DNA of 64,000 nucleotides from Frankia sp. AgB32. Lineage in GTDB: Bacteria; Actinomycetota; Actinomycetes; Frankiales; Frankiaceae. The stretch's first letter is position 1, and every line of letters starts with the position of its first letter. Location: the NCBI RefSeq assembly GCF_023243045.1, contig NZ_JALKFX010000023.1, positions 1 to 64,000 of the forward strand. Reading direction: 5' to 3'. Under the pieces are notes generated by a model that did no database searches, was not told where the DNA came from, and saw nothing but the letters and a program-made list of their open reading frames with translations. The position numbers were made by a program, and so were the translations under genes. This document shows positions 1 through 64,000 of this stretch, piece after piece.

Positions 1-63
1 CCCCCCACACCCCCCACCAACCCACCACCCCCCTCGACCTCCTCAGCGACTAAGCACCCCACC

Positions 64-105
64 CGCGCGTCCAGAGGGACCCCACCCCTCTGGACCGCGC
101 GTTTT
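64..105 (+). terminator. Intrinsic (rho-independent) terminator
   Basis: A 9-bp perfect inverted repeat (TCCAGAGGG at 70-78, CCCTCTGGA at 86-94) with a 7-nt loop is extended by CGCGCG at 64-69 pairing with CGCGCG at 96-101 across one bulged C (95), and is followed directly by TTTT at 102-105. This is the textbook form of a factor-independent terminator reading in the + direction, so a + strand transcript probably enters the window from the left. The rest of 1-273 is C-rich and shows no gene. Confidence 0.65.
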
Positions 106-273
106 CCACGCCGCCCCGGCAGGCCGCTTTTCGCCACCACCGGCCACGGACCTCGACGTTTTCGTTCGCCGTGCCGCACCACCAGGAATTCAGCCGACAG
201 AAAGCAAAGGCGACGTTATCCTGAAAAAGCTCCGATCCGGGCGAGAACACACGTTCGATCGAAGGGGACGCGC

Positions 274-1773
274 ATGGTCGACCTTGCACGGCTGAGCTTC
301 GGTGCGGCGGCCGCGGAGCGCGACGTCCGGCGTGGCCTCGACGCCTATTTCATCGAGTCCTCCGCCTACACCCGGATGAACTCGGGCGCGAAGACGATCC
401 TGGTCGCGAATCGCGGCGTCGGCAAGAGCGCGATCTTCAAGACGATCGCGCGCCGGCAGCGGGACGTAGGTGGCCTCGTCATCGAGCTGGCCCCGGAGGA
501 CTACTCCTACGAGTTTCTCAGCTCCGCGATGACCCGTGAGCTGGACGGTGCGTGGGCAAAGCTCGGCGCCTACACGACCGCCTGGAAGTACCTGCTCCTC
601 ATTCTGATCATGAAAGAGGTGACCCGCCGGCACGGCCGGTTGCGGCGCGGCGCGGAGAGCCAGATCTACGCCTATCTGCGGGACAACCACGCCGGCGCCA
701 CCGACAACCCGTTCGACTCGTTCGTGTCGTACCTGCGACGCATCGAGTCCATCAAGGTCGGGCGGTACGAGGCCAGTATCCGGACCAGGGAACTGCAGCA
801 GCTTTACAAACTGCAGGAGATCAACCACCTGATCGACCCGCTCGTCCGCGTGTGCGAGCGAACCCAGGTGACCGTCCTGGTCGACGAACTGGACCGGGGC
901 TGGGACGCCTCGGAGGACGCCCAGGCCTTCGTCGCCGGGCTGTTCCAGGCATGTATGTCGCTCAACGAGCTGTCGCCGAGCCTGCGGGTCGCGATGTCCC
1001 TGCGCCAGGAGCTCTACGACAACATTCCCGCGATCTACGACGACGCGCAGAAGTTCCGGGATCTCATCGAAGTGATCTCCTGGGACGAGGAGGGCCTGTG
1101 GCGGCTGATCGCGGGCCGGATCCGGCACACGGTCGCCGACTGCCGCACCCGCGGCGACGACGACTGCTGGCGGGCGGCCTTCACCCAGCCGTCCTGGTCG
1201 TTCCGCTACATGGTCGACCGATCACTGTGCCGCCCTCGGGAGATCATCCAGTTCTGCAGCCACGCCCTCGACCATGCCCGGGCCCACAGCTCCCGGCCCT
1301 CGGTCCGGATCACACCGCGGGACCTCCAGGCGGTGGAGGCGACCTACGCGGCGGAACGGACCCGGGATATCGCCGCCGAGTACCGCTTCCAGCATCCCGG
1401 GCTGCTCGGGGTGTTCGAGACGTTTCGTGACGGTCCGGAGGTCTGGTCCCGCGAGGAGCTCGAGTTGTTCCTGCTGGACCTGGCCACCGGCGCGGTCGGC
1501 GTCGCGCCGGAGGCCCGACCCTGGATCGACAGCCGGGATCCGGACGCGATCCTCGACGTTCTGTGGAACGTCTGCTTCCTCACCGCGGCCGAACCGGAGG
1601 CGGCCGGGGCCGGCGCCGCCCTGGACGCGACGGGGCCCGACCGGACCATGCCCGGCGGCACGCAGGCCGTCGGAGAATCGCCGCGGCGGACCCCGATCAC
1701 GCGGCCCAGGTCGCATAGCGTTGCCAAGTTCCGGATCCATCCGATGTTCCACCGGTTCGTCTCCGAGCACTGA
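274..1773 (+). CDS. P-loop ATPase, Sll1717-like (499 aa)
   Basis: Cytoplasmic NTPase. The N-terminus (YFIESSAYTRMNSGAK) leads into a Walker A motif, NRGVGKSA at residues 46-53, and a Walker B motif, VLVDELD at 201-207. This order, with a short region before the P-loop that resembles 'yfve..y..i..g.k..v.g.rG.GKSA', is how I recall the Sll1717-family/FunZ-like ATPases. The C-terminal half is helical with no recognised effector domain. The ATG is preceded by AAGGGGAC at good spacing. It stands alone: the upstream transcript ends at the terminator at 64-105 and the next gene starts about 100 nt downstream. Members often sit in accessory or defence-rich DNA, but no partner nuclease is visible here. 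The family call is moderate and the biological role unknown. Confidence 0.7.
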   Translation: MVDLARLSFGAAAAERDVRRGLDAYFIESSAYTRMNSGAKTILVANRGVGKSAIFKTIARRQRDVGGLVIELAPEDYSYEFLSSAMTRELDGAWAKLGAYTTAWKYLLLILIMKEVTRRHGRLRRGAESQIYAYLRDNHAGATDNPFDSFVSYLRRIESIKVGRYEASIRTRELQQLYKLQEINHLIDPLVRVCERTQVTVLVDELDRGWDASEDAQAFVAGLFQACMSLNELSPSLRVAMSLRQELYDNIPAIYDDAQKFRDLIEVISWDEEGLWRLIAGRIRHTVADCRTRGDDDCWRAAFTQPSWSFRYMVDRSLCRPREIIQFCSHALDHARAHSSRPSVRITPRDLQAVEATYAAERTRDIAAEYRFQHPGLLGVFETFRDGPEVWSREELELFLLDLATGAVGVAPEARPWIDSRDPDAILDVLWNVCFLTAAEPEAAGAGAALDATGPDRTMPGGTQAVGESPRRTPITRPRSHSVAKFRIHPMFHRFVSEH

Positions 1774-1874
1774 GGCCCCACCACCCCCGCCCCCAAAGTT
1801 CCAATTGGGCCATCGGGCCGGTTTTTCCACCTTACGGTCACCACTTCGGTGGCTGCTCGCTCGCAGGCGTTACC

Positions 1875-2522
1875 GTGGGCCCCATGCCACCGGCGGGTCT
1901 GGCCTGGCAGACGTTGTCCGATCCAGGAGCTTTGGCGCTCGTCGACGCCGATTCTGGCCGCGCGGCCGCGTTGGGCCGCCCTCATCCCACCGATCTACCC
2001 ATGGTGCAGATCGTCGATCTTGAGCGGCTGGCCAACGGCTGGCTGGCTCCGGCGAGCCGGCCGCAGTCCGAACGGCACCTGCGCGAACAGGTCGCCGAGG
2101 ACCCGCTGCGCACGATGCGGGGACTGTGCTGGCTGATGGCGATGGGTGTCGTCGCCATCCATCTGCGCACGGGCTGGGCGCCGGCCGCGGTCGTCCACGA
2201 CCTGACGTTCCCGGGAATCTGGCGGGGCGCCGAGGCGCCGGAAAGCGAGCGGGTCTGGGAGAACCTGGCCGAACGCGTTCGCCTGGGTGTCCTCGCCGCG
2301 CTGACGGACGACCCCGACTCCGCCGCGCGCTTTCACGAATGCCTGCGCCATCCCCCGGGGATCACGCCGATCCTGCTCGACTACGCCCTGCGCATGCTTG
2401 CCGACCTGCACCAGCGGATGATCGACCACGGCATCGACCCGCGGGAGATGGCGGGCACCCTGGCGCTCTACACCGTCGACCCGCAGGACCGCGCCACCGC
2501 CTGTTTCCGCCCACTGACCTGA
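1875..2522 (+). CDS. Hypothetical protein (215 aa)
   Basis: Not recognised. It is a soluble alpha-rich protein with no signal peptide or membrane segment and with many Leu/Ala/Arg residues (for example RMLADLHQRMIDHGI near the C-terminus). Start candidates are the GTG at 1875 and an in-frame ATG at 1884; neither has a strong Shine-Dalgarno. It follows the P-loop ATPase on the same strand with a gap of about 100 nt, so co-transcription is possible, and its product might be a partner of that ATPase, but nothing in the sequence proves this. Codon use (third-position G/C) supports real coding. Confidence 0.6.
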   Translation: MGPMPPAGLAWQTLSDPGALALVDADSGRAAALGRPHPTDLPMVQIVDLERLANGWLAPASRPQSERHLREQVAEDPLRTMRGLCWLMAMGVVAIHLRTGWAPAAVVHDLTFPGIWRGAEAPESERVWENLAERVRLGVLAALTDDPDSAARFHECLRHPPGITPILLDYALRMLADLHQRMIDHGIDPREMAGTLALYTVDPQDRATACFRPLT

Positions 2523-3013
2523 CCGTCCGGCACTCGAACGTCGGGCACCACTTTGCGTCATTTCCCTCGCGGCATCCCGCCAGGGCCGCTCGGCCAGCCT
2601 GGGTGACACCCGAACCCACACTCCGGACAACACAGCCAGTCCTTCCTGCCGACCCGGCTGGATCGGGTCCGGGAGTTGCCCGCGCAGATGCCCGAGGCGT
2701 ACTGCCGAGCCGGTATGCCAACCCGCTGAGCGCCCGGTCGCACGAGACCACCATGGACGAGCTCGTCAGCGAGCCCGGCTTCGATCTGGACCGTTCGATC
2801 CGGCCGAGCCACGGGCGGCCTTCGGCCCGCGCACCCGCGCTGCCCTCGTCGACTCGCCGGCGAACGCCGCCGAGCGCGCCTGGGCGCCGCCGCCCGGCGA
2901 GAGCCCATGCCGTCCCAGGTGACAGTGACCGCGATTCGGACGGTCTCGGCTCCCCGCCTTTCGCGGATCTGCCGATATATTTCCCGTGTCCGCGATGCGA
3001 GAACGAGGTTCGG
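2523..3013. other. Non-coding stretch before dehydrogenase pseudogene
   Basis: No supported gene in about 490 nt. Third-position G+C bias is weak compared with flanking genes, and the open frames on both strands are featureless. It includes a locally AT-richer patch around 2975-2985. The stretch may be decayed coding DNA, given the broken dehydrogenase gene that follows. Confidence 0.4.
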
Positions 3014-3804
3014 ATGTCCGGAGCAACCGAAGTCACGGAACGGGCCGGGTCAGCCCAATCCGGCAATGACGCGCCTCCTCGCCGTATCACAGCGACCGTG
3101 CCACCGGGCAACGAAATTGGACCCGAGATCATTGATCACACACCGTCAACATTGCAGGTCATGGAACTCGGCCTCGATTTCGATGGGCTCGACCAGGTAA
3201 ACGCGCAGCGCTTCGCGCGCACCGGTGGGGCGCTCACCGGGGTGGGGATCCGCCGTGTCCGGGACAGCTCCGCGCTGCTGCCCGGCGCCGTCGGAGATCC
3301 GGCGGTGCACCTGCGGTGCCCTTTGGCGGAACCCGATGGCAGCGGCTCTGACAGGAGACCCGCGGCCGGTATCCGCATATCACCGCCACGCACGAGTACG
3401 CGGATGCCGCCGCGATGAAACTGGTTGCGGATCCAACGGCTTTCGAGGTGATCGTCACGAACAACTCCTATGGCGACGTCCTCAGTGACCTGACCGCCCA
3501 GCTGGCCGGCGGACCGGGCACCACCGCGTCGGCCAACCTCAACTGTGAAACGGGCTTCTGCCTGTACGAACCCGTGCACGGCAGCGCCCCCGACATTGCC
3601 GGCAAAGGCCTGGCCAACCCGATTGGAGCGCTGCTCAGCGCCGTGCTCATGCTGGAACGCCTAGGCCGCGGGGAAGCCGCGCGGGCGCTTCGCGACGCGG
3701 TCGACGGCTCGGTCGAGCACGGCGTCTGCACACCCGATCTCGGCGGTTCGCACCGCACCCGCGAGGTCGCCGAAGACATACGCGCAAGGTTGGTGTGGGG
3801 ATAG
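3014..3804 (+). pseudogene. Isocitrate/isopropylmalate dehydrogenase-family pseudogene
   Basis: An N-terminal piece in one frame (3014-3418) reads ITATVPPGNEIGPEIIDHT, matching the family start (VTLIPGDGIGPE), followed by a weak match to the 'ALKGPV' region. The frame then changes, and 3361-3804 encodes the family C-terminus: DAAAMKLVADPTAFEVIV, SYGDVLSDL and the signature EPVHGSAPDIAGKG, through LANPIGALLSAVLMLERLG. Intact family members are about 330-360 residues. Here the central 100 or so residues, which hold the substrate arginines and catalytic tyrosine/lysine, are missing or unreadable. I read this as one gene with an internal deletion and a frameshift. A separate 129-residue protein from the ATG at 3415 is possible but could not be catalytically complete. 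Confidence 0.75.
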
Positions 3805-3816
3805 GAGGAGGGGTTC

Positions 3817-4551
3817 ATGCAGGGTGACGCGGATGTGGTCAGGCTGGAGCAGATCGTCAAGTCCTACGGCGGTGGGCAGGCTCGGGTGACGGCGCTCCAG
3901 GGGGTCAGTCTCGGGTTCCGCCGCGGGGCCTTCACCGCGGTCATGGGCCCGTCCGGCTCCGGCAAGAGCACCCTGCTGCACTGCGCCGCCGGCCTGGACC
4001 GGCCCACCTCCGGGTCCGTGTGGCTGTCGGGACGCGACCTGGCTCGCATCCCCGAACCGGACCTGACCGAGTTGCGACGCCGGGAGATGGGGTTCGTCTT
4101 CCAGTCATTCAACCTCGTCGAGTCGCTGACCGCCCTGGAGAACATCACGCTGCCCTTCCGGCTGTCCGGGACGCACGCCGACCGGGCCTGGGTGCGCGAG
4201 ATCGTGACGCGGACCGGCCTGGCCGAACGGGTCCGGCACCGCCCGGGAGCGCTGTCCGGCGGTCAGCAGCAGCGGGTCGCCCTCGCCCGGGCGCTGGTCA
4301 CCCGCCCGGAGATCATCTTCGCCGACGAGCCGACCGGGGCACTGGACCTGGAGTCCGGCCGGCAGATTCTTGGCCTGCTCCGGGAGGCGGTCGACGACTA
4401 CGGCCAGAGCGTCGTGATGGTCACCCATGACACGGGCGCCGCCGCGTATGCCGACGAGGTCGTGTTTCTCGCCGACGGGCGCGTCGTGGACACCATCATC
4501 CAGCCGTCCGCCGAGGCTGTCGCCCGGCGCATGCTCGGCTTCGGGTGGTGA
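3817..4551 (+). CDS. ABC transporter ATP-binding protein, LolD/MacB type (244 aa)
   Basis: Nucleotide-binding subunit that drives the adjoining FtsX-type permease. It shows Walker A GPSGSGKST (44-52), Q-loop VFQSFNLV (94-101), signature LSGGQQQR (146-153), Walker B IIFADEPTGALD (166-177) and an H-loop in VMVTHD. The EPTGALD form after Walker B is typical of LolD/MacB/FtsE-like ATPases, which power mechanotransmission rather than pumping through the membrane. An AGGAGG sequence lies just upstream of the ATG. The stop codon overlaps the start of the permease gene, so the two are translationally coupled. Substrate is unknown; such pairs export peptides, antibiotics or lipoproteins or sense them. 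Confidence 0.93.
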   Translation: MQGDADVVRLEQIVKSYGGGQARVTALQGVSLGFRRGAFTAVMGPSGSGKSTLLHCAAGLDRPTSGSVWLSGRDLARIPEPDLTELRRREMGFVFQSFNLVESLTALENITLPFRLSGTHADRAWVREIVTRTGLAERVRHRPGALSGGQQQRVALARALVTRPEIIFADEPTGALDLESGRQILGLLREAVDDYGQSVVMVTHDTGAAAYADEVVFLADGRVVDTIIQPSAEAVARRMLGFGW

Positions 4552-7070
4552 CGGTGTTCTGGTTGGCACTGCGGACTCTCCAGGCGCGCAGGACCGCGTT
4601 TCTCGGCTCCTTCGTCGCCCTGGTGTGCACCTGTTCTCTGATCACCGCCTGCGGGTTGCTGTTCCAGTCCGCGCTCACCTCCCATCCGCCGGCGGAGCGC
4701 TACCGAGGCGTTCCGCTGGTGGTCTCGGGTAAGCAGTCCCTGTCCTTCACCTACGGCTCGGGCGACGGGAAGAACACCGAACACGTCTCGCTGCCGGAGC
4801 GGGTTCGCCCCACCGCCGACCTCGCCGGCCAGCTCAGCGCGGTCCCCGGAGTCGCCGACGTGGTCACGGACGTCTCGCTGCCCGTGGGCATCGCCGCGGG
4901 CGGGACGGAGATCGCCACCTCCGACACGGTGCAGCTGCACGGCTGGTCCAGCGCCCGGCTGACGCCCTACCGGCTCACCCACGGCCGTGCGCCGAGCGCC
5001 CCCGGCGAGGTCGTGGTCGACAGCGTTCTCGCCCACTCCGCGAAGCTCGACCCCGGAGCGCGGGTGTCCCTCGCCGACACGGACCGGGTGCCGGGCAGCT
5101 ACCTCGTCGTCGGGGTCGCCGCGCACCAGCATGCCCACCCGGCTCCCGCCGTCTTCGTCACCGACGCCGAGGCGCGGCGCCTGACCGGCGGCGCGGTGGA
5201 CGTCTTCGGCGTCTACCCGGCCACCGGCACCGCGACCGCGACCGTGGCCACGGCGGTGGGCCAGGCGTTGCGCGGGCTGCCGCTGACGGTGCGCACCGGC
5301 GACAGCCGCGGCACCGCGGAGTTCCTCGACGTGGACAACGCCCTGGAGAACGTCGTCGCGCTCAGCGCGACCTTCGGCGGCATCTCGATGGTGGTCGCGC
5401 TGTTCGTCCTCGCCGGCACACTGGCGCTGTCGGTGCAGCAGCGCCAGCGTGAGCTGGCGCTGCTGCGGGCCATCGGTGCCACCGGAGGCCAGATCCGGCT
5501 GCTGGTCTGCGGCGAGACCCTGGCGCTCACCGCGCTGGCCAGCGTGCCCGGCCTGGCCCTGGGCGCCGTGCTGGCCTGGATCATCCGCGCCGTCCTGGCC
5601 GACCACGACGTCGCGCCGCGGGCGATGCGGCTGGACATCGGCTGGATCCCGCTGCTCGTCGCCGCGGCCGCCACCGCGCTCACCGCCCAGCTCGCCGTGC
5701 TGGTCACCGGCCGGCGGGCCGGTCGGCTGCATCCGGCGCAGGCGCTCGTCGAAGCCGCCGTGCCGGCCGCGCGCCTCGGCCCCGGCCGGCTGCTGCTCGG
5801 CCTGCTGTGCGCGGCCGGCGGAATCATCACGGTGGCCGCGACCAGCTCGTTGTCCGGCGGTGTGCTCACGGCGATCGCCGCGGGCGCCGTCATGCTCCTG
5901 CTCGTCTCCGCCGGGCTGCTCGGGCCGCTGGTGTCCCGCCTGGCCCTGGCCCTGCTCGGCCCGTTCATCCGCGGCCTGTCGCGCACCACCGGGTTCCTCG
6001 CCGTCGCGAACAGCCGGGCGCACACCCGCCGGGTCACCTCGGTGTTCATCCCCCTCGTGCTGTGCACCGCGCTCGGCGGGACTCTGGTGTTCCTGCAGAC
6101 CAGCCGATCCCATGCCGGCCACGTGCAGAGCCGCGACCGGGTCCTGGCCGACCGGGCGCTCGACAGCCGCCACGGTCTGCCCGTCAGCTTCGTCAGCACC
6201 GTCCGGGCCGTTCCGGGCGTCACCGCGGCGGCCGGCATCACCCCCACCACCGTCGTCACCGGAGGCTGGGACAGCTACGCCGCCCAGGCGATCACCCCCG
6301 AGGGCGGCGCCAGCGGCCTGCTCGATCTGGACGTCGCCGCCGGCTCGCTCGACGACCTGCGCGGCAACGCCGTCGCCATGAGCACCGCGCAGGTCCACGG
6401 AAAGCACATCGGCGACACTGTTCGCCTCTGGCTGGGCGACGGCACCCAGCGGGACCTGCGCCTGGCCGCCATCTACCGACGCAGCATCGGCTTCGGAGAC
6501 TACCTGCTGCCCTACGCCGTCGTCGCCCGGCACACCACCAGCCCGCTGATCCAGACCGTGCTGGCCCGCACCGTGCCGCGGGCCCACGTCGACTTCGCCG
6601 AGTTGGCCGCCGCCAACCCGGGTCTGCGTATCCGCGACAGCGCCACCCTCGCCAGTGCCGACCAGGATCAGGAGGACCTCGGCGCCTGGACGAACTACCT
6701 CCTGGTCGCCCTGCTCATCGCCTTCGCCGCGATCGCCGTGGTGAACACCCTGGCCATGGCCACCCTCGCCCGCGGGCGGGAGTTCGCCACCCTGCGGCTG
6801 ACCGGTGCCACCCGCCACCAGGTGATGCGGATGGTGCACTGGGAGGCGGTCCTCATCACCGTCATCGCCCTGGTCGTCGGCACTGCCATCACCGCGACCA
6901 CCCTGGTTCCCTTCAGCGAGGGCATCAGCGGCAACGGCACGCCCTACGTTCCCCCGCTGTGGGCGGCCGCGCTGCTGGGCACGGCCCTGCTGCTGGCCAT
7001 GGCCGGCAGTCTGCTACCCGCCCGTGCCGTTCTGCGCGCCCGGGGCGAGGAGTCGTCGGCAACCGGCTAG
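4545..7070 (+). CDS. FtsX/MacB-like ABC transporter permease (841 aa)
   Basis: Membrane partner of the preceding ATPase. Layout: one N-terminal membrane helix (about 20-42), a long extracytoplasmic domain (about 45-265), three helices forming the first FtsX unit (about 267-390, including LALLRAIGATGGQIR), more helices in the middle, a second outside domain (about 500-690), and a C-terminal FtsX unit with FATLRLTGATRHQVMRM. This duplicated FtsX plan and length are usual for actinobacterial permeases of the type. GTG codons at 4545 and 4548 overlap the ATPase stop. The gene ends an apparent two-gene operon; the next genes run on the opposite strand. Confidence 0.92.
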   Translation: MVTVFWLALRTLQARRTAFLGSFVALVCTCSLITACGLLFQSALTSHPPAERYRGVPLVVSGKQSLSFTYGSGDGKNTEHVSLPERVRPTADLAGQLSAVPGVADVVTDVSLPVGIAAGGTEIATSDTVQLHGWSSARLTPYRLTHGRAPSAPGEVVVDSVLAHSAKLDPGARVSLADTDRVPGSYLVVGVAAHQHAHPAPAVFVTDAEARRLTGGAVDVFGVYPATGTATATVATAVGQALRGLPLTVRTGDSRGTAEFLDVDNALENVVALSATFGGISMVVALFVLAGTLALSVQQRQRELALLRAIGATGGQIRLLVCGETLALTALASVPGLALGAVLAWIIRAVLADHDVAPRAMRLDIGWIPLLVAAAATALTAQLAVLVTGRRAGRLHPAQALVEAAVPAARLGPGRLLLGLLCAAGGIITVAATSSLSGGVLTAIAAGAVMLLLVSAGLLGPLVSRLALALLGPFIRGLSRTTGFLAVANSRAHTRRVTSVFIPLVLCTALGGTLVFLQTSRSHAGHVQSRDRVLADRALDSRHGLPVSFVSTVRAVPGVTAAAGITPTTVVTGGWDSYAAQAITPEGGASGLLDLDVAAGSLDDLRGNAVAMSTAQVHGKHIGDTVRLWLGDGTQRDLRLAAIYRRSIGFGDYLLPYAVVARHTTSPLIQTVLARTVPRAHVDFAELAAANPGLRIRDSATLASADQDQEDLGAWTNYLLVALLIAFAAIAVVNTLAMATLARGREFATLRLTGATRHQVMRMVHWEAVLITVIALVVGTAITATTLVPFSEGISGNGTPYVPPLWAAALLGTALLLAMAGSLLPARAVLRARGEESSATG

Positions 7071-7201
7071 TGCGCACCTCGCGGGAAACGTGGTGAGCGT
7101 CGACGTGCATCTGCCGCATGCGGCGGGGGCGCGTTGCGGGCGATCTCGACACCGAACGACCACGAACGAGACCTGGCGGCCGGACAGACCAGAACAGCGC
7201 C

Positions 7202-8599
7202 TCATCGTTGCACGCGCAGCACCACGCCGGGACCGACCCGCTGTCCGCCGACGGCCAGGTACCGCTGGCTGGCGGCGTCGCCGCGCACCTGCCAGTCGAG
7301 GAACGCCACGACGGTGCGGTCGGCGACCACGTGGGCCGCCGGGGCGGCGAGCAGGGGCGGGCGGCACGTCACCGCGGCGGTCAGGGCGACCCGCAGGCGC
7401 AGCACCGGCGGGATGCGCGCGGCCCCGAGCAGGCCGTCCTGGCGGCAGATCTCGGTGAAGGAGTTGTGCGTCGCGTCGGTGACGGTGGCGCTGACCCGCG
7501 GACGGGACGACGAGAGCTCGCGGAAGGCCCGGCCGGCGTTGTCGTCGAGCGTGACGACCGGATCACGGGTGCCCGCGAGCAGCAGCGTCGGCACCCGGAT
7601 CCGGGCGAGAAACGCCGCCGGCAGCGGTGCGGTCGCCGCCGCGATACCGACCGACACCCGCACGCGCGGATCTGGCGGCGCGGCCAGGAGACCGACGCTC
7701 GACACGATGGCGGTGAGGCCGCCGAAGGAGAAGCCGACCGCGGCGATCTGGTCGGGTCGGATCCGCGGCCGCACGGCGCAGGACGGGTCGGTCAGCGCGT
7801 CGATCACCGCCGAGAGGTCCCGGGACCGGTCCACCGCCATCGCGAGCTGCGGTTCCGCGCGCCCGGCCGCGACGTCGACCATGGTGTCGCCGGGATGGTC
7901 GGGCGCGGCGACGACGTAGCCGTGGCTGGCGAGTGCCTCCATCAGGTAGGCGGCCTGCACGCGGCTGCCGGCGCTGCCATGGGAGAACACGACCAGGGGG
8001 AACGGCCCGGGCGCGGGCGGCGCGTCGGTGACCGCGACGTCCGAGTCGAACCCGACGTCCCCGACCAGTGGGTAGAAGGCAGGCTGCCCCGCTCGGCCAC
8101 GCTCCCCGCCGGCCACCTCGGGACAGGAGCCACCGGCGGCCACACCGACGCGCCCGGCCGAGCCGACCGCCGGTATCGGTGCCGCCAGCGGGATCGGGCG
8201 CGCCACGCCCTGCGGACGGCCCGCCCCGGCCGTTCCCGGCAGGTCGATGGTGCGAGGCAGCAGCGATGTCGCCGGACCGGCCACGGCGCCGGCCTGGGCC
8301 GGATACCAGAGCGACGTGATCAGCTGCCGGCCCGGACGGCGCGGATCGGCGATCCGCACCGTCCGATAGCCGACCGCCCACGGCCCCGGTTGCGGCGGAT
8401 CCGCGGTCGGGCCGACGCCGGCCGACGCGGCCGGCACCTTCCCGTCCGTCCCCGCGGGGCCGCCTGGTGCCGTGCCCGCCCAGGGCTGGACGAGCCCCAC
8501 GACCATCAGTGGAAGCACAACGGTCGTCGCCCGGCGCCACCGCCGCGACGTGGCGATGCCGTGACGCGCGACCCCCCGCCACGCAGCGCTACCCAGCAC
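7202..8599 (-). CDS. Secreted/membrane-anchored alpha/beta hydrolase, copy 1 (465 aa)
   Basis: Serine hydrolase of the PAF-acetylhydrolase/dienelactone-hydrolase-like group. It has an oxyanion-region motif VVFSHGSAGSR, a nucleophile elbow GFSFGG, and a C-terminal His region (DATHNSF). The N-terminus carries basic residues and then a hydrophobic segment (TTVVLPLMVVGLV), a signal peptide or anchor. The start is taken as the GTG at 8599 because a perfect dyad (8609-8623) sits 9 nt upstream and the same spacing recurs in the paralogue. It is a tandem duplicate of the next gene; most catalytic-domain blocks are nearly identical, but this copy has an extra insert of about 45 residues after the 'SLWYPAQAG' segment. 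Substrate unknown. Confidence 0.85.
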   Translation of the reverse strand: MLGSAAWRGVARHGIATSRRWRRATTVVLPLMVVGLVQPWAGTAPGGPAGTDGKVPAASAGVGPTADPPQPGPWAVGYRTVRIADPRRPGRQLITSLWYPAQAGAVAGPATSLLPRTIDLPGTAGAGRPQGVARPIPLAAPIPAVGSAGRVGVAAGGSCPEVAGGERGRAGQPAFYPLVGDVGFDSDVAVTDAPPAPGPFPLVVFSHGSAGSRVQAAYLMEALASHGYVVAAPDHPGDTMVDVAAGRAEPQLAMAVDRSRDLSAVIDALTDPSCAVRPRIRPDQIAAVGFSFGGLTAIVSSVGLLAAPPDPRVRVSVGIAAATAPLPAAFLARIRVPTLLLAGTRDPVVTLDDNAGRAFRELSSSRPRVSATVTDATHNSFTEICRQDGLLGAARIPPVLRLRVALTAAVTCRPPLLAAPAAHVVADRTVVAFLDWQVRGDAASQRYLAVGGQRVGPGVVLRVQR

Positions 8600-8608
8600 G
8601 ACTGAGAC

Positions 8609-8623
8609 ATTACTTAAAGTAAT
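8609..8623 (-). promoter_or_regulatory. Perfect 7-bp dyad, likely operator of hydrolase copy 1
   Basis: ATTACTTAAAGTAAT is a perfect inverted repeat of 7-bp arms around one base, in AT-rich sequence within very GC-rich DNA. It lies 9 nt before the GTG start of hydrolase copy 1, where a bound repressor would block initiation. A related dyad is placed identically before copy 2 (9927-9941). No regulator gene is adjacent. Confidence 0.6.
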
Positions 8624-8646
8624 CGAATGTTGCCGGGTCGGGGGCG

Positions 8647-9810
8647 TCACGGATGCAGGCGCACCGTCACGCCGGGGCCGATCGCCGGGCCGCCGCCGGC
8701 CAGGTAGAGCCCGCTGGCCAGGTCGGCCCGCAGCTGCCAGTCGAGGAACGAGACGACCACGCGGTCGGCTACCAGCTGCGCCTGGGCAGGTGCGAGCAGC
8801 GGCGGACGGCAGGTCACCGCCGCGGTCACCGCGACCCACAGGCGCAGGCCCGGTGGAACCCCGGCGCTGCCCGGCAGGCCGGCCTGCCGGCAGATCTCGG
8901 TGAAGGAGTTGTGCGTCGCGTCGGCGACGGCGACGCTCAGCCGCGGATGCGACGCCAGGAGGTCGGCGAAGGCCCGGTCGCCGTTGTCGACCATCGTGAC
9001 CACCGGATCACGAACACCCCCGAGCAGCAGGGTGGGCACCGGGACCTGGGCGAGCAGCATCGGTGGCACCGGTGCGGTCGTCGCCGCGATGCCCACCGAC
9101 ACCCGCACGCGCGGATCAGCTGGCGCGGGCGACAGGCCGATGCTGGCGAGGATGGCGGTGAGGCCGCCGTAGGAGAAGCCGACCATGGCGATCTGATCGG
9201 GCCGGATCGACGGCGCCGCGGAGCACGTCGCGTCGGTCAGCGCGTCGATCACCGCCGAGACGTCCCGGGACCGGTCCACCGCCATCGCGAGCTGCTCCTC
9301 GGTGCGCACGCCGGCCGCCGCGTCGAGCATCGTGTCGCCGGGATGGTCGGGCGCGGCGACGACGTAGCCGTCATTGGCCAGCGCCTCCATCAGGTAGGCC
9401 GCCTGCACGCGGCTGCCGGCGCTGCCGTGGGAGAACACGGCCAGGGGGAACGGCCCGGGAGCGGGTGGCGCGTCGGTGACCGCGACATCCGAGCCGAACC
9501 CCGCGTCCCCGATGAGCGGGTAGAAGGCGTGCTGCCCCGCTCGGCCGCGCTCCCCGCCGGCCACCTCGGGACAGGATCCACCGGCGCCCCCGCCGGCCTG
9601 AGCGCCTGACCCGGCCACCGGATACCAGAGTGACGTGATCAGCTGCCGGCCGGGACGGCGCGGATCGGTGATCCGCACCGTCCGATAGCCCACCGCCCAC
9701 GGCCCCGGTTGCGGCGGATCCGCACGCAGGCCGACGCCGGCTGCCGCGGCTGCCACCTTCAGGTTCATCCCCGCGGGGCCGGCTGTCGCCGTGGCCGTCG
9801 AGGGTCGCAC
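8647..9810 (-). CDS. Alpha/beta hydrolase, copy 2, 5' end frame-broken (387 aa readable)
   Basis: Paralogue of the downstream hydrolase, with VLFSHGSAGSR-type oxyanion region, nucleophile elbow GFSYGG and His region DATHNSF all intact. The readable frame starts only at a GTG (9810), after the hydrophobic segment. Upstream DNA still matches copy 1: an ATG pair at 9912-9917 aligns with the copy 1 GTG, and the bases that follow are colinear except for one missing T after a run of six G (near 9890). That deletion puts the natural start out of frame, and a TAG blocks other upstream starts. As read, the product lacks its export signal. Either this is a decaying duplicate or the run of G hides a sequence error. 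Confidence 0.8.
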   Translation of the reverse strand: MRPSTATATAGPAGMNLKVAAAAAGVGLRADPPQPGPWAVGYRTVRITDPRRPGRQLITSLWYPVAGSGAQAGGGAGGSCPEVAGGERGRAGQHAFYPLIGDAGFGSDVAVTDAPPAPGPFPLAVFSHGSAGSRVQAAYLMEALANDGYVVAAPDHPGDTMLDAAAGVRTEEQLAMAVDRSRDVSAVIDALTDATCSAAPSIRPDQIAMVGFSYGGLTAILASIGLSPAPADPRVRVSVGIAATTAPVPPMLLAQVPVPTLLLGGVRDPVVTMVDNGDRAFADLLASHPRLSVAVADATHNSFTEICRQAGLPGSAGVPPGLRLWVAVTAAVTCRPPLLAPAQAQLVADRVVVSFLDWQLRADLASGLYLAGGGPAIGPGVTVRLHP

Positions 9811-9926
9811 GAACCCCGCGACGATCAGCGCCAGCGCGATCGCGACCAGCCAGTGCCACCGCCGCGGCGTGGCGATGCCATGACGCGCGCCCCCCGCCGC
9901 GCGCCGCTACCCATCATGCCGAGAAC

Positions 9927-9941
9927 CATACTGAGAGTAAC
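9927..9941 (-). promoter_or_regulatory. Imperfect dyad, likely operator of hydrolase copy 2
   Basis: In gene orientation the site reads GTTACTCTCAGTATG, matching the core TTACT-nnn-AGTA of the perfect dyad before copy 1, again exactly 9 nt before the aligned start codon (9917). Conservation of both dyad and spacing between paralogues supports a shared transcription factor. Confidence 0.5.
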
Positions 9942-10182
9942 AAGACTGGGTCGGCCGCCGGACATCTCAAGGGCTGCCCGGGGCAGGACCGACGGGCCAG
10001 GTCATGTCCGGCCGATCATGGCGGGGGCAGCAACCAACCAGAAGCCAGTAGCCTCGGATTGTCGTCGCTCACCGTGACCTTTGAGTCCGGCTCCTCCACG
10101 GAACCCGACCGCCAACCAGGCCACAGCACACGAAGAGACGACACACCCACCAGCAAGATCGCCCGGACCCTGCCTCGATCGA

Positions 10183-10368
10183 TCAGGCGATGAGCTGGAC
10201 GCGGTGCGGGACGGTCTCGTCGAGGAGTTCCTCAATCTCCTCCACGCAGCCGCCGCAGCCGGTGCCGGCTCCGCAGCATTCGCCGATCTCGTCGACATCG
10301 TGGGCGCCGGCGGCGATGACCTTGCGCAGCGTTCGATCGGACACCGCGAAGCAGGAACAGACGAGCAC
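10183..10368 (-). CDS. bfd: Bacterioferritin-associated ferredoxin-like protein, Bfd (61 aa)
   Basis: Small [2Fe-2S] protein. Cysteines at 4 and 6 and at 38 and 41 give the C-x-C...C-x2-C arrangement of Bfd-like domains; two further cysteines sit at 31-32. In other bacteria Bfd donates electrons to bacterioferritin to release stored Fe(III) as Fe(II). Here the nearest iron store is not bacterioferritin but an encapsulin-ferritin nanocompartment encoded immediately upstream on the same strand. An IdeR/DtxR-like box about 120 nt upstream suggests induction when iron is low, which fits a role in iron mobilisation. The length is normal for stand-alone Bfd proteins. Confidence 0.88.
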   Translation of the reverse strand: MLVCSCFAVSDRTLRKVIAAGAHDVDEIGECCGAGTGCGGCVEEIEELLDETVPHRVQLIA

Positions 10369-10486
10369 CGCACCTCACCAGGCCCGAGGCCGTCAGCTCG
10401 CCCGGAGGGACGAACTGGCCGGCAGATGGACGACCCCGCCAGGGATACCTCACCGCCGGTCGGCCGGACCCGCAGAGCCCGAACGT

Positions 10487-10505
10487 TTAGCTAAGGCTTC
10501 CCTAA
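10487..10505 (-). promoter_or_regulatory. IdeR/DtxR-type iron box
   Basis: TTAGCTAAGGCTTCCCTAA agrees with the 19-bp IdeR/DtxR consensus (TTAGGTTAGGCTAACCTAA) at about 15 of 19 positions by eye, with both TTAG/CTAA ends conserved. It lies between the encapsulin stop and the bfd start, so it most likely controls bfd. The expected effect is repression by iron-loaded IdeR. Confidence 0.7.
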
Positions 10506-10649
10506 ACACAGGGTGCCACGTGGGGGCGTCACACGCAAGACGGCCGTATCGCCCGTCGACGGGCGCGCAGGGGCCTGGCGTCGCCGGGCCGGTTGGCCGG
10601 GGTCGACACCTGTCGTCCGACCCCGGCGGGCACATCCCGGCGTGGGTGG

Positions 10650-11468
10650 CTACGCCCCGGTGCCGGCGGGGACGAGGGCGACCGCCGCGTCCGGCTCGGC
10701 GACGCGGAAGGTGAAGCTCTCCTCCAGGTACAGCTCGATGGTGTCGGTCGTGTGCGACGCGTACCCGATCGAGAGGTCCTGGCCGGACTCGAGCACGAAG
10801 TCGCCGCCGCGCAGGCTGAGCACGACGGCGCCGCTGACCCCTGGGGCCTGCACCACCGGGCCGTCGAGGATGTGCTGAAGATGCGTGAGCAGCAGGTAGC
10901 CGCCGTGCTCGGCGGTCTCGATCACGGCGGTGTAGACGTCCGGTTCGAGGGCCAGGGCGTACGGTCCCGCGATACCGGCGCGGCGCAGCAGGGCGACGGC
11001 CTTGGCGACGGTGCGCGGGTAGGTCTCGGTCCCGGCCTCCAGCGGCAGCACCGGGTGCGAGGTCGCCTCGGTGATGCCGATCAGGCCGGCCTCGGCGTAG
11101 CCGTGGAAGACCACCGAGTTCTCGGTGATGGCGATGCGCCGGACGGCTTCCTGCAGCGGGTCGAGGTCGATGTCGTCGGCGCCGCGGTCGGCATCGGCGA
11201 GCTGGGCCCGGTCGAGGGTGAAGTCGACGCGCAGCTCGATGACCGGCTGGACGCGGCGCAGGCCGGCGCGCACCCCCGGCGCCGGCGGGGACGCCAGCGC
11301 CGACACCCGGCCGAGCGGGGTCGCGGAGTACTCCCAGCCGTGCGGGCCGGCGAAGTCCACCACCTTGCGGGCCGCGAGGTTCGTCGTCAGCCGGGCCTTC
11401 GCCTCGTCATCGACCGCCTTCCAGGCCGCGTCCGTCAACGGGGCGTGGCCACGCAGAAGATGATTCAC
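10650..11468 (-). CDS. Encapsulin shell protein, family 1 (272 aa)
   Basis: Self-assembling HK97-fold shell protein (linocin M18/Cfp29 family) that forms a protein nanocompartment. It starts MNHLLRGHAPLTDAAWKAVD, typical of family 1 encapsulins. Other recognisable segments are FAGPHGWEYSATPLGR, the E-loop region with ELRVDFTL, ENSVVFHGY and the C-terminal SGQDLSIGYASHT followed by LYLEESFTFRV. Length is normal. The ATG overlaps the stop of the upstream cargo gene by 4 nt (ATGA), so shell and cargo are translated together. Its interior groove should bind the cargo tag seen at the ferritin C-terminus. The likely role is iron sequestration and protection from oxidative stress. Confidence 0.96.
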   Translation of the reverse strand: MNHLLRGHAPLTDAAWKAVDDEAKARLTTNLAARKVVDFAGPHGWEYSATPLGRVSALASPPAPGVRAGLRRVQPVIELRVDFTLDRAQLADADRGADDIDLDPLQEAVRRIAITENSVVFHGYAEAGLIGITEATSHPVLPLEAGTETYPRTVAKAVALLRRAGIAGPYALALEPDVYTAVIETAEHGGYLLLTHLQHILDGPVVQAPGVSGAVVLSLRGGDFVLESGQDLSIGYASHTTDTIELYLEESFTFRVAEPDAAVALVPAGTGA

Positions 11469-11878
11469 TCGCCTACTCCTTTGAGACTGCCGATTCCGAG
11501 GGAGCCGTCGCCCGGCCCCGCCGCCTGGGGGGCCAGCTGCGGCGCCTGCGCGCCGGGCGCGCCGTTGCCTTCCGTGGCGTTCTCCTCGACCTCGGTCACC
11601 GGCCCGGAGGTGAACAGGTAGGTCCGCAGCTGCGTGTCCAGCACGGGGTCATGCCGACGCAGCCACTCCAGCGTCATCGCCGCGTGTTCCTTCTCCTCGT
11701 CCCGGTTGTGCGCCAGCACCTGCGCCAGCTCCGGATCGGTCGCGGCGTCGACCCTTTGGTCGTACCAGTCGACCGCTTCGAACTCCTCCATCAGCGAGAC
11801 GATCGCCCGGTGCCGGTCGACCGTCTGCGGCGAGAGTTTGTCGGGCTGCTCGTGCAGCCCCATGCTTGAGTCGCCCAT
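11465..11878 (-). CDS. Encapsulated ferritin-like protein, EncFtn, with cargo tag (137 aa)
   Basis: Ferroxidase cargo of the encapsulin. The helical N-terminal domain contains EEFEAVDWYDQR (31-42) and HNRDEEKEHA (57-66), giving the Glu/Glu/His metal ligands at about 32, 62 and 65 that define the EncFtn family. EncFtn makes its ferroxidase site between two subunits, and iron is mineralised inside the shell. After a flexible Gly/Pro/Ala linker the protein ends with DGSLGIGSLKG, which matches the known encapsulin-loading peptide type (.GSLGIGSL.). Encoded directly before the encapsulin gene with a 4-nt overlap. Start ATG at 11878; a second ATG lies five codons in. Confidence 0.95.
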   Translation of the reverse strand: MGDSSMGLHEQPDKLSPQTVDRHRAIVSLMEEFEAVDWYDQRVDAATDPELAQVLAHNRDEEKEHAAMTLEWLRRHDPVLDTQLRTYLFTSGPVTEVEENATEGNGAPGAQAPQLAPQAAGPGDGSLGIGSLKGVGE

Positions 11879-11946
11879 GGCGACTGCCTACCACGTCCCG
11901 AGCCGGCCGACACGGGCGGTCGGATCCGGCGATCACGACCGGACGC

Positions 11947-13113
11947 TCAGGCGGGCGGCACCGGGATGATCTCGATGCGCCGGTTGGCGGCGCGTCCCCG
12001 CGCCGTGCGGTTGTCGCCCACCGGCTCCTCGGAGCCGAAGCCGGCGGCGCGGACGCGCTCGGCCGGCACCCCCCGGCTGACGAGATAGTCGGCGACGGTC
12101 TGTGCCCGGCTCAGCGAGAGTGCCTGGTTGACCCGGGACGGCCCCGAGGTGTCCGTGTAGCCGCCGACGAGGACGGTGATGGTCCCCGCGCGCAGGGCCG
12201 CGGCGACCTGGTCCAGGCGGGCGCGGGCCGCCGCGTTCAGCCTCGAGCCGGAGACGGGGAAGGTGACCCCGGCCGCACCGAGCGCCGCCCGCACCGCCGC
12301 CTGCGTCGACCCCGCGCTGTCCGCTCCTGAACCAGACGGGGCGGCACCGGACGAGGCGGCACCGGACGAACCCGCGGCCGAGGGTGTCGGGGCCGAGGGT
12401 GTCGGGGCCGCGGACGCGGGGGCGGAGCGCGGGACGACGAGCTGGTCGCTCAGCGTCGCACCCGGCACGCTCGGTCCGGCCGCGGCGAGCACCGCCGCGC
12501 CGAGGCTGCGGGCAGTGGCCGCGTCGGGCACGCTGCCCGCGACCGCGACCGCGCCGGACCGCAGCGTCGCCGAGTGGTTGCCGGGGACGCGACGCAGCGC
12601 CGCGGCGAGCGCCGGGACGGCCTCGACGGGCGGCTCGGCGACGGTCGGGTCGACCGTGACGGTGCCGCGGACGGCTCCCCCACCGGCGTCGGCGACGGCG
12701 GCGAGCAGCCGCGCGCGGCTGTCCCGGTCCGGCACGGTCGCGGTGATCGACAGGTCCTTGCCGACCACGGCGAGGACCAGCGGCCGGGCCGGCTCGCTGG
12801 CGATCACTACGTCGTTGCCGAGGCGGGCGGACGTGGTGCCGCTGACGGCCGCGGACGCCCGGGCCTGCTCCGCGGCGGCGGCGCTGGGGAACCGGCCGGT
12901 GACGACCGCCGTCCGGCCCTCGATGTGCACCTGGGCGTGGACGCCGCCAGCGGCCTTGACCGCCGCGGAGGCGCGGGCGGCGAGGTCGTCCTGGATGGGC
13001 CCGCGGCGCAGCGCGAACGCGATCAGGGCAAGCAGCAGCCAGGCCAACAGCAGCGACACTACAAACGCAACTGGCCGGGGCCGGTTCATACGGGCTGCCA
13101 GGGACTGGGTCAT
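11947..13113 (-). CDS. ArfA/OmpATb-like envelope protein: TM, BON-type repeats, OmpA domain (388 aa)
   Basis: Membrane-anchored envelope protein. A short basic N-terminus precedes one membrane helix (about 17-40). The middle region has BON-like modules (a repeat of the type V.VHIEGRTAVVTGRFPSAA, then further 'ltG.v...' units). A serine/alanine linker leads to a C-terminal OmpA domain with the peptidoglycan-binding signature GGYTDTSGP...N..LS..RA..V.DYLVSRGV and the closing NRRIEI. This domain order is that of M. tuberculosis ArfA (Rv0899). Expected to tie the membrane to peptidoglycan; mycobacterial ArfA has been linked to acid adaptation, which is not assumed here. ATG at 13113 has GGAG 9 nt upstream. 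Confidence 0.85.
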   Translation of the reverse strand: MTQSLAARMNRPRPVAFVVSLLLAWLLLALIAFALRRGPIQDDLAARASAAVKAAGGVHAQVHIEGRTAVVTGRFPSAAAAEQARASAAVSGTTSARLGNDVVIASEPARPLVLAVVGKDLSITATVPDRDSRARLLAAVADAGGGAVRGTVTVDPTVAEPPVEAVPALAAALRRVPGNHSATLRSGAVAVAGSVPDAATARSLGAAVLAAAGPSVPGATLSDQLVVPRSAPASAAPTPSAPTPSAAGSSGAASSGAAPSGSGADSAGSTQAAVRAALGAAGVTFPVSGSRLNAAARARLDQVAAALRAGTITVLVGGYTDTSGPSRVNQALSLSRAQTVADYLVSRGVPAERVRAAGFGSEEPVGDNRTARGRAANRRIEIIPVPPA

Positions 13114-13373
13114 CGTTCGGCTCCGGGCGGGATCGGACCGGGCGGGAACGCCGCTGACCCGGCGGAACGCGACGCCGCACAGCGCGACGCGGACCGGGCT
13201 GGGTCACCGGCGGGGGGTCAGACGGGGGTTGCGGCCGCCATGGTCGCTTCACAACCTTCGCACATCGGCATCAGCGGACACTCGCCGGGGCAAACATTCG
13301 CCGAACAGGCAAAGCAGGAGGTCGCCTCCGCGCCGTGCGGCGCGCGGCGGCCGGCGACCGGTGGCCCGCGGGC

Positions 13374-14477
13374 TCAGCCGGTGCGGGCCCCGTCCGGTCG
13401 GACCGCCAGCCCCGCCACACCGGGCACGTCGTCGCTGGTCCGGCGGGCCGCCACCGAGGTCGGAGCGGTCTCCGGCGCCGCGTCCGGGCCCGACGTCGCG
13501 GCCGGTATGCGGCCCGACTCGGCAGCGGCGGTCGCACCGGCGGCAGTGCCCGCGCCGGCAACAGTGCTCGCACCGGCGGCGGCGTTCGCGTCCGCGGGGT
13601 AGGACGACTCGGCGACGCTGACCGCCCGGGCGGCCGGAGTCGGCTCGGCGGCCGGGCCGACCGAAGGGGCCACCTCGGCGGCAGGCGTGGTCGCGCGGAC
13701 TCGGCGCCATCTGAACGCCAGGGCCACCGTGGCGGCGGACACCCCGAGCACCGACCAGCCGGCCACGGCGTCGAGCAGGTAGTGGTTCGCCGTGGACATG
13801 ACGACGAACAGCGTCGCCGCCGGGTAGAGCACGCCGAGGACCCGCGTCACCCGGTGGCGGCCGAAGCGCAGCAGCAGGAACCCGCACCACAGCGACCAGG
13901 CACAGTGCAGCGACGGCAGGGCGGCGAACTGGTTGGTGAGGCTCTCAAGGCCGTTCGGCGCGGCACTGGCCGTGCCGGTCCACCAGCCCCAGCCCTCGAA
14001 GTGCGCCATCGTGTCGGTGTAGTGGGTGCCGGTGAGCAGGCGCGGCGGCGCGGTCGGGAACAGGAAGAACCCGAGCAGGCACAGCAGCGTGGTGATGACG
14101 ATCGTCCAGCGGATCTGCGAGTAGTTGCGGGTGTTGCGCCGGTGCGACCAGACCAGCAGGCTCGGCGTGACGATGAAGTGCAGCGTCGCGTAGTAGTAGC
14201 AGCAGAGGACGGCCACCACCGGGACGCGCTGCACCCACCGGTTGAGCGAGAGCTCGATGTCGATGTGCAGGTAGGTCTCGAGGCGCAGCAGGTCGCGTCC
14301 CATGTGCATCGCGTCGGCCACCGAGGCGTCCGCCACGGACCGGGTGCCTGTGTACGAGTAGTAGAGCACCGCCAACATCAGCACCTCGACCCACCAGACC
14401 GGCAGACCGGTGGTCTGGTTGCGCAAGCGCCTCACACTGCACCCCTCGAACGTCGTCCCTGATGCGCCGACCGTCAC
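13374..14477 (-). CDS. PAP2-superfamily membrane enzyme, AUR1-like (367 aa)
   Basis: Integral membrane phosphatase/phosphotransferase of the PAP2 superfamily (inositolphosphotransferase AUR1-like group). About six membrane helices occupy residues 25-275. The active-site motifs are visible: PTAPPR after the fourth helix, ALPSLHCAW, and STANHYLLDAVAG, which supply the two histidines and arginine of the PAP2 centre facing outside. A C-terminal tail of about 90 residues is rich in Ala/Pro/Thr and appears disordered. Likely acts on lipid-linked or polyprenyl phosphates or inositol phospholipids; the substrate cannot be told from sequence. It stands between envelope genes on the same strand. Confidence 0.88.
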   Translation of the reverse strand: MTVGASGTTFEGCSVRRLRNQTTGLPVWWVEVLMLAVLYYSYTGTRSVADASVADAMHMGRDLLRLETYLHIDIELSLNRWVQRVPVVAVLCCYYYATLHFIVTPSLLVWSHRRNTRNYSQIRWTIVITTLLCLLGFFLFPTAPPRLLTGTHYTDTMAHFEGWGWWTGTASAAPNGLESLTNQFAALPSLHCAWSLWCGFLLLRFGRHRVTRVLGVLYPAATLFVVMSTANHYLLDAVAGWSVLGVSAATVALAFRWRRVRATTPAAEVAPSVGPAAEPTPAARAVSVAESSYPADANAAAGASTVAGAGTAAGATAAAESGRIPAATSGPDAAPETAPTSVAARRTSDDVPGVAGLAVRPDGARTG

Positions 14478-14656
14478 CGCACGGGGTGTCGCGACAGCCC
14501 ACTTTTCACGGTTCCACTCAACAGCATGAGTCGACGGCCTTCGTCAGGGGTCGTGCGATGACCCGTCCGGGACGGAAATTCACCCAGATCTCGTGTTCTG
14601 TTGCCACTGTCCCGCCTGACTCCCGCCGTCCAGTCTGCAACCGCCGTCCAGTCCGC

Positions 14657-14692
14657 GGCCACCGACCCGTTCACGGCCACCGACCCGTTCAC
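14657..14692. repeat. Two perfect 18-bp tandem repeats
   Basis: GGCCACCGACCCGTTCAC occurs twice head to tail (14657-14674 and 14675-14692). Immediately before it are three copies of a shorter unit containing CCGTCCAGTC (about 14626-14656). It lies in the intergenic region between the PAP2 gene start and the L,D-transpeptidase stop; no function evident. Confidence 0.7.
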
Positions 14693-14710
14693 GGCGGCAC
14701 CCGCAAGCGC

Positions 14711-14746
14711 GACGGCCCGCCGACCAGGTTCGATCGGCGGGCCGTC
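14711..14746. terminator. Strong GC-rich hairpin, probable terminator
   Basis: GACGGCCCGCCGA (14711-14723) and its exact complement (14734-14746) form a 13-bp perfect stem with a 10-nt loop, about 80 nt past the stop of the L,D-transpeptidase gene (minus strand). There is no U-tract, as is common for actinobacterial terminators. Confidence 0.55.
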
Positions 14747-14825
14747 AGGGTGGCGGCGGGGTCGTGCGGGTGGGACGACCGGCCGCGGGGGCCGGCCGTC
14801 CCGCGCGGCCGCGGGACGCGCCCGG

Positions 14826-16325
14826 TCAGGCGCCCCCGGCGGCGGCGACGGCTCCTGGGACCGGCGCGGTCGCCGGCGGAGCGGAGGCCGGCGCGCTGGC
14901 GGTGCCCGCCGTGGGGCTGGGCGTGGTGTTGGGCTGGTTCGACACCGGCAGTGCGCTGCCCGCCGTCCAGACCGACCAGGGCACCGACCAGAAGTTGCCG
15001 AGCTGGCTGGTGTCCGGGGGACGGCCGGTGTTGGAGATGTCGACGATGTCACCGAGCCGGCTGATGCCGTAGAACCACTCGGCGTCCACCGGCGAGGCGT
15101 TCACGCAGCCATGGGAGACGTTCGTGTTCCCCTGGGAGGCCACCGACCACGGCGCCGAGTGCACGTACTGGCCGCCGCTGGTGTAGTTCACCGCCCACTG
15201 GACCTTCTCGTAGTAGTAGTCCGGGTTGCCCTTGGGGATGCCGACCGTGGCCGAATCCATGATCACTTCAGGGGACTTGCCCAGGACGTTGTGCGGCCCG
15301 TCCATCGACGGGGTGCCGGGCTTGCCGAGGCTGACCGGAAGGGTCCGCAGCAGCTGCCCGTTGCGATACACCCGCATGATGTGGGTGGCGGCGTCGACCT
15401 TGGAGATCTGGGCGGAGCCGATGTCGAAGTCCATGGCTCGGTCCTTCACGCCGAAGCGGCCGTCACCCGCGTCGTAGCCGGCGAGGTTCGCCTCGACGTG
15501 CACCCTGGTCCCCGGCGTCCAGTACTGCTGCGGGCGCCAGACGACGAGCCGGCTGGTCACCCAGTTCCACGCGCCCAGGATCGGCTGGTCGGTCGTCACC
15601 GACAGCCGCTGCTGGACGGCGGCGCGCTGCGCCGAGGGCACCGGAGCGGAGAAGGTCAGGCTGATCGGCGCGCCGACCCCGACCGTCTGCCCGGTGACCG
15701 GGTCCCAGGAGACCTTGAACGACTTCGCGGGCACGCCCGTGTCGAAGCTGGTGTGCACGGACCTGCTTCCCACCACGCCGGGCGCCGGGCTGGTGGACGC
15801 CACGACGGCGTACCGCGAGCCGGAGAACAGGCCGCCGATCGACGTCCACGTGCGCCGGTCGGCCGAGTAGGTGCCGGCGAGCACGCCGGGGTCGGTCTTC
15901 TCCGTCGCGTTCGCCGCCCGGTTGACCTGCACGTCCGCCAGCGGGGCGTTGGCGTGCACGACGACGTGGTCGGTGAGGGTCACCCCGGTGGTGCGATCGC
16001 CCGGGGTGACGGTCACGGCGGCGGCCGGGGTCGGCGGCGCGGTGGGTCCCACGGTGCCCGAGGTGCCGCCGGTGGAGCAGGCCGCCAGGGTCAGGGCGGC
16101 CGCGAAGGCGAGCACCCCGCCCGCCTGACGGCGCCGCCTCCGACACCCGGAGCCGGAGGTGATCACGGATCCGGCAGGCCTCGCGGGCACCACCGATGCG
16201 ACAGACATCACAGAATTGGCCGACATATCGGGCATTCCAGGCACACCGCGCCGACCCCGACCCAGGACAGGCGGCCAACACCACCCCCCGGAAACACGCG
16301 AGGGAATCATTACCGAGTGAGACAT
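14826..16325 (-). CDS. L,D-transpeptidase lipoprotein, YkuD family (499 aa)
   Basis: Cell-wall cross-linking enzyme making 3-3 bonds between peptidoglycan stems. A basic RRRRRQ stretch and hydrophobic segment end in a lipobox (LTLAAC, cysteine at about 83), so it should be a lipoprotein. Two Ig-like modules follow (VTLTDHVVVHANAPLADVQV..., ISLTFSAPV), then the YkuD domain with HSAPWSVASQGNTNVSHGCVN containing the catalytic Cys-His pair. The plan matches mycobacterial LdtMt2. The ATG at 16325 has GGAAGAGGG upstream, but it leaves an unusually long pre-lipobox region; an internal GTG at 16166 would give a more ordinary signal peptide. A Pro/Ala/Ser tail closes the protein. Confidence 0.92.
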   Translation of the reverse strand: MSHSVMIPSRVSGGWCWPPVLGRGRRGVPGMPDMSANSVMSVASVVPARPAGSVITSGSGCRRRRRQAGGVLAFAAALTLAACSTGGTSGTVGPTAPPTPAAAVTVTPGDRTTGVTLTDHVVVHANAPLADVQVNRAANATEKTDPGVLAGTYSADRRTWTSIGGLFSGSRYAVVASTSPAPGVVGSRSVHTSFDTGVPAKSFKVSWDPVTGQTVGVGAPISLTFSAPVPSAQRAAVQQRLSVTTDQPILGAWNWVTSRLVVWRPQQYWTPGTRVHVEANLAGYDAGDGRFGVKDRAMDFDIGSAQISKVDAATHIMRVYRNGQLLRTLPVSLGKPGTPSMDGPHNVLGKSPEVIMDSATVGIPKGNPDYYYEKVQWAVNYTSGGQYVHSAPWSVASQGNTNVSHGCVNASPVDAEWFYGISRLGDIVDISNTGRPPDTSQLGNFWSVPWSVWTAGSALPVSNQPNTTPSPTAGTASAPASAPPATAPVPGAVAAAGGA

Positions 16326-17114
16326 GTAATGCCCTCTTCCGAAGAACGCGACCGGCATCCTCGCCGGACGGAAACCTAGGTCCGAACGGTACCCAGCCGC
16401 CGGCACCTCGGCCCGTTGATCACGGGAACAGGTGGTGTCAACAGGAAGACCATCACTCTTCGTTGAGCATATAAATACGGAGGGTAGCGCCCTCCGGGTA
16501 TTCCCCATGAACTCCTCCCCCTTCACCCCTTCCGACGCGCAGGTACCGGGCAAGGTTGTCCCCCGGAGACGACAATTCGCCGAGCCACCGAAAGCAACGA
16601 CCAGGGCCCACCGTGCCACCATCCGGGACGCAACCGACCACGCATTGCAGACGCTTTCAGCAACCCCGGAACGACACCGGGAAGCGCCGATCGACACTGT
16701 CCGGATCATTGCGCCGCTCGTGCTCGCAGCGGGGTGCGCACATCGGGCCGTTGCGATGCTGATGACCAACCCGGCGCCGGCGGGTGGAACCAGCACCGGC
16801 AGCACCCGCACCGATCACCGGACGGCCCCCGGTCGATCATCGCGAGCCCAGCGCACCGCCGGCACGCGGACCGGCCCGGAACCGCGCGGCCGACCCGAAA
16901 CCGCCGCGAAACCGGCGACCGGCCGGGCCGTCACGCCGCTGCCGCAGGATGAGCGCTGCCGCCGAGCCGGTACCGGACCGCCGCCGCCGCCCGGTACAAC
17001 GTCAGGATCGGCGGGGACACCAGGCCGGGTGAGGCGCACCGAACAGGTGCGGGCGAGTGCGGCGGCGACCGACCGTGCACGCGAGCATCGCCCGCGCGCG
17101 ACCAGGGAGGCCAG
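16326..17114. other. Intergenic region between divergent ldt and uricase genes
   Basis: About 790 nt without a supported gene, holding promoters for the divergent L,D-transpeptidase and urate oxidase genes. It contains an AT-rich island (TATAAATAC near 16470-16478) next to a small hairpin (CGGAGGG 16478-16484, CCCTCCG 16490-16496, 5-nt loop). Open frames here lack homology and consistent codon bias. Confidence 0.4.
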
Positions 17115-18008
17115 ATGGCGATCGTGCTCGGACCGAACCAGTTCGGGAAGGCGGAGATCCGGCTGGTGCACGTGGACCGGTCAGGCCCGGTCCACCACAT
17201 CACCGATCTGAACGTGTCGACCGCGCTTCGTGGCGACTTCGCCGCCGCGCACCTGACCGGCGACAACGCCCACATCCTCACCACCGATGCGCAGAAGCAC
17301 ACCGTCTACGCCTTCGCCCGGGAGCACGGGATTGGCCAGATCGAGGACTTCGGGCTGCGCCTCGGCCGGCACTTTGTCAGCTCCTTTCCGTGGATTGACG
17401 GCGCCCGCGTCGAGGTCGAGCAGTACAACTGGGATCGGATCATCGTCGACGGGGCGCCGCACGATCACGCATTCAGTCGGGCCGGTGGGGAAAAGCGCAC
17501 GACCGTCGTCACGCTGGCCGGGGACGCCGCATTCGTCGTTTCCGGGATCGCCGATCTCGTCGTGCTCAAGTCAACCGGTTCGGAGTTCTGGGGATTTCCG
17601 CGCGATCGGTACACCACCCTCGCCGAGACCACCGACCGCATCCTCGCCACCGAGGTCACGGCGCGCTGGCGCTACGCGGCGGCCGAACTCGATTTCGGCG
17701 CACTTTTCGGCGAGGTCCGAGAACAGCTCGTGAGCACCTTCGCCCGGGTGCACAGCCTGGCCCTGCAACAGACCCTCTACCAGATGGGCGAGGCCGCGCT
17801 GACCGCCTGCCCGCAGGTCGCCGAGATCCGGATGTCGATGCCGAACAAGCACCATTTCCTGGTCGACCTCAGCCCGTTCGGCCTGGACAACCCGGACGTC
17901 GTCTACCAGGTGCCGGACCGGCCGTACGGCCGGATCGAGGCCGCGGTCCTGCGCGACGACGCCCCCGACGCGGGTCCGAGCTGGCTGGCCGTCCCCGGCT
18001 TCTGCTGA
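17115..18008 (+). CDS. Urate oxidase (uricase), 297 aa
   Basis: Cofactor-free oxidase that converts urate to 5-hydroxyisourate in purine catabolism. The N-terminus NQFGKAEIRLVHV includes the catalytic lysine region, TTDAQKHTVYAFA supplies the catalytic threonine region, and VLKSTGSEFWGFPRD is the strongly conserved substrate-binding block. The C-terminus contains NKHHFLVDLSPFGLDNPD-like uricase sequence. Two tandem T-fold domains fill the 297 residues, a normal length. ATG at 17115 is preceded by AGGGAGG. No other ureide-pathway gene (hydrolase, decarboxylase, allantoinase) is adjacent, so later steps must be encoded elsewhere or be spontaneous. Confidence 0.96.
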   Translation: MAIVLGPNQFGKAEIRLVHVDRSGPVHHITDLNVSTALRGDFAAAHLTGDNAHILTTDAQKHTVYAFAREHGIGQIEDFGLRLGRHFVSSFPWIDGARVEVEQYNWDRIIVDGAPHDHAFSRAGGEKRTTVVTLAGDAAFVVSGIADLVVLKSTGSEFWGFPRDRYTTLAETTDRILATEVTARWRYAAAELDFGALFGEVREQLVSTFARVHSLALQQTLYQMGEAALTACPQVAEIRMSMPNKHHFLVDLSPFGLDNPDVVYQVPDRPYGRIEAAVLRDDAPDAGPSWLAVPGFC

Positions 18009-18434
18009 CGCGGCCCGGACGCGGACAGCCTGTCCGGCCCCCCGTCCTGGCCACCCCGACCGGGGGCGCCCGACCGGGGGCGCCCGACACGGGAGGTGGC
18101 CGGCGCGGAGGTCGGCCGACACGGGAGGTGGCCGGCGCGGAAGGCGGCGAACCGCACGAGCCGGGCCCGGTCAGCGGGCGGACAGTGCCCCGTCCACGAA
18201 CGTCCACGGGTACGCGGCCCACCGCCACAGGCCTGAAACGACCGTACGTAGTCGACACCGACCCAGATGATCATGTGGCGGGTGCGTCGTGGTCGCTCTG
18301 TACGGACAGTCCGGACGGCGAACCGTACAGAGGCGCCACTGCGGGGTACCCAACTCGCATATCGGGCGAGACGGGCACGCGAGCCCGTCGCGGTCGATGA
18401 CCGGGCCGCTCGGCATTCGATCGTGGACGGCGCA
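18009..18434. repeat. Intergenic region with two families of short direct repeats
   Basis: Convergent intergenic space of 426 nt. GACCGGGGGCGCCC occurs twice in tandem (18058-18071, 18072-18085), and GACACGGGAGGTGGCCGGCGCGGA occurs twice 32 nt apart (18086-18109 and 18118-18141). No gene is supported. The repeats may act in transcription stop between convergent genes or be slippage products. Confidence 0.6.
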
Positions 18435-19334
18435 TCAGGCGCGCTGGAGCGCCAGCCTGTCGCCGGGGGCGAGTCCCAGCGCGGCGGCCGCGTCGCCGTC
18501 ACGCACAGCGAGCGCAGCCATACCGGCCGCGTCGGCGTAGAGCAGCGGCTCGCCGGGTGCCACCGAGGCGAAGGTGACACCGACCGCGATCTCGATGCCC
18601 GCCGAGGGCAGGCCGCCCGACCTGGGCAGGCCGCCCGCCCCGCGTAGGCCGCCCGCGGGCGCGCGGTCCACCGCGGGCGGTTGCGGCCCGGTGTTGGCGA
18701 CGCCCGTCGATCCCGCCGGTGACAGCAGGGCCCGGGCCGGCGGGCTCAGGCCGACCTCGCCGAGATGCGCCGCGGACGCCGCGAGCTGGACGTTGCCGAA
18801 GATGTCTACGAGCACCACCTCGGTCTCGAGCGCGCCGTCCGGGCGTCGGTGCACATACGGGCCGGGCAGGCGGACGAGCGTGGCGGGATCCAGGGGCGGG
18901 CCGAGAGCGGCCGGTTCGTCGCCGCGCGCGAGGCGCGCCGCGGCCGGGGCGAAGACGTCACGGCCGTGGAACGTCGCGGGCGTCCCGGCCGGCACGGGCA
19001 GGCTGACCGCGGTCCGGATCCCCCCGAGCCGCTCGGCGGCGTCGATGAGCAGGCCGTTGTCCGGTCCGACCAGGTCGCCACCGGCCGCCCGCAGCGCCAC
19101 CGCCCGCCGGGACGTGCCGACCCCGGGATCCACGACGGCGAGATGGACCCCGCGCGGCAGTGAGCCGACCGTCTGCGCGAGCACCGTCGCCGCCCGGCGC
19201 ACGTCGCCCGGCGGTACCAGATGGGTGACGTCGATGATCCGGGCGTCCGGCGCGGCGCACAGGATCACGCCGTGGCAGGCCGCGACGAACCCGTCCGCGA
19301 GACCGTAGTCCGTGGTGAAGCTGACGACGCTCAC
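18435..19334 (-). CDS. SAM hydrolase/adenosyltransferase, DUF62 family (299 aa)
   Basis: Family that attacks S-adenosylmethionine at C5' with hydroxide (SAM hydrolase) or, in special members, halide. Family marks: VSFTTDYGLADG at the N-terminus, VDPGVGTSRR, GPDNGLL, HGRDVFAPAAA and VLVDIFGN. Near the C-terminus a low-complexity insert made of GGL(R/P)-type repeats (about residues 225-245) interrupts the beta-barrel domain; it is unusual and may be a surface loop. The GTG at 19334 overlaps the stop of the DUF3099 gene (GTGA), so it is translationally coupled. The halide-binding loop of fluorinase/chlorinase is not recognised, so hydroxide is the likely nucleophile. Confidence 0.87.
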   Translation of the reverse strand: MSVVSFTTDYGLADGFVAACHGVILCAAPDARIIDVTHLVPPGDVRRAATVLAQTVGSLPRGVHLAVVDPGVGTSRRAVALRAAGGDLVGPDNGLLIDAAERLGGIRTAVSLPVPAGTPATFHGRDVFAPAAARLARGDEPAALGPPLDPATLVRLPGPYVHRRPDGALETEVVLVDIFGNVQLAASAAHLGEVGLSPPARALLSPAGSTGVANTGPQPPAVDRAPAGGLRGAGGLPRSGGLPSAGIEIAVGVTFASVAPGEPLLYADAAGMAALAVRDGDAAAALGLAPGDRLALQRA

Positions 19335-19840
19335 CACGCCGACGCGGAACCACCGACCGGGTCGGTACCGGCCGCACTGCCTGCTCCGGCTGCCCTGCCT
19401 GCTCCCGCCGCACTGCCCGCTCCCGCCGCACTGCCTGCTTCGGCCGGCCCGTCGGTGGTGTTCGACGTGGCCCGGCCGGGGGTGCCGTGGACCCAGCCCT
19501 CGTCGTCGACCCAGCCCTCGCTGTCGACGACGCTGTGCGGATCGGCGGTCAGCGCCGCGGGGGCCTGGGCCACCGCCTGCTGCGGGTCGAAGGTGACGGG
19601 TTGTTGGCGTTCGGGCGCCGGCCCGCCGTTCGCCGCGACGACGGCGATCCAGGGCATCACGACGGCGATCGCGACGGCGACGAACCGCAGCCAGCCGTGG
19701 AAGGCGACGACGGCGAGCACGAAGCACACCACCCGGAAGGCCATCGAGGCCAGGTAGCGCAGCTCCCGACGGTGGATGTCCGACTGTCGGGACCGGCTGG
19801 CAGACGTGATCAGCACTGTCCGCCGCCGCCTCGAAATCAC
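19331..19840 (-). CDS. DUF3099 membrane protein (169 aa)
   Basis: Actinobacterial DUF3099 protein. The core runs VLITSASRSRQSDIHRREL, then two closely spaced membrane helices (about 34-50 and 53-72). The C-terminal half is low complexity, with alternating Ala/Gly segments (GSAAGAG units) encoded by near-repeats at 19375-19440. Start at 19840 (GTG). Function of the family is unknown. It overlaps the SAM hydrolase start by 4 nt, an arrangement that suggests the two products are made in fixed ratio. Confidence 0.8.
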   Translation of the reverse strand: MISRRRRTVLITSASRSRQSDIHRRELRYLASMAFRVVCFVLAVVAFHGWLRFVAVAIAVVMPWIAVVAANGGPAPERQQPVTFDPQQAVAQAPAALTADPHSVVDSEGWVDDEGWVHGTPGRATSNTTDGPAEAGSAAGAGSAAGAGRAAGAGSAAGTDPVGGSASAW

Positions 19841-20127
19841 GCTCGCACCTCGCTGCTTCGCACCTGCCCGGTGGGATACCGGCGTCGGCGGGGCCGGCCG
19901 GGTGGCTGACCCGTCCCACCCGAACTCGCCTGTCTCCCAATATCCTCCTCGGTGGCCGACGGGGAAAACGACGTGCGCGGGGCGACACCGGCGCCGGCCG
20001 CTCGCGAGGTCCGGATGGCCCGGCCCGCGCGGCCCCCAACGGCCCTACACCAATCTGTGCGGGAACGTTCACGTATCGGTCGGCTGGTCGTCCGCGGGAC
20101 GGCTCTGTGCCCTGCCACCGTGCTCGT

Positions 20128-21519
20128 GTGCGCGTTGCCGTGATCACCGAATCGTTCCTCCCGCACGTCGACGGGGTGACGAACACGGTGTGCCGAGTCC
20201 TGGAACATCTCCGTGACCAGGGCCACGAGGCGATGGTCGTCGCCCCGGCCCCGGCACCGGCGGCCCGGCGCACCGCGCCCCGCGCGCACGCCGGCGCTCC
20301 GGTGCTGTGGGCGCCGTCGGCGCCGCTGCCCGGCTATCCGGCGTTCCGCTTCGCCGTCCCGTGGCCCGCCCTGACGGCGGCGCTGCGCGAGTTCGACCCG
20401 GACATCGTGCATCTGGCCGCGCCGGCGGGGCTCGGCGCCCAGGCGGTGCTGGCCGCGCGGCGCCTCGACGTGCCCAGCATCGCCGTTTATCAGACCGACA
20501 TCGCCGCCTTCGCCGCCCGCTACGGCCTGGCCACCGCGGAACGCACGATCTGGCACTGGCTGGCCACCGTGCACCGCCTCGCCGCCCGCACGCTCGCGCC
20601 GTCCTGGGACGCGGTCGACGCGCTGCTGCGCCAGGGGGTGCAGCGGGTCGCCCGCTGGAGCCGGGGCGTCGACACCGAACGCTTCCACCCGCGGCACCGC
20701 GACGACGAGCTGCGCCGCCAGCTGGCGCCGAACGGCGAGCTGCTCGTCGGCTACGTGGGCCGCCTCGCCCGGGAGAAGCGGGTGGAACTGCTCGGCGCGA
20801 TCCACGAGCTGCCCGGGACGCGGCTCGTCGTCGTCGGCGACGGGCCGTCGCGGGCGGCGCTCACCCGGTCGCTGCCGGGCGCGGCGTTCCTCGGGTTCCG
20901 CGGCGGGACGGAGCTCTCCGCCGCGGTCGCGAGCCTGGACATGTTCGTCCACACCGGGGTGCACGAGACGTTCTGCCAGGCGGCGCAGGAGGCGAAGGCC
21001 AGCGGGGTGCCGGTGGTCGCGCCGGCCGCCGGCGGACTGCTCGACGTCGTCGAGCACGGCGTCACCGGCCTGCACTACGCCCCCGGCAACGCGGTGGCGC
21101 TGCGGGCGCAGGTCGCGGACCTCGCCGCGGACGCACCTCGGCGGGAGGCGATGGGGCTGGCCGCGTACGAGTCGGTCGCCGGCTGCGGCTGGGGCGCGAT
21201 CGGCGACGAGCTGCTCGGCCACTACCGCGACGTGCTCGGCACCGGTGGTCGCGGCGGTCGCCGCCCCCGGTGGGCGCACGGCGCGTCCGGCCTGGCGGGC
21301 ACGGGGCCACAAGGCCCGCCGCCACGGTCCGCCCGCCCTGGCCCGGACGGGTGGCCGCGCGCCCGGTACGCGCCACGTGGCCACCACCCGGCGCCCCTAC
21401 GTTCCCCGGACTCGCCGGACTCGCCGGACTCGCCGGCCGGGGCAGCAACCGTGCGCGCGGGGGACACGCGCGCACCGGAACCGCTCCATGGGGACGCGGT
21501 CAACCGAGACAGCAGGTGA
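20128..21519 (+). CDS. GT4 glycosyltransferase, MgtA-like mannosyltransferase (463 aa)
   Basis: GT-B glycosyltransferase. RVAVITESFLPHVDGVTNTVCRVLEHL and GHEAMVVAP match the start of mycobacterial MgtA (Rv0557), which adds mannose from GDP-mannose to a glucuronosyl diacylglycerol. The donor-site segment GYVGRLAREKRVELL and the E-x7-E motif region (HTGVHETFCQAAQEAKASGVPVVAP) are intact. The last 80 residues are Pro/Arg/Ser-rich and include a 9-bp repeat (GGACTCGCC x4, near 21412-21440) giving SPD repeats. GTG at 20128 fits the family start; an upstream in-frame GTG at 20107 is possible. First of three linked + strand genes. Confidence 0.85.
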   Translation: MRVAVITESFLPHVDGVTNTVCRVLEHLRDQGHEAMVVAPAPAPAARRTAPRAHAGAPVLWAPSAPLPGYPAFRFAVPWPALTAALREFDPDIVHLAAPAGLGAQAVLAARRLDVPSIAVYQTDIAAFAARYGLATAERTIWHWLATVHRLAARTLAPSWDAVDALLRQGVQRVARWSRGVDTERFHPRHRDDELRRQLAPNGELLVGYVGRLAREKRVELLGAIHELPGTRLVVVGDGPSRAALTRSLPGAAFLGFRGGTELSAAVASLDMFVHTGVHETFCQAAQEAKASGVPVVAPAAGGLLDVVEHGVTGLHYAPGNAVALRAQVADLAADAPRREAMGLAAYESVAGCGWGAIGDELLGHYRDVLGTGGRGGRRPRWAHGASGLAGTGPQGPPPRSARPGPDGWPRARYAPRGHHPAPLRSPDSPDSPDSPAGAATVRAGDTRAPEPLHGDAVNRDSR

Positions 21520-21524
21520 TCAGC

Positions 21525-22832
21525 ATGAAGATCGTGCAGGCGGCGAACTTCGTCGCGCCCAACTCCGGCGGCATTCGGACCACGCTGCGCCATCTCGCGG
21601 CGGGATACGCGGCGGCCGGGCACGAGGTCGTCCAGATCGTGCCCGGGGACTGCGACGCGGTGGAGGAGACGCCGCACGCCCGCGTGCTGCGGGTGCGCGC
21701 GCCACGGCTACCCGGCACCGGCTACCGGATCATCGCCCAGCCGTGGCGGGTCGCGGCCCTGCTCGACCAGGAGACACCCGACCGCCTCGAGGTCCACGAC
21801 CGGGCCACGCTGGCGCCCCTCGGCCGGTGGGCGCACCGCCGCGGCGTGCCGTCGCTGGTCGTCAGCCACGAACGCCTCGACCGGCTCCTCGGCACCTGGA
21901 CGCCGCCGTCGCTGCGCGGCGTCCTGCCGGTCACCGCGACGGCGGACCGGGCGAACGCGGCACTGGCCCGTTCCTTCGGCACGGTGGTGACGACGACGGC
22001 GTGGGCCGCGGCCGAGTTCGTCCGGATCGCCACGCCGAACCTGCGTCACATCCCGCTCGGCGTCGAACTCGACGGGTTCCACCCGGACTTCCGCGACCGC
22101 ACGCTGCGGCGGGCCTTCGCCCGCGACCGGGAGACGCTGCTGGTCGTCACCAGCCGGCTCTCCCCGGAGAAGCGGGTCGACCTCGCCGTCGACGCCGTCG
22201 CCGAACTGGTCCGCCGCCGGGTGCCGGTGCGCCTGGTCATCGCCGGCGACGGGGCGGCCCGCGGGCGGCTGGAACGGCGCGCCGCCGGCCTGCCGGTGAC
22301 CTTCCTCGGCTTCGTCGCCGACCGTCGCCGCCTCGCCGGGCTGCTGGCCAGTGCCGACGTCGCGTTCGCCCCGGGCCCGGTGGAGACGTTCGGCCTGGCC
22401 GCCCTGGAGACACTGGCCAGCGGGACGCCGGTCGTCGCGCACCATGCCAGCGCGCTGGCCGAGTTGATGGTGCCCGGGGTGGGCCTGGTCGCCGCCGGCA
22501 GCGGCTTCACCTTCGCCGACGCCGCCGTGGAACTCCTCGACGTCACCCCGGCCGAACGGACCGCCCGGCGCGCCGCCGCCCGCGCCCGCGCGGAAGGCTT
22601 CACCTGGTCCGCCACCGTCGACGGCTTCCTCGCCTGCCACACCGACGCCCGCCGCCACAGCGACACCGGCCGCGATACCGAGACCCATCACACCGATACC
22701 GGATCCGACCACGCCGGTGCCGACGCCGACCACGTCCGCGTGGGCCAGCCGGGCCGGGTCAGGATCGGCGACGGGCGCACCGTCACCGGCGGCGGGCCTG
22801 GCGCCCTTCCGCCGGCGCCACTGGCCGCCTGA
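21525..22832 (+). CDS. GT4 glycosyltransferase (435 aa)
   Basis: Second GT-B enzyme of the cluster. The N-terminal acceptor domain begins MKIVQAANFVAPNSGGIRTTLRHLAAGY with a GGI(R) loop, and the C-terminal donor domain has SRLSPEKRVDLAVDAV, VIAGDG and the E-x7-E block PVETFGLAALETLASGTPVV. The tail (about 370-435) is rich in His/Asp/Thr and is probably disordered. ATG at 21525 has AGGTGATC just upstream, only six nt after the previous stop, so it is likely cotranscribed. Together with the first GT it could build a glycolipid or lipoglycan core; the exact sugar and acceptor are not evident. Confidence 0.85.
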   Translation: MKIVQAANFVAPNSGGIRTTLRHLAAGYAAAGHEVVQIVPGDCDAVEETPHARVLRVRAPRLPGTGYRIIAQPWRVAALLDQETPDRLEVHDRATLAPLGRWAHRRGVPSLVVSHERLDRLLGTWTPPSLRGVLPVTATADRANAALARSFGTVVTTTAWAAAEFVRIATPNLRHIPLGVELDGFHPDFRDRTLRRAFARDRETLLVVTSRLSPEKRVDLAVDAVAELVRRRVPVRLVIAGDGAARGRLERRAAGLPVTFLGFVADRRRLAGLLASADVAFAPGPVETFGLAALETLASGTPVVAHHASALAELMVPGVGLVAAGSGFTFADAAVELLDVTPAERTARRAAARARAEGFTWSATVDGFLACHTDARRHSDTGRDTETHHTDTGSDHAGADADHVRVGQPGRVRIGDGRTVTGGGPGALPPAPLAA

Positions 22833-22843
22833 GGCCAGTCGAC

Positions 22844-23668
22844 GTGGCCGCCGCATACCCAGCGCGGTTCGTCGCGCTGGGCGACAGCATCACCGTCGGG
22901 CTCGGCGACGGAGTGACGATGGGCCGGGAACGCCGCCACGACGCGCCGGCCCGCGGCTTCGCCGCCCGCCTCGTCGAGTGGCTCGGCCCACCCGGCGCCG
23001 TCGAGTACACCAACCTCGCCACGACCGGGGCCACCGCGCGGGCCGTGCGCACCCGCCAGCTACCCGTCGCGCTGACCCTCGCCCCGCAGGTCGCCACCGT
23101 GGTCGCCGGCATGAACGACGTGCTGAAACCGTCCTTCGATCCGCTGCGGCTACGCCAGGACCTGGTGTGGACGGTGGGCCGGCTGCGGGCGCAGGGTGCG
23201 ACGGTGGTGACCGCGACCATGCCCGACCCGGGCCGGCTGCTGCGGCTGCCGGGGCCGCTGGCGGGGCTGCTCGCCGACCGGGTGGAGCAGCTCAACGCGG
23301 CCGTGCACGCCACGGCGCGGACCGACCCGGGGGTGCTCGTCGTCGACCTCGCCCGCCATCCCGCGGTGCGCCGCCGGTCCACCTTCGACGTCGACCGGGT
23401 CCATCCCGGGCCGTACGGGCACCAGCTCATCGCGCAGGCGTTCGCGCACCGGCTGGCCGAGGCCGGGGTACCACCTGTCAGCACCCCGGCCTGGGTCGGG
23501 CATCCCGCGCCGCCCGAAAGTGAGGTCGCGGCGCCGGGGACGCTGCGGCACGGCTACTGGCTGCTCAGCGTCGGGGTGCCGTGGCTGGCCGGGCGGTGTC
23601 TGCCGAAGGGCGATCCCGGCCCGTCCGGGGCGGAAAACTGGCCCCGGAGTCTGCCCAGGCGCGCGTGA
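22844..23668 (+). CDS. SGNH/GDSL-type esterase (274 aa)
   Basis: SGNH-fold hydrolase. Block I ALGDSITVG has the nucleophile serine, TNLATTGATA the block II glycine, VVAGMNDVLKP the block III asparagine, and DRVHPGPYGHQL the catalytic Asp/His of block V. There is no signal peptide, so the enzyme is cytoplasmic. GTG at 22844 lies 11 nt after the previous stop. In this context it may acylate, deacylate or edit the glycolipid made by the two glycosyltransferases; that is inference. The gene ends overlapping the next start by 4 nt (GTGA). Confidence 0.87.
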   Translation: MAAAYPARFVALGDSITVGLGDGVTMGRERRHDAPARGFAARLVEWLGPPGAVEYTNLATTGATARAVRTRQLPVALTLAPQVATVVAGMNDVLKPSFDPLRLRQDLVWTVGRLRAQGATVVTATMPDPGRLLRLPGPLAGLLADRVEQLNAAVHATARTDPGVLVVDLARHPAVRRRSTFDVDRVHPGPYGHQLIAQAFAHRLAEAGVPPVSTPAWVGHPAPPESEVAAPGTLRHGYWLLSVGVPWLAGRCLPKGDPGPSGAENWPRSLPRRA

Positions 23669-24492
23669 GGCCGCCACGATTGCCTACCCTAGGCGATGTG
23701 CTTCCCGCCCTGTCAGCCTCGCCCCGGTCCGGCGTCCTCACCGGCTGGGGTAACGCGTGGCTCGCCGGGCTCGTCGGGCTCGACGATGTGATCACGCAGG
23801 TGCACCGCGCGCTCGGCGGTGCCCCCGCGCCGCACACCCTCGGCGACGAGCCGCTGGTCCTCGGCCTCGGCGCGCTGCGCGCGGCCGGCGCCGAGCGGCT
23901 ACGGCTGGTGCTGCCCATCCCGGGTGACGCCGCCGGCCTGCCCGGCCCCCCGGAGGTCAACCGGGATGCGATCACGGCAGGTGAGGCCGTCATCGTCGTC
24001 GGGCCGGTGCCGCCGCTGGCGCTCGTTCCCGGGGTGGTCGTGCACGGTCCGGCGGTGGAGGGCCGGCTGGAGTCGGTGCACTGGCGGGTGCTGTCCGCGG
24101 CCCGGACGCCGCCGCCGGGGGCGGGGCTGCGCGCGGCCGAGCACGAGCTCAGCGACGCCATCCGGACGACGACGGCCGCCCTGGTGCACCTCGACATCGC
24201 CAGCGCCCGCCCCGAGGTGATGGCGCTGCTGCGTGACCGCGGGGAGCCCGAGCCCGGTCCGGGCCTCGGGCCCGGCCATCCGCCGGGCGCCCACGCGCTG
24301 CTGGCCCGCGCGGAGCGGCTCTCGGCCCTGCTGGACCTGGCCGCGCGGGACGACGGCGCCGCGGTGACGGCCGTCGAGATCGCCCGCCGCACGGCGGCGC
24401 TGCGCGGCCTGTCGGCGGCGGTGCGGCACGCCTACGAGGCCGCCTACGACGCGTTCGACCCCAGTTACGCGACGGTCCGCCCGCCGCGCTGA
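23665..24492 (+). CDS. Conserved actinobacterial-type hypothetical protein (275 aa)
   Basis: Function not recognised. Start GTG at 23665 overlaps the stop of the SGNH hydrolase (GTGA), so it is probably part of the same operon. The protein has an alpha/beta-like N-terminal half (PLVLGLGALRAAGAERLRLVLPIPGD, AVIVVGPVPPLALVPG) and a helical C-terminal half (LDLAARDDGAAVTAVEIARRTAALRGLSAAVRHAYEAAYDAF). No signal peptide or membrane segment. A Gly/Pro stretch near 210-220 separates the halves. Confidence 0.7.
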   Translation: MRPPRLPTLGDVLPALSASPRSGVLTGWGNAWLAGLVGLDDVITQVHRALGGAPAPHTLGDEPLVLGLGALRAAGAERLRLVLPIPGDAAGLPGPPEVNRDAITAGEAVIVVGPVPPLALVPGVVVHGPAVEGRLESVHWRVLSAARTPPPGAGLRAAEHELSDAIRTTTAALVHLDIASARPEVMALLRDRGEPEPGPGLGPGHPPGAHALLARAERLSALLDLAARDDGAAVTAVEIARRTAALRGLSAAVRHAYEAAYDAFDPSYATVRPPR

Positions 24493-24586
24493 GCGACCGG
24501 GGGGCGCTGGTCCCGGCCCACGGATCGGCTGGGGCGGGGCGGTGGCCGTCAGCCCAGGCGGTGGCCGTTGGTTCAGGCGGGGGCCG

Positions 24587-25102
24587 TCAGTTCAGGCGGG
24601 GGCAGAAGTGGCCGCCGGGATCGTCCGGTCGCCCACACAGCACGCACGGCGGCCGGCCGGCGGCGACGACCGTGCGGGCCCGTTCGATGAACGCGCGGGC
24701 CTGCCGGATCGACAGGCCGACCCGCAGCGAGTCGAGCTCGTCCTCGCTGTCGGGCAGTCGGATCTCCCCCGGGGAGAGCCCCGCGGCCTCGACGAACACG
24801 CGGTGACCGTCCCAGGAGACGGTGAGCTGCCCCAGGTGGAAGTCCTCCTGGAAGGGCGCGTCCAGCGGGGCGAGGTCGATCTCGACGTCCGCCGCGGCCG
24901 GCAGGGCGATGCCCTGGGTCTGGCCGACCTGGCCGAGCAGCGTGTTCAGCCCGTCGGCGAGGGCCGAGACCTCCGTCTTCTCCAAACCCACCGTCACGAC
25001 CTGACCGCGGTCGGCGGCCTGCAGGAAGAAGTTCCGGTCGCCGGGCTGCCCCACGGTTCCCACCACGAACCGATCAGGGGATTCGAACACGTAGCGCTGC
25101 AT
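24587..25102 (-). CDS. DUF3090 family protein (171 aa)
   Basis: Conserved actinobacterial DUF3090 protein. It begins MQRYVFESPDRFVVGTVGQPGDRNFFLQA, contains VTVGLEKTEVSALAD, and ends with a zinc-ribbon-like tail CVLCGRPDDP...HFC, where cysteines could bind a metal. In other actinobacteria it is often linked with histidine-phosphatase genes; none is seen here. The start is the ATG at 25102 with GGAG upstream. Longer upstream readings add low-complexity sequence only. Between its stop and the previous gene, three imperfect 19-22-bp repeats of GGTGGCCGT...CAGGC lie at about 24540-24600. Confidence 0.9.
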   Translation of the reverse strand: MQRYVFESPDRFVVGTVGQPGDRNFFLQAADRGQVVTVGLEKTEVSALADGLNTLLGQVGQTQGIALPAAADVEIDLAPLDAPFQEDFHLGQLTVSWDGHRVFVEAAGLSPGEIRLPDSEDELDSLRVGLSIRQARAFIERARTVVAAGRPPCVLCGRPDDPGGHFCPRLN

Positions 25103-25190
25103 ATCTCCGATCGCTCCGTCACCCTTGTCCGCATCGTCCGGTCCTGGCTTCCCGCCAGGCGGGCTGGCTATGCCTGGCCATGCCTCTCCA

Positions 25191-26441
25191 TCAGTATCGC
25201 CGCATCGTGGACGAGTCCACCTCGGCGTGCCCACCGCGCTCGTCCTGGCGGGTCGGTGGTCCCTGCCCATCCGGGTTCCGCTGCTCATCCGCGGCCTGAT
25301 GCGCACCTGGGGCCTGATGCGCACCCAAGGCCGGACGCGCACCCGGGGTCTGATGCGCACCCGGCGGCCGGCGCGGATGGGCGGGCGGACGGCAGCAGTG
25401 CGCCGCGCAGTCGGCGGGCCAGGGCCCGAACTCCGTCAGCGCCCGACGCGGCAGGTCCGGGTCACGCCACTCGTCGAGGAGTTCCCGCACCATCGCGACG
25501 AACCTGGGATCGGTGCCCACCGTGGCGGCGCGGGTCACCGCCAGCCCGAGCTCGCGTGCTCGGCTCAGGGCGATGACGTCCAGGTCGTACGCGACTTCCA
25601 TGTGATCGCTGATGAAGCCCACCGGCACGAGGACGGCGCTGGCCGGGCCGCCGGCGGCGAGCTCGGCCAGTCGGTCACCGACGTCAGGTTCCAGCCAGGG
25701 GACCGCCGGCGGTCCGCTGCGGCTGCAGAACACCACCTCGGCGGGATGGCGCACGCCCGTTCGCTGCTCGACCCGCGCGGCGATCGCTGCCGCGACCGCG
25801 CCCAACTGGCGCGAGTAGGCATCGCCGTCGGGCCCGCTGGTCCGAGCCTGGGAAAGCGGCAGGGAGTGGGCGGTGAACAGCAGGTGGGCGTCGGCCCGCG
25901 ACGAAGCCGGCAGGTCCGCCAGCGCGGCCAGGCAGTGGTCCACCATCGGCTCGACGAACCCGGGATGGTCGAAGAACAGCCGCAGTTTGACCAGTTCCGG
26001 GCGGGGCGCCCCGGGCGCGAGCACGGTGAGCGCGTCGGCGAGGTTCTCGCGGTACTGCCGGCACCCGGAGTACGACGAGAACGCCGAGGTGACGAAGCAG
26101 GCCGCCCGGCGGACCCCGTCAGCCGCCATCCGTGCGACGGTGTCGCTCAGGTAGGGCGCCCAGTTCCGGTTGCCCCAGTACACCGGCAGCTCCGGCAGGC
26201 ACGCCCGCAGCGCGGCGGCGAACGCCCGGTTCTGGTCGTTGAGCGGGCTGCGGCCGCCGAACATCGCGTACTGCTCGGCGACGGTGGCGAGGCGGGAGGC
26301 GGGCACGTCCCGGCCGGCCGTGACATTACGCAGGAACGGCGCGACATCGTCGGGCCCCTCCGGGCCGCCGAAGGACACCAGCAGCAGCGCGTCGAACTCC
26401 TCGCCCCCGCCGCGTCGGCCGGATGGTGCGCCGCCGGTCAC
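25191..26441 (-). CDS. hemH: Coproporphyrin/protoporphyrin ferrochelatase (416 aa)
   Basis: Inserts Fe(II) into the porphyrin in haem synthesis; in actinobacteria the usual substrate is coproporphyrin III (name cpfC). Family marks: DALLLVSFGGPEGPDDV, the region GNRNWAPYLSDTV, SAFSSYSGCRQYRENL, LLFTAHSLPLSQ with the active-site His, and FISDHMEVAYDLD. A cysteine in SGCRQYRE and three in DCAAHCC near residue 345 match the ligand pattern for the [2Fe-2S] cluster of actinobacterial ferrochelatases. The C-terminal extension (about 355-416) is a run of PGAHQ-type repeats encoded by 18-bp near-repeats at 25270-25375; it is atypical and probably disordered. Its start overlaps the stop of the upstream small gene. 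Confidence 0.94.
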   Translation of the reverse strand: MTGGAPSGRRGGGEEFDALLLVSFGGPEGPDDVAPFLRNVTAGRDVPASRLATVAEQYAMFGGRSPLNDQNRAFAAALRACLPELPVYWGNRNWAPYLSDTVARMAADGVRRAACFVTSAFSSYSGCRQYRENLADALTVLAPGAPRPELVKLRLFFDHPGFVEPMVDHCLAALADLPASSRADAHLLFTAHSLPLSQARTSGPDGDAYSRQLGAVAAAIAARVEQRTGVRHPAEVVFCSRSGPPAVPWLEPDVGDRLAELAAGGPASAVLVPVGFISDHMEVAYDLDVIALSRARELGLAVTRAATVGTDPRFVAMVRELLDEWRDPDLPRRALTEFGPWPADCAAHCCRPPAHPRRPPGAHQTPGARPALGAHQAPGAHQAADEQRNPDGQGPPTRQDERGGHAEVDSSTMRRY

Positions 26442-26743
26442 CGCGACACGCGGCCGGCGATATCGGCCGGATAGGTCGGAAAATAACGGCTGATGGTCGA
26501 CAGCTCGAAGGATCGCAGGATCGACCGCGCGGACTCCCGGGTGAGCAGGTACTCGAAAGACGCGCGCACCAGGGCGATCTGGCCCGGCTCGTCCTCGACG
26601 GCGATCCCGGTCGCCGCGAGCACCTTGTCGTCGACCCGCACCTGATAGGTGAAGGACAGTCCCGGCACACCGGGCGAGGTCTCCTCGGCGACTGTCACCT
26701 CGAAGTCACGGCCACCGCGCGGTTCCACCCGAATCACGCTCAT
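26438..26743 (-). CDS. Conserved small protein upstream of ferrochelatase (101 aa)
   Basis: Not assigned a function. Compact, highly charged protein starting MSVIRVEPRGGRDFEVTV with a predicted beta-rich N-terminal half (LSFTYQVRVDDKVLAATG) and a helical C-terminus (ALVRASFEYLLTRESARSILRSFELSTISRYFP). ATG at 26743. The stop overlaps the ferrochelatase start (ATGA), so the two are translationally coupled; the product may serve haem synthesis or iron handling, but that rests on position only. Confidence 0.78.
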   Translation of the reverse strand: MSVIRVEPRGGRDFEVTVAEETSPGVPGLSFTYQVRVDDKVLAATGIAVEDEPGQIALVRASFEYLLTRESARSILRSFELSTISRYFPTYPADIAGRVSR

Positions 26744-26989
26744 CGGACCCACTCCCTCGTGGCCGCGCCGACCTGCCGCCGCCACGGCGGTCACCGGACG
26801 GAAGGCCCGGGATCCACGGGCCGGGGACCGAAGGCCGCGACGCGGGGCCCCGGCCCGGCGGCGCGGCACGGCTGCGCCGTCCACGATATCCGCAGCCGCC
26901 GCGTCGTACCCACCCACGGGCCGCCGCGGCCCGGCCGGGCCTGGCCCGCGCCGACGGCCGCGCTCACGGCGCTGATGCCGTCCTCCCGG

Positions 26990-27706
26990 TCAGTGCCCCA
27001 TACTCAGGCCGCCGTCGACCGGGATCAGCGCGCCGTTGATGTAGGCCGCGGCCGGCGAGGCCAGGAACGCCACCAGCGCCGCGACATCCGCCGGCTCCCC
27101 CATCCGACCGCCGGGCACCGCGGCGGTCAGCGCCTGCCGCTGGGTGTCCGTCAACGCGTCGGTCATGTCCGTGCGGATCGGTCCAGGGGCCACGACGTTC
27201 GCGGTGATGTTGCGCGGGGCGAGCTCGCGGGCCAGGGACCGGGCGAACCCGATCAGGCCCGCCTTGGACGCCGCGTAGTTCGACTGCCCCGGTCCCCCGA
27301 CGGACGCCACGACGGACGACACGAAGATCAGGCGTCCGCGGCGCAGGCGCATCATCGGCCGCGCGGCCCGCTTCGCCACCCGGTAGGCGCCGAGCAGATT
27401 GGTGTCGACGACCTCCTGGAAGGCGTCCTCGCTCATCGTGGCCAGCAGCGTGTCACGCACGATGCCGGCGTTCGACACGACGATCTCGACGGGGCCGAAC
27501 TCGGCCTCCACCTCGGAGAACGCCTTGTCCACGCTCTCCGCGTTGGTGACGTCCAGCCGGACCCCCAGCATGCCCTCGGGGGCCGTCCCGCCCCGGCTCC
27601 CCACCGCGACCCGCTCCCCCGCGGCGGCGAGCGCGGCGGCACAGGCGGCACCAATACCGCGATTACCACCCGTGACCAGGGCGACGCGGCCCTCGTTTTC
27701 GACCAT
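26990..27706 (-). CDS. fabG: 3-oxoacyl-ACP reductase, FabG/SDR family (238 aa)
   Basis: NADPH-dependent short-chain dehydrogenase of fatty-acid elongation (beta-ketoacyl-ACP to beta-hydroxyacyl-ACP). Cofactor motif TGGNRGIG, NAGIVRD, catalytic Ser in SSVVAS and Y-x3-K in NYAASKAG, and the FabG-type APGPIRTDMT loop. The start ATG at 27706 gives the normal FabG N-terminus (RVALVTGG). In mycobacteria the equivalent fabG1 is followed by inhA; here an InhA-type gene is found 4 kb away with other genes in between. Confidence 0.92.
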   Translation of the reverse strand: MVENEGRVALVTGGNRGIGAACAAALAAAGERVAVGSRGGTAPEGMLGVRLDVTNAESVDKAFSEVEAEFGPVEIVVSNAGIVRDTLLATMSEDAFQEVVDTNLLGAYRVAKRAARPMMRLRRGRLIFVSSVVASVGGPGQSNYAASKAGLIGFARSLARELAPRNITANVVAPGPIRTDMTDALTDTQRQALTAAVPGGRMGEPADVAALVAFLASPAAAYINGALIPVDGGLSMGH

Positions 27707-27871
27707 GGCGGGATAGTAACCGTCCGACCCGCCGCGCCCGGGCTTCACCCGACCCACGACACCCGGCGCTGTCCCCACCGGCGGCCACCCGGACATCCCC
27801 GCGCCGTCACCCCGTCGCGCGATCCGGTGACGCGCCGGATGCGGCACGATGTCACGTATGCGGGGTCAGGA

Positions 27872-28180
27872 ATGCGGGTGACCATCCGGGTGCAGCCCGG
27901 CGCCGCCCGGCCAGGCGTGGGCGGGTCCTGGGCGGATCCGCAGGCCGGCACCGCCCTGGTCGTCCGGGTGGCCGAGCGCGCCGTCGACGGGCGCGCCACC
28001 GAAGCGGCGCTGCGCGCGCTCGCCGACGCCCTCGGCCTGCGCCGCGCCGACCTGCGGCTCGCTCGGGGCGCGACCAGCCGCCTCAAGTCCGTCGAGGTGA
28101 CGCCGGACCCGGCCGACGAACCCGCCCTGCGCACCCGGATCGACCGCCTCCTCGGCGGCGCCGGCTCCGAGCCGCGCTGA
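27872..28180 (+). CDS. DUF167/YggU family protein (102 aa)
   Basis: Small soluble protein of the widely conserved YggU/DUF167 family: RVTIRVQPGAARPGVGG, LVVRVAERAVDGRATEAALRALADALG and RLARGATSRLKSVEV correspond to the conserved beta-alpha core. Function unknown. The ATG at 27872 gives the normal family start; an in-frame ATG at 27839 would add 11 residues. Divergent from fabG. Confidence 0.88.
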   Translation: MRVTIRVQPGAARPGVGGSWADPQAGTALVVRVAERAVDGRATEAALRALADALGLRRADLRLARGATSRLKSVEVTPDPADEPALRTRIDRLLGGAGSEPR

Positions 28181-29004
28181 CAGCCGCGCCACCCGCCACC
28201 CGCCACCCGCCGCCCTCCACGGCCACCCGCCGCCACCGCCACCGCGTCGGCGGTGGCTGCACGGCTGAGCGGCTTCCTGATCTCTTCCGCAGGGATAAAT
28301 CGGTCGTGGAGCCCTGCGGAAGAGACAGGAACCTCCGCTCCCACGCCGACCGCCGCCGACAATCAGGTACCGGCCCCGCGGAGCAGCCCATCGGAGCAGG
28401 TCTGACCTGGTCCTGGCGGGACGAGTCCGGCCGCGTGGCAGCGGCCCGGCCTCGTCGCTCTGCGCGCCTGTGTCCGACCCGGCCGGCGGCGCGGGACCGC
28501 AGATGCTGAAATGGTGCGAAACACCGCCACGGCCGCGGCATCGCTCCGAGGGACGGTCGGGCGGGACGGGAGCCCGGCCGGAACCTGCCGGGCTGGCCAC
28601 ACGCGGTGCACGTCATCGCGGATCCGGCTGACGGCGCAACCTCCGGCCAGCCTGACACGTCCGGACATGGGGAGGTCCTCGTCATGGGACGGAGGCCGAG
28701 CATGCGCAGGCCGGATGCACGACCGGCCGACGCTCCACACGGATACACCGGTCGGGGGGAGTTGACCATTGGACCCGACGACGCCGGACCAGACAGCGCC
28801 CTGTCTGCCGGCATCCCCCTCGACGGCAGTCCCCTCGACGGCACCACGCACGACGGCACCACGCACGACGGCACCGCCGACGCCAGCCGCGACGCCCCCA
28901 CCAGCGACGGCGCCATCCGTCACGACGACGCAGCCGACGACCGTGTGCCGGAGCGCACCGCACCGCGCGACACGTCGTCCCCGTATCCGGGAAGGGACGA
29001 CGCC
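28181..29004. other. Region between DUF167 and the E1-like gene
   Basis: About 820 nt. It opens with short CCACCCGCC repeats (28190-28250), then the long inverted repeat at 28274-28331. From 28606 the frame of the downstream gene is open, but its sequence is low complexity (GACGGCACCACGCAC tandem units at about 28850-28880), so coding is doubtful. A GGGGGGAG purine run at 28756-28763 precedes TTG codons and could mark an upstream start. Confidence 0.4.
28274..28331. repeat. Long near-perfect inverted repeat (20-bp stem)
   Basis: TTCCTG (28274-28279), one bulged A, then a 14-bp arm (28281-28294) pair with 28312-28325 and CAGGAA (28326-28331), giving 20 bp of uninterrupted complementarity apart from the bulge, around a 17-nt loop. 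It lies 94 nt past the DUF167 stop. No U-tract follows. It could be a terminator, a structured RNA element or the end of a lost mobile element. Confidence 0.7.
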
Positions 29005-31716
29005 ATGGTGACCCCGACCATTGCCAGAAGCTCACCCAGCGGCGCGACCGCACAGGCCGCGGGCCTGCCGAACGGCCACCAGGTTCCTCCCGGCGACGTC
29101 GACGGCGCGCCGGTGCCGGGGCCGCCGGGTGGCGTGCTCGACCTCGCGGCGCTGGCGACCCTCGACGAGCGACTGCGCGTCGCCGCCGCCGGGATCATCG
29201 GTGCGGGTGTGCGGTCCGGGCGGCGCTCCGCCGCCGCCGCCCGGCGCGACCGGGCGGGTGCCGCGGCGGCGGCGAGCGTCGCCACCGTGCTGTGGTTCGA
29301 CGCACTGCGCGCCGAGGACCGGGTCAGCGTGACCCCGCATGCCGCCTCTCTCGTCCTCGCCGTCCATCAGGTGCTCGAGGACGCACGGGCGGCGGACGGC
29401 GCCGACGGCGCGGCCCGGCCCGGCACCACGCTGGACGCTTGGTCCCGGCCGGACGCCGCGCCGAACCCCGGCCCGCTGCGGATGCTCGGCGCCGGCAACG
29501 TCGGGCCGAGCGGAACGGTGTGGGCGGCGCTGGCCCGGCGTTTCGCCGGCGAGCGCTTCGACCTCGCGCCCAGGGGCCGGCAGATCTGCCTGGTCGACTT
29601 CGCCGAGCTGCGTGACCCGGCGGTGTGGGAAACGATCACCGATGAGCGGGTCGCCCATCTCGGCGAGCTGTTCTGGGTGGTCACGGTGGCCGGTGGCGGG
29701 ATCGCCGCCGGTGGGGCGGCCGGCCCCGGCGGGGAGGCGGCCCGGGGTGTCGGCGGGCCCGGGGGTGTCGGCGGGCCCGCCCGGGCGGCGCGGATGTTCG
29801 AGGCCGCAGGGTGGCAGGTGCTCTCGGTGCGTTTCGGCCGGCGGCTCGCGGCCCTGCTCGAGCGACCCGGTGGCCACGCGCTGAGGGCCCGCCTGGACCA
29901 GCTCACCCCGGCGCAGTACCGGGAGCTGCTGCACGCCCGCGGCACGGAGCTGCGCCGCCAGCTCGCCGGGCCGGGCGCCACCGGCGTCGGCATCAGCCGG
30001 CTGTTGGACACGCTCAGCGACGAGGAGATCCTCGCCTGCCTGTGCGACCTCGGCGGCCACGACATCCCCCTGCTCATCGACGCGTTCGACGAGGTCGTCG
30101 CCGACCGGCCGACCGTCCTGTTCGCCTACACCGACGACCGCCTCACCCCGGATGACGAGCCCCGCCCCGACGAGGTGCCCACCGCCGACGAACTCACCGC
30201 CGACCAACGCGCCGCCGACGAACGCGCCGCCGACGAACTCGCCGCCGACGAACTCGCCGCCGGCAGGCTGGCCGGCGGCGAGCCGCCGCACGTCGGCGCC
30301 CTCGGGGCGCCGGCCGGGCGGGAACCTGGCGTGGTCGCCGCCGCGGACGGCGCCGTTGCGCTGCGGCCGGGTCGCGCGGATCTCGAACCGCTGCCGTGGA
30401 GTTCCGGGGCCCGTCGGCTCGCCCGGCACGTCGCCCGGTATCTGGACCGGGCGCCCGTCGCGGCGCGGGCTCCGGCGCGGGTTCCGGCGCAGGCGGGGCG
30501 CGCGTTCCCGAACTGGATCTCCACCCAGGACGCGTTCGGCGCGTTGCTGCGTGACCTGCCCGGGCTCGCGCCGCACGCCACCGCGGCGGTGGTCACGATC
30601 AGCACCCGGGCGGCCGACCCGGTGCTGGCCGGCTGGCTGGCTGCGGCGGGCCGGTCATCGGCTGATCCCGGCACCGCCCCGGAGCCGGCCGCACCGCGAC
30701 CGCTGCCCCCGGCGGGCGGCGACGCCGGCCACGCCAGCCCCATCAACCACACCGGCAGCTCCGGCAGCTCCGGCCACGGTGGCGACACCGGTCAGGCTGG
30801 CGCGACCGCGGACGGGCGGCCCAGTGGACGACACGTCGCCGGTGGGTTGTCCGCGGCGGCGTTCGGCGGGGTGCTCGGTTCACTCGGGGTGGCGTGGAGC
30901 CGCCAGGGCCTGCCGCTGCTGCCGATCGGCGTCGCCGACGAGGCGTCCGCCGGCCGGATGCTGCCGGGCTGGCTCGCCGCCTGTGAGGCGGACGCGCGCA
31001 GCGTCCTCGCGGTGGCCGACACCGGGTTCGAACCGGCGGCCAGGGCGCTGGTCTGGAGCGGCGGCGAGGGCGTGCCCACGGCAGTCGCGGCGACCTGGCA
31101 GCCGGCGTTCGCGGCCGACCTGGCCTGGTGTCTGCTCGCCGGCCTCGGCCGCCTCGCCCGTCTCGACGGCGCGGCCAGCCTGATCCGGCTGTCCGCCCGG
31201 CCGGTGGACCAGCGCCTCGCCGAGCTGCCCGTGGACCCCGACGGGCTGCGCCGGCGCCAGGCGCTGGTTCTCGCGGGCGGTTACCGGCTGCACGACGGCG
31301 GTCCCGGCGCCGTCGTCACCCTGGTCGGGGTGGGCCCGGTGATGCCGGAGGTGCTCGACGCGGCGGCGCGGCTGCGGGCCGGGCTGCGCCGTGAGGTCAG
31401 CGTGGTGTGCCTGACCTCGCCGAACGCGGTGTTCCACGCGTTGCAGGCCCGGCGCGGACTGGCCGAGGGGTCGGACGCGCTGCTCGCCGAGCTGTTCCCG
31501 GCGCAGCGTCGCGGCCCGATCGTCACCGTGGTGGACGGCGACCCGCGGACGCTGAGCTTCCTCGCCGGCGTGCACGGCGATCCGATCTCCACGCTCGGAT
31601 CGGCCGCGCCGCCGCCCGGCACGGCCCCGCCCACCGGGCCGGCCGCCGCCCCCGTGCCGGTCGACACGATCATCGGCACCGCGCTGGACCTCGTCGACGA
31701 GGCCGCGCAGGGCTGA
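29005..31716 (+). CDS. Pyruvate dehydrogenase E1 (AceE)-like protein with degenerate cofactor motifs (903 aa)
   Basis: Homologue of homodimeric 2-oxo-acid dehydrogenase E1/transketolase-like enzymes over most of its length: RAEDRVSVTPHAASLV, MFEAAGWQVLSVRFGRRLA (with PGGHALRARLD), DLGGHDIPLLIDAF...DRPTVLFAYT (about 348-375), ISTQDAFG (about 505), SRQGLPLLPIG (about 632), ATWQPAFAADLAWCLL (about 695) and LAGGYRL. The thiamine diphosphate site is not conserved: where family members have GDxE(L/M)DE followed by a VDFN/NCN segment, this protein has VDFAELRD and VVTVAGGG; the EGGAHQS loop is also absent. Two repetitive acidic/Ala inserts (for example ADELAADELAA) interrupt it. Probably a pseudoenzyme or a divergent partner. 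ATG at 29005 has GAAGGGA upstream; the frame stays open to 28606. Confidence 0.78.
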   Translation: MVTPTIARSSPSGATAQAAGLPNGHQVPPGDVDGAPVPGPPGGVLDLAALATLDERLRVAAAGIIGAGVRSGRRSAAAARRDRAGAAAAASVATVLWFDALRAEDRVSVTPHAASLVLAVHQVLEDARAADGADGAARPGTTLDAWSRPDAAPNPGPLRMLGAGNVGPSGTVWAALARRFAGERFDLAPRGRQICLVDFAELRDPAVWETITDERVAHLGELFWVVTVAGGGIAAGGAAGPGGEAARGVGGPGGVGGPARAARMFEAAGWQVLSVRFGRRLAALLERPGGHALRARLDQLTPAQYRELLHARGTELRRQLAGPGATGVGISRLLDTLSDEEILACLCDLGGHDIPLLIDAFDEVVADRPTVLFAYTDDRLTPDDEPRPDEVPTADELTADQRAADERAADELAADELAAGRLAGGEPPHVGALGAPAGREPGVVAAADGAVALRPGRADLEPLPWSSGARRLARHVARYLDRAPVAARAPARVPAQAGRAFPNWISTQDAFGALLRDLPGLAPHATAAVVTISTRAADPVLAGWLAAAGRSSADPGTAPEPAAPRPLPPAGGDAGHASPINHTGSSGSSGHGGDTGQAGATADGRPSGRHVAGGLSAAAFGGVLGSLGVAWSRQGLPLLPIGVADEASAGRMLPGWLAACEADARSVLAVADTGFEPAARALVWSGGEGVPTAVAATWQPAFAADLAWCLLAGLGRLARLDGAASLIRLSARPVDQRLAELPVDPDGLRRRQALVLAGGYRLHDGGPGAVVTLVGVGPVMPEVLDAAARLRAGLRREVSVVCLTSPNAVFHALQARRGLAEGSDALLAELFPAQRRGPIVTVVDGDPRTLSFLAGVHGDPISTLGSAAPPPGTAPPTGPAAAPVPVDTIIGTALDLVDEAAQG

Positions 31717-31742
31717 CCCGCGGCCGCCGTCACCCCGTCGGG

Positions 31743-32516
31743 TCAGACGCCGACGGCGTGCACGCCGCCGTCCACGTGGACGGTTTCGCCGGTGGTCGCC
31801 GGGAACCAGTCCGACAGCAGCGCGACGCAGGCCTGGGCGGCGGGCGTCGTGTCGTGCACGCTCCAGCCGAGCGGCGCCCGGCCGTCCCAGACCTCCTCGA
31901 ACTGGCTGAAGCCCGGGATGCTCTTGGCCGCCATCGTCCGCAGCGGCCCGGCGGCGACGAGGTTCACCCGCACCCCCCGCGGGCCGAGGTCGCGGGCGAG
32001 GTAGCGGGCGGCCGACGCCAGGCCGGCCTTGGCGACGCCCATCCAGTCGTAGGACGGCCAGGCCACCGAGGCGTCGAAGTCGAGCCCGACGACGGACGCC
32101 TTCTCGCCGAACAACGGCAGCGTGGCCCGGGTCAGCGACGCCAGCGACCAGGTCGAGACCTGCAGCGCGGTGCCGACCTCCGACCAGGCGGCCTCGACGA
32201 ACGGCTTGCCGCCGAGGACCGACTCGGGCGCGAAACCGATCGCGTGCAGCACCCCGTCGAGGCCGTCGACGTGTTCGAGCACCCGCTCGGCGAGGCCGGC
32301 GAGCTGCTCCTCGTCGGTGACGTCGAGCTCGACGACGGGGGCCTCGGTGGGCAGCCGCCGGGAGATCCGGCGGGTCAGGGACAGGCCCCGGCCGAAGCCG
32401 GAGAGGACGACCCGCGCGCCCTGCTCCTGGGCGATGCGGGCGACGCTGAACGCGATGGACGCCTCGGTGAGGACGCCGGTGACAAGGATGCGCTTACCTT
32501 CGAGGAGACCGGTCAT
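31743..32516 (-). CDS. Enoyl-ACP reductase, InhA/FabI family (257 aa)
   Basis: NADH-dependent reductase for the last step of each fatty-acid elongation round. N-terminal MTGLLEGKRILVTGVLTEASIAFSVARIAQEQGA is the InhA/FabI signature, and YDWMGVAKAGL carries the Y-x6-K catalytic pair in the same form as mycobacterial InhA (YNWMTVAKSAL). The substrate-loop region AAGPLRTMAAKSIPG is also typical. The ATG at 32516 fits the family start; an in-frame start seven codons upstream is possible. Not adjacent to fabG as in mycobacteria. Likely essential. Confidence 0.95.
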   Translation of the reverse strand: MTGLLEGKRILVTGVLTEASIAFSVARIAQEQGARVVLSGFGRGLSLTRRISRRLPTEAPVVELDVTDEEQLAGLAERVLEHVDGLDGVLHAIGFAPESVLGGKPFVEAAWSEVGTALQVSTWSLASLTRATLPLFGEKASVVGLDFDASVAWPSYDWMGVAKAGLASAARYLARDLGPRGVRVNLVAAGPLRTMAAKSIPGFSQFEEVWDGRAPLGWSVHDTTPAAQACVALLSDWFPATTGETVHVDGGVHAVGV

Positions 32517-32582
32517 GGGCCGCATCCTGCCAAACATCGCGCCCGGCGCGGGGGTCCCCGGGCAGGAAGGCCGGTGCGCCGG

Positions 32583-33767
32583 TCAGGTGCGGGCGGCCAG
32601 GCGCCGCCGGCAGGCCCGGGTGACCGGTTCGACGAAGCGCGCCGCCAACGGGCCGATGATGGCCATGAGCAGCACATAACAGGCGGCGAGCGGGCCGAGT
32701 CTGGGCTCGATGCCGGCGGCGACCGCGAGCCCCGCGATGACGATGGAGAACTCGCCGCGGGCGACGAGCGCCGCGCCGGCCCGGAACCGGCCCATCGTGC
32801 CGATCCCCGCGGAGCGCGCCGCCCACCAGCCGGTGATCACCTTCGTGACGACGCCGGCGAGGGCCAGCAGGGAGCCGGCGAGCAGCGCCGAGGGGATCTC
32901 CGCCGGCTCGGTCTGCATGCCGAAGAAGACGAAGAACACCGCAGCGAACAGGTCCCGCAGCGGGCTGAGCACCTCCGCCGCGCCCTCGGCGACCGGGCCG
33001 GACAGGGCGATGCCGACGAGGAACGCGCCGACCGCGGTGGACACCTGCATGCGCTGGGCGAGCCCGGCGACGAGCAGCGCGAGGCCCAGCACCCGCAGCA
33101 GCAGAATCTCGTCGTTGCGGTCCGCCTTCGGGTTGAACACCAGCCGGGTGACCTTGGGGCTGTGCTTCAGCGCGAGCCAGAGCACCACGGCGAGCAGGCC
33201 GAGGGCGATGGCGACGGTCAGCGAGCCGCGGGCGACCGTCTGGTGGGCCAGCAGCGCGGTGAGCACCGGCAGGTAGACGGCCATCGCGAGGTCCTCGAGC
33301 ACGAGCACGGACAGCACGACCGGGGTCTCCCGGTTACCGAGCCGGCCGAGGTCACCGAGCACCTTCGCGATGATGCCGGACGACGAGATCGCCGTGACCC
33401 CGCCGAGCACGACGGCCGCCACCGGGCCCCAGCCGAGCACGAAGGCGGCGATGATCCCGGGGGCGGAGTTGAGGACCAGGTCGAGCACGCCCGCGCGGGC
33501 GTTGCTGCGCAGGCCGGAGAGCAGCTCCGTGGCCGTGTACTCCAGGCCGAGGGTGAGCAGCAGCAGGACGACACCGATCTCCGCGCCGACCTGGATGAAC
33601 TCCTCGCTCGCACCGAGCGAGATCAGGCCGCCCTTGCCGACGGCGAGGCCACCGAGGAGGTAGAGCGGGATCGGCGAGATGCCGACCCGCAGCGCGAGGT
33701 GCCCGAGGATGCCCAGGGAGAACAGGACCCCCCCGAGCTCGAGGAAGATGTTTGTCGTCGAATGCAC
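32583..33767 (-). CDS. CPA2-type cation/proton antiporter, KhtU/KefB-like (394 aa)
   Basis: Inner-membrane monovalent cation:H+ antiporter. About 12 membrane helices fill the protein, with the CPA2 features VGAEIGVVLLLLTLGLEY, SSSGIIAKVL and SVLVLEDLAMAVYLPVL, then VGIALSGP. It lacks the cytosolic RCK domain of KefB/C; that function is supplied by the gene just upstream (21 nt gap), as in the Bacillus KhtT-KhtU pair, which exports K+ at high K+ or alkaline pH. ATG at 33767. The C-terminal end is a short basic tail. Confidence 0.92.
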   Translation of the reverse strand: MHSTTNIFLELGGVLFSLGILGHLALRVGISPIPLYLLGGLAVGKGGLISLGASEEFIQVGAEIGVVLLLLTLGLEYTATELLSGLRSNARAGVLDLVLNSAPGIIAAFVLGWGPVAAVVLGGVTAISSSGIIAKVLGDLGRLGNRETPVVLSVLVLEDLAMAVYLPVLTALLAHQTVARGSLTVAIALGLLAVVLWLALKHSPKVTRLVFNPKADRNDEILLLRVLGLALLVAGLAQRMQVSTAVGAFLVGIALSGPVAEGAAEVLSPLRDLFAAVFFVFFGMQTEPAEIPSALLAGSLLALAGVVTKVITGWWAARSAGIGTMGRFRAGAALVARGEFSIVIAGLAVAAGIEPRLGPLAACYVLLMAIIGPLAARFVEPVTRACRRRLAART

Positions 33768-33788
33768 TCGCGATGGCCGTCCGGCTCG

Positions 33789-34271
33789 TCAACCGTTGCG
33801 GAGCAACGCCGCGACGGACGCGGTGTTCTCCGGGGTCCCGACAACGACCACGATGTCGCCGGCGTCGAATCTGAAGTCGGGCCGCGGGGAGGCGTGCACG
33901 ACCTGGTCACGCACGACCGCCACGATGGACGCGCCGGTGCGGGTGCGGGCCCGGGTGTCGCCGAGCGGCCGCCCGGCGTACGGCGAGCTCGGGTCGATCG
34001 CGATCTGATCGCCGACAAGCCCGGCGAACGCACTGCTGATGTCCGCCAGCTTCTCGACGATGTGTGGCGCCCCGAGCAGCTCGGACAGCGCGTCGCTCTC
34101 CTCCGCGGTCAGCGTGACGCACTCGCCGACGGCGTCGCTGTCCTCCGCGTCGTACAGCACCAGGTCACGCCGGCCGTGATGACGGGACACCACCCCGATC
34201 CGCCGTCCGCTGCGGGTCTGGAAGTCGTGGCGCAGCCCGATCCCAGGCAGAGCCGTCTCCTCGATGTCCAC
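33789..34271 (-). CDS. KhtT-like RCK_C regulatory subunit (160 aa)
   Basis: Cytosolic gating subunit for the adjoining antiporter. The N-terminal domain VDIEETALPGIGLRHDFQTRSGRRIGVVSRHHGRRDL matches KhtT. The C-terminal half is an RCK_C (TrkA-C) domain (TRTGASIVAVVR, DAGDIVVVVGT) that in KhtT binds c-di-AMP and inhibits the transporter. GTG at 34271 gives the family start; an in-frame ATG/GTG at 34331 would add 20 residues without homology. Gene order KhtT then KhtU with a 21-nt gap supports an operon. Confidence 0.88.
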   Translation of the reverse strand: MDIEETALPGIGLRHDFQTRSGRRIGVVSRHHGRRDLVLYDAEDSDAVGECVTLTAEESDALSELLGAPHIVEKLADISSAFAGLVGDQIAIDPSSPYAGRPLGDTRARTRTGASIVAVVRDQVVHASPRPDFRFDAGDIVVVVGTPENTASVAALLRNG

Positions 34272-34985
34272 AGCCAACCCTCTCCGCACGCCGTCGTGCC
34301 TGCTCACCGGCAGGAAGCCCTGGTGAACCACCTTTGGTCACCCTAACCAACGCCCCACGCCCGACCATCGTTCGTGGTGATCCCGCCTGCCGCCTGGCCT
34401 CACCCCTACGAAACGGACCGGACTCTCAGCGAGGACAGCGGGGCTCGGCTCTCCTCGCGCGCGCCGTCGGAGCGCCGGCGACCGACCGCCCGTCCGCGCC
34501 GCACAGACGAACATCCAGCCCCGATCCGCGCCACGGTCATCCTCCGTCAAAATGAGGCACGACAAATCCCCATCGACGCAGAGCAGAGGCGACCCGATCT
34601 TCGCTTTCCGCGACCAGATGCCCGATTTATCCATGACGAACAATCGCACCTCCTGCGCCGGCACCGCACCGTCCGGTAACCCTGTCCGCGCCGACCGACA
34701 TCCCACCGAGACGGTCGCCGGGCGACGAGCGGATCGTCGGACCGCCCTGTTCGTCAACATGCGCCGTAGGTCGAGAATGATTCTGGCGACCCCGCGTCAC
34801 CGGCCGGCCGATCCACCGCGGCCAGGACGATGAGGCACGGGCACGGGCACGGCCACGCGGACCGAATGAACGCGGCGAGCCGACAGTTGACTTACCTCCG
34901 CGGTTCACCCGCGGCTACACTTCATGACGCATCATCCGGGAGCGCCGGATCGGCGTTCGGGGCCCGGCTTCACGGGGGTAGAAGT
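34272..34985. other. Intergenic region upstream of lipoprotein/TIR operon
   Basis: About 710 nt between divergent operons. No gene is supported; open frames lack homology. It includes a GGGCAC-type short repeat at 34838-34856 and the dyad at 34898-34914. Base composition from 34530 to 34630 is lower in G+C than its surroundings. Confidence 0.4.
34898..34914 (+). promoter_or_regulatory. Dyad CCGCGG-n5-CCGCGG before lipoprotein/TIR operon
   Basis: Two CCGCGG palindromes separated by TTCAC, flanked by TTGACT (34887-34892) and TACACT (34916-34921). The spacing of 23 nt is too long for a simple sigma-70 promoter, so the dyad is better viewed as a possible regulator site. It is about 70 nt before the chosen ATG. 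Confidence 0.3.
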
Positions 34986-36257
34986 ATGTCCGTCGTCCGT
35001 TCAGATGGAGTTCAAAGAAGTAGGCGTCACCGGCGGGAACCAACGAGCGGGACGGCGTACGAACCCCGACGGACCGACCCGCGCCGCCAGCTGAGGCGTC
35101 CACGGAGTTCCCCCTTGTCGGCTCGCCCTGGCCATGAGCTGCTAGCGCACGGACCGACGACGGGAATCCGACCGGGACGGACGGCCCGCCTGTTGCTCTC
35201 GATCCCGCTGGCCGGACTTCTCGCCGGCCTGGTCGGCGGATGCGCCGGCGCCGGAACAGGCTCCTCACCAGACGGCGGCGCAGCCCTGGAGGCGACAACG
35301 TCCGTCGTCTCCGGCCCGAGCGCGACAGAGCTTTCCGGACAGAATCCCGGCGGTGCGACGGGCACCCCAGGAGGCACCCCAGGAGGCACCCCCGGAGACA
35401 CCTCCGGAAGCCCCGGCGCAAGCACCGGCGGTAGTAGCCGGACAGACAGCGGTGGCGGGACGGGCGGCACCGGAACCGGCGGTGGCGGAGGTACCGGCGG
35501 AGGTACCGGCGGAGGTACCGGCGGAGGTACCGGCGGAGGTACCGGCGGAGGTACCGGCGGAGGCGGCGGTGGCAGCACCGGCGGAGGCGGCGGTGGTGGT
35601 GGAGGCGGTGGCGGTGGAGGCGGTGGCGGTGGCGGAGGCGGAGGCGGCGGGTCGCAGCAGATTCTGGTGGACACGCCGAGGACGAGGCCCTTCGAGTACG
35701 GCATGACCGTCGCTCTCAACGCACGGGCAAGTTCGGGGCTCCCGCTCACCTACGAGCGGGTTGAGGTCGGCGGCGCCCAGCAGGCCTGCCAGACGGTCCA
35801 GCCGAACGGTGTGGTGCCGATCGTGGGCCGCGGAAAGTGTCTGATCAGGATTTCCCAGGCTGGCAACGATTCGTTTCCACCGGTCACGAGAAGTGTCGAA
35901 TTCACGCTCGAAAGCGCGGTTACCCGTTACACCTGGCAGGGACCGGACACCAGCAGCGGCGAGGACTTCTACCTGACCGTCGCGCGCGCCAGCGGGTCGC
36001 TTGCCGCGGCGGTCAGGGTCACCGCGGGCCCCTGCGAACTCGATGCGCATGGGGAACGCCGAAAGGAGGCCACCTACCCCGATTTTACAGCGACGAGAGA
36101 CAGCGCCGGACTCCTGCGCAGTTACAGACTACACGGCTATGCGAACCTCGCCGGCGCAGCCCAGGTGACGTGTACGTTCGAACTCACGGCTGGCGATGAC
36201 GGGAACAGCCTCAACCTTCCCGAACCCCTGTACAAGACCGTCACGATCACTCCTTGA
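34986..36257 (+). CDS. Gly-rich Ig-like lipoprotein coupled to TIR-STAND gene (423 aa)
   Basis: Predicted secreted lipoprotein of unknown function. A basic region leads to a hydrophobic segment and lipobox (GLVGGC, cysteine at about 86 from this start). Then comes a spacer of Thr/Gly/Ser and a pure Gly/Thr tract of about 75 residues, encoded by six perfect 12-bp repeats (35484-35555) and a GGN-rich run to about 35650. The C-terminal 200 residues are beta-rich; CLIRISQAGNDSFPPVTRSVEFTL resembles the Ig-like repeat of bacterial surface proteins (C.v.a.QaGn..y..a..v..sftv). ATG at 34986 has GGGGG seven nt upstream; the signal part is far inside, so an internal TTG (35115) may be the true start. 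The stop overlaps the TIR gene start (TTGA). Confidence 0.75.
   Translation: MSVVRSDGVQRSRRHRREPTSGTAYEPRRTDPRRQLRRPRSSPLSARPGHELLAHGPTTGIRPGRTARLLLSIPLAGLLAGLVGGCAGAGTGSSPDGGAALEATTSVVSGPSATELSGQNPGGATGTPGGTPGGTPGDTSGSPGASTGGSSRTDSGGGTGGTGTGGGGGTGGGTGGGTGGGTGGGTGGGTGGGGGGSTGGGGGGGGGGGGGGGGGGGGGGGGSQQILVDTPRTRPFEYGMTVALNARASSGLPLTYERVEVGGAQQACQTVQPNGVVPIVGRGKCLIRISQAGNDSFPPVTRSVEFTLESAVTRYTWQGPDTSSGEDFYLTVARASGSLAAAVRVTAGPCELDAHGERRKEATYPDFTATRDSAGLLRSYRLHGYANLAGAAQVTCTFELTAGDDGNSLNLPEPLYKTVTITP
35484..35555. repeat. Six perfect 12-bp tandem repeats (GGCGGAGGTACC)
   Basis: In-frame repeats encoding Gly-Gly-Gly-Thr inside the lipoprotein linker, followed by a longer degenerate GGC/GGT run to about 35650. 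Twelve-bp units keep frame when copies are gained or lost, so linker length can vary without breaking the gene. Confidence 0.9.
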
Positions 36258-39200
36258 CGGCCACATCAGGTCCAGCGGCGGAAAGGCGCATCGATCCCGA
36301 CCGGTTCGACGTCTTTCTGTCCTACAACCGAGATGATGGCGATCTCGTGGCCGAGCTCGCGGCACATGCCCGGCACGCCGGGATGGCTGTCTGGTTCGAC
36401 CGGTGGCAGATCGCGCCGGGCGACCTCTGGCAGGCGAACATCGAGGCGGCGCTGTCGTCCAGCCGGTCGTGCGCCATTCTTGTCGGGCCGGCCGGGTTCG
36501 GCCGCTGGGAACGTGAGGAACTTCGGGCGGCGCTCATCAGGACGGTCGAAAGGCCGGCCGAGTTCCGCGTCTTCCCGGTGCTCCTTCCCGGCGTCGTCAC
36601 CCCGTTCGACGAGACCACCATGCCGCTGTTCCTGCGGTCGCGGGCCTGGCTCGATCTGCGGACGGGCCTCGGGCACCGGACGGGTCTCGCGCTGCGCGAC
36701 GCCGTCGACGGCACCCTCGCCCAGGACGGCCGGGCGAGCGCGCGGCGGCCCGCGGACAGCACCGGGATCAGCCCGTATCCGGGTCTGACCGGCTTCGACC
36801 AGGAGTCAGCACGTTTCTTCTTCGGCCGCGCCGCCGAGACTCAGCGGGTCCTCGAGGTGCTGCGCGGAGGTCGGTTCGTCGCGGTCGTCGGCGTTTCGGG
36901 CAGCGGGAAGTCCTCGCTCGCGCTCGCCGGCGTGCTGCCCGCGCTGGCCGCGCGGGCACTGCCCGGCTCGCACCGATGGCCGGTGCTGGTGCTGCGCCCC
37001 GGCGCGCTGCCGCTCGACACCCTGGCAGCGACGATGGCGGCCCACATGCCGGCCCTCGATCCGCTGGCGCTGCGCGACCAGCTCGCCGCCAGCCCGGAGA
37101 CCCTCCACCTGCGGCTGATGACGATGCTGGCCGGGCCGGCCGCGCCCGGCGGCGTCCTGCTGGTCGTCGATCAGTTCGAGGAGGCACTCACGGCCGGCCT
37201 GGGAGCGGCGGAGTTCGTCGCGAGTCTCGCGCACGCGGCCACCGTCGAGGGCGGACCCGTCCGGGTTCTGCTCACGATGCGCGCGGACTTCTATTCCCGC
37301 GCCGCCGACTTTCCCGCCCTGTCCGGACTCCTCGTCGCGAGGCAGTTCCTACTGGGGCCGATGAAACGGGAGAAGCTGCGCGAGGCGATCGTGGGACCGG
37401 CCGCGCTGTGCGAGCTCGAGTTCTCGGCGACGCTGGTCGAGACCATTCTCGACGACGCCGGCACCGAGGCCGGCGCGTTGCCGCTGATGCAGCACGCCCT
37501 GCGTCGGCTGTACGAAAGGCGCTCGGGCAGTGTCCTGACCCTCGCGGCCTATCGGGAGATCGGCCGCGTCGATGGTTCGCTGGCACTGCATGCCGACGGG
37601 ATCCTGGCCGGCCTCACCGAGAGCCAGCGCCGCGCCGCCCGCGGCGTCCTGCTGCGGCTGACAGCGGTCGGCGACGGCACCGGCGACACCCGGCGCCGCC
37701 TGCACCCGCCGGAGCTGGTGACCACCTCCGGCGGCCCGGCGGAGGTCGCCGAGGTGATCCGCGTGCTGGTCGACGCGCGCCTGCTCACCGCCGGCACCGA
37801 GCCGACCGGCGGCGCGGCCACCCTGGAGATCACGCACGAGGCGCTCATCCGGCACTGGCCGGTCCTGCGGGCGTGGGTGGACGACGACCGGGCGGGGCAT
37901 CGGCTGCGCGAGCAGCTCACCGGCGCGACCAAGGAGTGGGTTGCCGCCGGCGAGGAGCCGGGCCTGCTGTTCGGCGGAACCCGTCTGGCTGTCCTGCTCG
38001 CCTGGTCGCAGGACCATCCCGGTGATCTGACCGGGACGGAGTCCCGTTTCCTCACCGCGAGCGTCGCGGCGCGGGAACGCGTCCAAGCGCAGGAGCGGCT
38101 TGTGCGCGAGGAGCGCCGTCGCCACCGCGAACGTGTTCGCCTGGCGATCGGCGCGACGGTGGTGCTGACCATCGCGGCGCTGGTGGGGGCCACGTTCGGA
38201 CTGATTGCCCAGAGTCAGAAGCGGGACGCGGACCGCCAGCGGACGTTGACGCGGTCGGTGCAGCTCGCCGCGCAGGCGGACGAGCTGCGCGCCAGCCGGC
38301 CGGATCTCGCGGCGGTGCTCGCGGTCGAGGCCAACGCGATCTCGCCGACGATCGAGGCCCGCGGCAGCCTGCTCAACACGGTGGCGCAGACCCCCGGGCT
38401 GGTCCGCGTCCTGCGGCCCACCTCGCCGGCGTCCGGCGCCCTCACCGTCGACGTGGCCGGCGACCTGCTCGCCACCGCGTCCCAGGACCATTCGATCAGC
38501 CTGTGGCGCCCGGCCACCGGCCAGCTGGTCACCGGGCCCCTGGCCGGGCACGACGCGCCTGTCGTCGGCATCGGCGTCGACGGCGCGGCGGCCCGGATGA
38601 CAAGTGTCGACCTGCGGGGTCGGCTGCTCGTGTGGGACCTGCACACGTTCGCCGCCCACCAGGCGGGCGGCCTGCGACACCCGGTGTCCGTGGCGACACC
38701 GTCGCCGGACGGGCGGACGCTCGCCGTCGCGACGGACGCGAGCGACGTCCTCGTCGTGAACGTGGACGACGGCGCGCTCATCCGGTCCTGGCCGCCGGCC
38801 GGTCGCCCGGTCACCGCGCTGGCGTTCACGCTGGACGGGCAGTCGCTCGCCGTCGGCGACACGGCGGGGATGGTCACCACGCTGTCGCTGGTCGAACCGG
38901 ACCGGCGCACGGCCCCCGCCCCGGTCGGCGCGTCCTCCCGGATCACCGCGCTCGCGTTCAGCCCCGACGGTGGGACCCTCGCCGCGGCCGCGGACGACCG
39001 CGCGGTCCACCTCTGGGACACCGCGGCCGCCCGCCCACGTTCCGACCCGATGTCCGGGCATCGCCGCGACCTCACCGCCATCGCCTATCTGCAGCAGCGT
39101 CCCGACCCCACGACCGGGGTCGCGCCCGGCCCGCTGCTGCTGACCGCCAGTACCGACCAGGCCCTCGGCGTCTGGGACGGGACGTTCCAGACGCCCGGGG

Positions 39201-40321
39201 CCCGCTTCCTCGCCGGACAGCAGGACGCGATCCTTGGCCTGGCCACGTCCGACGCGGGTGTGGTCGCGACGGCGGGACGCAACGGAACGATCGCGCTGTG
39301 GGACGTGACCGGCCATCCCACGCTCGCGCGGGCGCTGGTCGGACATCAGGCCGCCGTCAGCGCCGCCGTCTACAGCCCGGACGGCCGGCTGCTCGCGAGC
39401 GCCGACTACGCCGGCCGGCTGCTACTGCGGGACGCACGGACCGCCGCGGTCATCCGGGTCGTCGTCGAGGGCGGTCCGCCGGTGAGCGCGCTGGCCTGGA
39501 CGCCGCGCGGGCAGCGGCTGATCGTCGGGTACGTCACCGGCGCGGGCCGCCTGCTCGACGTCACCGGCGTGCCGCGCGCGAGCTGGCGCGGCACCGGGAA
39601 CGGGCAGGTCGTCGATCTCGCCGCGGGCGCCGACGGGCGCGTCCTCGTCGTGGCCACCAGCGCCGGCTTCGAGATCCGATCCGTGGCTGACGGCAGCCTC
39701 ATCCGCCAGATCCACACGACGCCGCTGGCCGGCATGGCATTGCGGCCTGACGGGGCGGTCCTGGCCGCCGGCGGAGAAGACGCCACGGTCACGCTCTGGA
39801 ACGTCATGACCGGGCGGCGTCTCGCGGCACCGCTGATCGGCCATGGGCTGCGCGTGCCCGCTCTCGCCTTCAGCCCCGACGGTGCCACCCTGGCCACCGG
39901 CAGCGACGACCAGAAAATCATTCTGTGGGACCCGTCCGCGCACGCCATGCTGGCCGAGCTCCGGGCCCACACCGACCAGGTGTGGGGGCTGACGTTCCGA
40001 GCCGACGGACGAGTGCTGGCCTCCGCGAGCGAGGACGACACGATCGTTCTCTGGGACGTCGCGAGCCGGCGCCCCATCGGCAGGCCCCTGCGCTACGGCG
40101 ACGACCGGACTGACCATTTCGCGCTCCGCGTGCAGTTCCGGGCGGACGGCCGGGCGCTGATCTCCCACATCGGCACCGACCTCGTCCTGTGGAACACCGA
40201 TGAGCGGCAGTGGCCGGGCCTGGCCTGTTCGCTGGCCGCGCGGCCGCTGTCCGCGGCGGAGGGACGACAGTACCTGCGTGGCGGCTCCGCGACGGCCTGC
40301 CTGTCCCCCGCCCGCCGCTGA
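36254..40321 (+). CDS. TIR - STAND NTPase - TM - WD40 protein (1355 aa)
   Basis: Large multidomain signalling protein. Residues 17-150: TIR domain (FDVFLSYNRDDGDLVAELA, WFDRWQIAPGDLW, and W-E-R-E-E in the region where NADase TIRs keep the catalytic Glu). Residues 172-620: nSTAND1-type NTPase with YPGLTGFDQESARFFFGR, Walker A VGVSGSGKSS (about 211-220), Walker B VLLVVDQFEEAL (about 300-311), MRADFYS, and a winged-helix region ending in THEALIRHWPVLRAW. One membrane helix at about 629-655 follows a very basic stretch. From about 715 on there are about eleven WD40-like repeats with recurring D(.)(T/A)(I/V).LWD. The TTG start overlaps the lipoprotein stop, so the genes are coupled. TIR-STAND proteins act in antiphage and cell-death signalling; the role here is inferred, not shown. 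Confidence 0.92.
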   Translation: MTATSGPAAERRIDPDRFDVFLSYNRDDGDLVAELAAHARHAGMAVWFDRWQIAPGDLWQANIEAALSSSRSCAILVGPAGFGRWEREELRAALIRTVERPAEFRVFPVLLPGVVTPFDETTMPLFLRSRAWLDLRTGLGHRTGLALRDAVDGTLAQDGRASARRPADSTGISPYPGLTGFDQESARFFFGRAAETQRVLEVLRGGRFVAVVGVSGSGKSSLALAGVLPALAARALPGSHRWPVLVLRPGALPLDTLAATMAAHMPALDPLALRDQLAASPETLHLRLMTMLAGPAAPGGVLLVVDQFEEALTAGLGAAEFVASLAHAATVEGGPVRVLLTMRADFYSRAADFPALSGLLVARQFLLGPMKREKLREAIVGPAALCELEFSATLVETILDDAGTEAGALPLMQHALRRLYERRSGSVLTLAAYREIGRVDGSLALHADGILAGLTESQRRAARGVLLRLTAVGDGTGDTRRRLHPPELVTTSGGPAEVAEVIRVLVDARLLTAGTEPTGGAATLEITHEALIRHWPVLRAWVDDDRAGHRLREQLTGATKEWVAAGEEPGLLFGGTRLAVLLAWSQDHPGDLTGTESRFLTASVAARERVQAQERLVREERRRHRERVRLAIGATVVLTIAALVGATFGLIAQSQKRDADRQRTLTRSVQLAAQADELRASRPDLAAVLAVEANAISPTIEARGSLLNTVAQTPGLVRVLRPTSPASGALTVDVAGDLLATASQDHSISLWRPATGQLVTGPLAGHDAPVVGIGVDGAAARMTSVDLRGRLLVWDLHTFAAHQAGGLRHPVSVATPSPDGRTLAVATDASDVLVVNVDDGALIRSWPPAGRPVTALAFTLDGQSLAVGDTAGMVTTLSLVEPDRRTAPAPVGASSRITALAFSPDGGTLAAAADDRAVHLWDTAAARPRSDPMSGHRRDLTAIAYLQQRPDPTTGVAPGPLLLTASTDQALGVWDGTFQTPGARFLAGQQDAILGLATSDAGVVATAGRNGTIALWDVTGHPTLARALVGHQAAVSAAVYSPDGRLLASADYAGRLLLRDARTAAVIRVVVEGGPPVSALAWTPRGQRLIVGYVTGAGRLLDVTGVPRASWRGTGNGQVVDLAAGADGRVLVVATSAGFEIRSVADGSLIRQIHTTPLAGMALRPDGAVLAAGGEDATVTLWNVMTGRRLAAPLIGHGLRVPALAFSPDGATLATGSDDQKIILWDPSAHAMLAELRAHTDQVWGLTFRADGRVLASASEDDTIVLWDVASRRPIGRPLRYGDDRTDHFALRVQFRADGRALISHIGTDLVLWNTDERQWPGLACSLAARPLSAAEGRQYLRGGSATACLSPARR

Positions 40322-40601
40322 CGGCCGGAAGCGGTCCAGGTCACGATGCCGACCGGGGATGGCGGCCACGAATGGGCGGTGTTCGGCGTTGCTACGGGGT
40401 AGGAGAGCTGACGCCCGTCACGATCACCCGCTTCGGCGGGGTCCGGCTGCGCTGGGACCGCAGTCGGGTTCACCGGTCCGAGGGGCGCCGCGAGACACCG
40501 GGTTCCCGGCGCCGACCGCCACGCCCAGTCCTCGCGGCCCCGGCCGGGTGGTCGGCCGCGCGGCGTCCCGCGCCGCCGTACGCAGGGGAGAGTCGCGCGA
40601 G

Positions 40602-41120
40602 GTGTTGAACGCAGGTACCCGGCTGTTGCGCCGGATTGTCGTGACCGTGCTGGGCGTGGTGATCCTCGGCGTCGGCATCGCGATGCTCGTGCTGCCCGGA
40701 CCGGGGTTCCTGGTGGTGGCGCTCGGCTTCTTCGTGCTGAGCCTGGAGTACGAGTGGGCCCGCAGCCGGTTCGAGAAGGCCCGGCAGAAGGCCGCGGACC
40801 TCGCCGACCAGGCGGCCGCGAAGCCGCTGTACTCGGTGTTCACGATCCTGTTCGGCCTCGCCATGGTGGCGGCGGGCGTCGTGTGGATCGTCGTCGACAC
40901 GCTGCCCGCGTCGTCGCCGTGGTCGGGGGGGAGCATCATCTTCAGCGGCCTGGTCGTCCTCAGCACGATGATCGTGAGCCTGTGGCAGGCGCGGCAGGCC
41001 CGCGCCGCCGGCCAGCCCACGCCGGCCGAGCTCATCGAGCGGCGCCAGCAGGCGGAACACACGGAAAGCGCGGAACACACGGAAAGCACCGGGCCCGGCC
41101 GACCGGCCGCCGGGCCCTGA
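40602..41120 (+). CDS. PGPGW/TIGR02611-type membrane protein (172 aa)
   Basis: Small actinobacterial membrane protein with the motif VLPGPGFLVVALGFFVLSLEYEWA, typical of the TIGR02611/PGPGW family. Two helices (about 10-50) are followed by a charged cytosolic loop (SRFEKARQKAADLADQAA) and two more helices (about 85-130). The C-terminus has a tandem AEHTES repeat. GTG at 40602 fits the family start. Function unknown. The 280 nt before it show no gene. Confidence 0.82.
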   Translation: MLNAGTRLLRRIVVTVLGVVILGVGIAMLVLPGPGFLVVALGFFVLSLEYEWARSRFEKARQKAADLADQAAAKPLYSVFTILFGLAMVAAGVVWIVVDTLPASSPWSGGSIIFSGLVVLSTMIVSLWQARQARAAGQPTPAELIERRQQAEHTESAEHTESTGPGRPAAGP

Positions 41121-41150
41121 CCCGCGTCCCGGCCCGCGCTGGGGGTCGCG

Positions 41151-41549
41151 TTACTGGCCCTGGGTCTCCTGGCTCATGCCGACGACGCCGGGCTGGCGGC
41201 TGACGCAGGCGTAGACCGCCGCCCGATCCTGCGTGGACGCCTTCGCCACGTCGTAGCGCAGCGGGTAGGCCCGGTTGATGGCGAGGTTGTTGCGGTCGGG
41301 CGGCAACTGGATGGCCTGGCCGACCGACGGGCACGCGGTGCGGGCCGCGGCCTTTTGCGCCACGGTCGCCGCCGGGTCGAAATACACCACGGCCTGCTGC
41401 TGCGGCGGCGGCCCACTGATCGTCGCGAACACCCCGAACGCGATCAGCCCCAGCGCCGCGAGGCTGATCAGGATCACCGGCATGCGGCGGCGCGGATCGG
41501 TCAGGTAACGCACTGCGCGCGCGGTGGCGGTGCGCCACGAAGTAGACAC
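41151..41549 (-). CDS. Small membrane-anchored hypothetical protein (132 aa)
   Basis: One membrane helix (about 24-44: PVILISLAALGLIAFGVFAT) after a basic N-terminus, then a predicted outside domain of about 85 residues containing two cysteines (TACPSVG and YACVSR) that could form a disulfide. No family recognised. The stop is 30 nt from the convergent PGPGW gene; the start codon is the ATG at 41549. Confidence 0.72.
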   Translation of the reverse strand: MSTSWRTATARAVRYLTDPRRRMPVILISLAALGLIAFGVFATISGPPPQQQAVVYFDPAATVAQKAAARTACPSVGQAIQLPPDRNNLAINRAYPLRYDVAKASTQDRAAVYACVSRQPGVVGMSQETQGQ

Positions 41550-41892
41550 TTTGTGATTCCTGTCACGTCAGGGAAGGAAATCTGGTCCGGATTACGGGTG
41601 GACCACCCCGAAGTCCGGACCCCCAACGTAGCTGGCCGCGGCAGTCCGTATGGTGAGTCCCTTTGTGAGGCCCAGTGCGCTGCGGCGCGGGTGTCCGGCG
41701 ACCCGGAACACCGCCGTCCGGTGGCGCCCAGGCACGAGATCCGGCCCAGTGACGGGCCATTCCCCGGCGGCACCGGCGACGGTGGCTCCGGAGCTTTCGG
41801 CAATCGCGCCCGCCCGGCGTACACGACCTACCAGCAGACACGACCTACCAGCAGACACGACATATCAGCGGACCAGAAGTGAGGAACCGGCC
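41550..41892. other. Intergenic region between divergent genes, with tandem repeats
   Basis: 343 nt between the small membrane protein gene (minus) and the GH15 gene (plus). Apart from the 17-bp tandem repeats at 41821-41871 no signal stands out; both promoters should lie here. Confidence 0.4.
41821..41871 (+). repeat. Three 17-bp tandem repeats before GH15 gene
   Basis: ACACGACCTACCAGCAG occurs twice perfectly (41821-41837, 41838-41854), and a third copy differs at a few positions (41855-41871). The array ends just before the GAGGA ribosome-binding site (41880-41885) of the GH15 gene, so it lies in the 5' untranslated or promoter region. Confidence 0.85.
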
Positions 41893-43779
41893 GTGCCATC
41901 CCTGATCGAGGACTACGCCCTGATAGGCGACACCCACTCCGCTGCGCTCGTGTCGCGCACGGGTTCGATCGACTGGCTGTGCCTGCCCCGGTTCGACTCG
42001 CCGTCCTGTTTCGCCGCGCTGCTCGGCGACGAGGACGACGGCCACTGGAAGATCGCGCCGGTCGAGCCGGTACTGGGCGTCAGCCGCCGCTACCGCGGCG
42101 ACACCCTGGTGCTGGAGACGGACATGACCACCGCCTCGGGCACCGTGCGCATCGTCGACGCGATGTTCCCGCACGCCGGCACCCACACGGTGCTGCGTCT
42201 CGTCGAGTGCCTCGAAGGTGCCGTGCGGATGCGCTCGGAGACCCGGTTCCGGTTCGACTACGGCTCCATCGTGCCGTGGGTGCGCCGCGTCGACGAGCAC
42301 ACGATGGCTGCCATCGCCGGGCCGGAGGCCGTCACGCTGCGCACGACCGCCCCGATGGAGGGGCACGACATGGCCACCTACGCGGAGTTCCACGTCGCCG
42401 CCGGCCAGTCCGTGCCGTTCTCGCTGACCTGGACGCCCTCGCACGCGACGACGCCGCCGGCGCACGACGTCCGCCGCATGATCACGCTGACCGAGGCGTG
42501 GTGGTCGGACTGGATGGCCGGCTGCACCTACGACGGGCAGTGGCAGCCGGCGGTGCGCCGCTCGCTGATCACGCTGAAGGCGCTGACCTACGCCCCGACC
42601 GGCGGCATCGTCGCCGCCGTCACCACCTCCCTGCCCGAGCACATCGGCGGCGTGCGCAACTGGGACTACCGCTACTGCTGGCTGCGCGACGCCACGATCA
42701 CCCTGCTCGCCCTGCTCGACGCCGGTTTCACCAGCGAGGCCACGGCCTGGCGGGAATGGCTGCTGCGGGCGGTGGCCGGCGACCCGTCGCGGGTCCAGAT
42801 CATGTACGGCGTCGGCGGGGAGCGCCGGCTGCCCGAGTACGAGGTGCCGTGGCTGTCCGGCTACGAGAACTCCTCCCCCGTGCGCGTCGGCAACGCGGCC
42901 GTCGACCAGTTCCAGCTCGACGTCTACGGCGAGGTCCTCGACGCCCTGCACGTCGCCCGGGTCGCCGTCGCCAACCGCCGACACGCCGTCGGCGGGCTGG
43001 TGCTGCCCACCGGGCAGACCATCGCCAGCGCCGAGGGCGATGACTCCTGGCCGCTGCAGACCAAGCTGATGGACTTCCTCGAGACCGGGTGGCGCAAGAC
43101 CGACGAGGGCATCTGGGAGGTCCGCGGCCCGCGCCGGCACTTCGTCCACTCCAAGGTGATGGCCTGGGTCGCGGCGGACCGGGCGGTGCGCGGCATCGTC
43201 GAGTCGGGCCTGCCCGGCCCGGTGGAGCGCTGGTCGGCGCTGCGCGACGAGATCCACACCGAGGTCTGCGCGCGGGGCTTCGACTCCGAGCGGGGCACCT
43301 TCACCCAGTACTACGGCTCCCAGGAGCTGGACGCGGCGCTGCTGTACATGTCGCTCGTCGGCTTCCTGCCGGCCACGGACCCGCGGGTGAAGGGCACGGT
43401 CGCGGCGATCGAGCGGGAGCTGATGGAGGACGGGTTCGTCATGCGCTACCCGACCGCGGAGGACGGCGCGGTCGACGGTCTGCCCGCCGGCGAGGGCGCG
43501 TTCCTGGCCTGCACCTTCTGGCTCGCCGACAACTACGCCCTGTCCGGGCGGGTAGAGGAGGCCCAGGAGCTGTTCGAACGGCTGCTGGCGCTGCGCAACG
43601 ACGTCGGCCTGCTCGCCGAGGAGTACGACCCGCGGCTGGGCCGGATGACGGGGAACTTCCCGCAGGCGTTCAGCCACGTGCCACTGGTCAACACGGCCCG
43701 GACGCTCACCGACGCGCTGCGCGGCACGCCTCGTTCGCGTACCGACCGGGCGCACCCGCCCGGCCACTTCTTCGGCTGA
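41893..43779 (+). CDS. GH15 family trehalase/glucoamylase (628 aa)
   Basis: Cytosolic glycoside hydrolase with an (alpha/alpha)6 barrel. The N-terminal beta-sandwich begins SLIEDYALIGDTHSAALVSRTGSIDWLCLPRFDS, typical of the GH15 group that includes mycobacterial trehalase. The catalytic acid region is GGVRNWDYRYCWLRDAT (about 252-268), with GYENSSPVRVGNAA and DGLPAGEGAFLACTFW further on. It should split alpha,alpha-trehalose or related alpha-glucosides; the two activities cannot be separated by eye. GTG at 41893 has GAGGA 8 nt upstream. Confidence 0.92.
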   Translation: MPSLIEDYALIGDTHSAALVSRTGSIDWLCLPRFDSPSCFAALLGDEDDGHWKIAPVEPVLGVSRRYRGDTLVLETDMTTASGTVRIVDAMFPHAGTHTVLRLVECLEGAVRMRSETRFRFDYGSIVPWVRRVDEHTMAAIAGPEAVTLRTTAPMEGHDMATYAEFHVAAGQSVPFSLTWTPSHATTPPAHDVRRMITLTEAWWSDWMAGCTYDGQWQPAVRRSLITLKALTYAPTGGIVAAVTTSLPEHIGGVRNWDYRYCWLRDATITLLALLDAGFTSEATAWREWLLRAVAGDPSRVQIMYGVGGERRLPEYEVPWLSGYENSSPVRVGNAAVDQFQLDVYGEVLDALHVARVAVANRRHAVGGLVLPTGQTIASAEGDDSWPLQTKLMDFLETGWRKTDEGIWEVRGPRRHFVHSKVMAWVAADRAVRGIVESGLPGPVERWSALRDEIHTEVCARGFDSERGTFTQYYGSQELDAALLYMSLVGFLPATDPRVKGTVAAIERELMEDGFVMRYPTAEDGAVDGLPAGEGAFLACTFWLADNYALSGRVEEAQELFERLLALRNDVGLLAEEYDPRLGRMTGNFPQAFSHVPLVNTARTLTDALRGTPRSRTDRAHPPGHFFG

Positions 43780-43825
43780 TCTGGCTGGTCCGGTAGCGTC
43801 GGCTCGACGAGGACAGGGGGCAGGT

Positions 43826-45109
43826 GTGGCGGGTCGCATCGCGGTGATCGGCGGAGGCATTCTCGGACTGGCGGTGGCGCGCCGGCTCGGACAGGTCGAG
43901 CCGGGCGCGACGGTGACCGTCTTCGAGAAGGAGCCGGACGTCGCCCAGCACCAGACCGGCCGCAACAGCGGCGTCGTGCACGCCGGGCTGTACTACGTCC
44001 CCGGTTCGCTGAAGGCGACGCTGTGCCGGCGCGGCGTCGGCCTGCTGCGGGAGTTCTGCGACGCCCACGCCATCCGTTACGAGGAGTGCGGCAAGGTCGT
44101 CGTCGCCGTCGACGACAGCGAGCTGGAGCGGCTCGCCACGATCGAGCAGCGGGCGCAGGCCAACGGCGTGCCGGGCACCCGGATGCTCGACGCCGCGGAG
44201 CTGCGCGAGATCGAGCCGCACGCCCGGGGCGTCGCCGCGCTGCACTCCCCGACCACCGCGATCGTCGACTATCCCGGGGTGGCCCGGGCGCTGCGCGCGG
44301 AGATCGTCGCCGCCGGCGGCGCCGTGCGCACCAACGCCGAGGTCGTCGGCGTCGACGAGCGCCCCGACGGCGTGCACCTGCGCCTCACCGTCTCCGGCAG
44401 CGCGCACGCCCGGCCCAACGGCAACCACGAGCTCGCCGCCCGCGACAGCGGGCGGGTGGCGGCCGTCACCGAGCAGGTCGGCCCGTTCGACCTGCTCATC
44501 GCCTGCGCGGGCCTGCAGTCCGACCTGGTCGCGACCCTCACCGGCGAGGACGCCTCGCCGCAGATAGTGCCGTTCCGCGGCGACTACTGGCTGCTGCGCC
44601 CGCAGCGCCGCGAGCTCGTCCGCGGGCTGATCTACCCGGTGCCCGACCCGCGCTACCCGTTCCTCGGCATCCATCTGACCAAGCGCATCGACGGGGAGAT
44701 CCTCGTCGGCCCGAACGCCGTGCTCGCCACCGCCCGCGAGGGCTACTCGGTGAGTACCGTGCGCGGCGCCGACCTGCGCCGCACCCTGGCCTGGCCCGGC
44801 TTCCAGAAGATGGCCCGCACGCACTGGAAGACCGGCGCGAAGGAGATGCTGCACACCGTCAGCAAGCGGGCGTTCGTCGCCGAGGCCCGGCGCTACGTGC
44901 CCGAGCTGCGCGCCGCCGACGTCGTGCGCGGCCCGGCGGGCGTGCGCGCCCAGGCCGTCGCCCGCGACGGCAGCCTGGTCGACGACTTCGTCCTGTCGCA
45001 CCACGGCCGGGTGGTGCATGTGCGCAACGCGCCGTCGCCGGGCGCCACGGCGTCCCTCGCCATCGCCGAGCACATCGTCAGCAAGGTCGTGCCCGAGCGC
45101 ACCAGCTGA
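43826..45109 (+). CDS. lhgO: L-2-hydroxyglutarate oxidase, LhgO family (427 aa)
   Basis: FAD-dependent oxidase/dehydrogenase converting L-2-hydroxyglutarate to 2-oxoglutarate, a metabolite-repair step. FAD motif IAVIGGGILGLAVAR (5-19), then HQTGRNSGVVHAGLYYVPGSLKA, strongly characteristic of LhgO, PFRGDYWLLRP, YPVPDPRYPFLGIHLT and the C-terminal VRNAPSPGATASLAIAEHIV. A short insert (HARPNGNHELAARDSGRV, about 190-210) is not typical. GTG at 43826 (another at 43824 out of frame) follows GGGGG. It lies 47 nt after the GH15 gene and may be cotranscribed. Confidence 0.93.
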   Translation: MAGRIAVIGGGILGLAVARRLGQVEPGATVTVFEKEPDVAQHQTGRNSGVVHAGLYYVPGSLKATLCRRGVGLLREFCDAHAIRYEECGKVVVAVDDSELERLATIEQRAQANGVPGTRMLDAAELREIEPHARGVAALHSPTTAIVDYPGVARALRAEIVAAGGAVRTNAEVVGVDERPDGVHLRLTVSGSAHARPNGNHELAARDSGRVAAVTEQVGPFDLLIACAGLQSDLVATLTGEDASPQIVPFRGDYWLLRPQRRELVRGLIYPVPDPRYPFLGIHLTKRIDGEILVGPNAVLATAREGYSVSTVRGADLRRTLAWPGFQKMARTHWKTGAKEMLHTVSKRAFVAEARRYVPELRAADVVRGPAGVRAQAVARDGSLVDDFVLSHHGRVVHVRNAPSPGATASLAIAEHIVSKVVPERTS

Positions 45110-45374
45110 GCGGCCGCGGGGGCAGCAGGAGCGGTCAGCGCTGCCCCTTGCGGCCCAGCTGGAGTTCGAGCCGGTAAAGCTCTGGCACCTTGAACCTCTC
45201 GGGGCGCCCGGAAGCGCTCAGCACCTGTCGCCGCGCGGTATTCCCCGCTGAAGTCTCGGCTTTCCTGGACCTCGTAGCGCATAGCGACCGATCGTTCCCC
45301 GCGGATCGCTAGCTGGCGGTGTGGCCGTCCGTGTTCGGGTGCGCGGCTGGGGTGGCCGGTGCGATCCTGAACCC

Positions 45375-46646
45375 GTGACCGAAGCACTGCGGCGGCCCGC
45401 GTCCGAGCGTTCCACCGGCGTGCCGGGCGGGGATCCCGCTGGGGAGCTCCTCGGCCGGCGCTGGCGGGAGGCCCGCTCGCCCACCGCGGTCACGCATCTC
45501 GACGCCGCCGGGGCGGCTCGCCAGAGCCGGGCGACGATCGCCGCGCAGACGGAGTTCCTCCGTGCGGAGGCGGAGCTCGGCGCCTACGTCGCGGAACTCA
45601 CGGCAGCGGATGTGCTGGCCACGGCCCGCTCGACGCTCGCCGGGCTGCTCGGGCCCGGCCTCACCGCCGACGGCGTGGTGTTCCACCAGTCGGCCAGCGC
45701 CGCCTTCGCCGCGCTGCTGACCGCCTGGCGGCTGCCCGAGCGGGCACGGATCGCGGTGGTACCGAGCGAGTATGGCTCCAACCGGCTCGTGTTGGAGGCT
45801 CGGGCCGCCGGCTCGGGCCTGGACCTGCTGGACCTGCCGGTGGACGGGCGTGGGGTGGTGGACCTCGACGTCCTGGACCGGGCCGGGATCGCGGGCGCGG
45901 CCGCCGGCGGCTCCTGCGGGCTGGACGAGGTCGATCTCGTCGTCTTCCCGCAGGTGCCCAGCCAGCGCGGCGTCGTCCAACCGGCCGCCGAGCTCGGCCG
46001 GCGCTGCGCCGACGCCGGTGTGCCCGTCGTCATCGACGTCGCCCAGGGGCTGGGCCAGGTGGACACCACCGGGCTCGGCGCGAGCGCGTATGTCGGGACG
46101 TCGCGCAAGTGGCTGTGCGGACCGCGGGGCGCTGCCTTCGTGGCGCTGCGCACGGAGGTGATCGAGCGGTTGGGGGTCGGCGTGCCCAGCCTGTACAGCG
46201 CCCGGAGCGCAGCCGGCGGCCCGCCGATCGCGCTGGCGGGCGCCGCGCGGATGAGCGTCGGCGAGGCGTCCGTGGTCGCCCGGATCGGCCTGGCCCAGGC
46301 ACTGGCCGACCTGGCTGCCGCCGGGCCGTCGGCGGTCCGCGCGCGGATCGCCGCGCTCGCCGCGCACGGGCGGCGGGTTCTGGACGGCGCCGGGGGGTGG
46401 CGGGTGCGGGAACGGCCCGACTCGCCGAGCGGCATCATCACCCTGCAGCCGCCGGATGGTGTCGATCCGGTCGCCGTGCGCGACCGGCTGTTCCGCGACC
46501 TGCAGATCCTGACCAGCGCCATCCCGTCGACGCGCTCCCGTGACCTGCGCGGACCACTGCTGCGGGCCAGCGCCCACGCCTACAACGAGCCAGCCGATCT
46601 TGACCGGCTGGCACGGGCGCTGGCCGGCCGCGCGGGCCGGGGCTGA
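45375..46646 (+). CDS. egtE: PLP-dependent C-S lyase-like enzyme, EgtE type (423 aa)
   Basis: Class-V aminotransferase fold. The N-terminus HLDAAGAARQSRATIAAQT, the segment PSEYGSNRLVLEA, VIDVAQGLGQVDT and the PLP-lysine region GTSRKWLCGPRG match actinobacterial EgtE, which removes the cysteine part from the sulfoxide intermediate to give ergothioneine. No egtA-D genes lie nearby, so the pathway would be split, or the enzyme acts elsewhere. GTG at 45375 chosen; an upstream GTG at 45321 would add 18 unconserved residues. The segments 45110-45374 and 46647-46908 show no gene. Confidence 0.82.
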   Translation: MTEALRRPASERSTGVPGGDPAGELLGRRWREARSPTAVTHLDAAGAARQSRATIAAQTEFLRAEAELGAYVAELTAADVLATARSTLAGLLGPGLTADGVVFHQSASAAFAALLTAWRLPERARIAVVPSEYGSNRLVLEARAAGSGLDLLDLPVDGRGVVDLDVLDRAGIAGAAAGGSCGLDEVDLVVFPQVPSQRGVVQPAAELGRRCADAGVPVVIDVAQGLGQVDTTGLGASAYVGTSRKWLCGPRGAAFVALRTEVIERLGVGVPSLYSARSAAGGPPIALAGAARMSVGEASVVARIGLAQALADLAAAGPSAVRARIAALAAHGRRVLDGAGGWRVRERPDSPSGIITLQPPDGVDPVAVRDRLFRDLQILTSAIPSTRSRDLRGPLLRASAHAYNEPADLDRLARALAGRAGRG

Positions 46647-46908
46647 CCGAGCCCGTGCCCCGGGCGCGGCCACGGACAGCGAGGACAACCCGCGCAGTGT
46701 TTCCCCTTGGTTGCGCGCAAGGGCACCTGCAATGACCGCGGGTGGGGATCTGCTGAAATGGTGGGCGTCGCCCGGGCGGATTTCCGTCCGTCTGGCGTGA
46801 CGGGATGGGAACGCCCCCACGTTCGCATCCGCGGGCACCGATGCCCGTACGGCCGTGGCGGGGTATCGCCTCCGCGGCCGCTCGTCCGGGAGAAACGACT
46901 GGACCAGC

Positions 46909-47613
46909 ATGAGCACTCAGGACATCGCAGCACCTCCAGCAATGCCGCCGGGCACCATCACCGTCGCGGCGGTGGATGACCATCCGATCGTGCTCCGCGG
47001 CCTCGTGGACATGCTGCACGGCGTCACCGACTTTGATCTCGTCGATACCGTCGCCTCCATCGACGCGCTGCTCGCCGGCCCCGGTGCGCAGGCCCGGGTG
47101 GTACTGCTCGACCTCGACCTCGGCGACGGGTCGAGCCCGCCGGACAACATCCGCCGGCTGCTGTCCGGCGATCGGTCCGTCGTGGTCTTCAGCGCTGCGG
47201 CGGAGCCACCCACCGTGCGGGACGCGATGCGGGCGGGTGCCGCCGGCTTCGTGCCGAAGACGGACGACGTGGCGGATCTGGCCACCGCGATCCGGGCGGC
47301 GGCGGCCGGCACCGGCTGGGTGTCGCCCCAGCTCGCCTTCCTGCTGCTGACCGACGACGCGCCGGACCGCCCCGGCCTGTCACCACAGGAGACCGAGGCG
47401 CTGCGCCTCTACGCGACGGGCATGCCACTGAAGACCGTGGCCCGCAAGATGAACCTGTCGCCGGAGACCGCGAAGCAGTACATCGACCGCGTCCGGCAGA
47501 AGTACCGCCGGGTTGGTCGGGACGCCGCGACGAAGATCGACCTCTACAAACGGGCGCTGGAGGACGGTCACCTCGACCCCGACGACGAGGGCGACGACCG
47601 ACCCGAACGCTGA
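46909..47613 (+). CDS. NarL/FixJ-type response regulator (234 aa)
   Basis: DNA-binding response regulator. The receiver domain has acidic DD at 23-24 (VDDHPIVLRG), phosphoacceptor Asp at about 68 (VVLLDLDLGDG), Ser in VVFSAAA and Lys in GFVPKTDD, so phosphorylation chemistry is complete. The C-terminal LuxR-type helix-turn-helix is LSPQETEALRLYATGMPLKTVARKMNLSPETAKQYIDRVRQKY. No sensor kinase is adjacent, so it is an orphan. ATG at 46909 with GGACC upstream. A charged tail (DPDDEGDDRPER) follows the HTH. Confidence 0.92.
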   Translation: MSTQDIAAPPAMPPGTITVAAVDDHPIVLRGLVDMLHGVTDFDLVDTVASIDALLAGPGAQARVVLLDLDLGDGSSPPDNIRRLLSGDRSVVVFSAAAEPPTVRDAMRAGAAGFVPKTDDVADLATAIRAAAAGTGWVSPQLAFLLLTDDAPDRPGLSPQETEALRLYATGMPLKTVARKMNLSPETAKQYIDRVRQKYRRVGRDAATKIDLYKRALEDGHLDPDDEGDDRPER

Positions 47614-47927
47614 TCCACCGCCCTGCGGCGAACCGCGGTGGTCCTTCCCGCCGCAACTGTGAAGTGGGCGCCGACACCCCCATGCCGACGCCCACGGTGT
47701 AACGCACACCGGCTCCCCGTTGCCGGTGCGTGCCCTCGCGTCACCCCCCGTGTGACGAGAGGGCACGCGACCCAGGCCAAGGGCGGAACAGCTCGGCACG
47801 TCCCCCGACCGCGCTTCGCTGTTCCCCCCGTATGCCCTTGACCCTGTTCATCGTGCCTGATGGTGCTCTCTGTCGTCATGACCCCGAAACCACCGAACCG
47901 CGCGTCCCCCCGATGGGGGTCACCGCC
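47614..47927. other. Convergent intergenic region with hairpins
   Basis: 314 nt between the response regulator (plus) and a membrane protein gene (minus). It contains an imperfect hairpin at about 47666-47697 (GTGGGCG...CGCCCAC arms) and the strong hairpin at 47728-47768. No gene is supported. Confidence 0.5.
47728..47768. terminator. Strong hairpin, probable bidirectional terminator
   Basis: GCGTGCCCTC (47728-47737) pairs with GAGGGCACGC (47759-47768), and CGTCAC (47739-47744) with GTGACG (47752-47757), giving a 16-bp stem with a single G/A mismatch and a 7-nt loop. It lies between convergent genes and lacks a U-tract. Confidence 0.65.
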
Positions 47928-48971
47928 CTACCCGAACGGGCCAGCGGGTGGGTGGCCCTCCGGCTGGTCCGGGTTTGCCGTCGGCGGATGGCCGTTGCCG
48001 CCAGCCTGGCCGTTGCCGCCAGCCTGGCCGTTGCCGCCAGCCTGGCCGTTGCCGCCAGCCTGGCCGTTGCCGCCCGCGCGACGCGCCAGGCGCGCGGCAC
48101 ATCCGGCCGCGAACACCACGGCACCGCTGCCGACCACCAGCCACAGGCCCGGCCCGACCGAGACGTCCGTCTCCAGCCCGCCGTCGGCGAACGGGCCGTC
48201 CCGGTAGAGATGGACGAGGTCGACGACCGCGGTGAGCAGCACCATCAGCCCCGTCATCAGGGCGAGCGCGCGGCCCCGTTCCGCTCGTCCGCCGGCAAGG
48301 AGCAGGCCGGCGACGACGGCGAGGATCCCGAGCACGACGGTCAGCCGGCCGTGCTGGTCCGGATCGGTGCCGCGGACGGTGAACTCCACGAAGCCGTAGG
48401 CCCGCACGGTCGCCCAGCGCATCCCCGACGCCACGATCACCACGAGGCCGGCACACATCGCCACCGGCCCCGCCAGCCAGCCGACCAGCGCGCGCCACGT
48501 CCACGCTCGGGAGGCCGCGGCAGGCGCCGCGACCGCGCCGGCACCGGCCACGGCCGACTGCCACGGCAGCGCCGGGGCGAACGCCGCCGTCGAGCCCGAC
48601 ACCCGCCGACCCGCCGCATCCTGGCCGTCCGCTTCCGGCCCGACCGCACTCCCGCCATCCGCCGCGGATCCCTCCCGAGACCAGACCGGATTCGCGGTCG
48701 CCGCCGCCCGCGCCCGCCACGCTCGCAGTTCCGCCGCGACCCGCGGCGCCCAGGCGTCGCGGGGGGCGCCGGCGGACCTCTCTCCGGCCGGAGCCGGGTC
48801 CTCGGCCGCGGGACCCACCGCCGGCGGCGTCGTCCCCGACCCGAGGTGAGGCTGCGGCACGTTCGATCCGTCCGCCGGGCGGGCCCACGGGCTGTGCTCA
48901 GGACCAGTCACCACCCACCACCGTCCGAGATGCGGGGCAGGTCCGGCGACCGCCCCGGACGGTCGTACCAT
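47928..48971 (-). CDS. Four-helix membrane protein with AGGNGQ repeats (347 aa)
   Basis: Unknown membrane protein. A disordered Pro/Ala-rich N-terminal half (about 1-150) precedes four helices (about 157-285) with a Trp in the first outside loop (SGMRWATVRAYGFVEFTVRG). The C-terminus is a perfect AGGNGQ hexapeptide repeat encoded by four 18-bp units (48002-48073). It has the same plan as the next gene (long disordered N-terminus, four helices, 'W.t' after helix 1, 'f.g....dGRL..vl' before helix 2), so the two may be paralogues. Start uncertain: ATG at 48971 or GTG at 48911. Confidence 0.7.
   Translation of the reverse strand: MVRPSGAVAGPAPHLGRWWVVTGPEHSPWARPADGSNVPQPHLGSGTTPPAVGPAAEDPAPAGERSAGAPRDAWAPRVAAELRAWRARAAATANPVWSREGSAADGGSAVGPEADGQDAAGRRVSGSTAAFAPALPWQSAVAGAGAVAAPAAASRAWTWRALVGWLAGPVAMCAGLVVIVASGMRWATVRAYGFVEFTVRGTDPDQHGRLTVVLGILAVVAGLLLAGGRAERGRALALMTGLMVLLTAVVDLVHLYRDGPFADGGLETDVSVGPGLWLVVGSGAVVFAAGCAARLARRAGGNGQAGGNGQAGGNGQAGGNGQAGGNGHPPTANPDQPEGHPPAGPFG
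48002..48073. repeat. Four perfect 18-bp tandem repeats
   Basis: CAGCCTGGCCGTTGCCGC repeated four times (48002-48019, 48020-48037, 48038-48055, 48056-48073), with a partial copy before. They encode the AGGNGQ repeats of the minus-strand membrane protein and keep its frame. Confidence 0.9.
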
Positions 48972-49022
48972 GCGGCGGAGTCCACCGCATGGTCACCGGA
49001 CCGGACCACCGGATCGGGCCGG

Positions 49023-52000
49023 TTACCGCCGTCTGGGCGCCAAGGGCGACCGCGGGCCGGTGTGCAGAAGGATCGCCCCGACCAGGGCCACGACGCCGGA
49101 TCCCAGCGTCAGCGTCAGGCCGCCCTCGGGGTTGATCGCGATCTGGTCCGCCGACACCGCGCGGAACGACGCGAGAGTCGGCGGACCGTACATCCGGTCG
49201 AACGCGGCGACCACGATGATCCCGGCCGACACCAGCCGGGCGGCGAGGATGTCCGAACCGCCGGGGCCGAGCGGTCGACGAGCGAGCCGGGCTAGCGCGA
49301 TCAGGGCGACCAGCATGGCCAGTACAAGGATCAGTCGGCCGTCCCCGACCACGACCCCGCTGAAGGTCCGGGTCTCGTCACGGCTGGTCATCGTGCTCCA
49401 CGGCATGGCGCTGCCGATCGCCGCGCCGGCCGCGCCGAGGACCATCGCCAGTGCCGCCGCCGACCGCACCTGACCCGGCGCCGGACGCGACGGGGCCGCC
49501 TCGACCGGGACCGGCCCCGCGCTGCGGTGGCCACCTCGCACCGGCGCCGCCGGCTGCGGCCGCGGCTCCCGGGGCCGCGCATCGTCCTGCCGAGACGTCC
49601 TGGGTTCGTCCCGGGCGGTGTCCTCCCTGGTGGCACCCGGCCGGCCCGGGTCCTCCCGGCCCAGGTTCTCCCGGCCCAGGTCCTCCCGGCCCACGTCGGC
49701 CGGGCCGGCGGCAACCAGACCGACGTCCTGCGCGGCCGCCGGCGGCGGAGCGGGATCGTGTCGTCGCTCGGCACCCGCCGTCCACCGGTCGGAGTCCGTA
49801 CGGGTCGCGGACCGCATCCCCCGGTCGGACGCCGGCCAGGCCGGCGGGTCCGGCGCCGGCGCGGGCTCCGGGCGACGCTCCCGCCCCGCCGACCGGCCGG
49901 GATCCCGGCCGGGATCGCCGTGCCGGTCCGGCCGCCCGCCGTCCACCCCAGGGGAGCGACTGGCGGCGCCCCGATTGTCCGCTGCGGGATCCCGCCACAG
50001 CCCCACGGTCGGCGGACTGGTCGTCGCCGCACCCGCCGCCGCACCCGCATCGACAGCCGCACTCCCCGGCGGGGAGTCAGCTACCGGCTTGCGCTCAGCC
50101 GCCGGCTTGCGCTCAGCCGGCCGCTCGGCCGCCGGACTGCGCTCGCCCGAGCGCTCGGCTGCCGGCGAACGCTGGGTCCGCGACCCACCCGGTGATCCGA
50201 ACCAGGAGGCTGCCCCATCCTCACCGCCCGCGCCGGCACGCGGGACCGGCTGGGCCAACGTTGGCGTGCCGTCGCTGCGGCTTTCCCACCAGAACAGGGG
50301 CCCCGTGCCGGCACCCGAGGCACCCGACTCGGGCAGATCATGGTCAAACCACACCGGCCGCTGCCTGACCGGGGACGGTGCGCCGGCCACGGGTGGCGGG
50401 GCGGCCGCCGTCGACGGTGGCGCGGAGGCACTCCCGGACGGCGCCGCCGCACCGGCCGAAGCGTCACCCCCGGATCGAGCGTCACCCCCGGATCGGCGGA
50501 TGTCGGGCCGGGGCGCCTCGGAGCGACGCGGTTCGGAACGTCGGGCGTCCGGTCGCGCCGGCTGTGCGCGGCCCGGCTCCAGGTGCGCGGCCCCCGACCG
50601 GTTCGGCTCCGAACGGTTCGGCTCCGAACGGTTCGGCTCCGAACGGCCGGGCTCCGCGAGGTGCGGCTCCGGGCGGGCGGAACCGGGACGCGGCACGCCG
50701 CCGGGTTGGTCCGTGGCCGGCTGCTGACGCGACGGACGTGGGCTGTGTTCGGACGGCGGCGAGGCCGGGCGCGCGGACACCCCGGCGGCGGCCGGCCCGA
50801 GGCCGACTCCGCCACCGTCGCGGGGCTGCGAGGCGGCGGGGCGCGGCGGGGCAGCGGCGGGGCGGGGTGACAGCTGCCCGAGCGAGGCTCGGGACGCCGG
50901 TTCGGCGACCGCCGGCCTGGCCGTCCCGTCGCCGCGGCTCGGTGGGGCCGGCGACGCCGTCGGCTGCCCCGTGTCCCTGGGCCGCTGGTCGACGGTGTCC
51001 CGGTCGGTAGCGGGCGCCGCGTCGGCGGCGCGGCCCACAGGACCGGCGGCCTCCGGACCGCCCCCCGGACGGGACGGGGTACCCGGCGCCGGGCCGCGCC
51101 GGACCGGCGGCTGCAGCGGGGTGGCCCCGGATCCGGCCGGGCGGGTCCGCAGGGACGACGCGCCGACGCCCGGGGACGGCGAGGCGCCGGCCGGCTGGGA
51201 CCGGATGGGTGCCACCGCGGGCCGCGGCTGTCCGCGGTCGCCGTCGCCGGACCGCGCGGCCGGGCGGCTGTCCTCCCGCCTGCCGACCGCACCGCCCACA
51301 GCACCCGGTCCGCGTGCTCCAGCGCTGCCAGGGGCGGGATCCGGACCGGCGGTGGCGGCGGTGCGTGCGGTGGGCGCGGCCGCCGGGGAGCCGGCGGCGC
51401 CTGGCGGTGCCGACGACGGGCCTCGGGCCACGGCGGGCGACCCCGGGCCGCCAGGCCGCGAGGACGGCCCGCGCGACGACGGGGCCCCCGAGGCCGACCG
51501 CGCCGAGTCGGACGGACCTGACGGGTTCGGCGACGGTGCGGCCGGTGCGGCCTTGCCGGTGGGAGCTGACGCGCCGGGTCCCGCCGACGCGCCCGAGGCC
51601 GGCGGCATTCTCGTCGGAGTCGGGGACTCCGGTGTCGTGGCCGTGCCGGATGGCGCCTTGCCCGCCGCGGAGGTCGCCGCAGGCGACGGCGACGCGGGCG
51701 CCGACTGCGCCGCCGGCACGGCCTTCGACGCCGGCACGGACGGGGACGCCGGCACGGACGGGGACGCGGGGTTGTGTTTCGGCGCGGGGGTGGCTCGAGT
51801 TGCGGGCGCCGGTGAAGCGCTGCGTGGCGGCGCGGAGGACGGCTGCTGCTGCGGGGACGGCTGCTGCTGCGGAGACGGCTGTGACGCGCGGGCGGTGCTC
51901 GAGCCGGGTGATGGTGGCGAGGCTGACCGGGGCCGCGCGGGCGGGGGTGTCCGCGCGGCGGCCGCGGGGTTCGCGACGGGGCGCGGGGGCGGGGCGGCGG

Positions 52001-52124
52001 GGTCGGTCTGAGCGGGGTTGCGGGCGCGTGGCCCGGGATCGGGACTGTCCGTGTCGCGCGTTGCCGCGGACGCACGCTCGTCCGATCCACTCCCCTGCTC
52101 GACCATCCGACCACTCCCTGACAT
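49023..52124 (-). CDS. Giant Pro/Ala/Ser-rich protein with C-terminal four-helix membrane domain (1033 aa)
   Basis: About 860 residues of low-complexity Pro/Ala/Ser/Arg sequence, including SEPNR repeats encoded by 15-bp units (50599-50643) and AAERKPAAERKP-type repeats, are followed by four membrane helices (about 870-1020: AAALAMVLGAAGAAIGSAMPW, LILVLAMLVALIALARLA, AARLVSAGIIVVAAFD, GSGVVALVGAILLH). The N-terminal part has no signal peptide, so it likely lies in the cytoplasm. Strong third-position G/C bias and the sensible C-terminal domain make it a real gene, though part of the long open frame could be non-coding. Function unknown; it stands next to a smaller protein of the same plan. Confidence 0.65.
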   Translation of the reverse strand: MSGSGRMVEQGSGSDERASAATRDTDSPDPGPRARNPAQTDPAAPPPRPVANPAAAARTPPPARPRSASPPSPGSSTARASQPSPQQQPSPQQQPSSAPPRSASPAPATRATPAPKHNPASPSVPASPSVPASKAVPAAQSAPASPSPAATSAAGKAPSGTATTPESPTPTRMPPASGASAGPGASAPTGKAAPAAPSPNPSGPSDSARSASGAPSSRGPSSRPGGPGSPAVARGPSSAPPGAAGSPAAAPTARTAATAGPDPAPGSAGARGPGAVGGAVGRREDSRPAARSGDGDRGQPRPAVAPIRSQPAGASPSPGVGASSLRTRPAGSGATPLQPPVRRGPAPGTPSRPGGGPEAAGPVGRAADAAPATDRDTVDQRPRDTGQPTASPAPPSRGDGTARPAVAEPASRASLGQLSPRPAAAPPRPAASQPRDGGGVGLGPAAAGVSARPASPPSEHSPRPSRQQPATDQPGGVPRPGSARPEPHLAEPGRSEPNRSEPNRSEPNRSGAAHLEPGRAQPARPDARRSEPRRSEAPRPDIRRSGGDARSGGDASAGAAAPSGSASAPPSTAAAPPPVAGAPSPVRQRPVWFDHDLPESGASGAGTGPLFWWESRSDGTPTLAQPVPRAGAGGEDGAASWFGSPGGSRTQRSPAAERSGERSPAAERPAERKPAAERKPVADSPPGSAAVDAGAAAGAATTSPPTVGLWRDPAADNRGAASRSPGVDGGRPDRHGDPGRDPGRSAGRERRPEPAPAPDPPAWPASDRGMRSATRTDSDRWTAGAERRHDPAPPPAAAQDVGLVAAGPADVGREDLGRENLGREDPGRPGATREDTARDEPRTSRQDDARPREPRPQPAAPVRGGHRSAGPVPVEAAPSRPAPGQVRSAAALAMVLGAAGAAIGSAMPWSTMTSRDETRTFSGVVVGDGRLILVLAMLVALIALARLARRPLGPGGSDILAARLVSAGIIVVAAFDRMYGPPTLASFRAVSADQIAINPEGGLTLTLGSGVVALVGAILLHTGPRSPLAPRRR
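50599..50643. repeat. Three perfect 15-bp tandem repeats
   Basis: CGGTTCGGCTCCGAA in three head-to-tail copies (50599-50613, 50614-50628, 50629-50643), with a degenerate copy after. They encode SEPNR on the minus strand inside the giant Pro-rich protein. Confidence 0.85.
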
Positions 52125-52557
52125 GAGCTCCCTGACGTGGGCCTGTTCTCCCTCGTTCCGCCTTGGGCGGGACGCCGGCGGGACGAGGCCGCCGGCGGCG
52201 GGGTGCGGCGACGGCGGTGGTGAACGGGCATCATCATGACAGCCGCCTCGGGGTAACCCGAGGGGCGCGTCGGCTCTACGCGGGTGTCCGGACAGCAGCG
52301 CGTCGGTGCTGGTGCGCAGCAGCGCCGGCCAGGCGTGCGGACGCCGGCCCGCCGTCGCGCTCCGGGATCGGACGCTCGGAGCAGGCGTGCGGGAGCGGCG
52401 TCCGCGCGGGGGTGGGCGCCCGACCGCCGTTCGGCGCGGGCTGGGTCCCGCGACGACCGTTCGCCGGTCAGGCGTCCGCCAATGACGGATGGTGCTGGTG
52501 GGCCGGGTCAGCCGCCGGGCCGATCCGGCCGGCGGGGTGTTCGGCCCGGTGGGGCGG
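52125..52557. other. Intergenic region between Pro-rich protein and pyruvate kinase
   Basis: 433 nt with no supported gene. It should contain the promoter of the minus-strand giant protein gene and the 3' end signals of pyruvate kinase. No clear hairpin or operator was found by eye. Confidence 0.35.
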
Positions 52558-53973
52558 TCAGATCACCTCGCCGATGCGGTGCACCCGCATCGTGTTCGTC
52601 ATGCCGGCGACGCCCGGCGGGGTACCGGCGACGACGACGACGAGCTCGCCGGGTCGGCACCTGCCGATCTGCAGCAGTGCGGTGTCGACCTGGCGGACCA
52701 TCTCGTCGGTGCTTTCCGCGAACGGCACGACGAAGGTCTCCACGCCCCAGAACAACGCCATCTGGTTGCGGACGGCCGCCAGCGGGGTGAAGGCGAGGAC
52801 CGGCACCTCGCTGCGGTAGCGGGCCAGGCGCCGGGCGGTGTCGCCGCTGAGGGTGTGGGCGACGAGGTAGCGGGCGCCGACGGCCTGCCCCACCGAGGTG
52901 GCCGCCTGGGCGAGCGCTCCGCCGAGGGTCCGCGGCTCGGTCCGCACCGGCGGGATCCGGCCGAGGTCCGCCTCGGCGGTCTCGATGATGCGGGCCATCG
53001 TGGCGACGGCCTCGATCGGGTAGGCGCCGACGCTCGTCTCCGCCGAGAGCATGATCGCGTCCGCGCCGTCGAGGACCGCGTTGGCGCAGTCGCTCGCCTC
53101 CGCCCGGGTCGGCCGCGGCGCGCTGACCATGGACTCGAGCACCTGGGTGGCGACGATCACCGGCTTGGCCCGTTCCCGGGCCTGGGTGACGATGCGCTTC
53201 TGCGCCAGCGGCACGTCCTCCAGCGGCAGCTCGACGCCGAGGTCACCGCGGGCGACCATCAGCCCGTCGAAGGCCTCGACGATGCCGTCGAGGGCGGCCA
53301 CCGCCTGCGGCTTCTCGATCTTGGCGTGGACGGGGATCCTGATCCCCACCTCGTCCATGATCGTGTGCACCGCCTTGGCGTCGGAGGCGTTGCGCACGAA
53401 CGACAGCGCGATCATGTCGACGCCGAGGCCGAGCGCGAAACGCAGGTCGTCCGCGTCCTTGTCGCTCAGCGCCGGCACCGTGAGCGCCGCGCCGGGGATG
53501 TTCATCCCCTTGTGGTCGCTCACCGGCCCACCGATGATCACTGTGGTGTGGACGTCGGTGTCGGTGACGTCGTCGATCTGCAGGACGAGCCGGCCGTCGT
53601 CGACGAGGATGCGATCCCCGGCGGAGACGTCGGCCGGCAGGTCGGAGTAGGTCGTGCCGACCTCGTGCTGGTCGCCGGGCACGTCCCGGACGGTGACGGT
53701 GAAGCGCTGCCCCGGGGTGAGGATGGCGCTCCCCTCGGCGAAGCTGCCGAGGCGGATCTTCGGGCCCTGCAGGTCGGCGAGGATGCCGACGTTGCGGCCG
53801 GCGGCCTCCGCCGCCTCACGCACCCTCGCGTACATGGCGGCGTGCTGTTCGTGCGTTCCATGGGAGAAGTTCAGGCGGGCAATGTCCATTCCCGCGTCGA
53901 CGAGGGCCCGGACCTTCTCAGGCGAACTGGTGGCCGGGCCGAGGGTACAGACAATCTTGGCTCTACGTGGCAC
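52558..53973 (-). CDS. pyk: Pyruvate kinase (471 aa)
   Basis: Glycolytic enzyme transferring phosphate from phosphoenolpyruvate to ADP. AKIVCTLGPATSSPEKVRALVDAGMDIARLNFSHG at the start; catalytic lysine region HAKIEKPQAV; Mg-binding MVARGDLGVELPLEDVPLAQKRI; VATQVLESM and MLSAETSVGAYPIEAV; then the C-terminal regulatory domain. Length is normal for actinobacterial enzymes. GTG at 53973 (VPRRAKIV) preferred over a TTG two codons upstream. Confidence 0.97.
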   Translation of the reverse strand: MPRRAKIVCTLGPATSSPEKVRALVDAGMDIARLNFSHGTHEQHAAMYARVREAAEAAGRNVGILADLQGPKIRLGSFAEGSAILTPGQRFTVTVRDVPGDQHEVGTTYSDLPADVSAGDRILVDDGRLVLQIDDVTDTDVHTTVIIGGPVSDHKGMNIPGAALTVPALSDKDADDLRFALGLGVDMIALSFVRNASDAKAVHTIMDEVGIRIPVHAKIEKPQAVAALDGIVEAFDGLMVARGDLGVELPLEDVPLAQKRIVTQARERAKPVIVATQVLESMVSAPRPTRAEASDCANAVLDGADAIMLSAETSVGAYPIEAVATMARIIETAEADLGRIPPVRTEPRTLGGALAQAATSVGQAVGARYLVAHTLSGDTARRLARYRSEVPVLAFTPLAAVRNQMALFWGVETFVVPFAESTDEMVRQVDTALLQIGRCRPGELVVVVAGTPPGVAGMTNTMRVHRIGEVI

Positions 53974-54306
53974 AGACAAAGCCTAAGTACTGATCGACGG
54001 TCTTTGCGCACGGGGGCTGTCGGAAGCGGCACGTGGCGTCCCGAACCAGTAGTCAGATCAGGTCAATGAGGCACATGCTGCGCGTGGCCGCGCGGCGGCG
54101 TACCGTGCCACTCGTCGCCCGTGACGCACCGGCCCACCGCCACGGCGCTTAGGGAGGCGGCGGATACCACACGGGGGCCGCAGGCACCATACGGGAACGG
54201 CAGGCACCATACGGGAAAGCCGGCATGGACGCCGACGATCCCGACAGCGGCTGCACCGGAGCTCGGAAGTCGCTATCCCACCGTCGAGTCCCCCCCGGAG
54301 GCGGGC
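53974..54306. other. Intergenic region with a duplicated 17-bp unit
   Basis: Promoter region for pyruvate kinase and for the small + strand ORF. CAGGCACCATACGGGAA occurs twice, 20 nt apart (54181-54197 and 54201-54217). Otherwise no gene. Confidence 0.45.
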
Positions 54307-54465
54307 ATGAATCGAAATCCCGTTATTCATCGGCAGCCGTCCGGCGATGTCGACATCGCGTTCGTCGACGCCGTCGAGGCATCGCCGGCCGAGGCGGGCG
54401 CCGCGCCGGCCTCGGTCACCCCGACAGATGCCGCGCCGACGGCACCGGGTGAATCCGTCTTCTGA
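54307..54465 (+). CDS. Small ORF with strong Shine-Dalgarno (52 aa)
   Basis: A GGAGG motif lies five nt before the ATG, among the best ribosome sites in the window. The 52-residue product (MNRNPVIHRQPSGDVDIAF..., ending PTAPGESVF) has a hydrophilic N-terminus and an acidic/Ala/Pro-rich rest, with no cysteines, signal peptide or membrane helix. The frame is open upstream to 54121 as well, but that part lacks a good start. Not recognised. It could be a small regulatory protein or a precursor peptide; there is no modification enzyme nearby. It converges on the ABC exporter gene. Confidence 0.45.
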   Translation: MNRNPVIHRQPSGDVDIAFVDAVEASPAEAGAAPASVTPTDAAPTAPGESVF

Positions 54466-54495
54466 TCATACCTTGGTGGTCCCCCGGCTGATCCC

Positions 54496-56484
54496 TCAGA
54501 CGGGGGCACCCGCCGGGTCGACCGCGTCGTCGGGTGCCACCCGGCCGGCGTCACCGGCGTCACCGGCTTCACCGACCGCGGACGGCACTGTCGCCGCCGG
54601 CTCGGGACCGGGCACCCCCGTGGTCGATCGGAACTGCGTCCGGTACAGCTCGGCGTAGAGGCCGCCGCAGGCGAGCAGTTCGTCGTGGGTGCCGCTCTGC
54701 ACCAGGCGGCCGCCGTCGACGACGAGGATCTGGTCGGCGTCCCGCACGGTGGACAGTCGGTGCGCGATCACCAGCGAGGTGCGGCCGGCGAGGGCGGCGG
54801 CCAGCGCCCGCTGCACCGCGGCCTCGGACTCGCTGTCGAGATGCGCGGTGGCCTCGTCCAGCACGACGACCCCGGGCGCGCGCAACAGCAGCCGGGCGAT
54901 CGCCAACCGCTGCTTCTCCCCGCCGGACAGCCGGTGGCCCCGATCGCCGACGACGGTGTCCAGGCCGTCCGGCAGCTCACGCGCGAGCCGGCCGATCTGC
55001 GCCGCGTCCAGCGCGGCCCACATCTCGTCCTCGGTGGCGTCCGGGCGAGCGAGCAGCAGGTTCGCCCGCACGGTGTCATGGAACAGGTGCGCGTCCTGGG
55101 TGACGACACCGACGGCGGCCCGCAGCGACCGAAGGGTCACGTCGCGCACGTCGTGGCCGCCGACCCGCACCGCGCCGGTGACCGTGTCGTACATCCGCGG
55201 GACGAGCTGGCCGATCGTCGTCTTCCCGGCGCCGGACGGCCCGACCACCGCGATCATCTGCCCGGGCTCGGCGCGGAAGGTGATGTCGTGGAGCACCGGC
55301 GTCGGCACATGACCGTCCAGGACCGCCACCGATTCCAGCGAGGCGAGGGAGACCTCGTCCGCGGCCGGATAGCGAAATCCCACCTGGTGGAACTCGACCG
55401 AAACGGCGCCCGCCGGCAGATCCACCGCACCGGGCCGGTCCACGATCGCCGGTTCCAGGTCGAGAACCTCCAGCACCCGCTCGAAGGACACCAGCGCCGT
55501 CATCACGTCGACATGCACGCTGGACAGCTGGCTGAGCGGGCCGTAAAGCCGGGACAGATAGGCGGTCAACGCCACCAGGGTGCCGATCTGGAGATCTCCG
55601 CGGGCGGCGAGCCGGCCGCCGACGCCATACACCACCGCGGTTGCCAGCGCGCCGACGAGCGTGAGCAACACGAAGAATATCCGGCCGTACATGGCCTGAG
55701 TAACACCGATGTCACGTACTCGACCCGCCCGGCCGCGAAAGTTGGCCTCCTCTCGTTCGGGGGAGCCGTAGAGCTGGGTCAGCATCGCGCCGGAGACGTT
55801 GAATCTCTCCGTCATCGTGTTGTGCATCTCGGCGTTCACTCCGTAGCGTTCCCGGGTGAGCCGGGCCAGCCGCGGACCGAACGCGCGGGCCGGAAAGATG
55901 AAAGCCGGCAGCAACACCAGTGATACCAGGGTGATCTGCCAGGACAGAACCGCCATCGCGGCCAGGGTGAAGGCGGCGGTGAGCACGTTCGACAACACCG
56001 ATGACAGCGTGTTCGTGAACGCCGACTGCGCGCCGAGGACGTCATTGTTCAGGCGGCTTGTGAGCGCCCCGGTCTGGGTCCGGGTGAAGAACGCCAGGGG
56101 CTGACGCTGGACGTGCGCGAAGATCTGGCTGCGCAGCTCGTAGATCAGGCCCTCGCCGATGCGGGCGGAGTACCAGCGCTGACCGAGCGTGAGTCCCGCG
56201 TCGACGAAGGCCAAGGCGGCGACGAGGCCGGCGAGCGCCTCGACGTAGCCGATCCGGTGGCGCTCGATCCCGCCGTCGATGATCTCCTTGAGGACGAGGG
56301 GGATGGCGGCGCCAAGGGCCGCGCTCGCCACGATCAGCCCGAGGAAGCAGCCGAGCTGCCCACGCCACGGCCTGGCGAACTCGGCGATGCGACGCAGCGT
56401 GCCCGCTCGCAGCGCGGTCTTCGCGACCGCGGGGTCGCGGGTCGCGGAGCGCATCACCGCCCACCCGTCCGGTCCCGGCCGCAT
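54496..56484 (-). CDS. ABC exporter, fused membrane and ATPase domains (662 aa)
   Basis: Half-transporter of the type I exporter (ABCB/MsbA-like) class, acting as a homodimer or with a partner. Residues about 30-330 hold six helices (for example LGCFLGLIVASAALGAAIPLVLKEIIDGGI); the C-terminal ATPase has Walker A GPSGAGKTT, Q-loop VTQDAHLFHDT, signature LSGGEKQR, Walker B VVLDEATAHLD and H-loop VIAHRLSTV. A Pro/Ala tail follows. The ATG at 56484 has GGGAGG 4-5 nt upstream. A palindromic operator lies 26-49 nt upstream. Substrate unknown; probably a lipid, drug or peptide. Confidence 0.92.
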   Translation of the reverse strand: MRPGPDGWAVMRSATRDPAVAKTALRAGTLRRIAEFARPWRGQLGCFLGLIVASAALGAAIPLVLKEIIDGGIERHRIGYVEALAGLVAALAFVDAGLTLGQRWYSARIGEGLIYELRSQIFAHVQRQPLAFFTRTQTGALTSRLNNDVLGAQSAFTNTLSSVLSNVLTAAFTLAAMAVLSWQITLVSLVLLPAFIFPARAFGPRLARLTRERYGVNAEMHNTMTERFNVSGAMLTQLYGSPEREEANFRGRAGRVRDIGVTQAMYGRIFFVLLTLVGALATAVVYGVGGRLAARGDLQIGTLVALTAYLSRLYGPLSQLSSVHVDVMTALVSFERVLEVLDLEPAIVDRPGAVDLPAGAVSVEFHQVGFRYPAADEVSLASLESVAVLDGHVPTPVLHDITFRAEPGQMIAVVGPSGAGKTTIGQLVPRMYDTVTGAVRVGGHDVRDVTLRSLRAAVGVVTQDAHLFHDTVRANLLLARPDATEDEMWAALDAAQIGRLARELPDGLDTVVGDRGHRLSGGEKQRLAIARLLLRAPGVVVLDEATAHLDSESEAAVQRALAAALAGRTSLVIAHRLSTVRDADQILVVDGGRLVQSGTHDELLACGGLYAELYRTQFRSTTGVPGPEPAATVPSAVGEAGDAGDAGRVAPDDAVDPAGAPV

Positions 56485-56510
56485 CGCGCCTCCCACCGTT
56501 CGCTCAGCCT

Positions 56511-56533
56511 GCTTACCATGTAAGCATGTAAGC
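56511..56533 (-). promoter_or_regulatory. Palindromic operator before ABC exporter
   Basis: GCTTAC-CAT-GTAAGC (56511-56525) is a perfect 6-bp dyad, and its right arm is repeated at once (ATGTAAGC at 56518-56525 and 56526-56533). It is AT-richer than its surroundings and about 27 nt before the start codon, as expected for a GntR-, TetR- or MarR-type repressor site; no such regulator gene adjoins. Confidence 0.55.
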
Positions 56534-56647
56534 AACATCGACGGCTCGGCATTCCGCCCACGGAGTGCCGGCGTCCCGCAGCGGCGGCGGCAGCGGATCC
56601 GCCGGCCAGCCTGGCGGCCGCCCGGCCGCGCGCCGATCAGGACGACG

Positions 56648-57448
56648 TCAGCCAGCGGCGCCGTGATCGGCGTCCGCCAGCCCGGCGACAAGGCGATCCC
56701 ACGCCTGCGCCTCGGCAGCGGGCAACAGCCGCGGTGGCGGCGGCGATGCTCGACGGGACAGCTTCGCGAGCGCCTTGACCTCGGCGGTCACGGCGCGCGG
56801 CGGGGTGAGCAGGCCGGTGACGACGGCGTCGAGTTCGGCCTCGAGCCGGGCCGGCGGCACCACGCGCTCGGCGAGCCCGAGCCGCGCGGCCTCGGCGGCA
56901 CCCAGCGGCCGACCGGTCAGGCACATGTCCAGCGCGGCAGGCCAGCCGGCCAGCTCGACGAGCCGCGGCAGGGCGCCGGCCGCGGGCAGCAGGCCGGCGT
57001 GGGCCCAGACGGGGCACAGGCCCGCGTCGGCGGTGAAGATTCGTAGATCGCAGGCGGCAGCCAGCGCGGTGCCGACATCGCCGGTCTGCCCGGCGACCAC
57101 GGCAACGCTGATCAGGTCAGCGCGGTCGGCGAGGCCGTCCAGCGCCGCCCGCCACTGCTGGTACCCGCCGATCAGCTCGGCCGGGCTGGCCGGCGACCGA
57201 TCGGACGCGTGCGCCGGCCGCGTGAACGCCGTAGACGCGAAGATCGACGGCGACGTCACTGATCCCGGACGGACGATGGCGACGCGCACGTCGCCAGTGA
57301 GACGACGCAACACGTCGCGCAGGGCAGAGCCGACGGCCGCAAGTGACCCGGGGCCGACATCAGCACCGACCCGGATGGTCACGACGGGTCCGTGCACGTC
57401 TGCCTGAAGCCCGGCCGCCGCCGGTATGGCGGCGGCCGGCACCGCCAT
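56648..57448 (-). CDS. Enoyl-CoA hydratase/isomerase-family protein (266 aa)
   Basis: Crotonase-fold protein. The core AVVAGQTGDVGTALAAACDLRIFTADAGLCPVWAHAGLLPAAGALPRLVELAG and LTGRPLGAAEAARLGLAERVVP match the family. The first oxyanion-hole block (usually 'FsaGaDl') reads SPSIFASTAFTRP, so it is not conserved, and the usual catalytic Glu in 'lG..p..G....L' is replaced by a divergent AHAGLLPAAGALPRL. Activity on CoA esters is therefore uncertain. Convergent with nothing; its start lies 2 nt from the HTH gene stop, suggesting cotranscription. Confidence 0.8.
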   Translation of the reverse strand: MAVPAAAIPAAAGLQADVHGPVVTIRVGADVGPGSLAAVGSALRDVLRRLTGDVRVAIVRPGSVTSPSIFASTAFTRPAHASDRSPASPAELIGGYQQWRAALDGLADRADLISVAVVAGQTGDVGTALAAACDLRIFTADAGLCPVWAHAGLLPAAGALPRLVELAGWPAALDMCLTGRPLGAAEAARLGLAERVVPPARLEAELDAVVTGLLTPPRAVTAEVKALAKLSRRASPPPPRLLPAAEAQAWDRLVAGLADADHGAAG

Positions 57449-57450
57449 GA

Positions 57451-57669
57451 TCAGGAGATCTTCTTCTTGGTGCCCCGGGTGGCACCGCCGCGGCCGCGCA
57501 GGGTGGTGCCGGATTCCGACAGGATCCGGTGGACAAACCCGTACGAACGGCCAGAGGACTCGGCAAGCAGACGGATGCTCTGCCCACCCTCGTACTTCTT
57601 CCGAAGCTCGGCAGCGAGCTTGTCCCGCTCGGCGCCGGTGATCCGGGTTCCTTTCCTAAGCTCGGCCAA
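57451..57669 (-). CDS. Small helix-turn-helix protein (72 aa)
   Basis: Conserved actinobacterial small HTH protein. The basic N-terminus (MAELRKGTRITGAERDKLAAELRKKY) leads into the HTH IRLLAESSGRSYGFVHRILSESG and a glycine/lysine tail RGRGGATRGTKKK, which may add DNA contacts. The length and sequence agree with a widely conserved family of unknown targets. GTG/ATG start at 57669. Two perfect palindromes lie upstream (57708-57726 and 57745-57758), so it may regulate itself. Confidence 0.88.
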   Translation of the reverse strand: MAELRKGTRITGAERDKLAAELRKKYEGGQSIRLLAESSGRSYGFVHRILSESGTTLRGRGGATRGTKKKIS

Positions 57670-57707
57670 CGTGGCCCCCTCCGTGCTCGATGATCTGCGA
57701 ACCGATC

Positions 57708-57726
57708 TTCACTCAGCTCGAGTGAA
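57708..57726 (-). promoter_or_regulatory. Dyad TTCACTC-n5-GAGTGAA upstream of HTH gene
   Basis: Perfect 7-bp arms around AGCTC, 38 nt before the HTH start codon. The position overlaps the expected promoter, so it is a candidate operator. Confidence 0.5.
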
Positions 57727-57744
57727 CGCGCCACTCGAAGCAGA

Positions 57745-57758
57745 TGTGATCCATCACA
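57745..57758 (-). promoter_or_regulatory. Palindrome TGTGATCCATCACA upstream of HTH gene
   Basis: Perfect 14-bp palindrome 75 nt before the HTH gene. The half-site TGTGA is that of CRP/FNR sites, but the arms are spaced by 4 and not 6 bases, so CRP is not certain; a GntR-type regulator is another option. Confidence 0.45.
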
Positions 57759-58315
57759 CGCGGTGCCGCGGTGCGTGACCGTGCCCTCGCGCTTCTACCT
57801 CCACTAGCTCCGGCCGACGATGATCGAGGGGTTTCGCCCAACCGTGCGCCGACGCCCTGCTGACCTTGCACGGGGGTCAGTGTCCCCAATCCCCTGCGCA
57901 CGACCTAACAGCGGCAACGGCGCGTCGTCACGAACATCGCCAGCGAGCCGGGCCGACGATCTTCCCGCGACACGATGCCGCAGGTCCAGCCAACAATCGA
58001 TCACTGTACCGAGCCCACGTGCGGACCGCGAATGCTGAGGATCAAACCGACTGATTAGTCACACCGGGCGACAATCTGCCGCCGCGCAGTGCGACGGTGA
58101 CGCCATCGGCGCGCCCCGTCACCGGCCCCCCGAGGCGCAATGGTCAGGATGCGGATCGACGACGACCGTGGTCGGCCCGGAAAGTCGTTACCGTGCAGGG
58201 GTGGTCGGTGACATGGTGATCGCCGGTCCGGCGGCGGGCGGGTGTCGGGCTCCGACTGACCCCGCTCACCCGGACGGAACGACACCTCGTCCTGGAATCG
58301 CCACGTTCCGCGGTC

Positions 58316-58360
58316 GCTTGGTTCGGGGTCGTTCGGTTCGGGGTCGTTCGGTTCGGGGTC
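58316..58360. repeat. 15-bp tandem repeats (GTTCGGTTCGGGGTC)
   Basis: Two perfect copies (58331-58345, 58346-58360) and one near copy (58316-58330) about 50 nt before the start of the large membrane protein gene. Confidence 0.8.
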
Positions 58361-58412
58361 GAGCCGGGTTGACGGCCGCGCGCCGCGCGGCGCCGTCCGT
58401 CGGTCGTGGCCG

Positions 58413-59957
58413 ATGAGCATCACCGGGCGCGCGGGCAGCCGGCTGGACACGCCGGCGCAGCCGCGGCGCCCGAGCCGCGCGCTGACGCCGACGACCCGTA
58501 CCGAGTTCGGCGAAGCCAGGATCTGGCTCGCGTTCGCCGCTGCCGGCCTCGGCGGCACCGCCCTGCTCGCCGGCACCGGTCCGGCCCTCGGCGTCGCCGA
58601 ACCGCCGTGGTCAAACGGCTGGGACCTGCGGCTCGACCCGTTGGCGGTCGTGCCACTAGCGGTCGCGACGACCGTGATCGCACTCACCGTCTGGTGGGCG
58701 TCGATGATCCGCCGGTCCTCGCCGACCGGCACCGTCGGGCCGACGGACACCGCCGGGCCGCCCAGCGCCGCCGGGCGGGCGGGCGAGACGGGCGAGACGG
58801 GCGAGACGGGCGAGACGGGCACCGAGAGCCTGGCGCCGGGCGGGCAGGCCGCCGTCGGCCCGCGGTTCCGGCTGCCGTGGGCCGTCCTGCTGCTGCTGGG
58901 CTGCCTTGGCGCGCTGGCCTGGAGTATCGCTCTCGCGCTGGTCACTGCGGGCGGACCGGCCGCCGGTCTGCGCGCGCCGGCGGATCTCGTCGCGGCGGCC
59001 GCGGCGGTCGGCGACGCCCCCCACCGCCTGCTCGCCGACTACCCGGGCACCGGGCAGCGCGGGCCGACCGCCTCGCTCTCCGTGCTGCCGACGCATCCGC
59101 CCGGACCAGTGCTGGTGGCCTGGCTGCTCGACCGCGCGGGGTTGTCCGGGCCGCTGCCCGTCGGCCTGGTGTTCACCGGCCTCGGCGCGCTGTGCGTGCC
59201 GGTGGTGTGCGTGGCGGTGCGTTCGCTGTGTCACGAGACGGCCGCGCGGCGCCTGGTGCCGATCCTGGTGCTCGCGCCCTGGGGTGGGTGGATGGCGGGT
59301 TCCCCGGACGCCGTCACGGCGCTCCTGACGGCTCTGGCCGTGGCCGTCGGGGTGGTGGGCTGCGAGCCGGGGCGCCGGTCGGTGTGGTGGGCGTTGGGCA
59401 GTGGGCTGCTGCTCGGTCTCGCCGCATTGTTCGGTTATGCCCCGGTCTGGCTGGGGGTCGCCGTCGCCGCCGCCTACTTCGTGCGCCGCCGGCCGCTGCT
59501 CAACGCCGTCACCGGGCTCGGCGCCCTGGTGCCGCTGTGGCTGTTCGCCGCCTGGGGATTCTCCTGGCCGGCCGGGCTGGCACTGGCCCGGATGCCCGGC
59601 CTGACCCTCGGGCGCGCGTTGGCCTGGGTGTTCCTGGACCTGACGATCGTGGTGCTGGCCACCGGTCCGGTGGTCGTCCGCGCGGCGCGGCGGCTACGGC
59701 TGACCCCCGGCTGGCCGTTCCTGCTCGGCGCGGCGGCCACCGCGCTGTTCGCCGCGGTCGCCGGCCTCGCGGATGGTGCGGCGGAGCGGACCTGGCTGCC
59801 GCTGTTCCCGTGGCTGCTGGTCGCCGCGGTGGCGCCACAGCCGCGCCCGGCCCGGCCCGGCGACCGGTTGCAGGCCGGCGACCTGCCCGTCACCCTGATG
59901 TCCCTGGGCGCGCTCGCCGCCATCGCGCTACGGCTGTGCCTCGGCGGACCGGCCTGA
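58413..59957 (+). CDS. Polytopic membrane protein, possibly GT-C-like (514 aa)
   Basis: About eleven hydrophobic segments. After the first helices a GET repeat (9-bp unit GAGACGGGC x4, near 58791-58826) lies in a loop. The outside loop after helix 3 contains DYPGTGQRGPTASLSVLPTHPPGPVL, whose YP...HPPG pattern recalls the first loop of GT-C glycosyltransferases (ArnT/PMT-like), followed by VFTGLGALCVPVVCVA. That assignment is tentative; the catalytic acidic pair of GT-C enzymes is not clear. Start ATG at 58413. Confidence 0.75.
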   Translation: MSITGRAGSRLDTPAQPRRPSRALTPTTRTEFGEARIWLAFAAAGLGGTALLAGTGPALGVAEPPWSNGWDLRLDPLAVVPLAVATTVIALTVWWASMIRRSSPTGTVGPTDTAGPPSAAGRAGETGETGETGETGTESLAPGGQAAVGPRFRLPWAVLLLLGCLGALAWSIALALVTAGGPAAGLRAPADLVAAAAAVGDAPHRLLADYPGTGQRGPTASLSVLPTHPPGPVLVAWLLDRAGLSGPLPVGLVFTGLGALCVPVVCVAVRSLCHETAARRLVPILVLAPWGGWMAGSPDAVTALLTALAVAVGVVGCEPGRRSVWWALGSGLLLGLAALFGYAPVWLGVAVAAAYFVRRRPLLNAVTGLGALVPLWLFAAWGFSWPAGLALARMPGLTLGRALAWVFLDLTIVVLATGPVVVRAARRLRLTPGWPFLLGAAATALFAAVAGLADGAAERTWLPLFPWLLVAAVAPQPRPARPGDRLQAGDLPVTLMSLGALAAIALRLCLGGPA

Positions 59958-59965
59958 ACCGCGGC

Positions 59966-60390
59966 CAGGGGCGGCAGCGGGGTCCGGCCGTGGGCGCCCG
60001 GGCCGCGTCCGGGTGCGAGCCCGAGGACGCCGGGCGGATCTTCGCGAGCAGCCCCCGGGTCGAAGTCCGACCAGTCGAACTCGCCGTCGAGGTCGCCATC
60101 GGCGTCGCCGTGGAGATGCTCCGCGGACGGCCAGGCGGCGGCCACGACCGCGGTGAGGCCGAGGCAGAGCCGGTGCGCGGCGGCGGGCGCGGCGCCTGGT
60201 GGCCGGGGACCGGATCACCGTGGATGAGGCGGAAGCCGCTGCGGGTTGGCCAGGGCCCAGCCGCGGAAGGCGTTCGCCCGGGCCCGGATCCGCTTGCCGG
60301 GTCGACCGCGTCCGCCGGCCAGCCGGAATCGTCGGCATCGCCGGCCGCGCCGGGCCGGCCGGACGATGCCGGACGGACAACGCCGGACGG
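59966..60390 (-). pseudogene. TetR-family C-terminal domain remnant
   Basis: On the minus strand one frame reads ANAFRGWALANPQR, and after a single extra C (near 60237) the next frame continues FRLIHGDPVPGHQAP, together matching the TetR C-terminal block (rAWAlANP.rFrLifGDPVPGy.AP). The first frame resumes with LGLTAVVAAAWPSAEHLHGD..., as expected for the following helix. No N-terminal HTH is found; the CDF gene occupies that side. I read a truncated and frameshifted regulator gene. Confidence 0.5.
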
Positions 60391-60401
60391 CCGCGGCCGG
60401 G

Positions 60402-61355
60402 TCAGGCCGGTGCGGCGCTCGCCTCGACGCCGGCGGTCGCCGCCGGGTCGCGGTGGATGTCCGGCTCGAGGAAGATCCGCATCGGGGTGTCGACGGCGGA
60501 GCGCAGGGCCGCCTCGGCGCCGTCGATGGTGGCGGCGACCTCCGTCATCGCCGCGGCCGGCGGCATCCCGATCTTGGCCGCGACGAGCAGCTCGTCCGGG
60601 CCGAGGTGCAGGGTCCGCAGGTGGATCACCCCGGTCACCCCGGGCGCCGCGGCGAGGGTGGTGCGGATCGTCGCCACGGTCGCGGGCGTTGCCGCCTCTC
60701 CGACGAGCATGCCGTACGCCTTCACCGCGACCAGGATGGCGACGACCAGCAGCAGAATGCCGATGGCCAGGGTGCCGGCGGCGTCCCAGATCGGGTCGTC
60801 GAGCAGCAGCGTCAGGCCGACACCGGCGAGCGCGAACAGCAGGCCGACCTCGGCGGCGAGGTCCTCCAGCAGCACGATCGGCAGCTCCGGCGCGCGCGCC
60901 TCCCGGATGAACGCCAGCCACGAGCGATCCCCACGGGTCCGGTTGGACTCCCGGATCGCGGTGGCGAACGAGTAGCTCTCCATGGCGACGGCGGCCAGCA
61001 GGATGATCACCGCGATCAGGCCGGACTCGAGCTCGTGCGGGTGGCGCAGCTTCTCCACCCCCTCGTAGACCGAGAACAGCCCGCCGACGGTGAACAGCAC
61101 GATGCCGACCAGGAACGCGGCGATGTAACGGGCGCGGCCGTGGCCGAACGGGTGGTCCTCGTCGGCCGGTTTCGCCGACTGGCGCTGGCCGAGAAGCAGC
61201 AGGCCCTGGTTACCCGAGTCGGCGACCGAGTGAATCGACTCGGCCAGCATCGACGACGACTGGGTCAGCAGGAAAGCGACGAACTTCGTCGCCGCGATGC
61301 CCAGGTTGGCGGCCAGTGCCGCCAGAACCGCCTTGGTGCCGCCCTCGGTACTCAC
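60402..61355 (-). CDS. Cation diffusion facilitator family transporter (317 aa)
   Basis: Exports divalent metal ions (Zn, Mn, Fe or Co) in exchange for protons. Six helices; the second has ESIHSVADS, the H-x3-D metal site (His42, Asp46), followed by the loop DEDHPFGHGRARY. In the fifth helix the usual H/D-x3-D pair is replaced by LLEDLAAEVG, as in the SLC30A9-like branch, so metal choice may differ. The C-terminal cytosolic domain has HLRTLHLGPDELLVAAKI. ATG at 61355. Located next to a TetR remnant and an ABC-F gene. Confidence 0.92.
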   Translation of the reverse strand: MSTEGGTKAVLAALAANLGIAATKFVAFLLTQSSSMLAESIHSVADSGNQGLLLLGQRQSAKPADEDHPFGHGRARYIAAFLVGIVLFTVGGLFSVYEGVEKLRHPHELESGLIAVIILLAAVAMESYSFATAIRESNRTRGDRSWLAFIREARAPELPIVLLEDLAAEVGLLFALAGVGLTLLLDDPIWDAAGTLAIGILLLVVAILVAVKAYGMLVGEAATPATVATIRTTLAAAPGVTGVIHLRTLHLGPDELLVAAKIGMPPAAAMTEVAATIDGAEAALRSAVDTPMRIFLEPDIHRDPAATAGVEASAAPA

Positions 61356-61413
61356 AAACAGCTCTCCACGTCCGTAGCCGGCGCCGAATGTCCGGATGAT
61401 GCGCTCGGCCAGA

Positions 61414-63027
61414 TCATGCCAGGGAGATGAGTTCGGTCAGCTCCGGCGACCAGTTGTCCTCGACGCCGTCCGGCAGCATGAGCACCTTCTGCGGCTCCAG
61501 CGCCTCCACCGCGCCCGGGTCGTGCGTCACCAGCACCACGGAGCCCTTGAAGGTGGCGAGCGCCGCGAGCACCTCGTCCCGGGACGCCGGGTCCAGGTTG
61601 TTCGTCGGCTCGTCGAGCAGCAGGACGTTGGCCGAGCTGCACACCAGCCCCGCGAGCGCGAGCCGGGTCTTCTCCCCACCGGAGAGCGTCTTCGCCTTCT
61701 GCTCGACGGTGTCGCCGCTGAACAGGAAGGCGCCGAGAATGCGCCGCAGCTCGACGTCGGAGGTGTTCGGCGCCGCGGCCCGCATGTTGTCCAGCACCGA
61801 ACGGTCGGTGTCCAGCGTCTCGTGTTCCTGCGCGTAGTAGCCGAGGCGCAGGCCGTGGCCCGGCTCCACCTGGCCGGTGTCGGCCTGCTCGACGCCGGCC
61901 AGGATGCGCAGCAGCGTCGTCTTGCCCGCGCCGTTGAGCCCGAGCACGACCACCTTGGAACCCCGGTCGATCGCCAGGTCGACGTCGGTGAAGATCTCCA
62001 GCGAGCCGTACGACTTGGACAGCCCGGTGGCCGTCAGCGGGGTGCGCCCGCAGGGCGCCGGGTCGGGGAAGCGCAGCTTCGCGACCCGGTCGGCGACGCG
62101 GACCTCGGCGAGCCCGGCGGCGAGCCGGTCGGCGCGGCGGTCCATCTGGTGCGCGGCGCGGGCCTTCGTCGCCTTCGCGCGCATCTTGTCGGCCTGCGCC
62201 TTCAGCGCGTCGATCTTCTTCTCCGCGTTGGCCCGCTCGCGCTTGCGGCGGCGCTCGTCCATCTCCCGCTGGGAGAGGTAGGTCTTCCAGTTGACGTTGT
62301 AGACGTCGAGGGCGGTGCGGTTGGCGTCGAGATGGAAGACCTTGTTGACGCAGCGGTCGAGCAGGTCGACGTCGTGGCTGACGACGATCAGGCCGCCGGA
62401 GTGGGCCCGCAGGAAGTCCCGCAGCCAGGCGATCGAGTCGGCGTCGAGGTGGTTCGTCGGCTCGTCGAGCAGGAGCGTCGCGTCGGAGTTGCCGGAGCCG
62501 GCGAACAGGATCCGGGCGAGCTCCACCCGGCGGCGCTGCCCACCGGACAGCGTGCCCAGCGGCTGCCCGAGCACCCGGTCCGCCAGCCCCAGCGACGAGC
62601 AGATCCGCGCCGCCTCGGCCTCCGCGGCGTACCCGCCGAGCGTGCCGAAACGGTCCTCCAGGTTGCCGTAGCGGCGGATCGCCGCGTCGCGGGCCTTGCC
62701 GTCGACGAGCTCGGCCATCTCCAGCTGGAGCTTCTCCATGTCACGCAGCAGCACGTCCAGACCGCGCGCGGACAGCACCCGGTCGCGGGCGGAGTCGTTC
62801 GGGTCGCCGGCACGCGGGTCCTGCGGCAGGTAGCCCAGCTCGCCGCGGACGTCGACATTGCCCGCGAACGGCAGGCCCTCCTTGGCGAGCACCTTCAGCA
62901 GGGTCGTCTTGCCGGCGCCGTTGCGCCCGACCAGACCAATGCGGTCACCGGCCTGCACCCGGAAGGAGACGGGCTCGATCAGGGTGCGGGCTCCGGCACG
63001 CAGTTCGAGCTCGGACACGATGATCAT
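61414..63027 (-). CDS. ABC-F family ATPase (537 aa)
   Basis: Cytosolic twin-ATPase without membrane helices, acting on the ribosome. Two ABC cassettes: Walker A GRNGAGKTT with signature LSGGQRRR and LLLDEPTNHLD in the first, and GLNGAGKTT with LSGGEKTR and LLLDEPTNNLD in the second. The charged linker (about 240-310: REMDERRRKRERANAEKKIDALKAQADKM...) is the P-site tRNA interaction region. The group includes translation factors and antibiotic resistance proteins; the wide conservation in actinobacteria and lack of nearby antibiotic genes favour a housekeeping role. ATG at 63027. Confidence 0.94.
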   Translation of the reverse strand: MIIVSELELRAGARTLIEPVSFRVQAGDRIGLVGRNGAGKTTLLKVLAKEGLPFAGNVDVRGELGYLPQDPRAGDPNDSARDRVLSARGLDVLLRDMEKLQLEMAELVDGKARDAAIRRYGNLEDRFGTLGGYAAEAEAARICSSLGLADRVLGQPLGTLSGGQRRRVELARILFAGSGNSDATLLLDEPTNHLDADSIAWLRDFLRAHSGGLIVVSHDVDLLDRCVNKVFHLDANRTALDVYNVNWKTYLSQREMDERRRKRERANAEKKIDALKAQADKMRAKATKARAAHQMDRRADRLAAGLAEVRVADRVAKLRFPDPAPCGRTPLTATGLSKSYGSLEIFTDVDLAIDRGSKVVVLGLNGAGKTTLLRILAGVEQADTGQVEPGHGLRLGYYAQEHETLDTDRSVLDNMRAAAPNTSDVELRRILGAFLFSGDTVEQKAKTLSGGEKTRLALAGLVCSSANVLLLDEPTNNLDPASRDEVLAALATFKGSVVLVTHDPGAVEALEPQKVLMLPDGVEDNWSPELTELISLA

Positions 63028-63262
63028 CGAGGTGGGGCCTCTTTCGGGCTTACGGAAGACGCCGATACGACGTCGGACGGCAACGGTCAGCTACGGTCGG
63101 CGGTGGACCCCCGACCGGGCGGAACCACCCGCGTATCACGACGCGGCGACACTCATGCCGTCCAGCCTACGGGGCCGCCGCGGCAGCCATCGGAGACAAG
63201 CGTCGCGTCCAGCTCACGGGCTCGGGGCACCGGCTCGGGGTGCGCGCGGGCCCGGTCGTTCC

Positions 63263-63871
63263 TCACCGCGCCGGGCCGAGTCGGTCCTCGAGGTGGCGGG
63301 CGAGGATACGGCGGGCATCGTCCGCCGACCGTCGACCGGCCAGGATCGCGTTACCCAGCCCGACCGTCAGCGCGAGGATGGCGGACGCCTCGTCGACGAG
63401 ATCCCGCTCGGCGGCGAGTCGCCCCTCGGACTGGCAGGAGCGCAGCTGCTCGACCAGCCATACCTCCAGGGCGTCGGGGTCGCTGCCGTAGGGCTGGGCC
63501 GCCAGCGCGGGATCGGTGAGCGCGAGCGCGAAGTACTGGTGGTAGAGGACGTACAGCGAACGGCTCTCGGCATCCAGGGGCAGGGTCCCGAGCAGCACGA
63601 CCTCGATCCGGGACCGACCGGCCACGGGCAGCGCGGCGGCGGCGAGGCGGGGCAGCATCCGCTCGGTGAACTGGTCGCCGACGCGACGCAGGCCGAACAG
63701 CAGCAGTTGTTCCTTGGTCTCGAAGTAGTACTGGACCAGCCGCACGGACACGCCCGCCTCGACCGCCACCTCGCGGTACCCGACCGTGTGCAGCCCCTGG
63801 GCGGCCGCGACGCGCAGCAGCGCGTCGGCGATCTGACGGCGGCGCAGCTCGTGGTCGACCCGCTTCGGCAT
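63263..63871 (-). CDS. TetR/AcrR-family regulator (202 aa)
   Basis: N-terminal TetR HTH: RRRQIADALLRVAAAQGLHTVGYREVAVEAGVSVRLVQYYFETKEQLL; the C-terminal domain is typical TetR_C helical sequence. ATG at 63871 has GGGAG 4 nt upstream. It is divergent from a hydrolase gene, and a perfect 16-bp palindrome lies between them, so it probably represses both. The inducing ligand may be the substrate or product of the hydrolase. The 235 nt downstream show no gene. Confidence 0.92.
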   Translation of the reverse strand: MPKRVDHELRRRQIADALLRVAAAQGLHTVGYREVAVEAGVSVRLVQYYFETKEQLLLFGLRRVGDQFTERMLPRLAAAALPVAGRSRIEVVLLGTLPLDAESRSLYVLYHQYFALALTDPALAAQPYGSDPDALEVWLVEQLRSCQSEGRLAAERDLVDEASAILALTVGLGNAILAGRRSADDARRILARHLEDRLGPAR

Positions 63872-63883
63872 CGCTCCCTTTCG

Positions 63884-63899
63884 TGGTACATCTGTACCA
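63884..63899. promoter_or_regulatory. Operator shared by TetR and hydrolase genes
   Basis: TGGTACA-TC-TGTACCA, perfect 7-bp arms with 2-nt spacer, 13 nt before the TetR start and touching the ATG of the divergent hydrolase. Classic TetR-family auto-operator position. Confidence 0.7.
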
Positions 63900-64000
63900 T
63901 GACAACGGTAGTTGACAGCGCGGTCGGGCGCTTCCGCGGCGACCGCCAACGAGCCAGGTTTCTCGCCGCCTACGACGCGGCCTTCGCCGCACTGTGGCCG
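63899..64000 (+). CDS. Alpha/beta hydrolase, N-terminal part only (cut by window end)
   Basis: The ATG at 63899 opens a frame through the window end, reading MTTVVDSAVGRFRGDRQRA then RFLAAYDAAFAALWP. The segment F.AAYDAa...WP is the usual N-terminal helix of a group of actinobacterial alpha/beta hydrolases that sit beside TetR genes. Only 34 codons are visible, so the catalytic motifs cannot be checked. The operator overlaps the start codon, suggesting a very short or absent leader. Confidence 0.6.
   Translation, partial: MTTVVDSAVGRFRGDRQRARFLAAYDAAFAALWP

Follow-up and report, generated by a model that had tools for sequence, protein, structure and literature searches.

The locus studied lies on contig NZ_JALKFX010000023.1 (assembly GCF_023243045.1) of Frankia sp. 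AgB32, a member of a nitrogen-fixing genus. The window, that is the whole stretch of DNA analysed, is 64,000 nucleotides long, and all coordinates given here are window positions. The name PSE1 is used for the window protein and its orthologues. The gene and its surroundings are as follows:

26990 to 27847, minus strand: fabG, 3-oxoacyl-ACP reductase, from profile match and synteny; the true start is probably inside, with homology from residue ~46.
27875 to 28180, plus strand: DUF167/YggU gene, from synteny, just upstream of PSE1 at the majority of orthologous loci; exact start uncertain.
28684 to 31716, plus strand: PSE1, gene for a putative E1-like pseudoenzyme, 1010 aa from the ATG at 28684, from orthologues.
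28684 to 28800, plus strand: basic N-terminal segment of PSE1, MGRRxxxRRxDxR...GRGELTIGP, conserved in the orthologue alignment.
31743 to 32537, minus strand: fabI, enoyl-ACP reductase, from profile match and synteny; convergent to PSE1, 26 bp away.

The PSE1 reading frame carried no stop across 1036 codons (28606-31716, plus strand), in agreement with the sequence-only reading, which had described a frame intact over 900 codons and had taken this as a sign of preservation. The latter step is weak because the GC content is ~78%, at which an open frame alone is little proof; a 514-aa antisense ORF was likewise open. The coding status of PSE1 follows instead from the GC at codon positions 1/2/3 (0.81/0.61/0.90, as for a coding frame), from dN/dS and from the orthologues. 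The antisense ORF (29032-30576) was considered as a true gene and rejected: it had no Pfam or NCBIfam match, and 28 long orthologous rows carried stops in all three antisense frames when the whole gene was counted. The start had earlier been placed at the ATG at 29005, which falls inside a fast-evolving linker. The gene probably starts at the ATG at 28684, behind GGGGAGGT, since orthologues carry the MGRRxxxRRxDxR segment at this point, with ATG or GTG. This segment is followed by the linker, which extends to ~29115 and shows dN/dS of 0.35-1.3, and no Pfam match fell within the N-terminus.

PSE1 adjoined fabG in the family genomes wherever the contig allowed, and usually DUF167 too. It was located between fabG and fabI in Frankia, the sister genus g5 and g6 where the contig allowed; in g7 it adjoined fabG, and fabI was more distant or on a separate contig. 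Neither aceE nor E2 genes were among the conserved neighbours, which were fabG, fabI, hemH and DUF167. Along the direction of transcription on the minus strand (25191-32537), the order was fabI, fabG and hemH, with PSE1 and DUF167 on the opposite strand between fabI and fabG; the mycobacterial order mabA-inhA-hemZ has fabG first. Two further genes were noted on the plus strand of the window. A putative protein at 34830-36257 contained a long polyglycine tract as well as GGGTGG-like repeats and had no Pfam match. The ORF at 36254-40321 encoded a large TIR-nSTAND1 NTPase-WD40 protein (Pfam TIR_2, 3e-20; nSTAND1, 2e-113; WD40). Its PADLOC matches, to TIR effectors, were weak, and it may serve in defence or signalling.

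Pfam matched PSE1 with Transketolase_C_1 only (E 0.007). NCBIfam matched it with TIGR03186 (E 7e-9), and the aceE model (TIGR00759) scored 29.8 bits (E 1.5e-7), below its cut-off of 859.9. Relatives were taken as the best 80 loci from a scan of genome contigs. Records of Frankia, Parafrankia and Pseudofrankia supplied 14 of these; the others belonged to a ~780-aa family present in many Actinobacteria, with identities mostly of 31-41% in the best segment. All 64 canonical relatives aligned later matched PSE1 at a phmmer E of 2e-78 or better, and the alignments showed homology to this actinobacterial E1 subfamily over the full length. The claim of AceE-like homology along the whole protein therefore stands for the ~780-aa family, from which the EGGAHQS motif also derives; AceE itself is far more distant, as the TIGR00759 score indicates. 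One of the alignments omitted 6 of 83 matches (the second window copy L003 and the ORFs of L067, L072 and L081).

The ~780-aa family aligned to E. coli AceE residues 79-853, and its member L022 (Amycolatopsis echigonensis) scored 209.7 bits with the aceE model, also below the cut-off. An E2-like ORF was present inside the fetched flank in 11 of the 64 canonical loci, directly downstream in 8 of these; in the one locus checked by Pfam (L055), it carried acyltransferase, lipoyl and E3-binding domains. No neighbour common to most of the 64 loci was found, some flanks being short. The AceE alignment, the aceE-model score and the E2-like ORFs identify the family as E1 by context. The AgB32 genome encoded a normal AceE elsewhere (1357 bits, motifs intact), and a canonical copy of the ~780-aa subfamily was not found in this genome.

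Residues were compared in an alignment of 108 rows: AceE, the 64 canonical relatives, five canonical Frankiaceae copies, the window protein and a further 37 orthologues, as ORFs or as fragments. This alignment excluded L003, the split ORFs of L072 and L081, any PSE1 fragment shorter than 130 residues and the 14 Frankia, Parafrankia and Pseudofrankia loci of the contig scan. The E. coli numbering was taken from the alignment of AceE with the ~780-aa family. Fourteen positions were read, and all were kept in 64/64 canonical relatives and 5/5 canonical Frankiaceae copies. The equivalents of AceE H106, D230 (which we take to be part of the Mg/diphosphate motif), N260, Q262, E571 (presumably the catalytic Glu), H640 and the TxKG lysine were found in 0/31 longer PSE1 rows. 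The D230 position was occupied by Tyr in 13, Phe in 12, His in 4, Ala in 1 and a gap in 1 of the PSE1 rows covering the site (n = 31). The window protein had also lost the GGH loop (AceE H106), the TxKG lysine, D521, E571 and Y599. Its sequence at six of the sites, located by alignment, reads:

29593 to 29616, plus strand: VDFAELRD, in place of the Mg/diphosphate motif GDAELDE; Phe at the D230 position.
29674 to 29700, plus strand: WVVTVAGGG, in place of DLNRQ/NCNLQ (AceE N258, N260, Q262).
30601 to 30609, plus strand: STR, with Arg at the AceE D521 position, as in 25 of 29 covered PSE1 rows.
30832 to 30861, plus strand: HVAGGLSAAA, in place of ELGIAEVN; E571 replaced by Ala, the catalytic Glu being lost.
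30931 to 30942, plus strand: VADE, in place of LYDP; Asp at the AceE Y599 position, as in 26 of 29 covered PSE1 rows.
31033 to 31065, plus strand: PAARALVWSGG, at the site of EGGAHQS/EGLQHE (AceE H640).

The key residues of the motifs GDAELDE, DxNRQSLD, GIAE and EGGAHQS were present in 64/64 relatives and not in PSE1, and the AceE-type ThDP/Mg motif GDGxxDE...NxNxQ was replaced in PSE1 by VDFAELRD and VVTVAGGG. The three losses that the sequence-only reading had named, namely a GDxE(L/M)DE block reading VDFAELRD (29593-29616), a VDFN/NCN segment reading VVTVAGGG (29674-29700) and a missing EGGAHQS loop (31033-31065), were all borne out, and the losses extend beyond what that reading had noticed. 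Because the equivalents of D230, N260, Q262 and E571 are gone, PSE1 should neither hold nor activate ThDP.

A tree was built from 26 of the 64 relatives and the 31 PSE1 rows of at least 450 residues, seven shorter PSE1 fragments being omitted, by a quick method without bootstraps and with the AceE outgroup on a very long branch. The 31 PSE1 rows formed one clade (SH-aLRT 100; stem of 0.94 changes per column) whose internal order followed the genera, and the five canonical Frankiaceae copies grouped outside it, among other actinobacteria. Of 35 Frankiaceae genomes, 31 carried PSE1, and the same losses were seen in these genomes, in the PSE1 rows covering the sites. One genome (G025) had lost the gene and carried two short-chain dehydrogenase ORFs between DUF167 and fabI (L176, 5131-6811). 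In G006, no PSE1 was seen and fabI was 54 bp from the contig end, so the absence is likely an assembly gap. G013, in which fabI and fabG were 18 bp apart, and the 63% complete G015 showed a canonical copy only and no PSE1. Three g7 genomes (G028, G029 and G033) carried a canonical E1 copy (L173, L174 and L175) as well as PSE1; L175 stood apart, and the other two paired with Trebonia, a grouping that suggests separate acquisitions. To look beyond the family, 197 genomes of the class were searched at E 1e-30; 40 matched, and 16 loci (L193-L208), 15 of them outside the family, were checked for motifs. PSE1 was not recognised outside the family in this sample, and 15/15 checked outside-family loci kept GDAELDE; in the same check EGGxHQ was unmatched in L205 and the catalytic-Glu pattern was unmatched in L203, L204 and L206.

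Among close pairs, dN/dS of PSE1 by region was mostly 0.07-0.36 in the folded blocks and mostly 0.4-1.4 in the linkers, compared with 0.04-0.12 for fabI, the comparison gene. Over 717 core columns the values were 0.18-0.31 in Frankia and g5, 0.27-0.50 in g7 and 0.47-0.49 in g6; canonical pairs gave 0.05-0.34 over the same columns. The core constraint was found chiefly in the C-terminal half and in the block that follows the lost loop. By these values, PSE1 is under constraint, though not as much as fabI, and the constraint is relaxed in g6. Two of the four g6 copies (L153 and L154) carried frame breaks, a fifth g6 genome had lost the gene, and one g7 copy (L159) had a single frame break; each break may be a sequencing error or real. 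The core constraint implies that the PSE1 scaffold is in use. Given the weaker selection and the frame breaks in two of four copies, "preserved" is less true of PSE1 in g6.

An AlphaFold model starting at window position 29116, made with 32 sequences including canonical relatives, reached a pLDDT of 75 and a pTM of 0.73. Its best PDB matches were E. coli AceE (E 4.5e-21), with a Z score of 33.5 over 660 residues and an rmsd of 4.8. With 19 PSE1 rows alone, the pLDDT was 44 and the pTM 0.26, and the fold was not reproduced. A three-domain E1 fold is thus predicted for PSE1 from the mixed alignment only, and because the PSE1-only prediction fails, the claim rests on homology.

The shared losses, the single clade, the synteny, the core selection and the normal AceE of the same genome led us to regard PSE1 as a lineage-specific, conserved E1 pseudoenzyme, and we hold this full explanation to be likely. 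That PSE1 is a pseudoenzyme not using ThDP appears very likely from its residues. A duplicate or acquired copy of a ~780-aa actinobacterial E1 would have come to lie beside fabG in an ancestor of most Frankiaceae. The ThDP/Mg site and the catalytic residues would have been lost along one long stem branch, an N-terminal extension and linkers would have been gained, and the gene would then have been inherited vertically with its folded core under purifying selection. Such a protein would bind no ThDP and have no E1 activity, and would instead, probably as a dimer, bind a protein or small-molecule partner. Its role would most likely be that of a regulator or scaffold connected with fatty-acid synthesis or with the use of pyruvate/acetyl-CoA. 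The simplest way for the protein scaffold to be used is to bind a partner or ligand, and a binding or regulatory mode seems reasonably probable if PSE1 is indeed a non-ThDP pseudoenzyme. The fabI/fabG setting suggests a link to fatty-acid synthesis; any one named partner would be doubtful. It is a speculative and improbable extension that PSE1 senses a metabolite or protein in a rebuilt cleft and ties the supply of pyruvate/acetyl-CoA to the neighbouring fatty-acid system of FabI and FabG.

Other explanations were weighed against these data. A working ThDP enzyme with the cofactor held by residues elsewhere, which the sequence-only reading had itself named as its refutation, is barely credible. 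Among the PSE1 rows covering each site, 17 of 30 kept the equivalent of AceE H142 and 29 of 31 that of E232, so the pocket is not entirely erased. However, a scan for GD[GAS]-x24-34-N, which recovered 64/64 canonical relatives and 5/5 canonical Frankiaceae copies, found no displaced motif in the window protein and matched only 2 of the 30 remaining PSE1 rows, fewer than the 4.7 in 31 expected from shuffled PSE1 rows, and the catalytic Glu was present in none of the longer PSE1 rows. An emptied cleft rebuilt as a new active or ligand site without ThDP is unlikely. The 69 canonical rows hold 270 columns of 95% invariance or more; PSE1 kept 108 of these, mostly scaffold, and in its favour as a repurposed enzyme re-fixed 32 to another residue, several of them charged and in former active-site loops (118 were variable and 12 gapped). 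Among the re-fixed residues were the Arg and Asp at the D521 and Y599 positions listed above, together with the Asp next to Y599, which was Glu in 25 of 29 covered rows. Against such repurposing, no known catalytic motif was recognised in PSE1, and its core, in which some rows are incomplete, averaged 2.9 Asn, 13.1 His and 5.2 Tyr versus 12.7, 20.6 and 14.6 in canonical rows, a depletion that fits a loss of polar chemistry better than a gain.

It is quite unlikely that PSE1, by forming mixed dimers or sharing contacts, acts on the true AceE or on an E2 as a partner that is dominant-negative or stabilises it. The predicted E1 fold and the E1 context of the canonical relatives, with their occasional E2-like ORFs, would fit such a role, but the conserved neighbours of PSE1 do not. 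In E. coli, the AceE N-terminus binds E2; the match of the subfamily to AceE starts only at residue ~79, with no counterpart to this region seen, which makes competition for E2 through the N-terminus unlikely. Slow decay, in which a redundant E1 copy drifts while high GC holds the frame open, is highly improbable. It would account for linkers near a dN/dS of 1, for the value of about 0.48 in g6, for the frame breaks in L153, L154 and L159 and for the loss in G025, but not for the low core dN/dS in Frankia and g5, the retention across the family or the 108 family-invariant columns still kept. The earlier proposal of a preserved pseudoenzyme rather than decay is thus supported by the shared losses, the single clade and purifying selection on the core, less strongly in g6.

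ThDP, the vitamin B1 cofactor, serves a group of textbook catalysts recognised by their cofactor motif, and pseudoenzymes are an already known kind of protein. No published description of a pseudo-E1 shared across a Frankiaceae clade was found in open-licence PMC text. The family keeps a ~1000-residue E1 scaffold with its cofactor site erased beside fatty-acid genes, which makes PSE1 a clean case for asking what non-catalytic uses an E1 scaffold may have; "pyruvate dehydrogenase-like" annotations in Frankiaceae genomes may mislead.

Among known proteins, the ~780-aa AceE-like E1s, such as L022 and L021 (Streptomyces albidoflavus), resemble PSE1 in the whole core and in domain order, and the C-terminal transketolase domain is well conserved between them. 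They retain every ThDP and catalytic residue checked, whereas PSE1 has none of the essential ones and carries the N-terminal extension and linkers in addition. The best match to the predicted fold is E. coli AceE, the homodimeric pyruvate dehydrogenase E1 (PDB 1L8A, 2G25), with model residues 5-866 placed on AceE 70-862 at 18% identity in the structural alignment; unlike AceE, PSE1 lacks the cofactor site. Human transketolase-like 1 (TKTL1) is another protein of ThDP fold argued to have lost cofactor binding: according to PMC3485151, a model of TKTL1 with its 38-residue deletion folds but is inactive and shows no specific binding of a thiamin cofactor. The inactivity of TKTL1 itself is disputed (PMC6334435). 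TKTL1 has one deletion, whereas PSE1 has, throughout a bacterial family, lost residues from many of the loops that make up the site.

Follow-up and report, generated by a model that had tools for sequence, protein, structure and literature searches.

The 64,000-nucleotide stretch of Frankia sp. AgB32 analysed here (the window; contig NZ_JALKFX010000023.1 of a 6.68 Mb genome in 274 contigs, G000) carries a real, coupled and mobile two-gene unit, in which a gene for a predicted lipoprotein directly precedes one for a protein joining TIR, nSTAND1, transmembrane (TM) and WD40 parts, and which is best read as an outward-facing receptor with a lipoprotein partner. The features of the unit, in window positions, are as follows.

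34378..40327, no strand: insert made up of nothing but the gene pair and roughly 600 bp ahead of it (approximate, relative to the nearest genome, G006)
34986 (ATG)..36257 (TGA), forward: predicted lipoprotein gene, 423 aa from the ATG at 34986
35178..35243, forward: hydrophobic segment and lipobox LVGG-C of the lipoprotein (Cys codon 35241-35243; hydrophobicity 2.05 over 17 aa)
35430..35654, forward: Gly-rich flexible linker of the lipoprotein, read from the sequence
35658..36254, forward: lipoprotein ectodomain, kept in F. tisae and F. torreyi; Ig-like domain, then a second beta-rich domain
36254 (TTG)..40321, forward: TIR-nSTAND1-TM-WD40 protein, 1355 aa; the TTG start overlaps the lipoprotein stop
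36311..36667, forward: TIR domain (Pfam TIR_2 PF13676, aa 20-138, E 3e-20)
36518..36520, forward: E89, predicted catalytic Glu in a WxxxE motif that aligns to AbTIR WTNYE
36773..37960, forward: nSTAND1 NTPase domain with P-loop GVSGSGKSS (PF20703, aa 174-569, E 2e-113)
38153..38209, forward: single transmembrane helix, aa 634-652 (hydrophobicity 2.21 over 19 aa)
38441..40213, forward: WD40 region, about 14 blades (two propellers) modelled, predicted extracytoplasmic (strong Pfam WD40; AlphaFold model)
40226..40300, forward: C-terminal cysteine pair C1325 and C1349, invariant in three homologues

The original prediction of a coupled unit, made from a TTGA shared by the lipoprotein stop and the TIR-gene start, holds: the overlap is present, and the two genes are conserved and inserted jointly. 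Homology to G006 ends at 34377 and restarts at 40328, and the intervening insert of about 5.95 kb, which replaces about 65 bp, ends 6 bp beyond the TIR stop. The pair is flanked in the window by TrkA_C (33789-34331) and PGPGW (ending at 41120), which lie adjacent without the pair in 11 of the other 12 Frankia genomes (among them F. tisae and F. torreyi); for the twelfth (G012), the stretch compared was too short for the site to be read. No other recognisable defence genes were seen beside the pair. When 13 Frankia genomes were searched with each protein on its own, both searches pointed to the window genome, F. tisae and F. torreyi and to no other; the closest homologous loci are those of strains Agncl-8 (F. 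tisae) and CpI1 (F. torreyi). These three genomes alone contain the lipoprotein ectodomain, always with a full-length TIR protein and with the two genes adjacent (3/3), and the pair occupies a different neighbourhood in each; in F. torreyi and F. tisae, the ATG of the TIR gene lies 9-10 bp past the lipoprotein stop. A comparison of F. tisae with F. torreyi gives an identity of about 76% for the folded parts of each protein and shows purifying selection on both (dN 0.16 and dS 0.90 for the lipoprotein ectodomain; dN 0.12-0.18 and dS 0.82-1.05 for the TIR protein). This selection, the conservation of the pair and its presence as a unit at different sites show the association of the two genes to be more than chance.

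The predicted lipoprotein, for which an alternative earlier in-frame ATG lies at 34830, runs from a basic N-terminal stretch through a hydrophobic segment and a Gly-rich linker to two beta-sandwich-like domains. In all three homologues, some 65-70 aa separate the hydrophobic segment from the best start codon, leaving a long N-terminal stretch ahead of it; the lipobox reads LVGGC in the window, and ICGAC and LCGAC (with Cys at -3) in the two homologues from F. tisae and F. torreyi. The protein had been described as an Ig-like lipoprotein, of which "Ig-like" fits the first ectodomain domain, with a second beta-rich domain following it, and "lipoprotein" is plausible but not clean as judged from sequence, the lipobox being good in the window alone and imperfect in the two homologues. 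The window ectodomain contains exactly four cysteines, two per domain and all invariant across the three homologues. Its structural model (mean pLDDT 71, with a weak second half) contains two beta-rich domains and has modest-scoring matches to tandem bacterial Ig-like and cadherin domains; a Pfam search matched the lipoprotein to no family. When genome contigs, viral contigs and plasmids were scanned by pattern, relatives of the lipoprotein turned up in F. tisae and F. torreyi alone, and matches to its profile elsewhere in the class mostly span just the common Ig-like first domain. Within the Gly-rich linker (window 35430-35654) there is a short tandem repeat of GGCGGAGGTACC units, the length of which may vary from strain to strain.

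The second gene encodes, as originally predicted, a 1355-residue protein with TIR and nSTAND domains and one membrane helix: the open reading frame begins at the expected TTG, and Pfam and hydrophobicity agree with the domain assignments (the nSTAND1 match scores 380 bits against a cut-off of 27, with the P-loop present). The sole other start codon near the N-terminus, a GTG at 36347, lies within the TIR domain. Absence of the TIR catalytic Glu had been named as a reason to doubt the proposal; in a sequence alignment to solved TIR NADases, the residue is present as E89, with 3h16, 7uxr and AbTIR 8g83 among the relatives of solved structure. A Glu occupies the WxxxE position in 30 of the 35 TIR-nSTAND1 proteins surveyed below and is absent from the aligned TIR column of the G018 homologue; judging by its family, the TIR domain would be expected to cleave NAD. 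The TM helix between nSTAND1 and WD40 is common to the window protein and both homologues. Beyond it, the proposed count of about eleven WD40 repeats should be revised, since the AlphaFold model of this part (mean pLDDT 73) has 54 strands, suggesting about 14 blades in two seven-bladed propellers, and matches tandem seven-bladed WD40 proteins including AIP1, with Apaf-1 lower in the list.

Membrane topology was considered across 50 nSTAND1-TM-WD40 proteins, which are related, so that the following charge and cysteine counts are not independent: net charge averages +4.9 before the TM helix and +1.2 after it (46/50 in that direction), an even cysteine count is found in 90% of WD40 parts and in 46% of STAND parts, and 49 of the 50 have exactly two cysteines within their last 75 aa. 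The window protein has the cysteine pair and shows no charge bias (+3 and +3 on either side of the helix). Taken together, the charge bias of the class, its cysteine parity and the four invariant lipoprotein cysteines favour a WD40 part lying outside beside an outside partner. The conserved C-terminal cysteine pair and the even cysteine counts behind the helix suggest that the WD40 part lies outside the cell in the whole nSTAND1-TM-WD40 class of Frankiaceae (for example, at L119, L130, L173, L180 and L192). With a WD40 part predicted on the outer side of the membrane, an outside partner role for the lipoprotein becomes reasonable, an argument absent from the original prediction.

nSTAND1 proteins are abundant in Frankiaceae, and we surveyed 79 such ORFs (35 with TIR and 44 without) at loci drawn nearly all from 35 Frankiaceae genomes. 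A lipoprotein gene overlaps or lies at most 15 bp upstream of five of the 35 TIR-nSTAND1 genes and none of the 44 nSTAND1 genes without TIR. Conservation of an upstream lipoprotein among homologues, as envisaged in the original prediction, thus applies to the close family (3/3) and fails as a general rule: 30 of the 35 TIR-nSTAND1 genes in Frankiaceae have no coupled lipoprotein, and the lipoprotein is therefore an optional partner of some lineages. Outside the close family, a TIR-nSTAND1-TM-WD40 gene of G018 overlaps an upstream lipoprotein gene and one of G002 is separated from its own by a 15-bp gap; neither of these lipoproteins has evident similarity to that of the window or a Pfam match. 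The five coupled genes fall in three places on the STAND tree (a quick-version tree), forced by well-supported branches, and lipoprotein coupling arose as three independent pairings, none among the 44 genes without TIR. Counted as independent pairings, the difference between TIR and non-TIR genes (3/33 versus 0/44, p 0.07) is not significant alone. As a background, 588 genes were called from loci around STAND and TrkA_C genes with a rough caller, which failed to pick up the window pair; 476 had a neighbour and two had a coupled upstream lipoprotein, namely those of G018 and G002. At such a background rate, chance would rarely produce three pairings (p below 0.005). L179 was considered as a non-TIR lipoprotein pair and rejected, since the start of its STAND gene is about 800 bp farther along.

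We hypothesize, at roughly an even chance, that the pair is a mobile two-gene conflict module acting as a membrane-spanning, outward-facing receptor with a lipoprotein partner. The outward-facing receptor is the best-supported part of this proposal, and we infer its immune role and the action of the lipoprotein. The TIR and nSTAND1 domains would lie in the cytoplasm and the WD40 propellers outside, beside a lipoprotein whose two beta-sandwich domains, probably disulfide-bonded, would be carried on the Gly-rich tether. The lipoprotein might bind an external cue (a molecule from a competitor, or a product of phage or envelope damage) and present it to the propellers; the signal would then pass through the TM helix and cause the nSTAND1 domains to assemble, whereupon the clustered TIR domains could cleave NAD+ and either stop the cell or make a signal molecule. 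The sequences are best read as indicating that the lipoprotein partner is interchangeable among lineages. Counted against the receptor are the equal charges in the window protein, the 30 of 35 relatives lacking a coupled lipoprotein, the imperfect lipobox of F. tisae and F. torreyi, the long N-terminal stretch, the lack of other recognisable defence genes beside the pair and the G018 homologue lacking the Glu. More broadly, and with a probability somewhat below even, actinobacterial nSTAND1-TM-WD40 proteins may constitute a large outward-facing class of NLR-like receptors, with propellers out, TIR or another effector in and exchangeable lipoprotein co-receptors in several lineages; such a layout would be nearer to an animal Toll-type receptor than to bacterial cytosolic STAND sensors. 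Bacterial STAND defence proteins, at least the best-studied ones, detect phage proteins within the cell; a STAND-TIR receptor with sensor and partner outside would let a bacterium respond at its envelope, and the pair, if outward-facing, would provide a concrete two-gene system for testing transmembrane activation of a TIR NADase.

The abundance of nSTAND1 proteins in Frankiaceae, the link drawn between such systems and a multicellular habit (PMC7159879) and the outward-pointing topology would also suit a coupled but non-immune pair that senses envelope or cell-cell signals in the filamentous life cycle, with a TIR-made messenger directing development or programmed compartment death; we consider this unlikely, however, because a patchy distribution, varied insertion sites and the existence of empty sites are more in keeping with accessory conflict genes than with core development. 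A distinctly unlikely arrangement, in our judgement, is a guard-type switch in which the lipoprotein blocks the propellers at rest and the TIR domain is freed once the lipoprotein is lost, cleaved or captured by a phage or toxin: coupling would hold the two proteins in step, the partner gene comes first and the unrelated ectodomains of the three lineages could be different guarded baits, but most relatives live without a lipoprotein. Their number would also accord with a TIR protein that works alone beside an unrelated surface gene carried by chance; we regard this as improbable given the joint conservation at three sites, an insert limited to the two genes and three independent couplings with almost none in the background.

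A search of mainly open-access literature found no report of a TIR-STAND-WD40 protein with a coupled lipoprotein, and none of the system models in PADLOC-DB 2.0.0 matched along the protein, the matches being partial ones to TIR or repeats. Among described designs, the EACC1 two-gene membrane system (2020, PMC7159879, System 4) comes nearest; it is likewise an actinobacterial unit, with a single-TM membrane protein encoded by the 5' gene and, in the 3' gene, an enzymatic effector fused to domains among which STAND NTPases and repeats may occur. The present 5' protein, however, is a larger predicted lipoprotein with a beta-rich ectodomain and without an EACC1 match in the Pfam search (the EACC1 model being assumed to be among the Pfam models), and the 3' effector is TIR whereas the EACC1 system has a caspase or cyclase. 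nSTAND1 was defined in counter-invader proteins (PMC8195603), and a study of DGR-linked nSTAND1 proposed a periplasmic placement for some STAND-linked sensors (PMC10907252); the proteins of both studies share with ours an N-terminal effector, the nSTAND1 NTPase and a C-terminal sensor, but in the window protein no effector-associated death-like domain was found, the sensor is a predicted WD40 double propeller behind a TM helix and there is a lipoprotein partner. The order of effector end, STAND NTPase and modelled tandem WD40 propellers as sensor also resembles the Apaf-1 apoptosome, in which WD40 repeats take the activating ligand (PMC7159879), with nSTAND1 in place of the AP-ATPase, TIR in place of CARD and a TM helix between NTPase and propellers. 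The catalytic Glu position is shared with the bacterial TIR NADase AbTIR (8g83) and the TIR protein 3h16, whereas the TIR relatives found with solved structures are not fused to a membrane STAND receptor.

Several related loci were noted in passing. In G018, a small separate TIR gene (L119 7417-8178) directly follows the lipoprotein-TIR-nSTAND1-WD40 pair, and a relative in G005 (L118 2922-7349) has two TIR domains ahead of nSTAND1 and WD40, with no upstream lipoprotein and no clear TM helix. The TIR-nSTAND1-TM protein closest to that of G018 (L120/L126, on contig C131 of G007) ends in what looks like a formylglycine-generating-enzyme-type domain in place of WD40, with a possible ORF for a TM protein about 220 bp ahead of it. 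The window genome itself contains 28 TIR_2 domain matches, several of them clustered on contigs C33 and C245.
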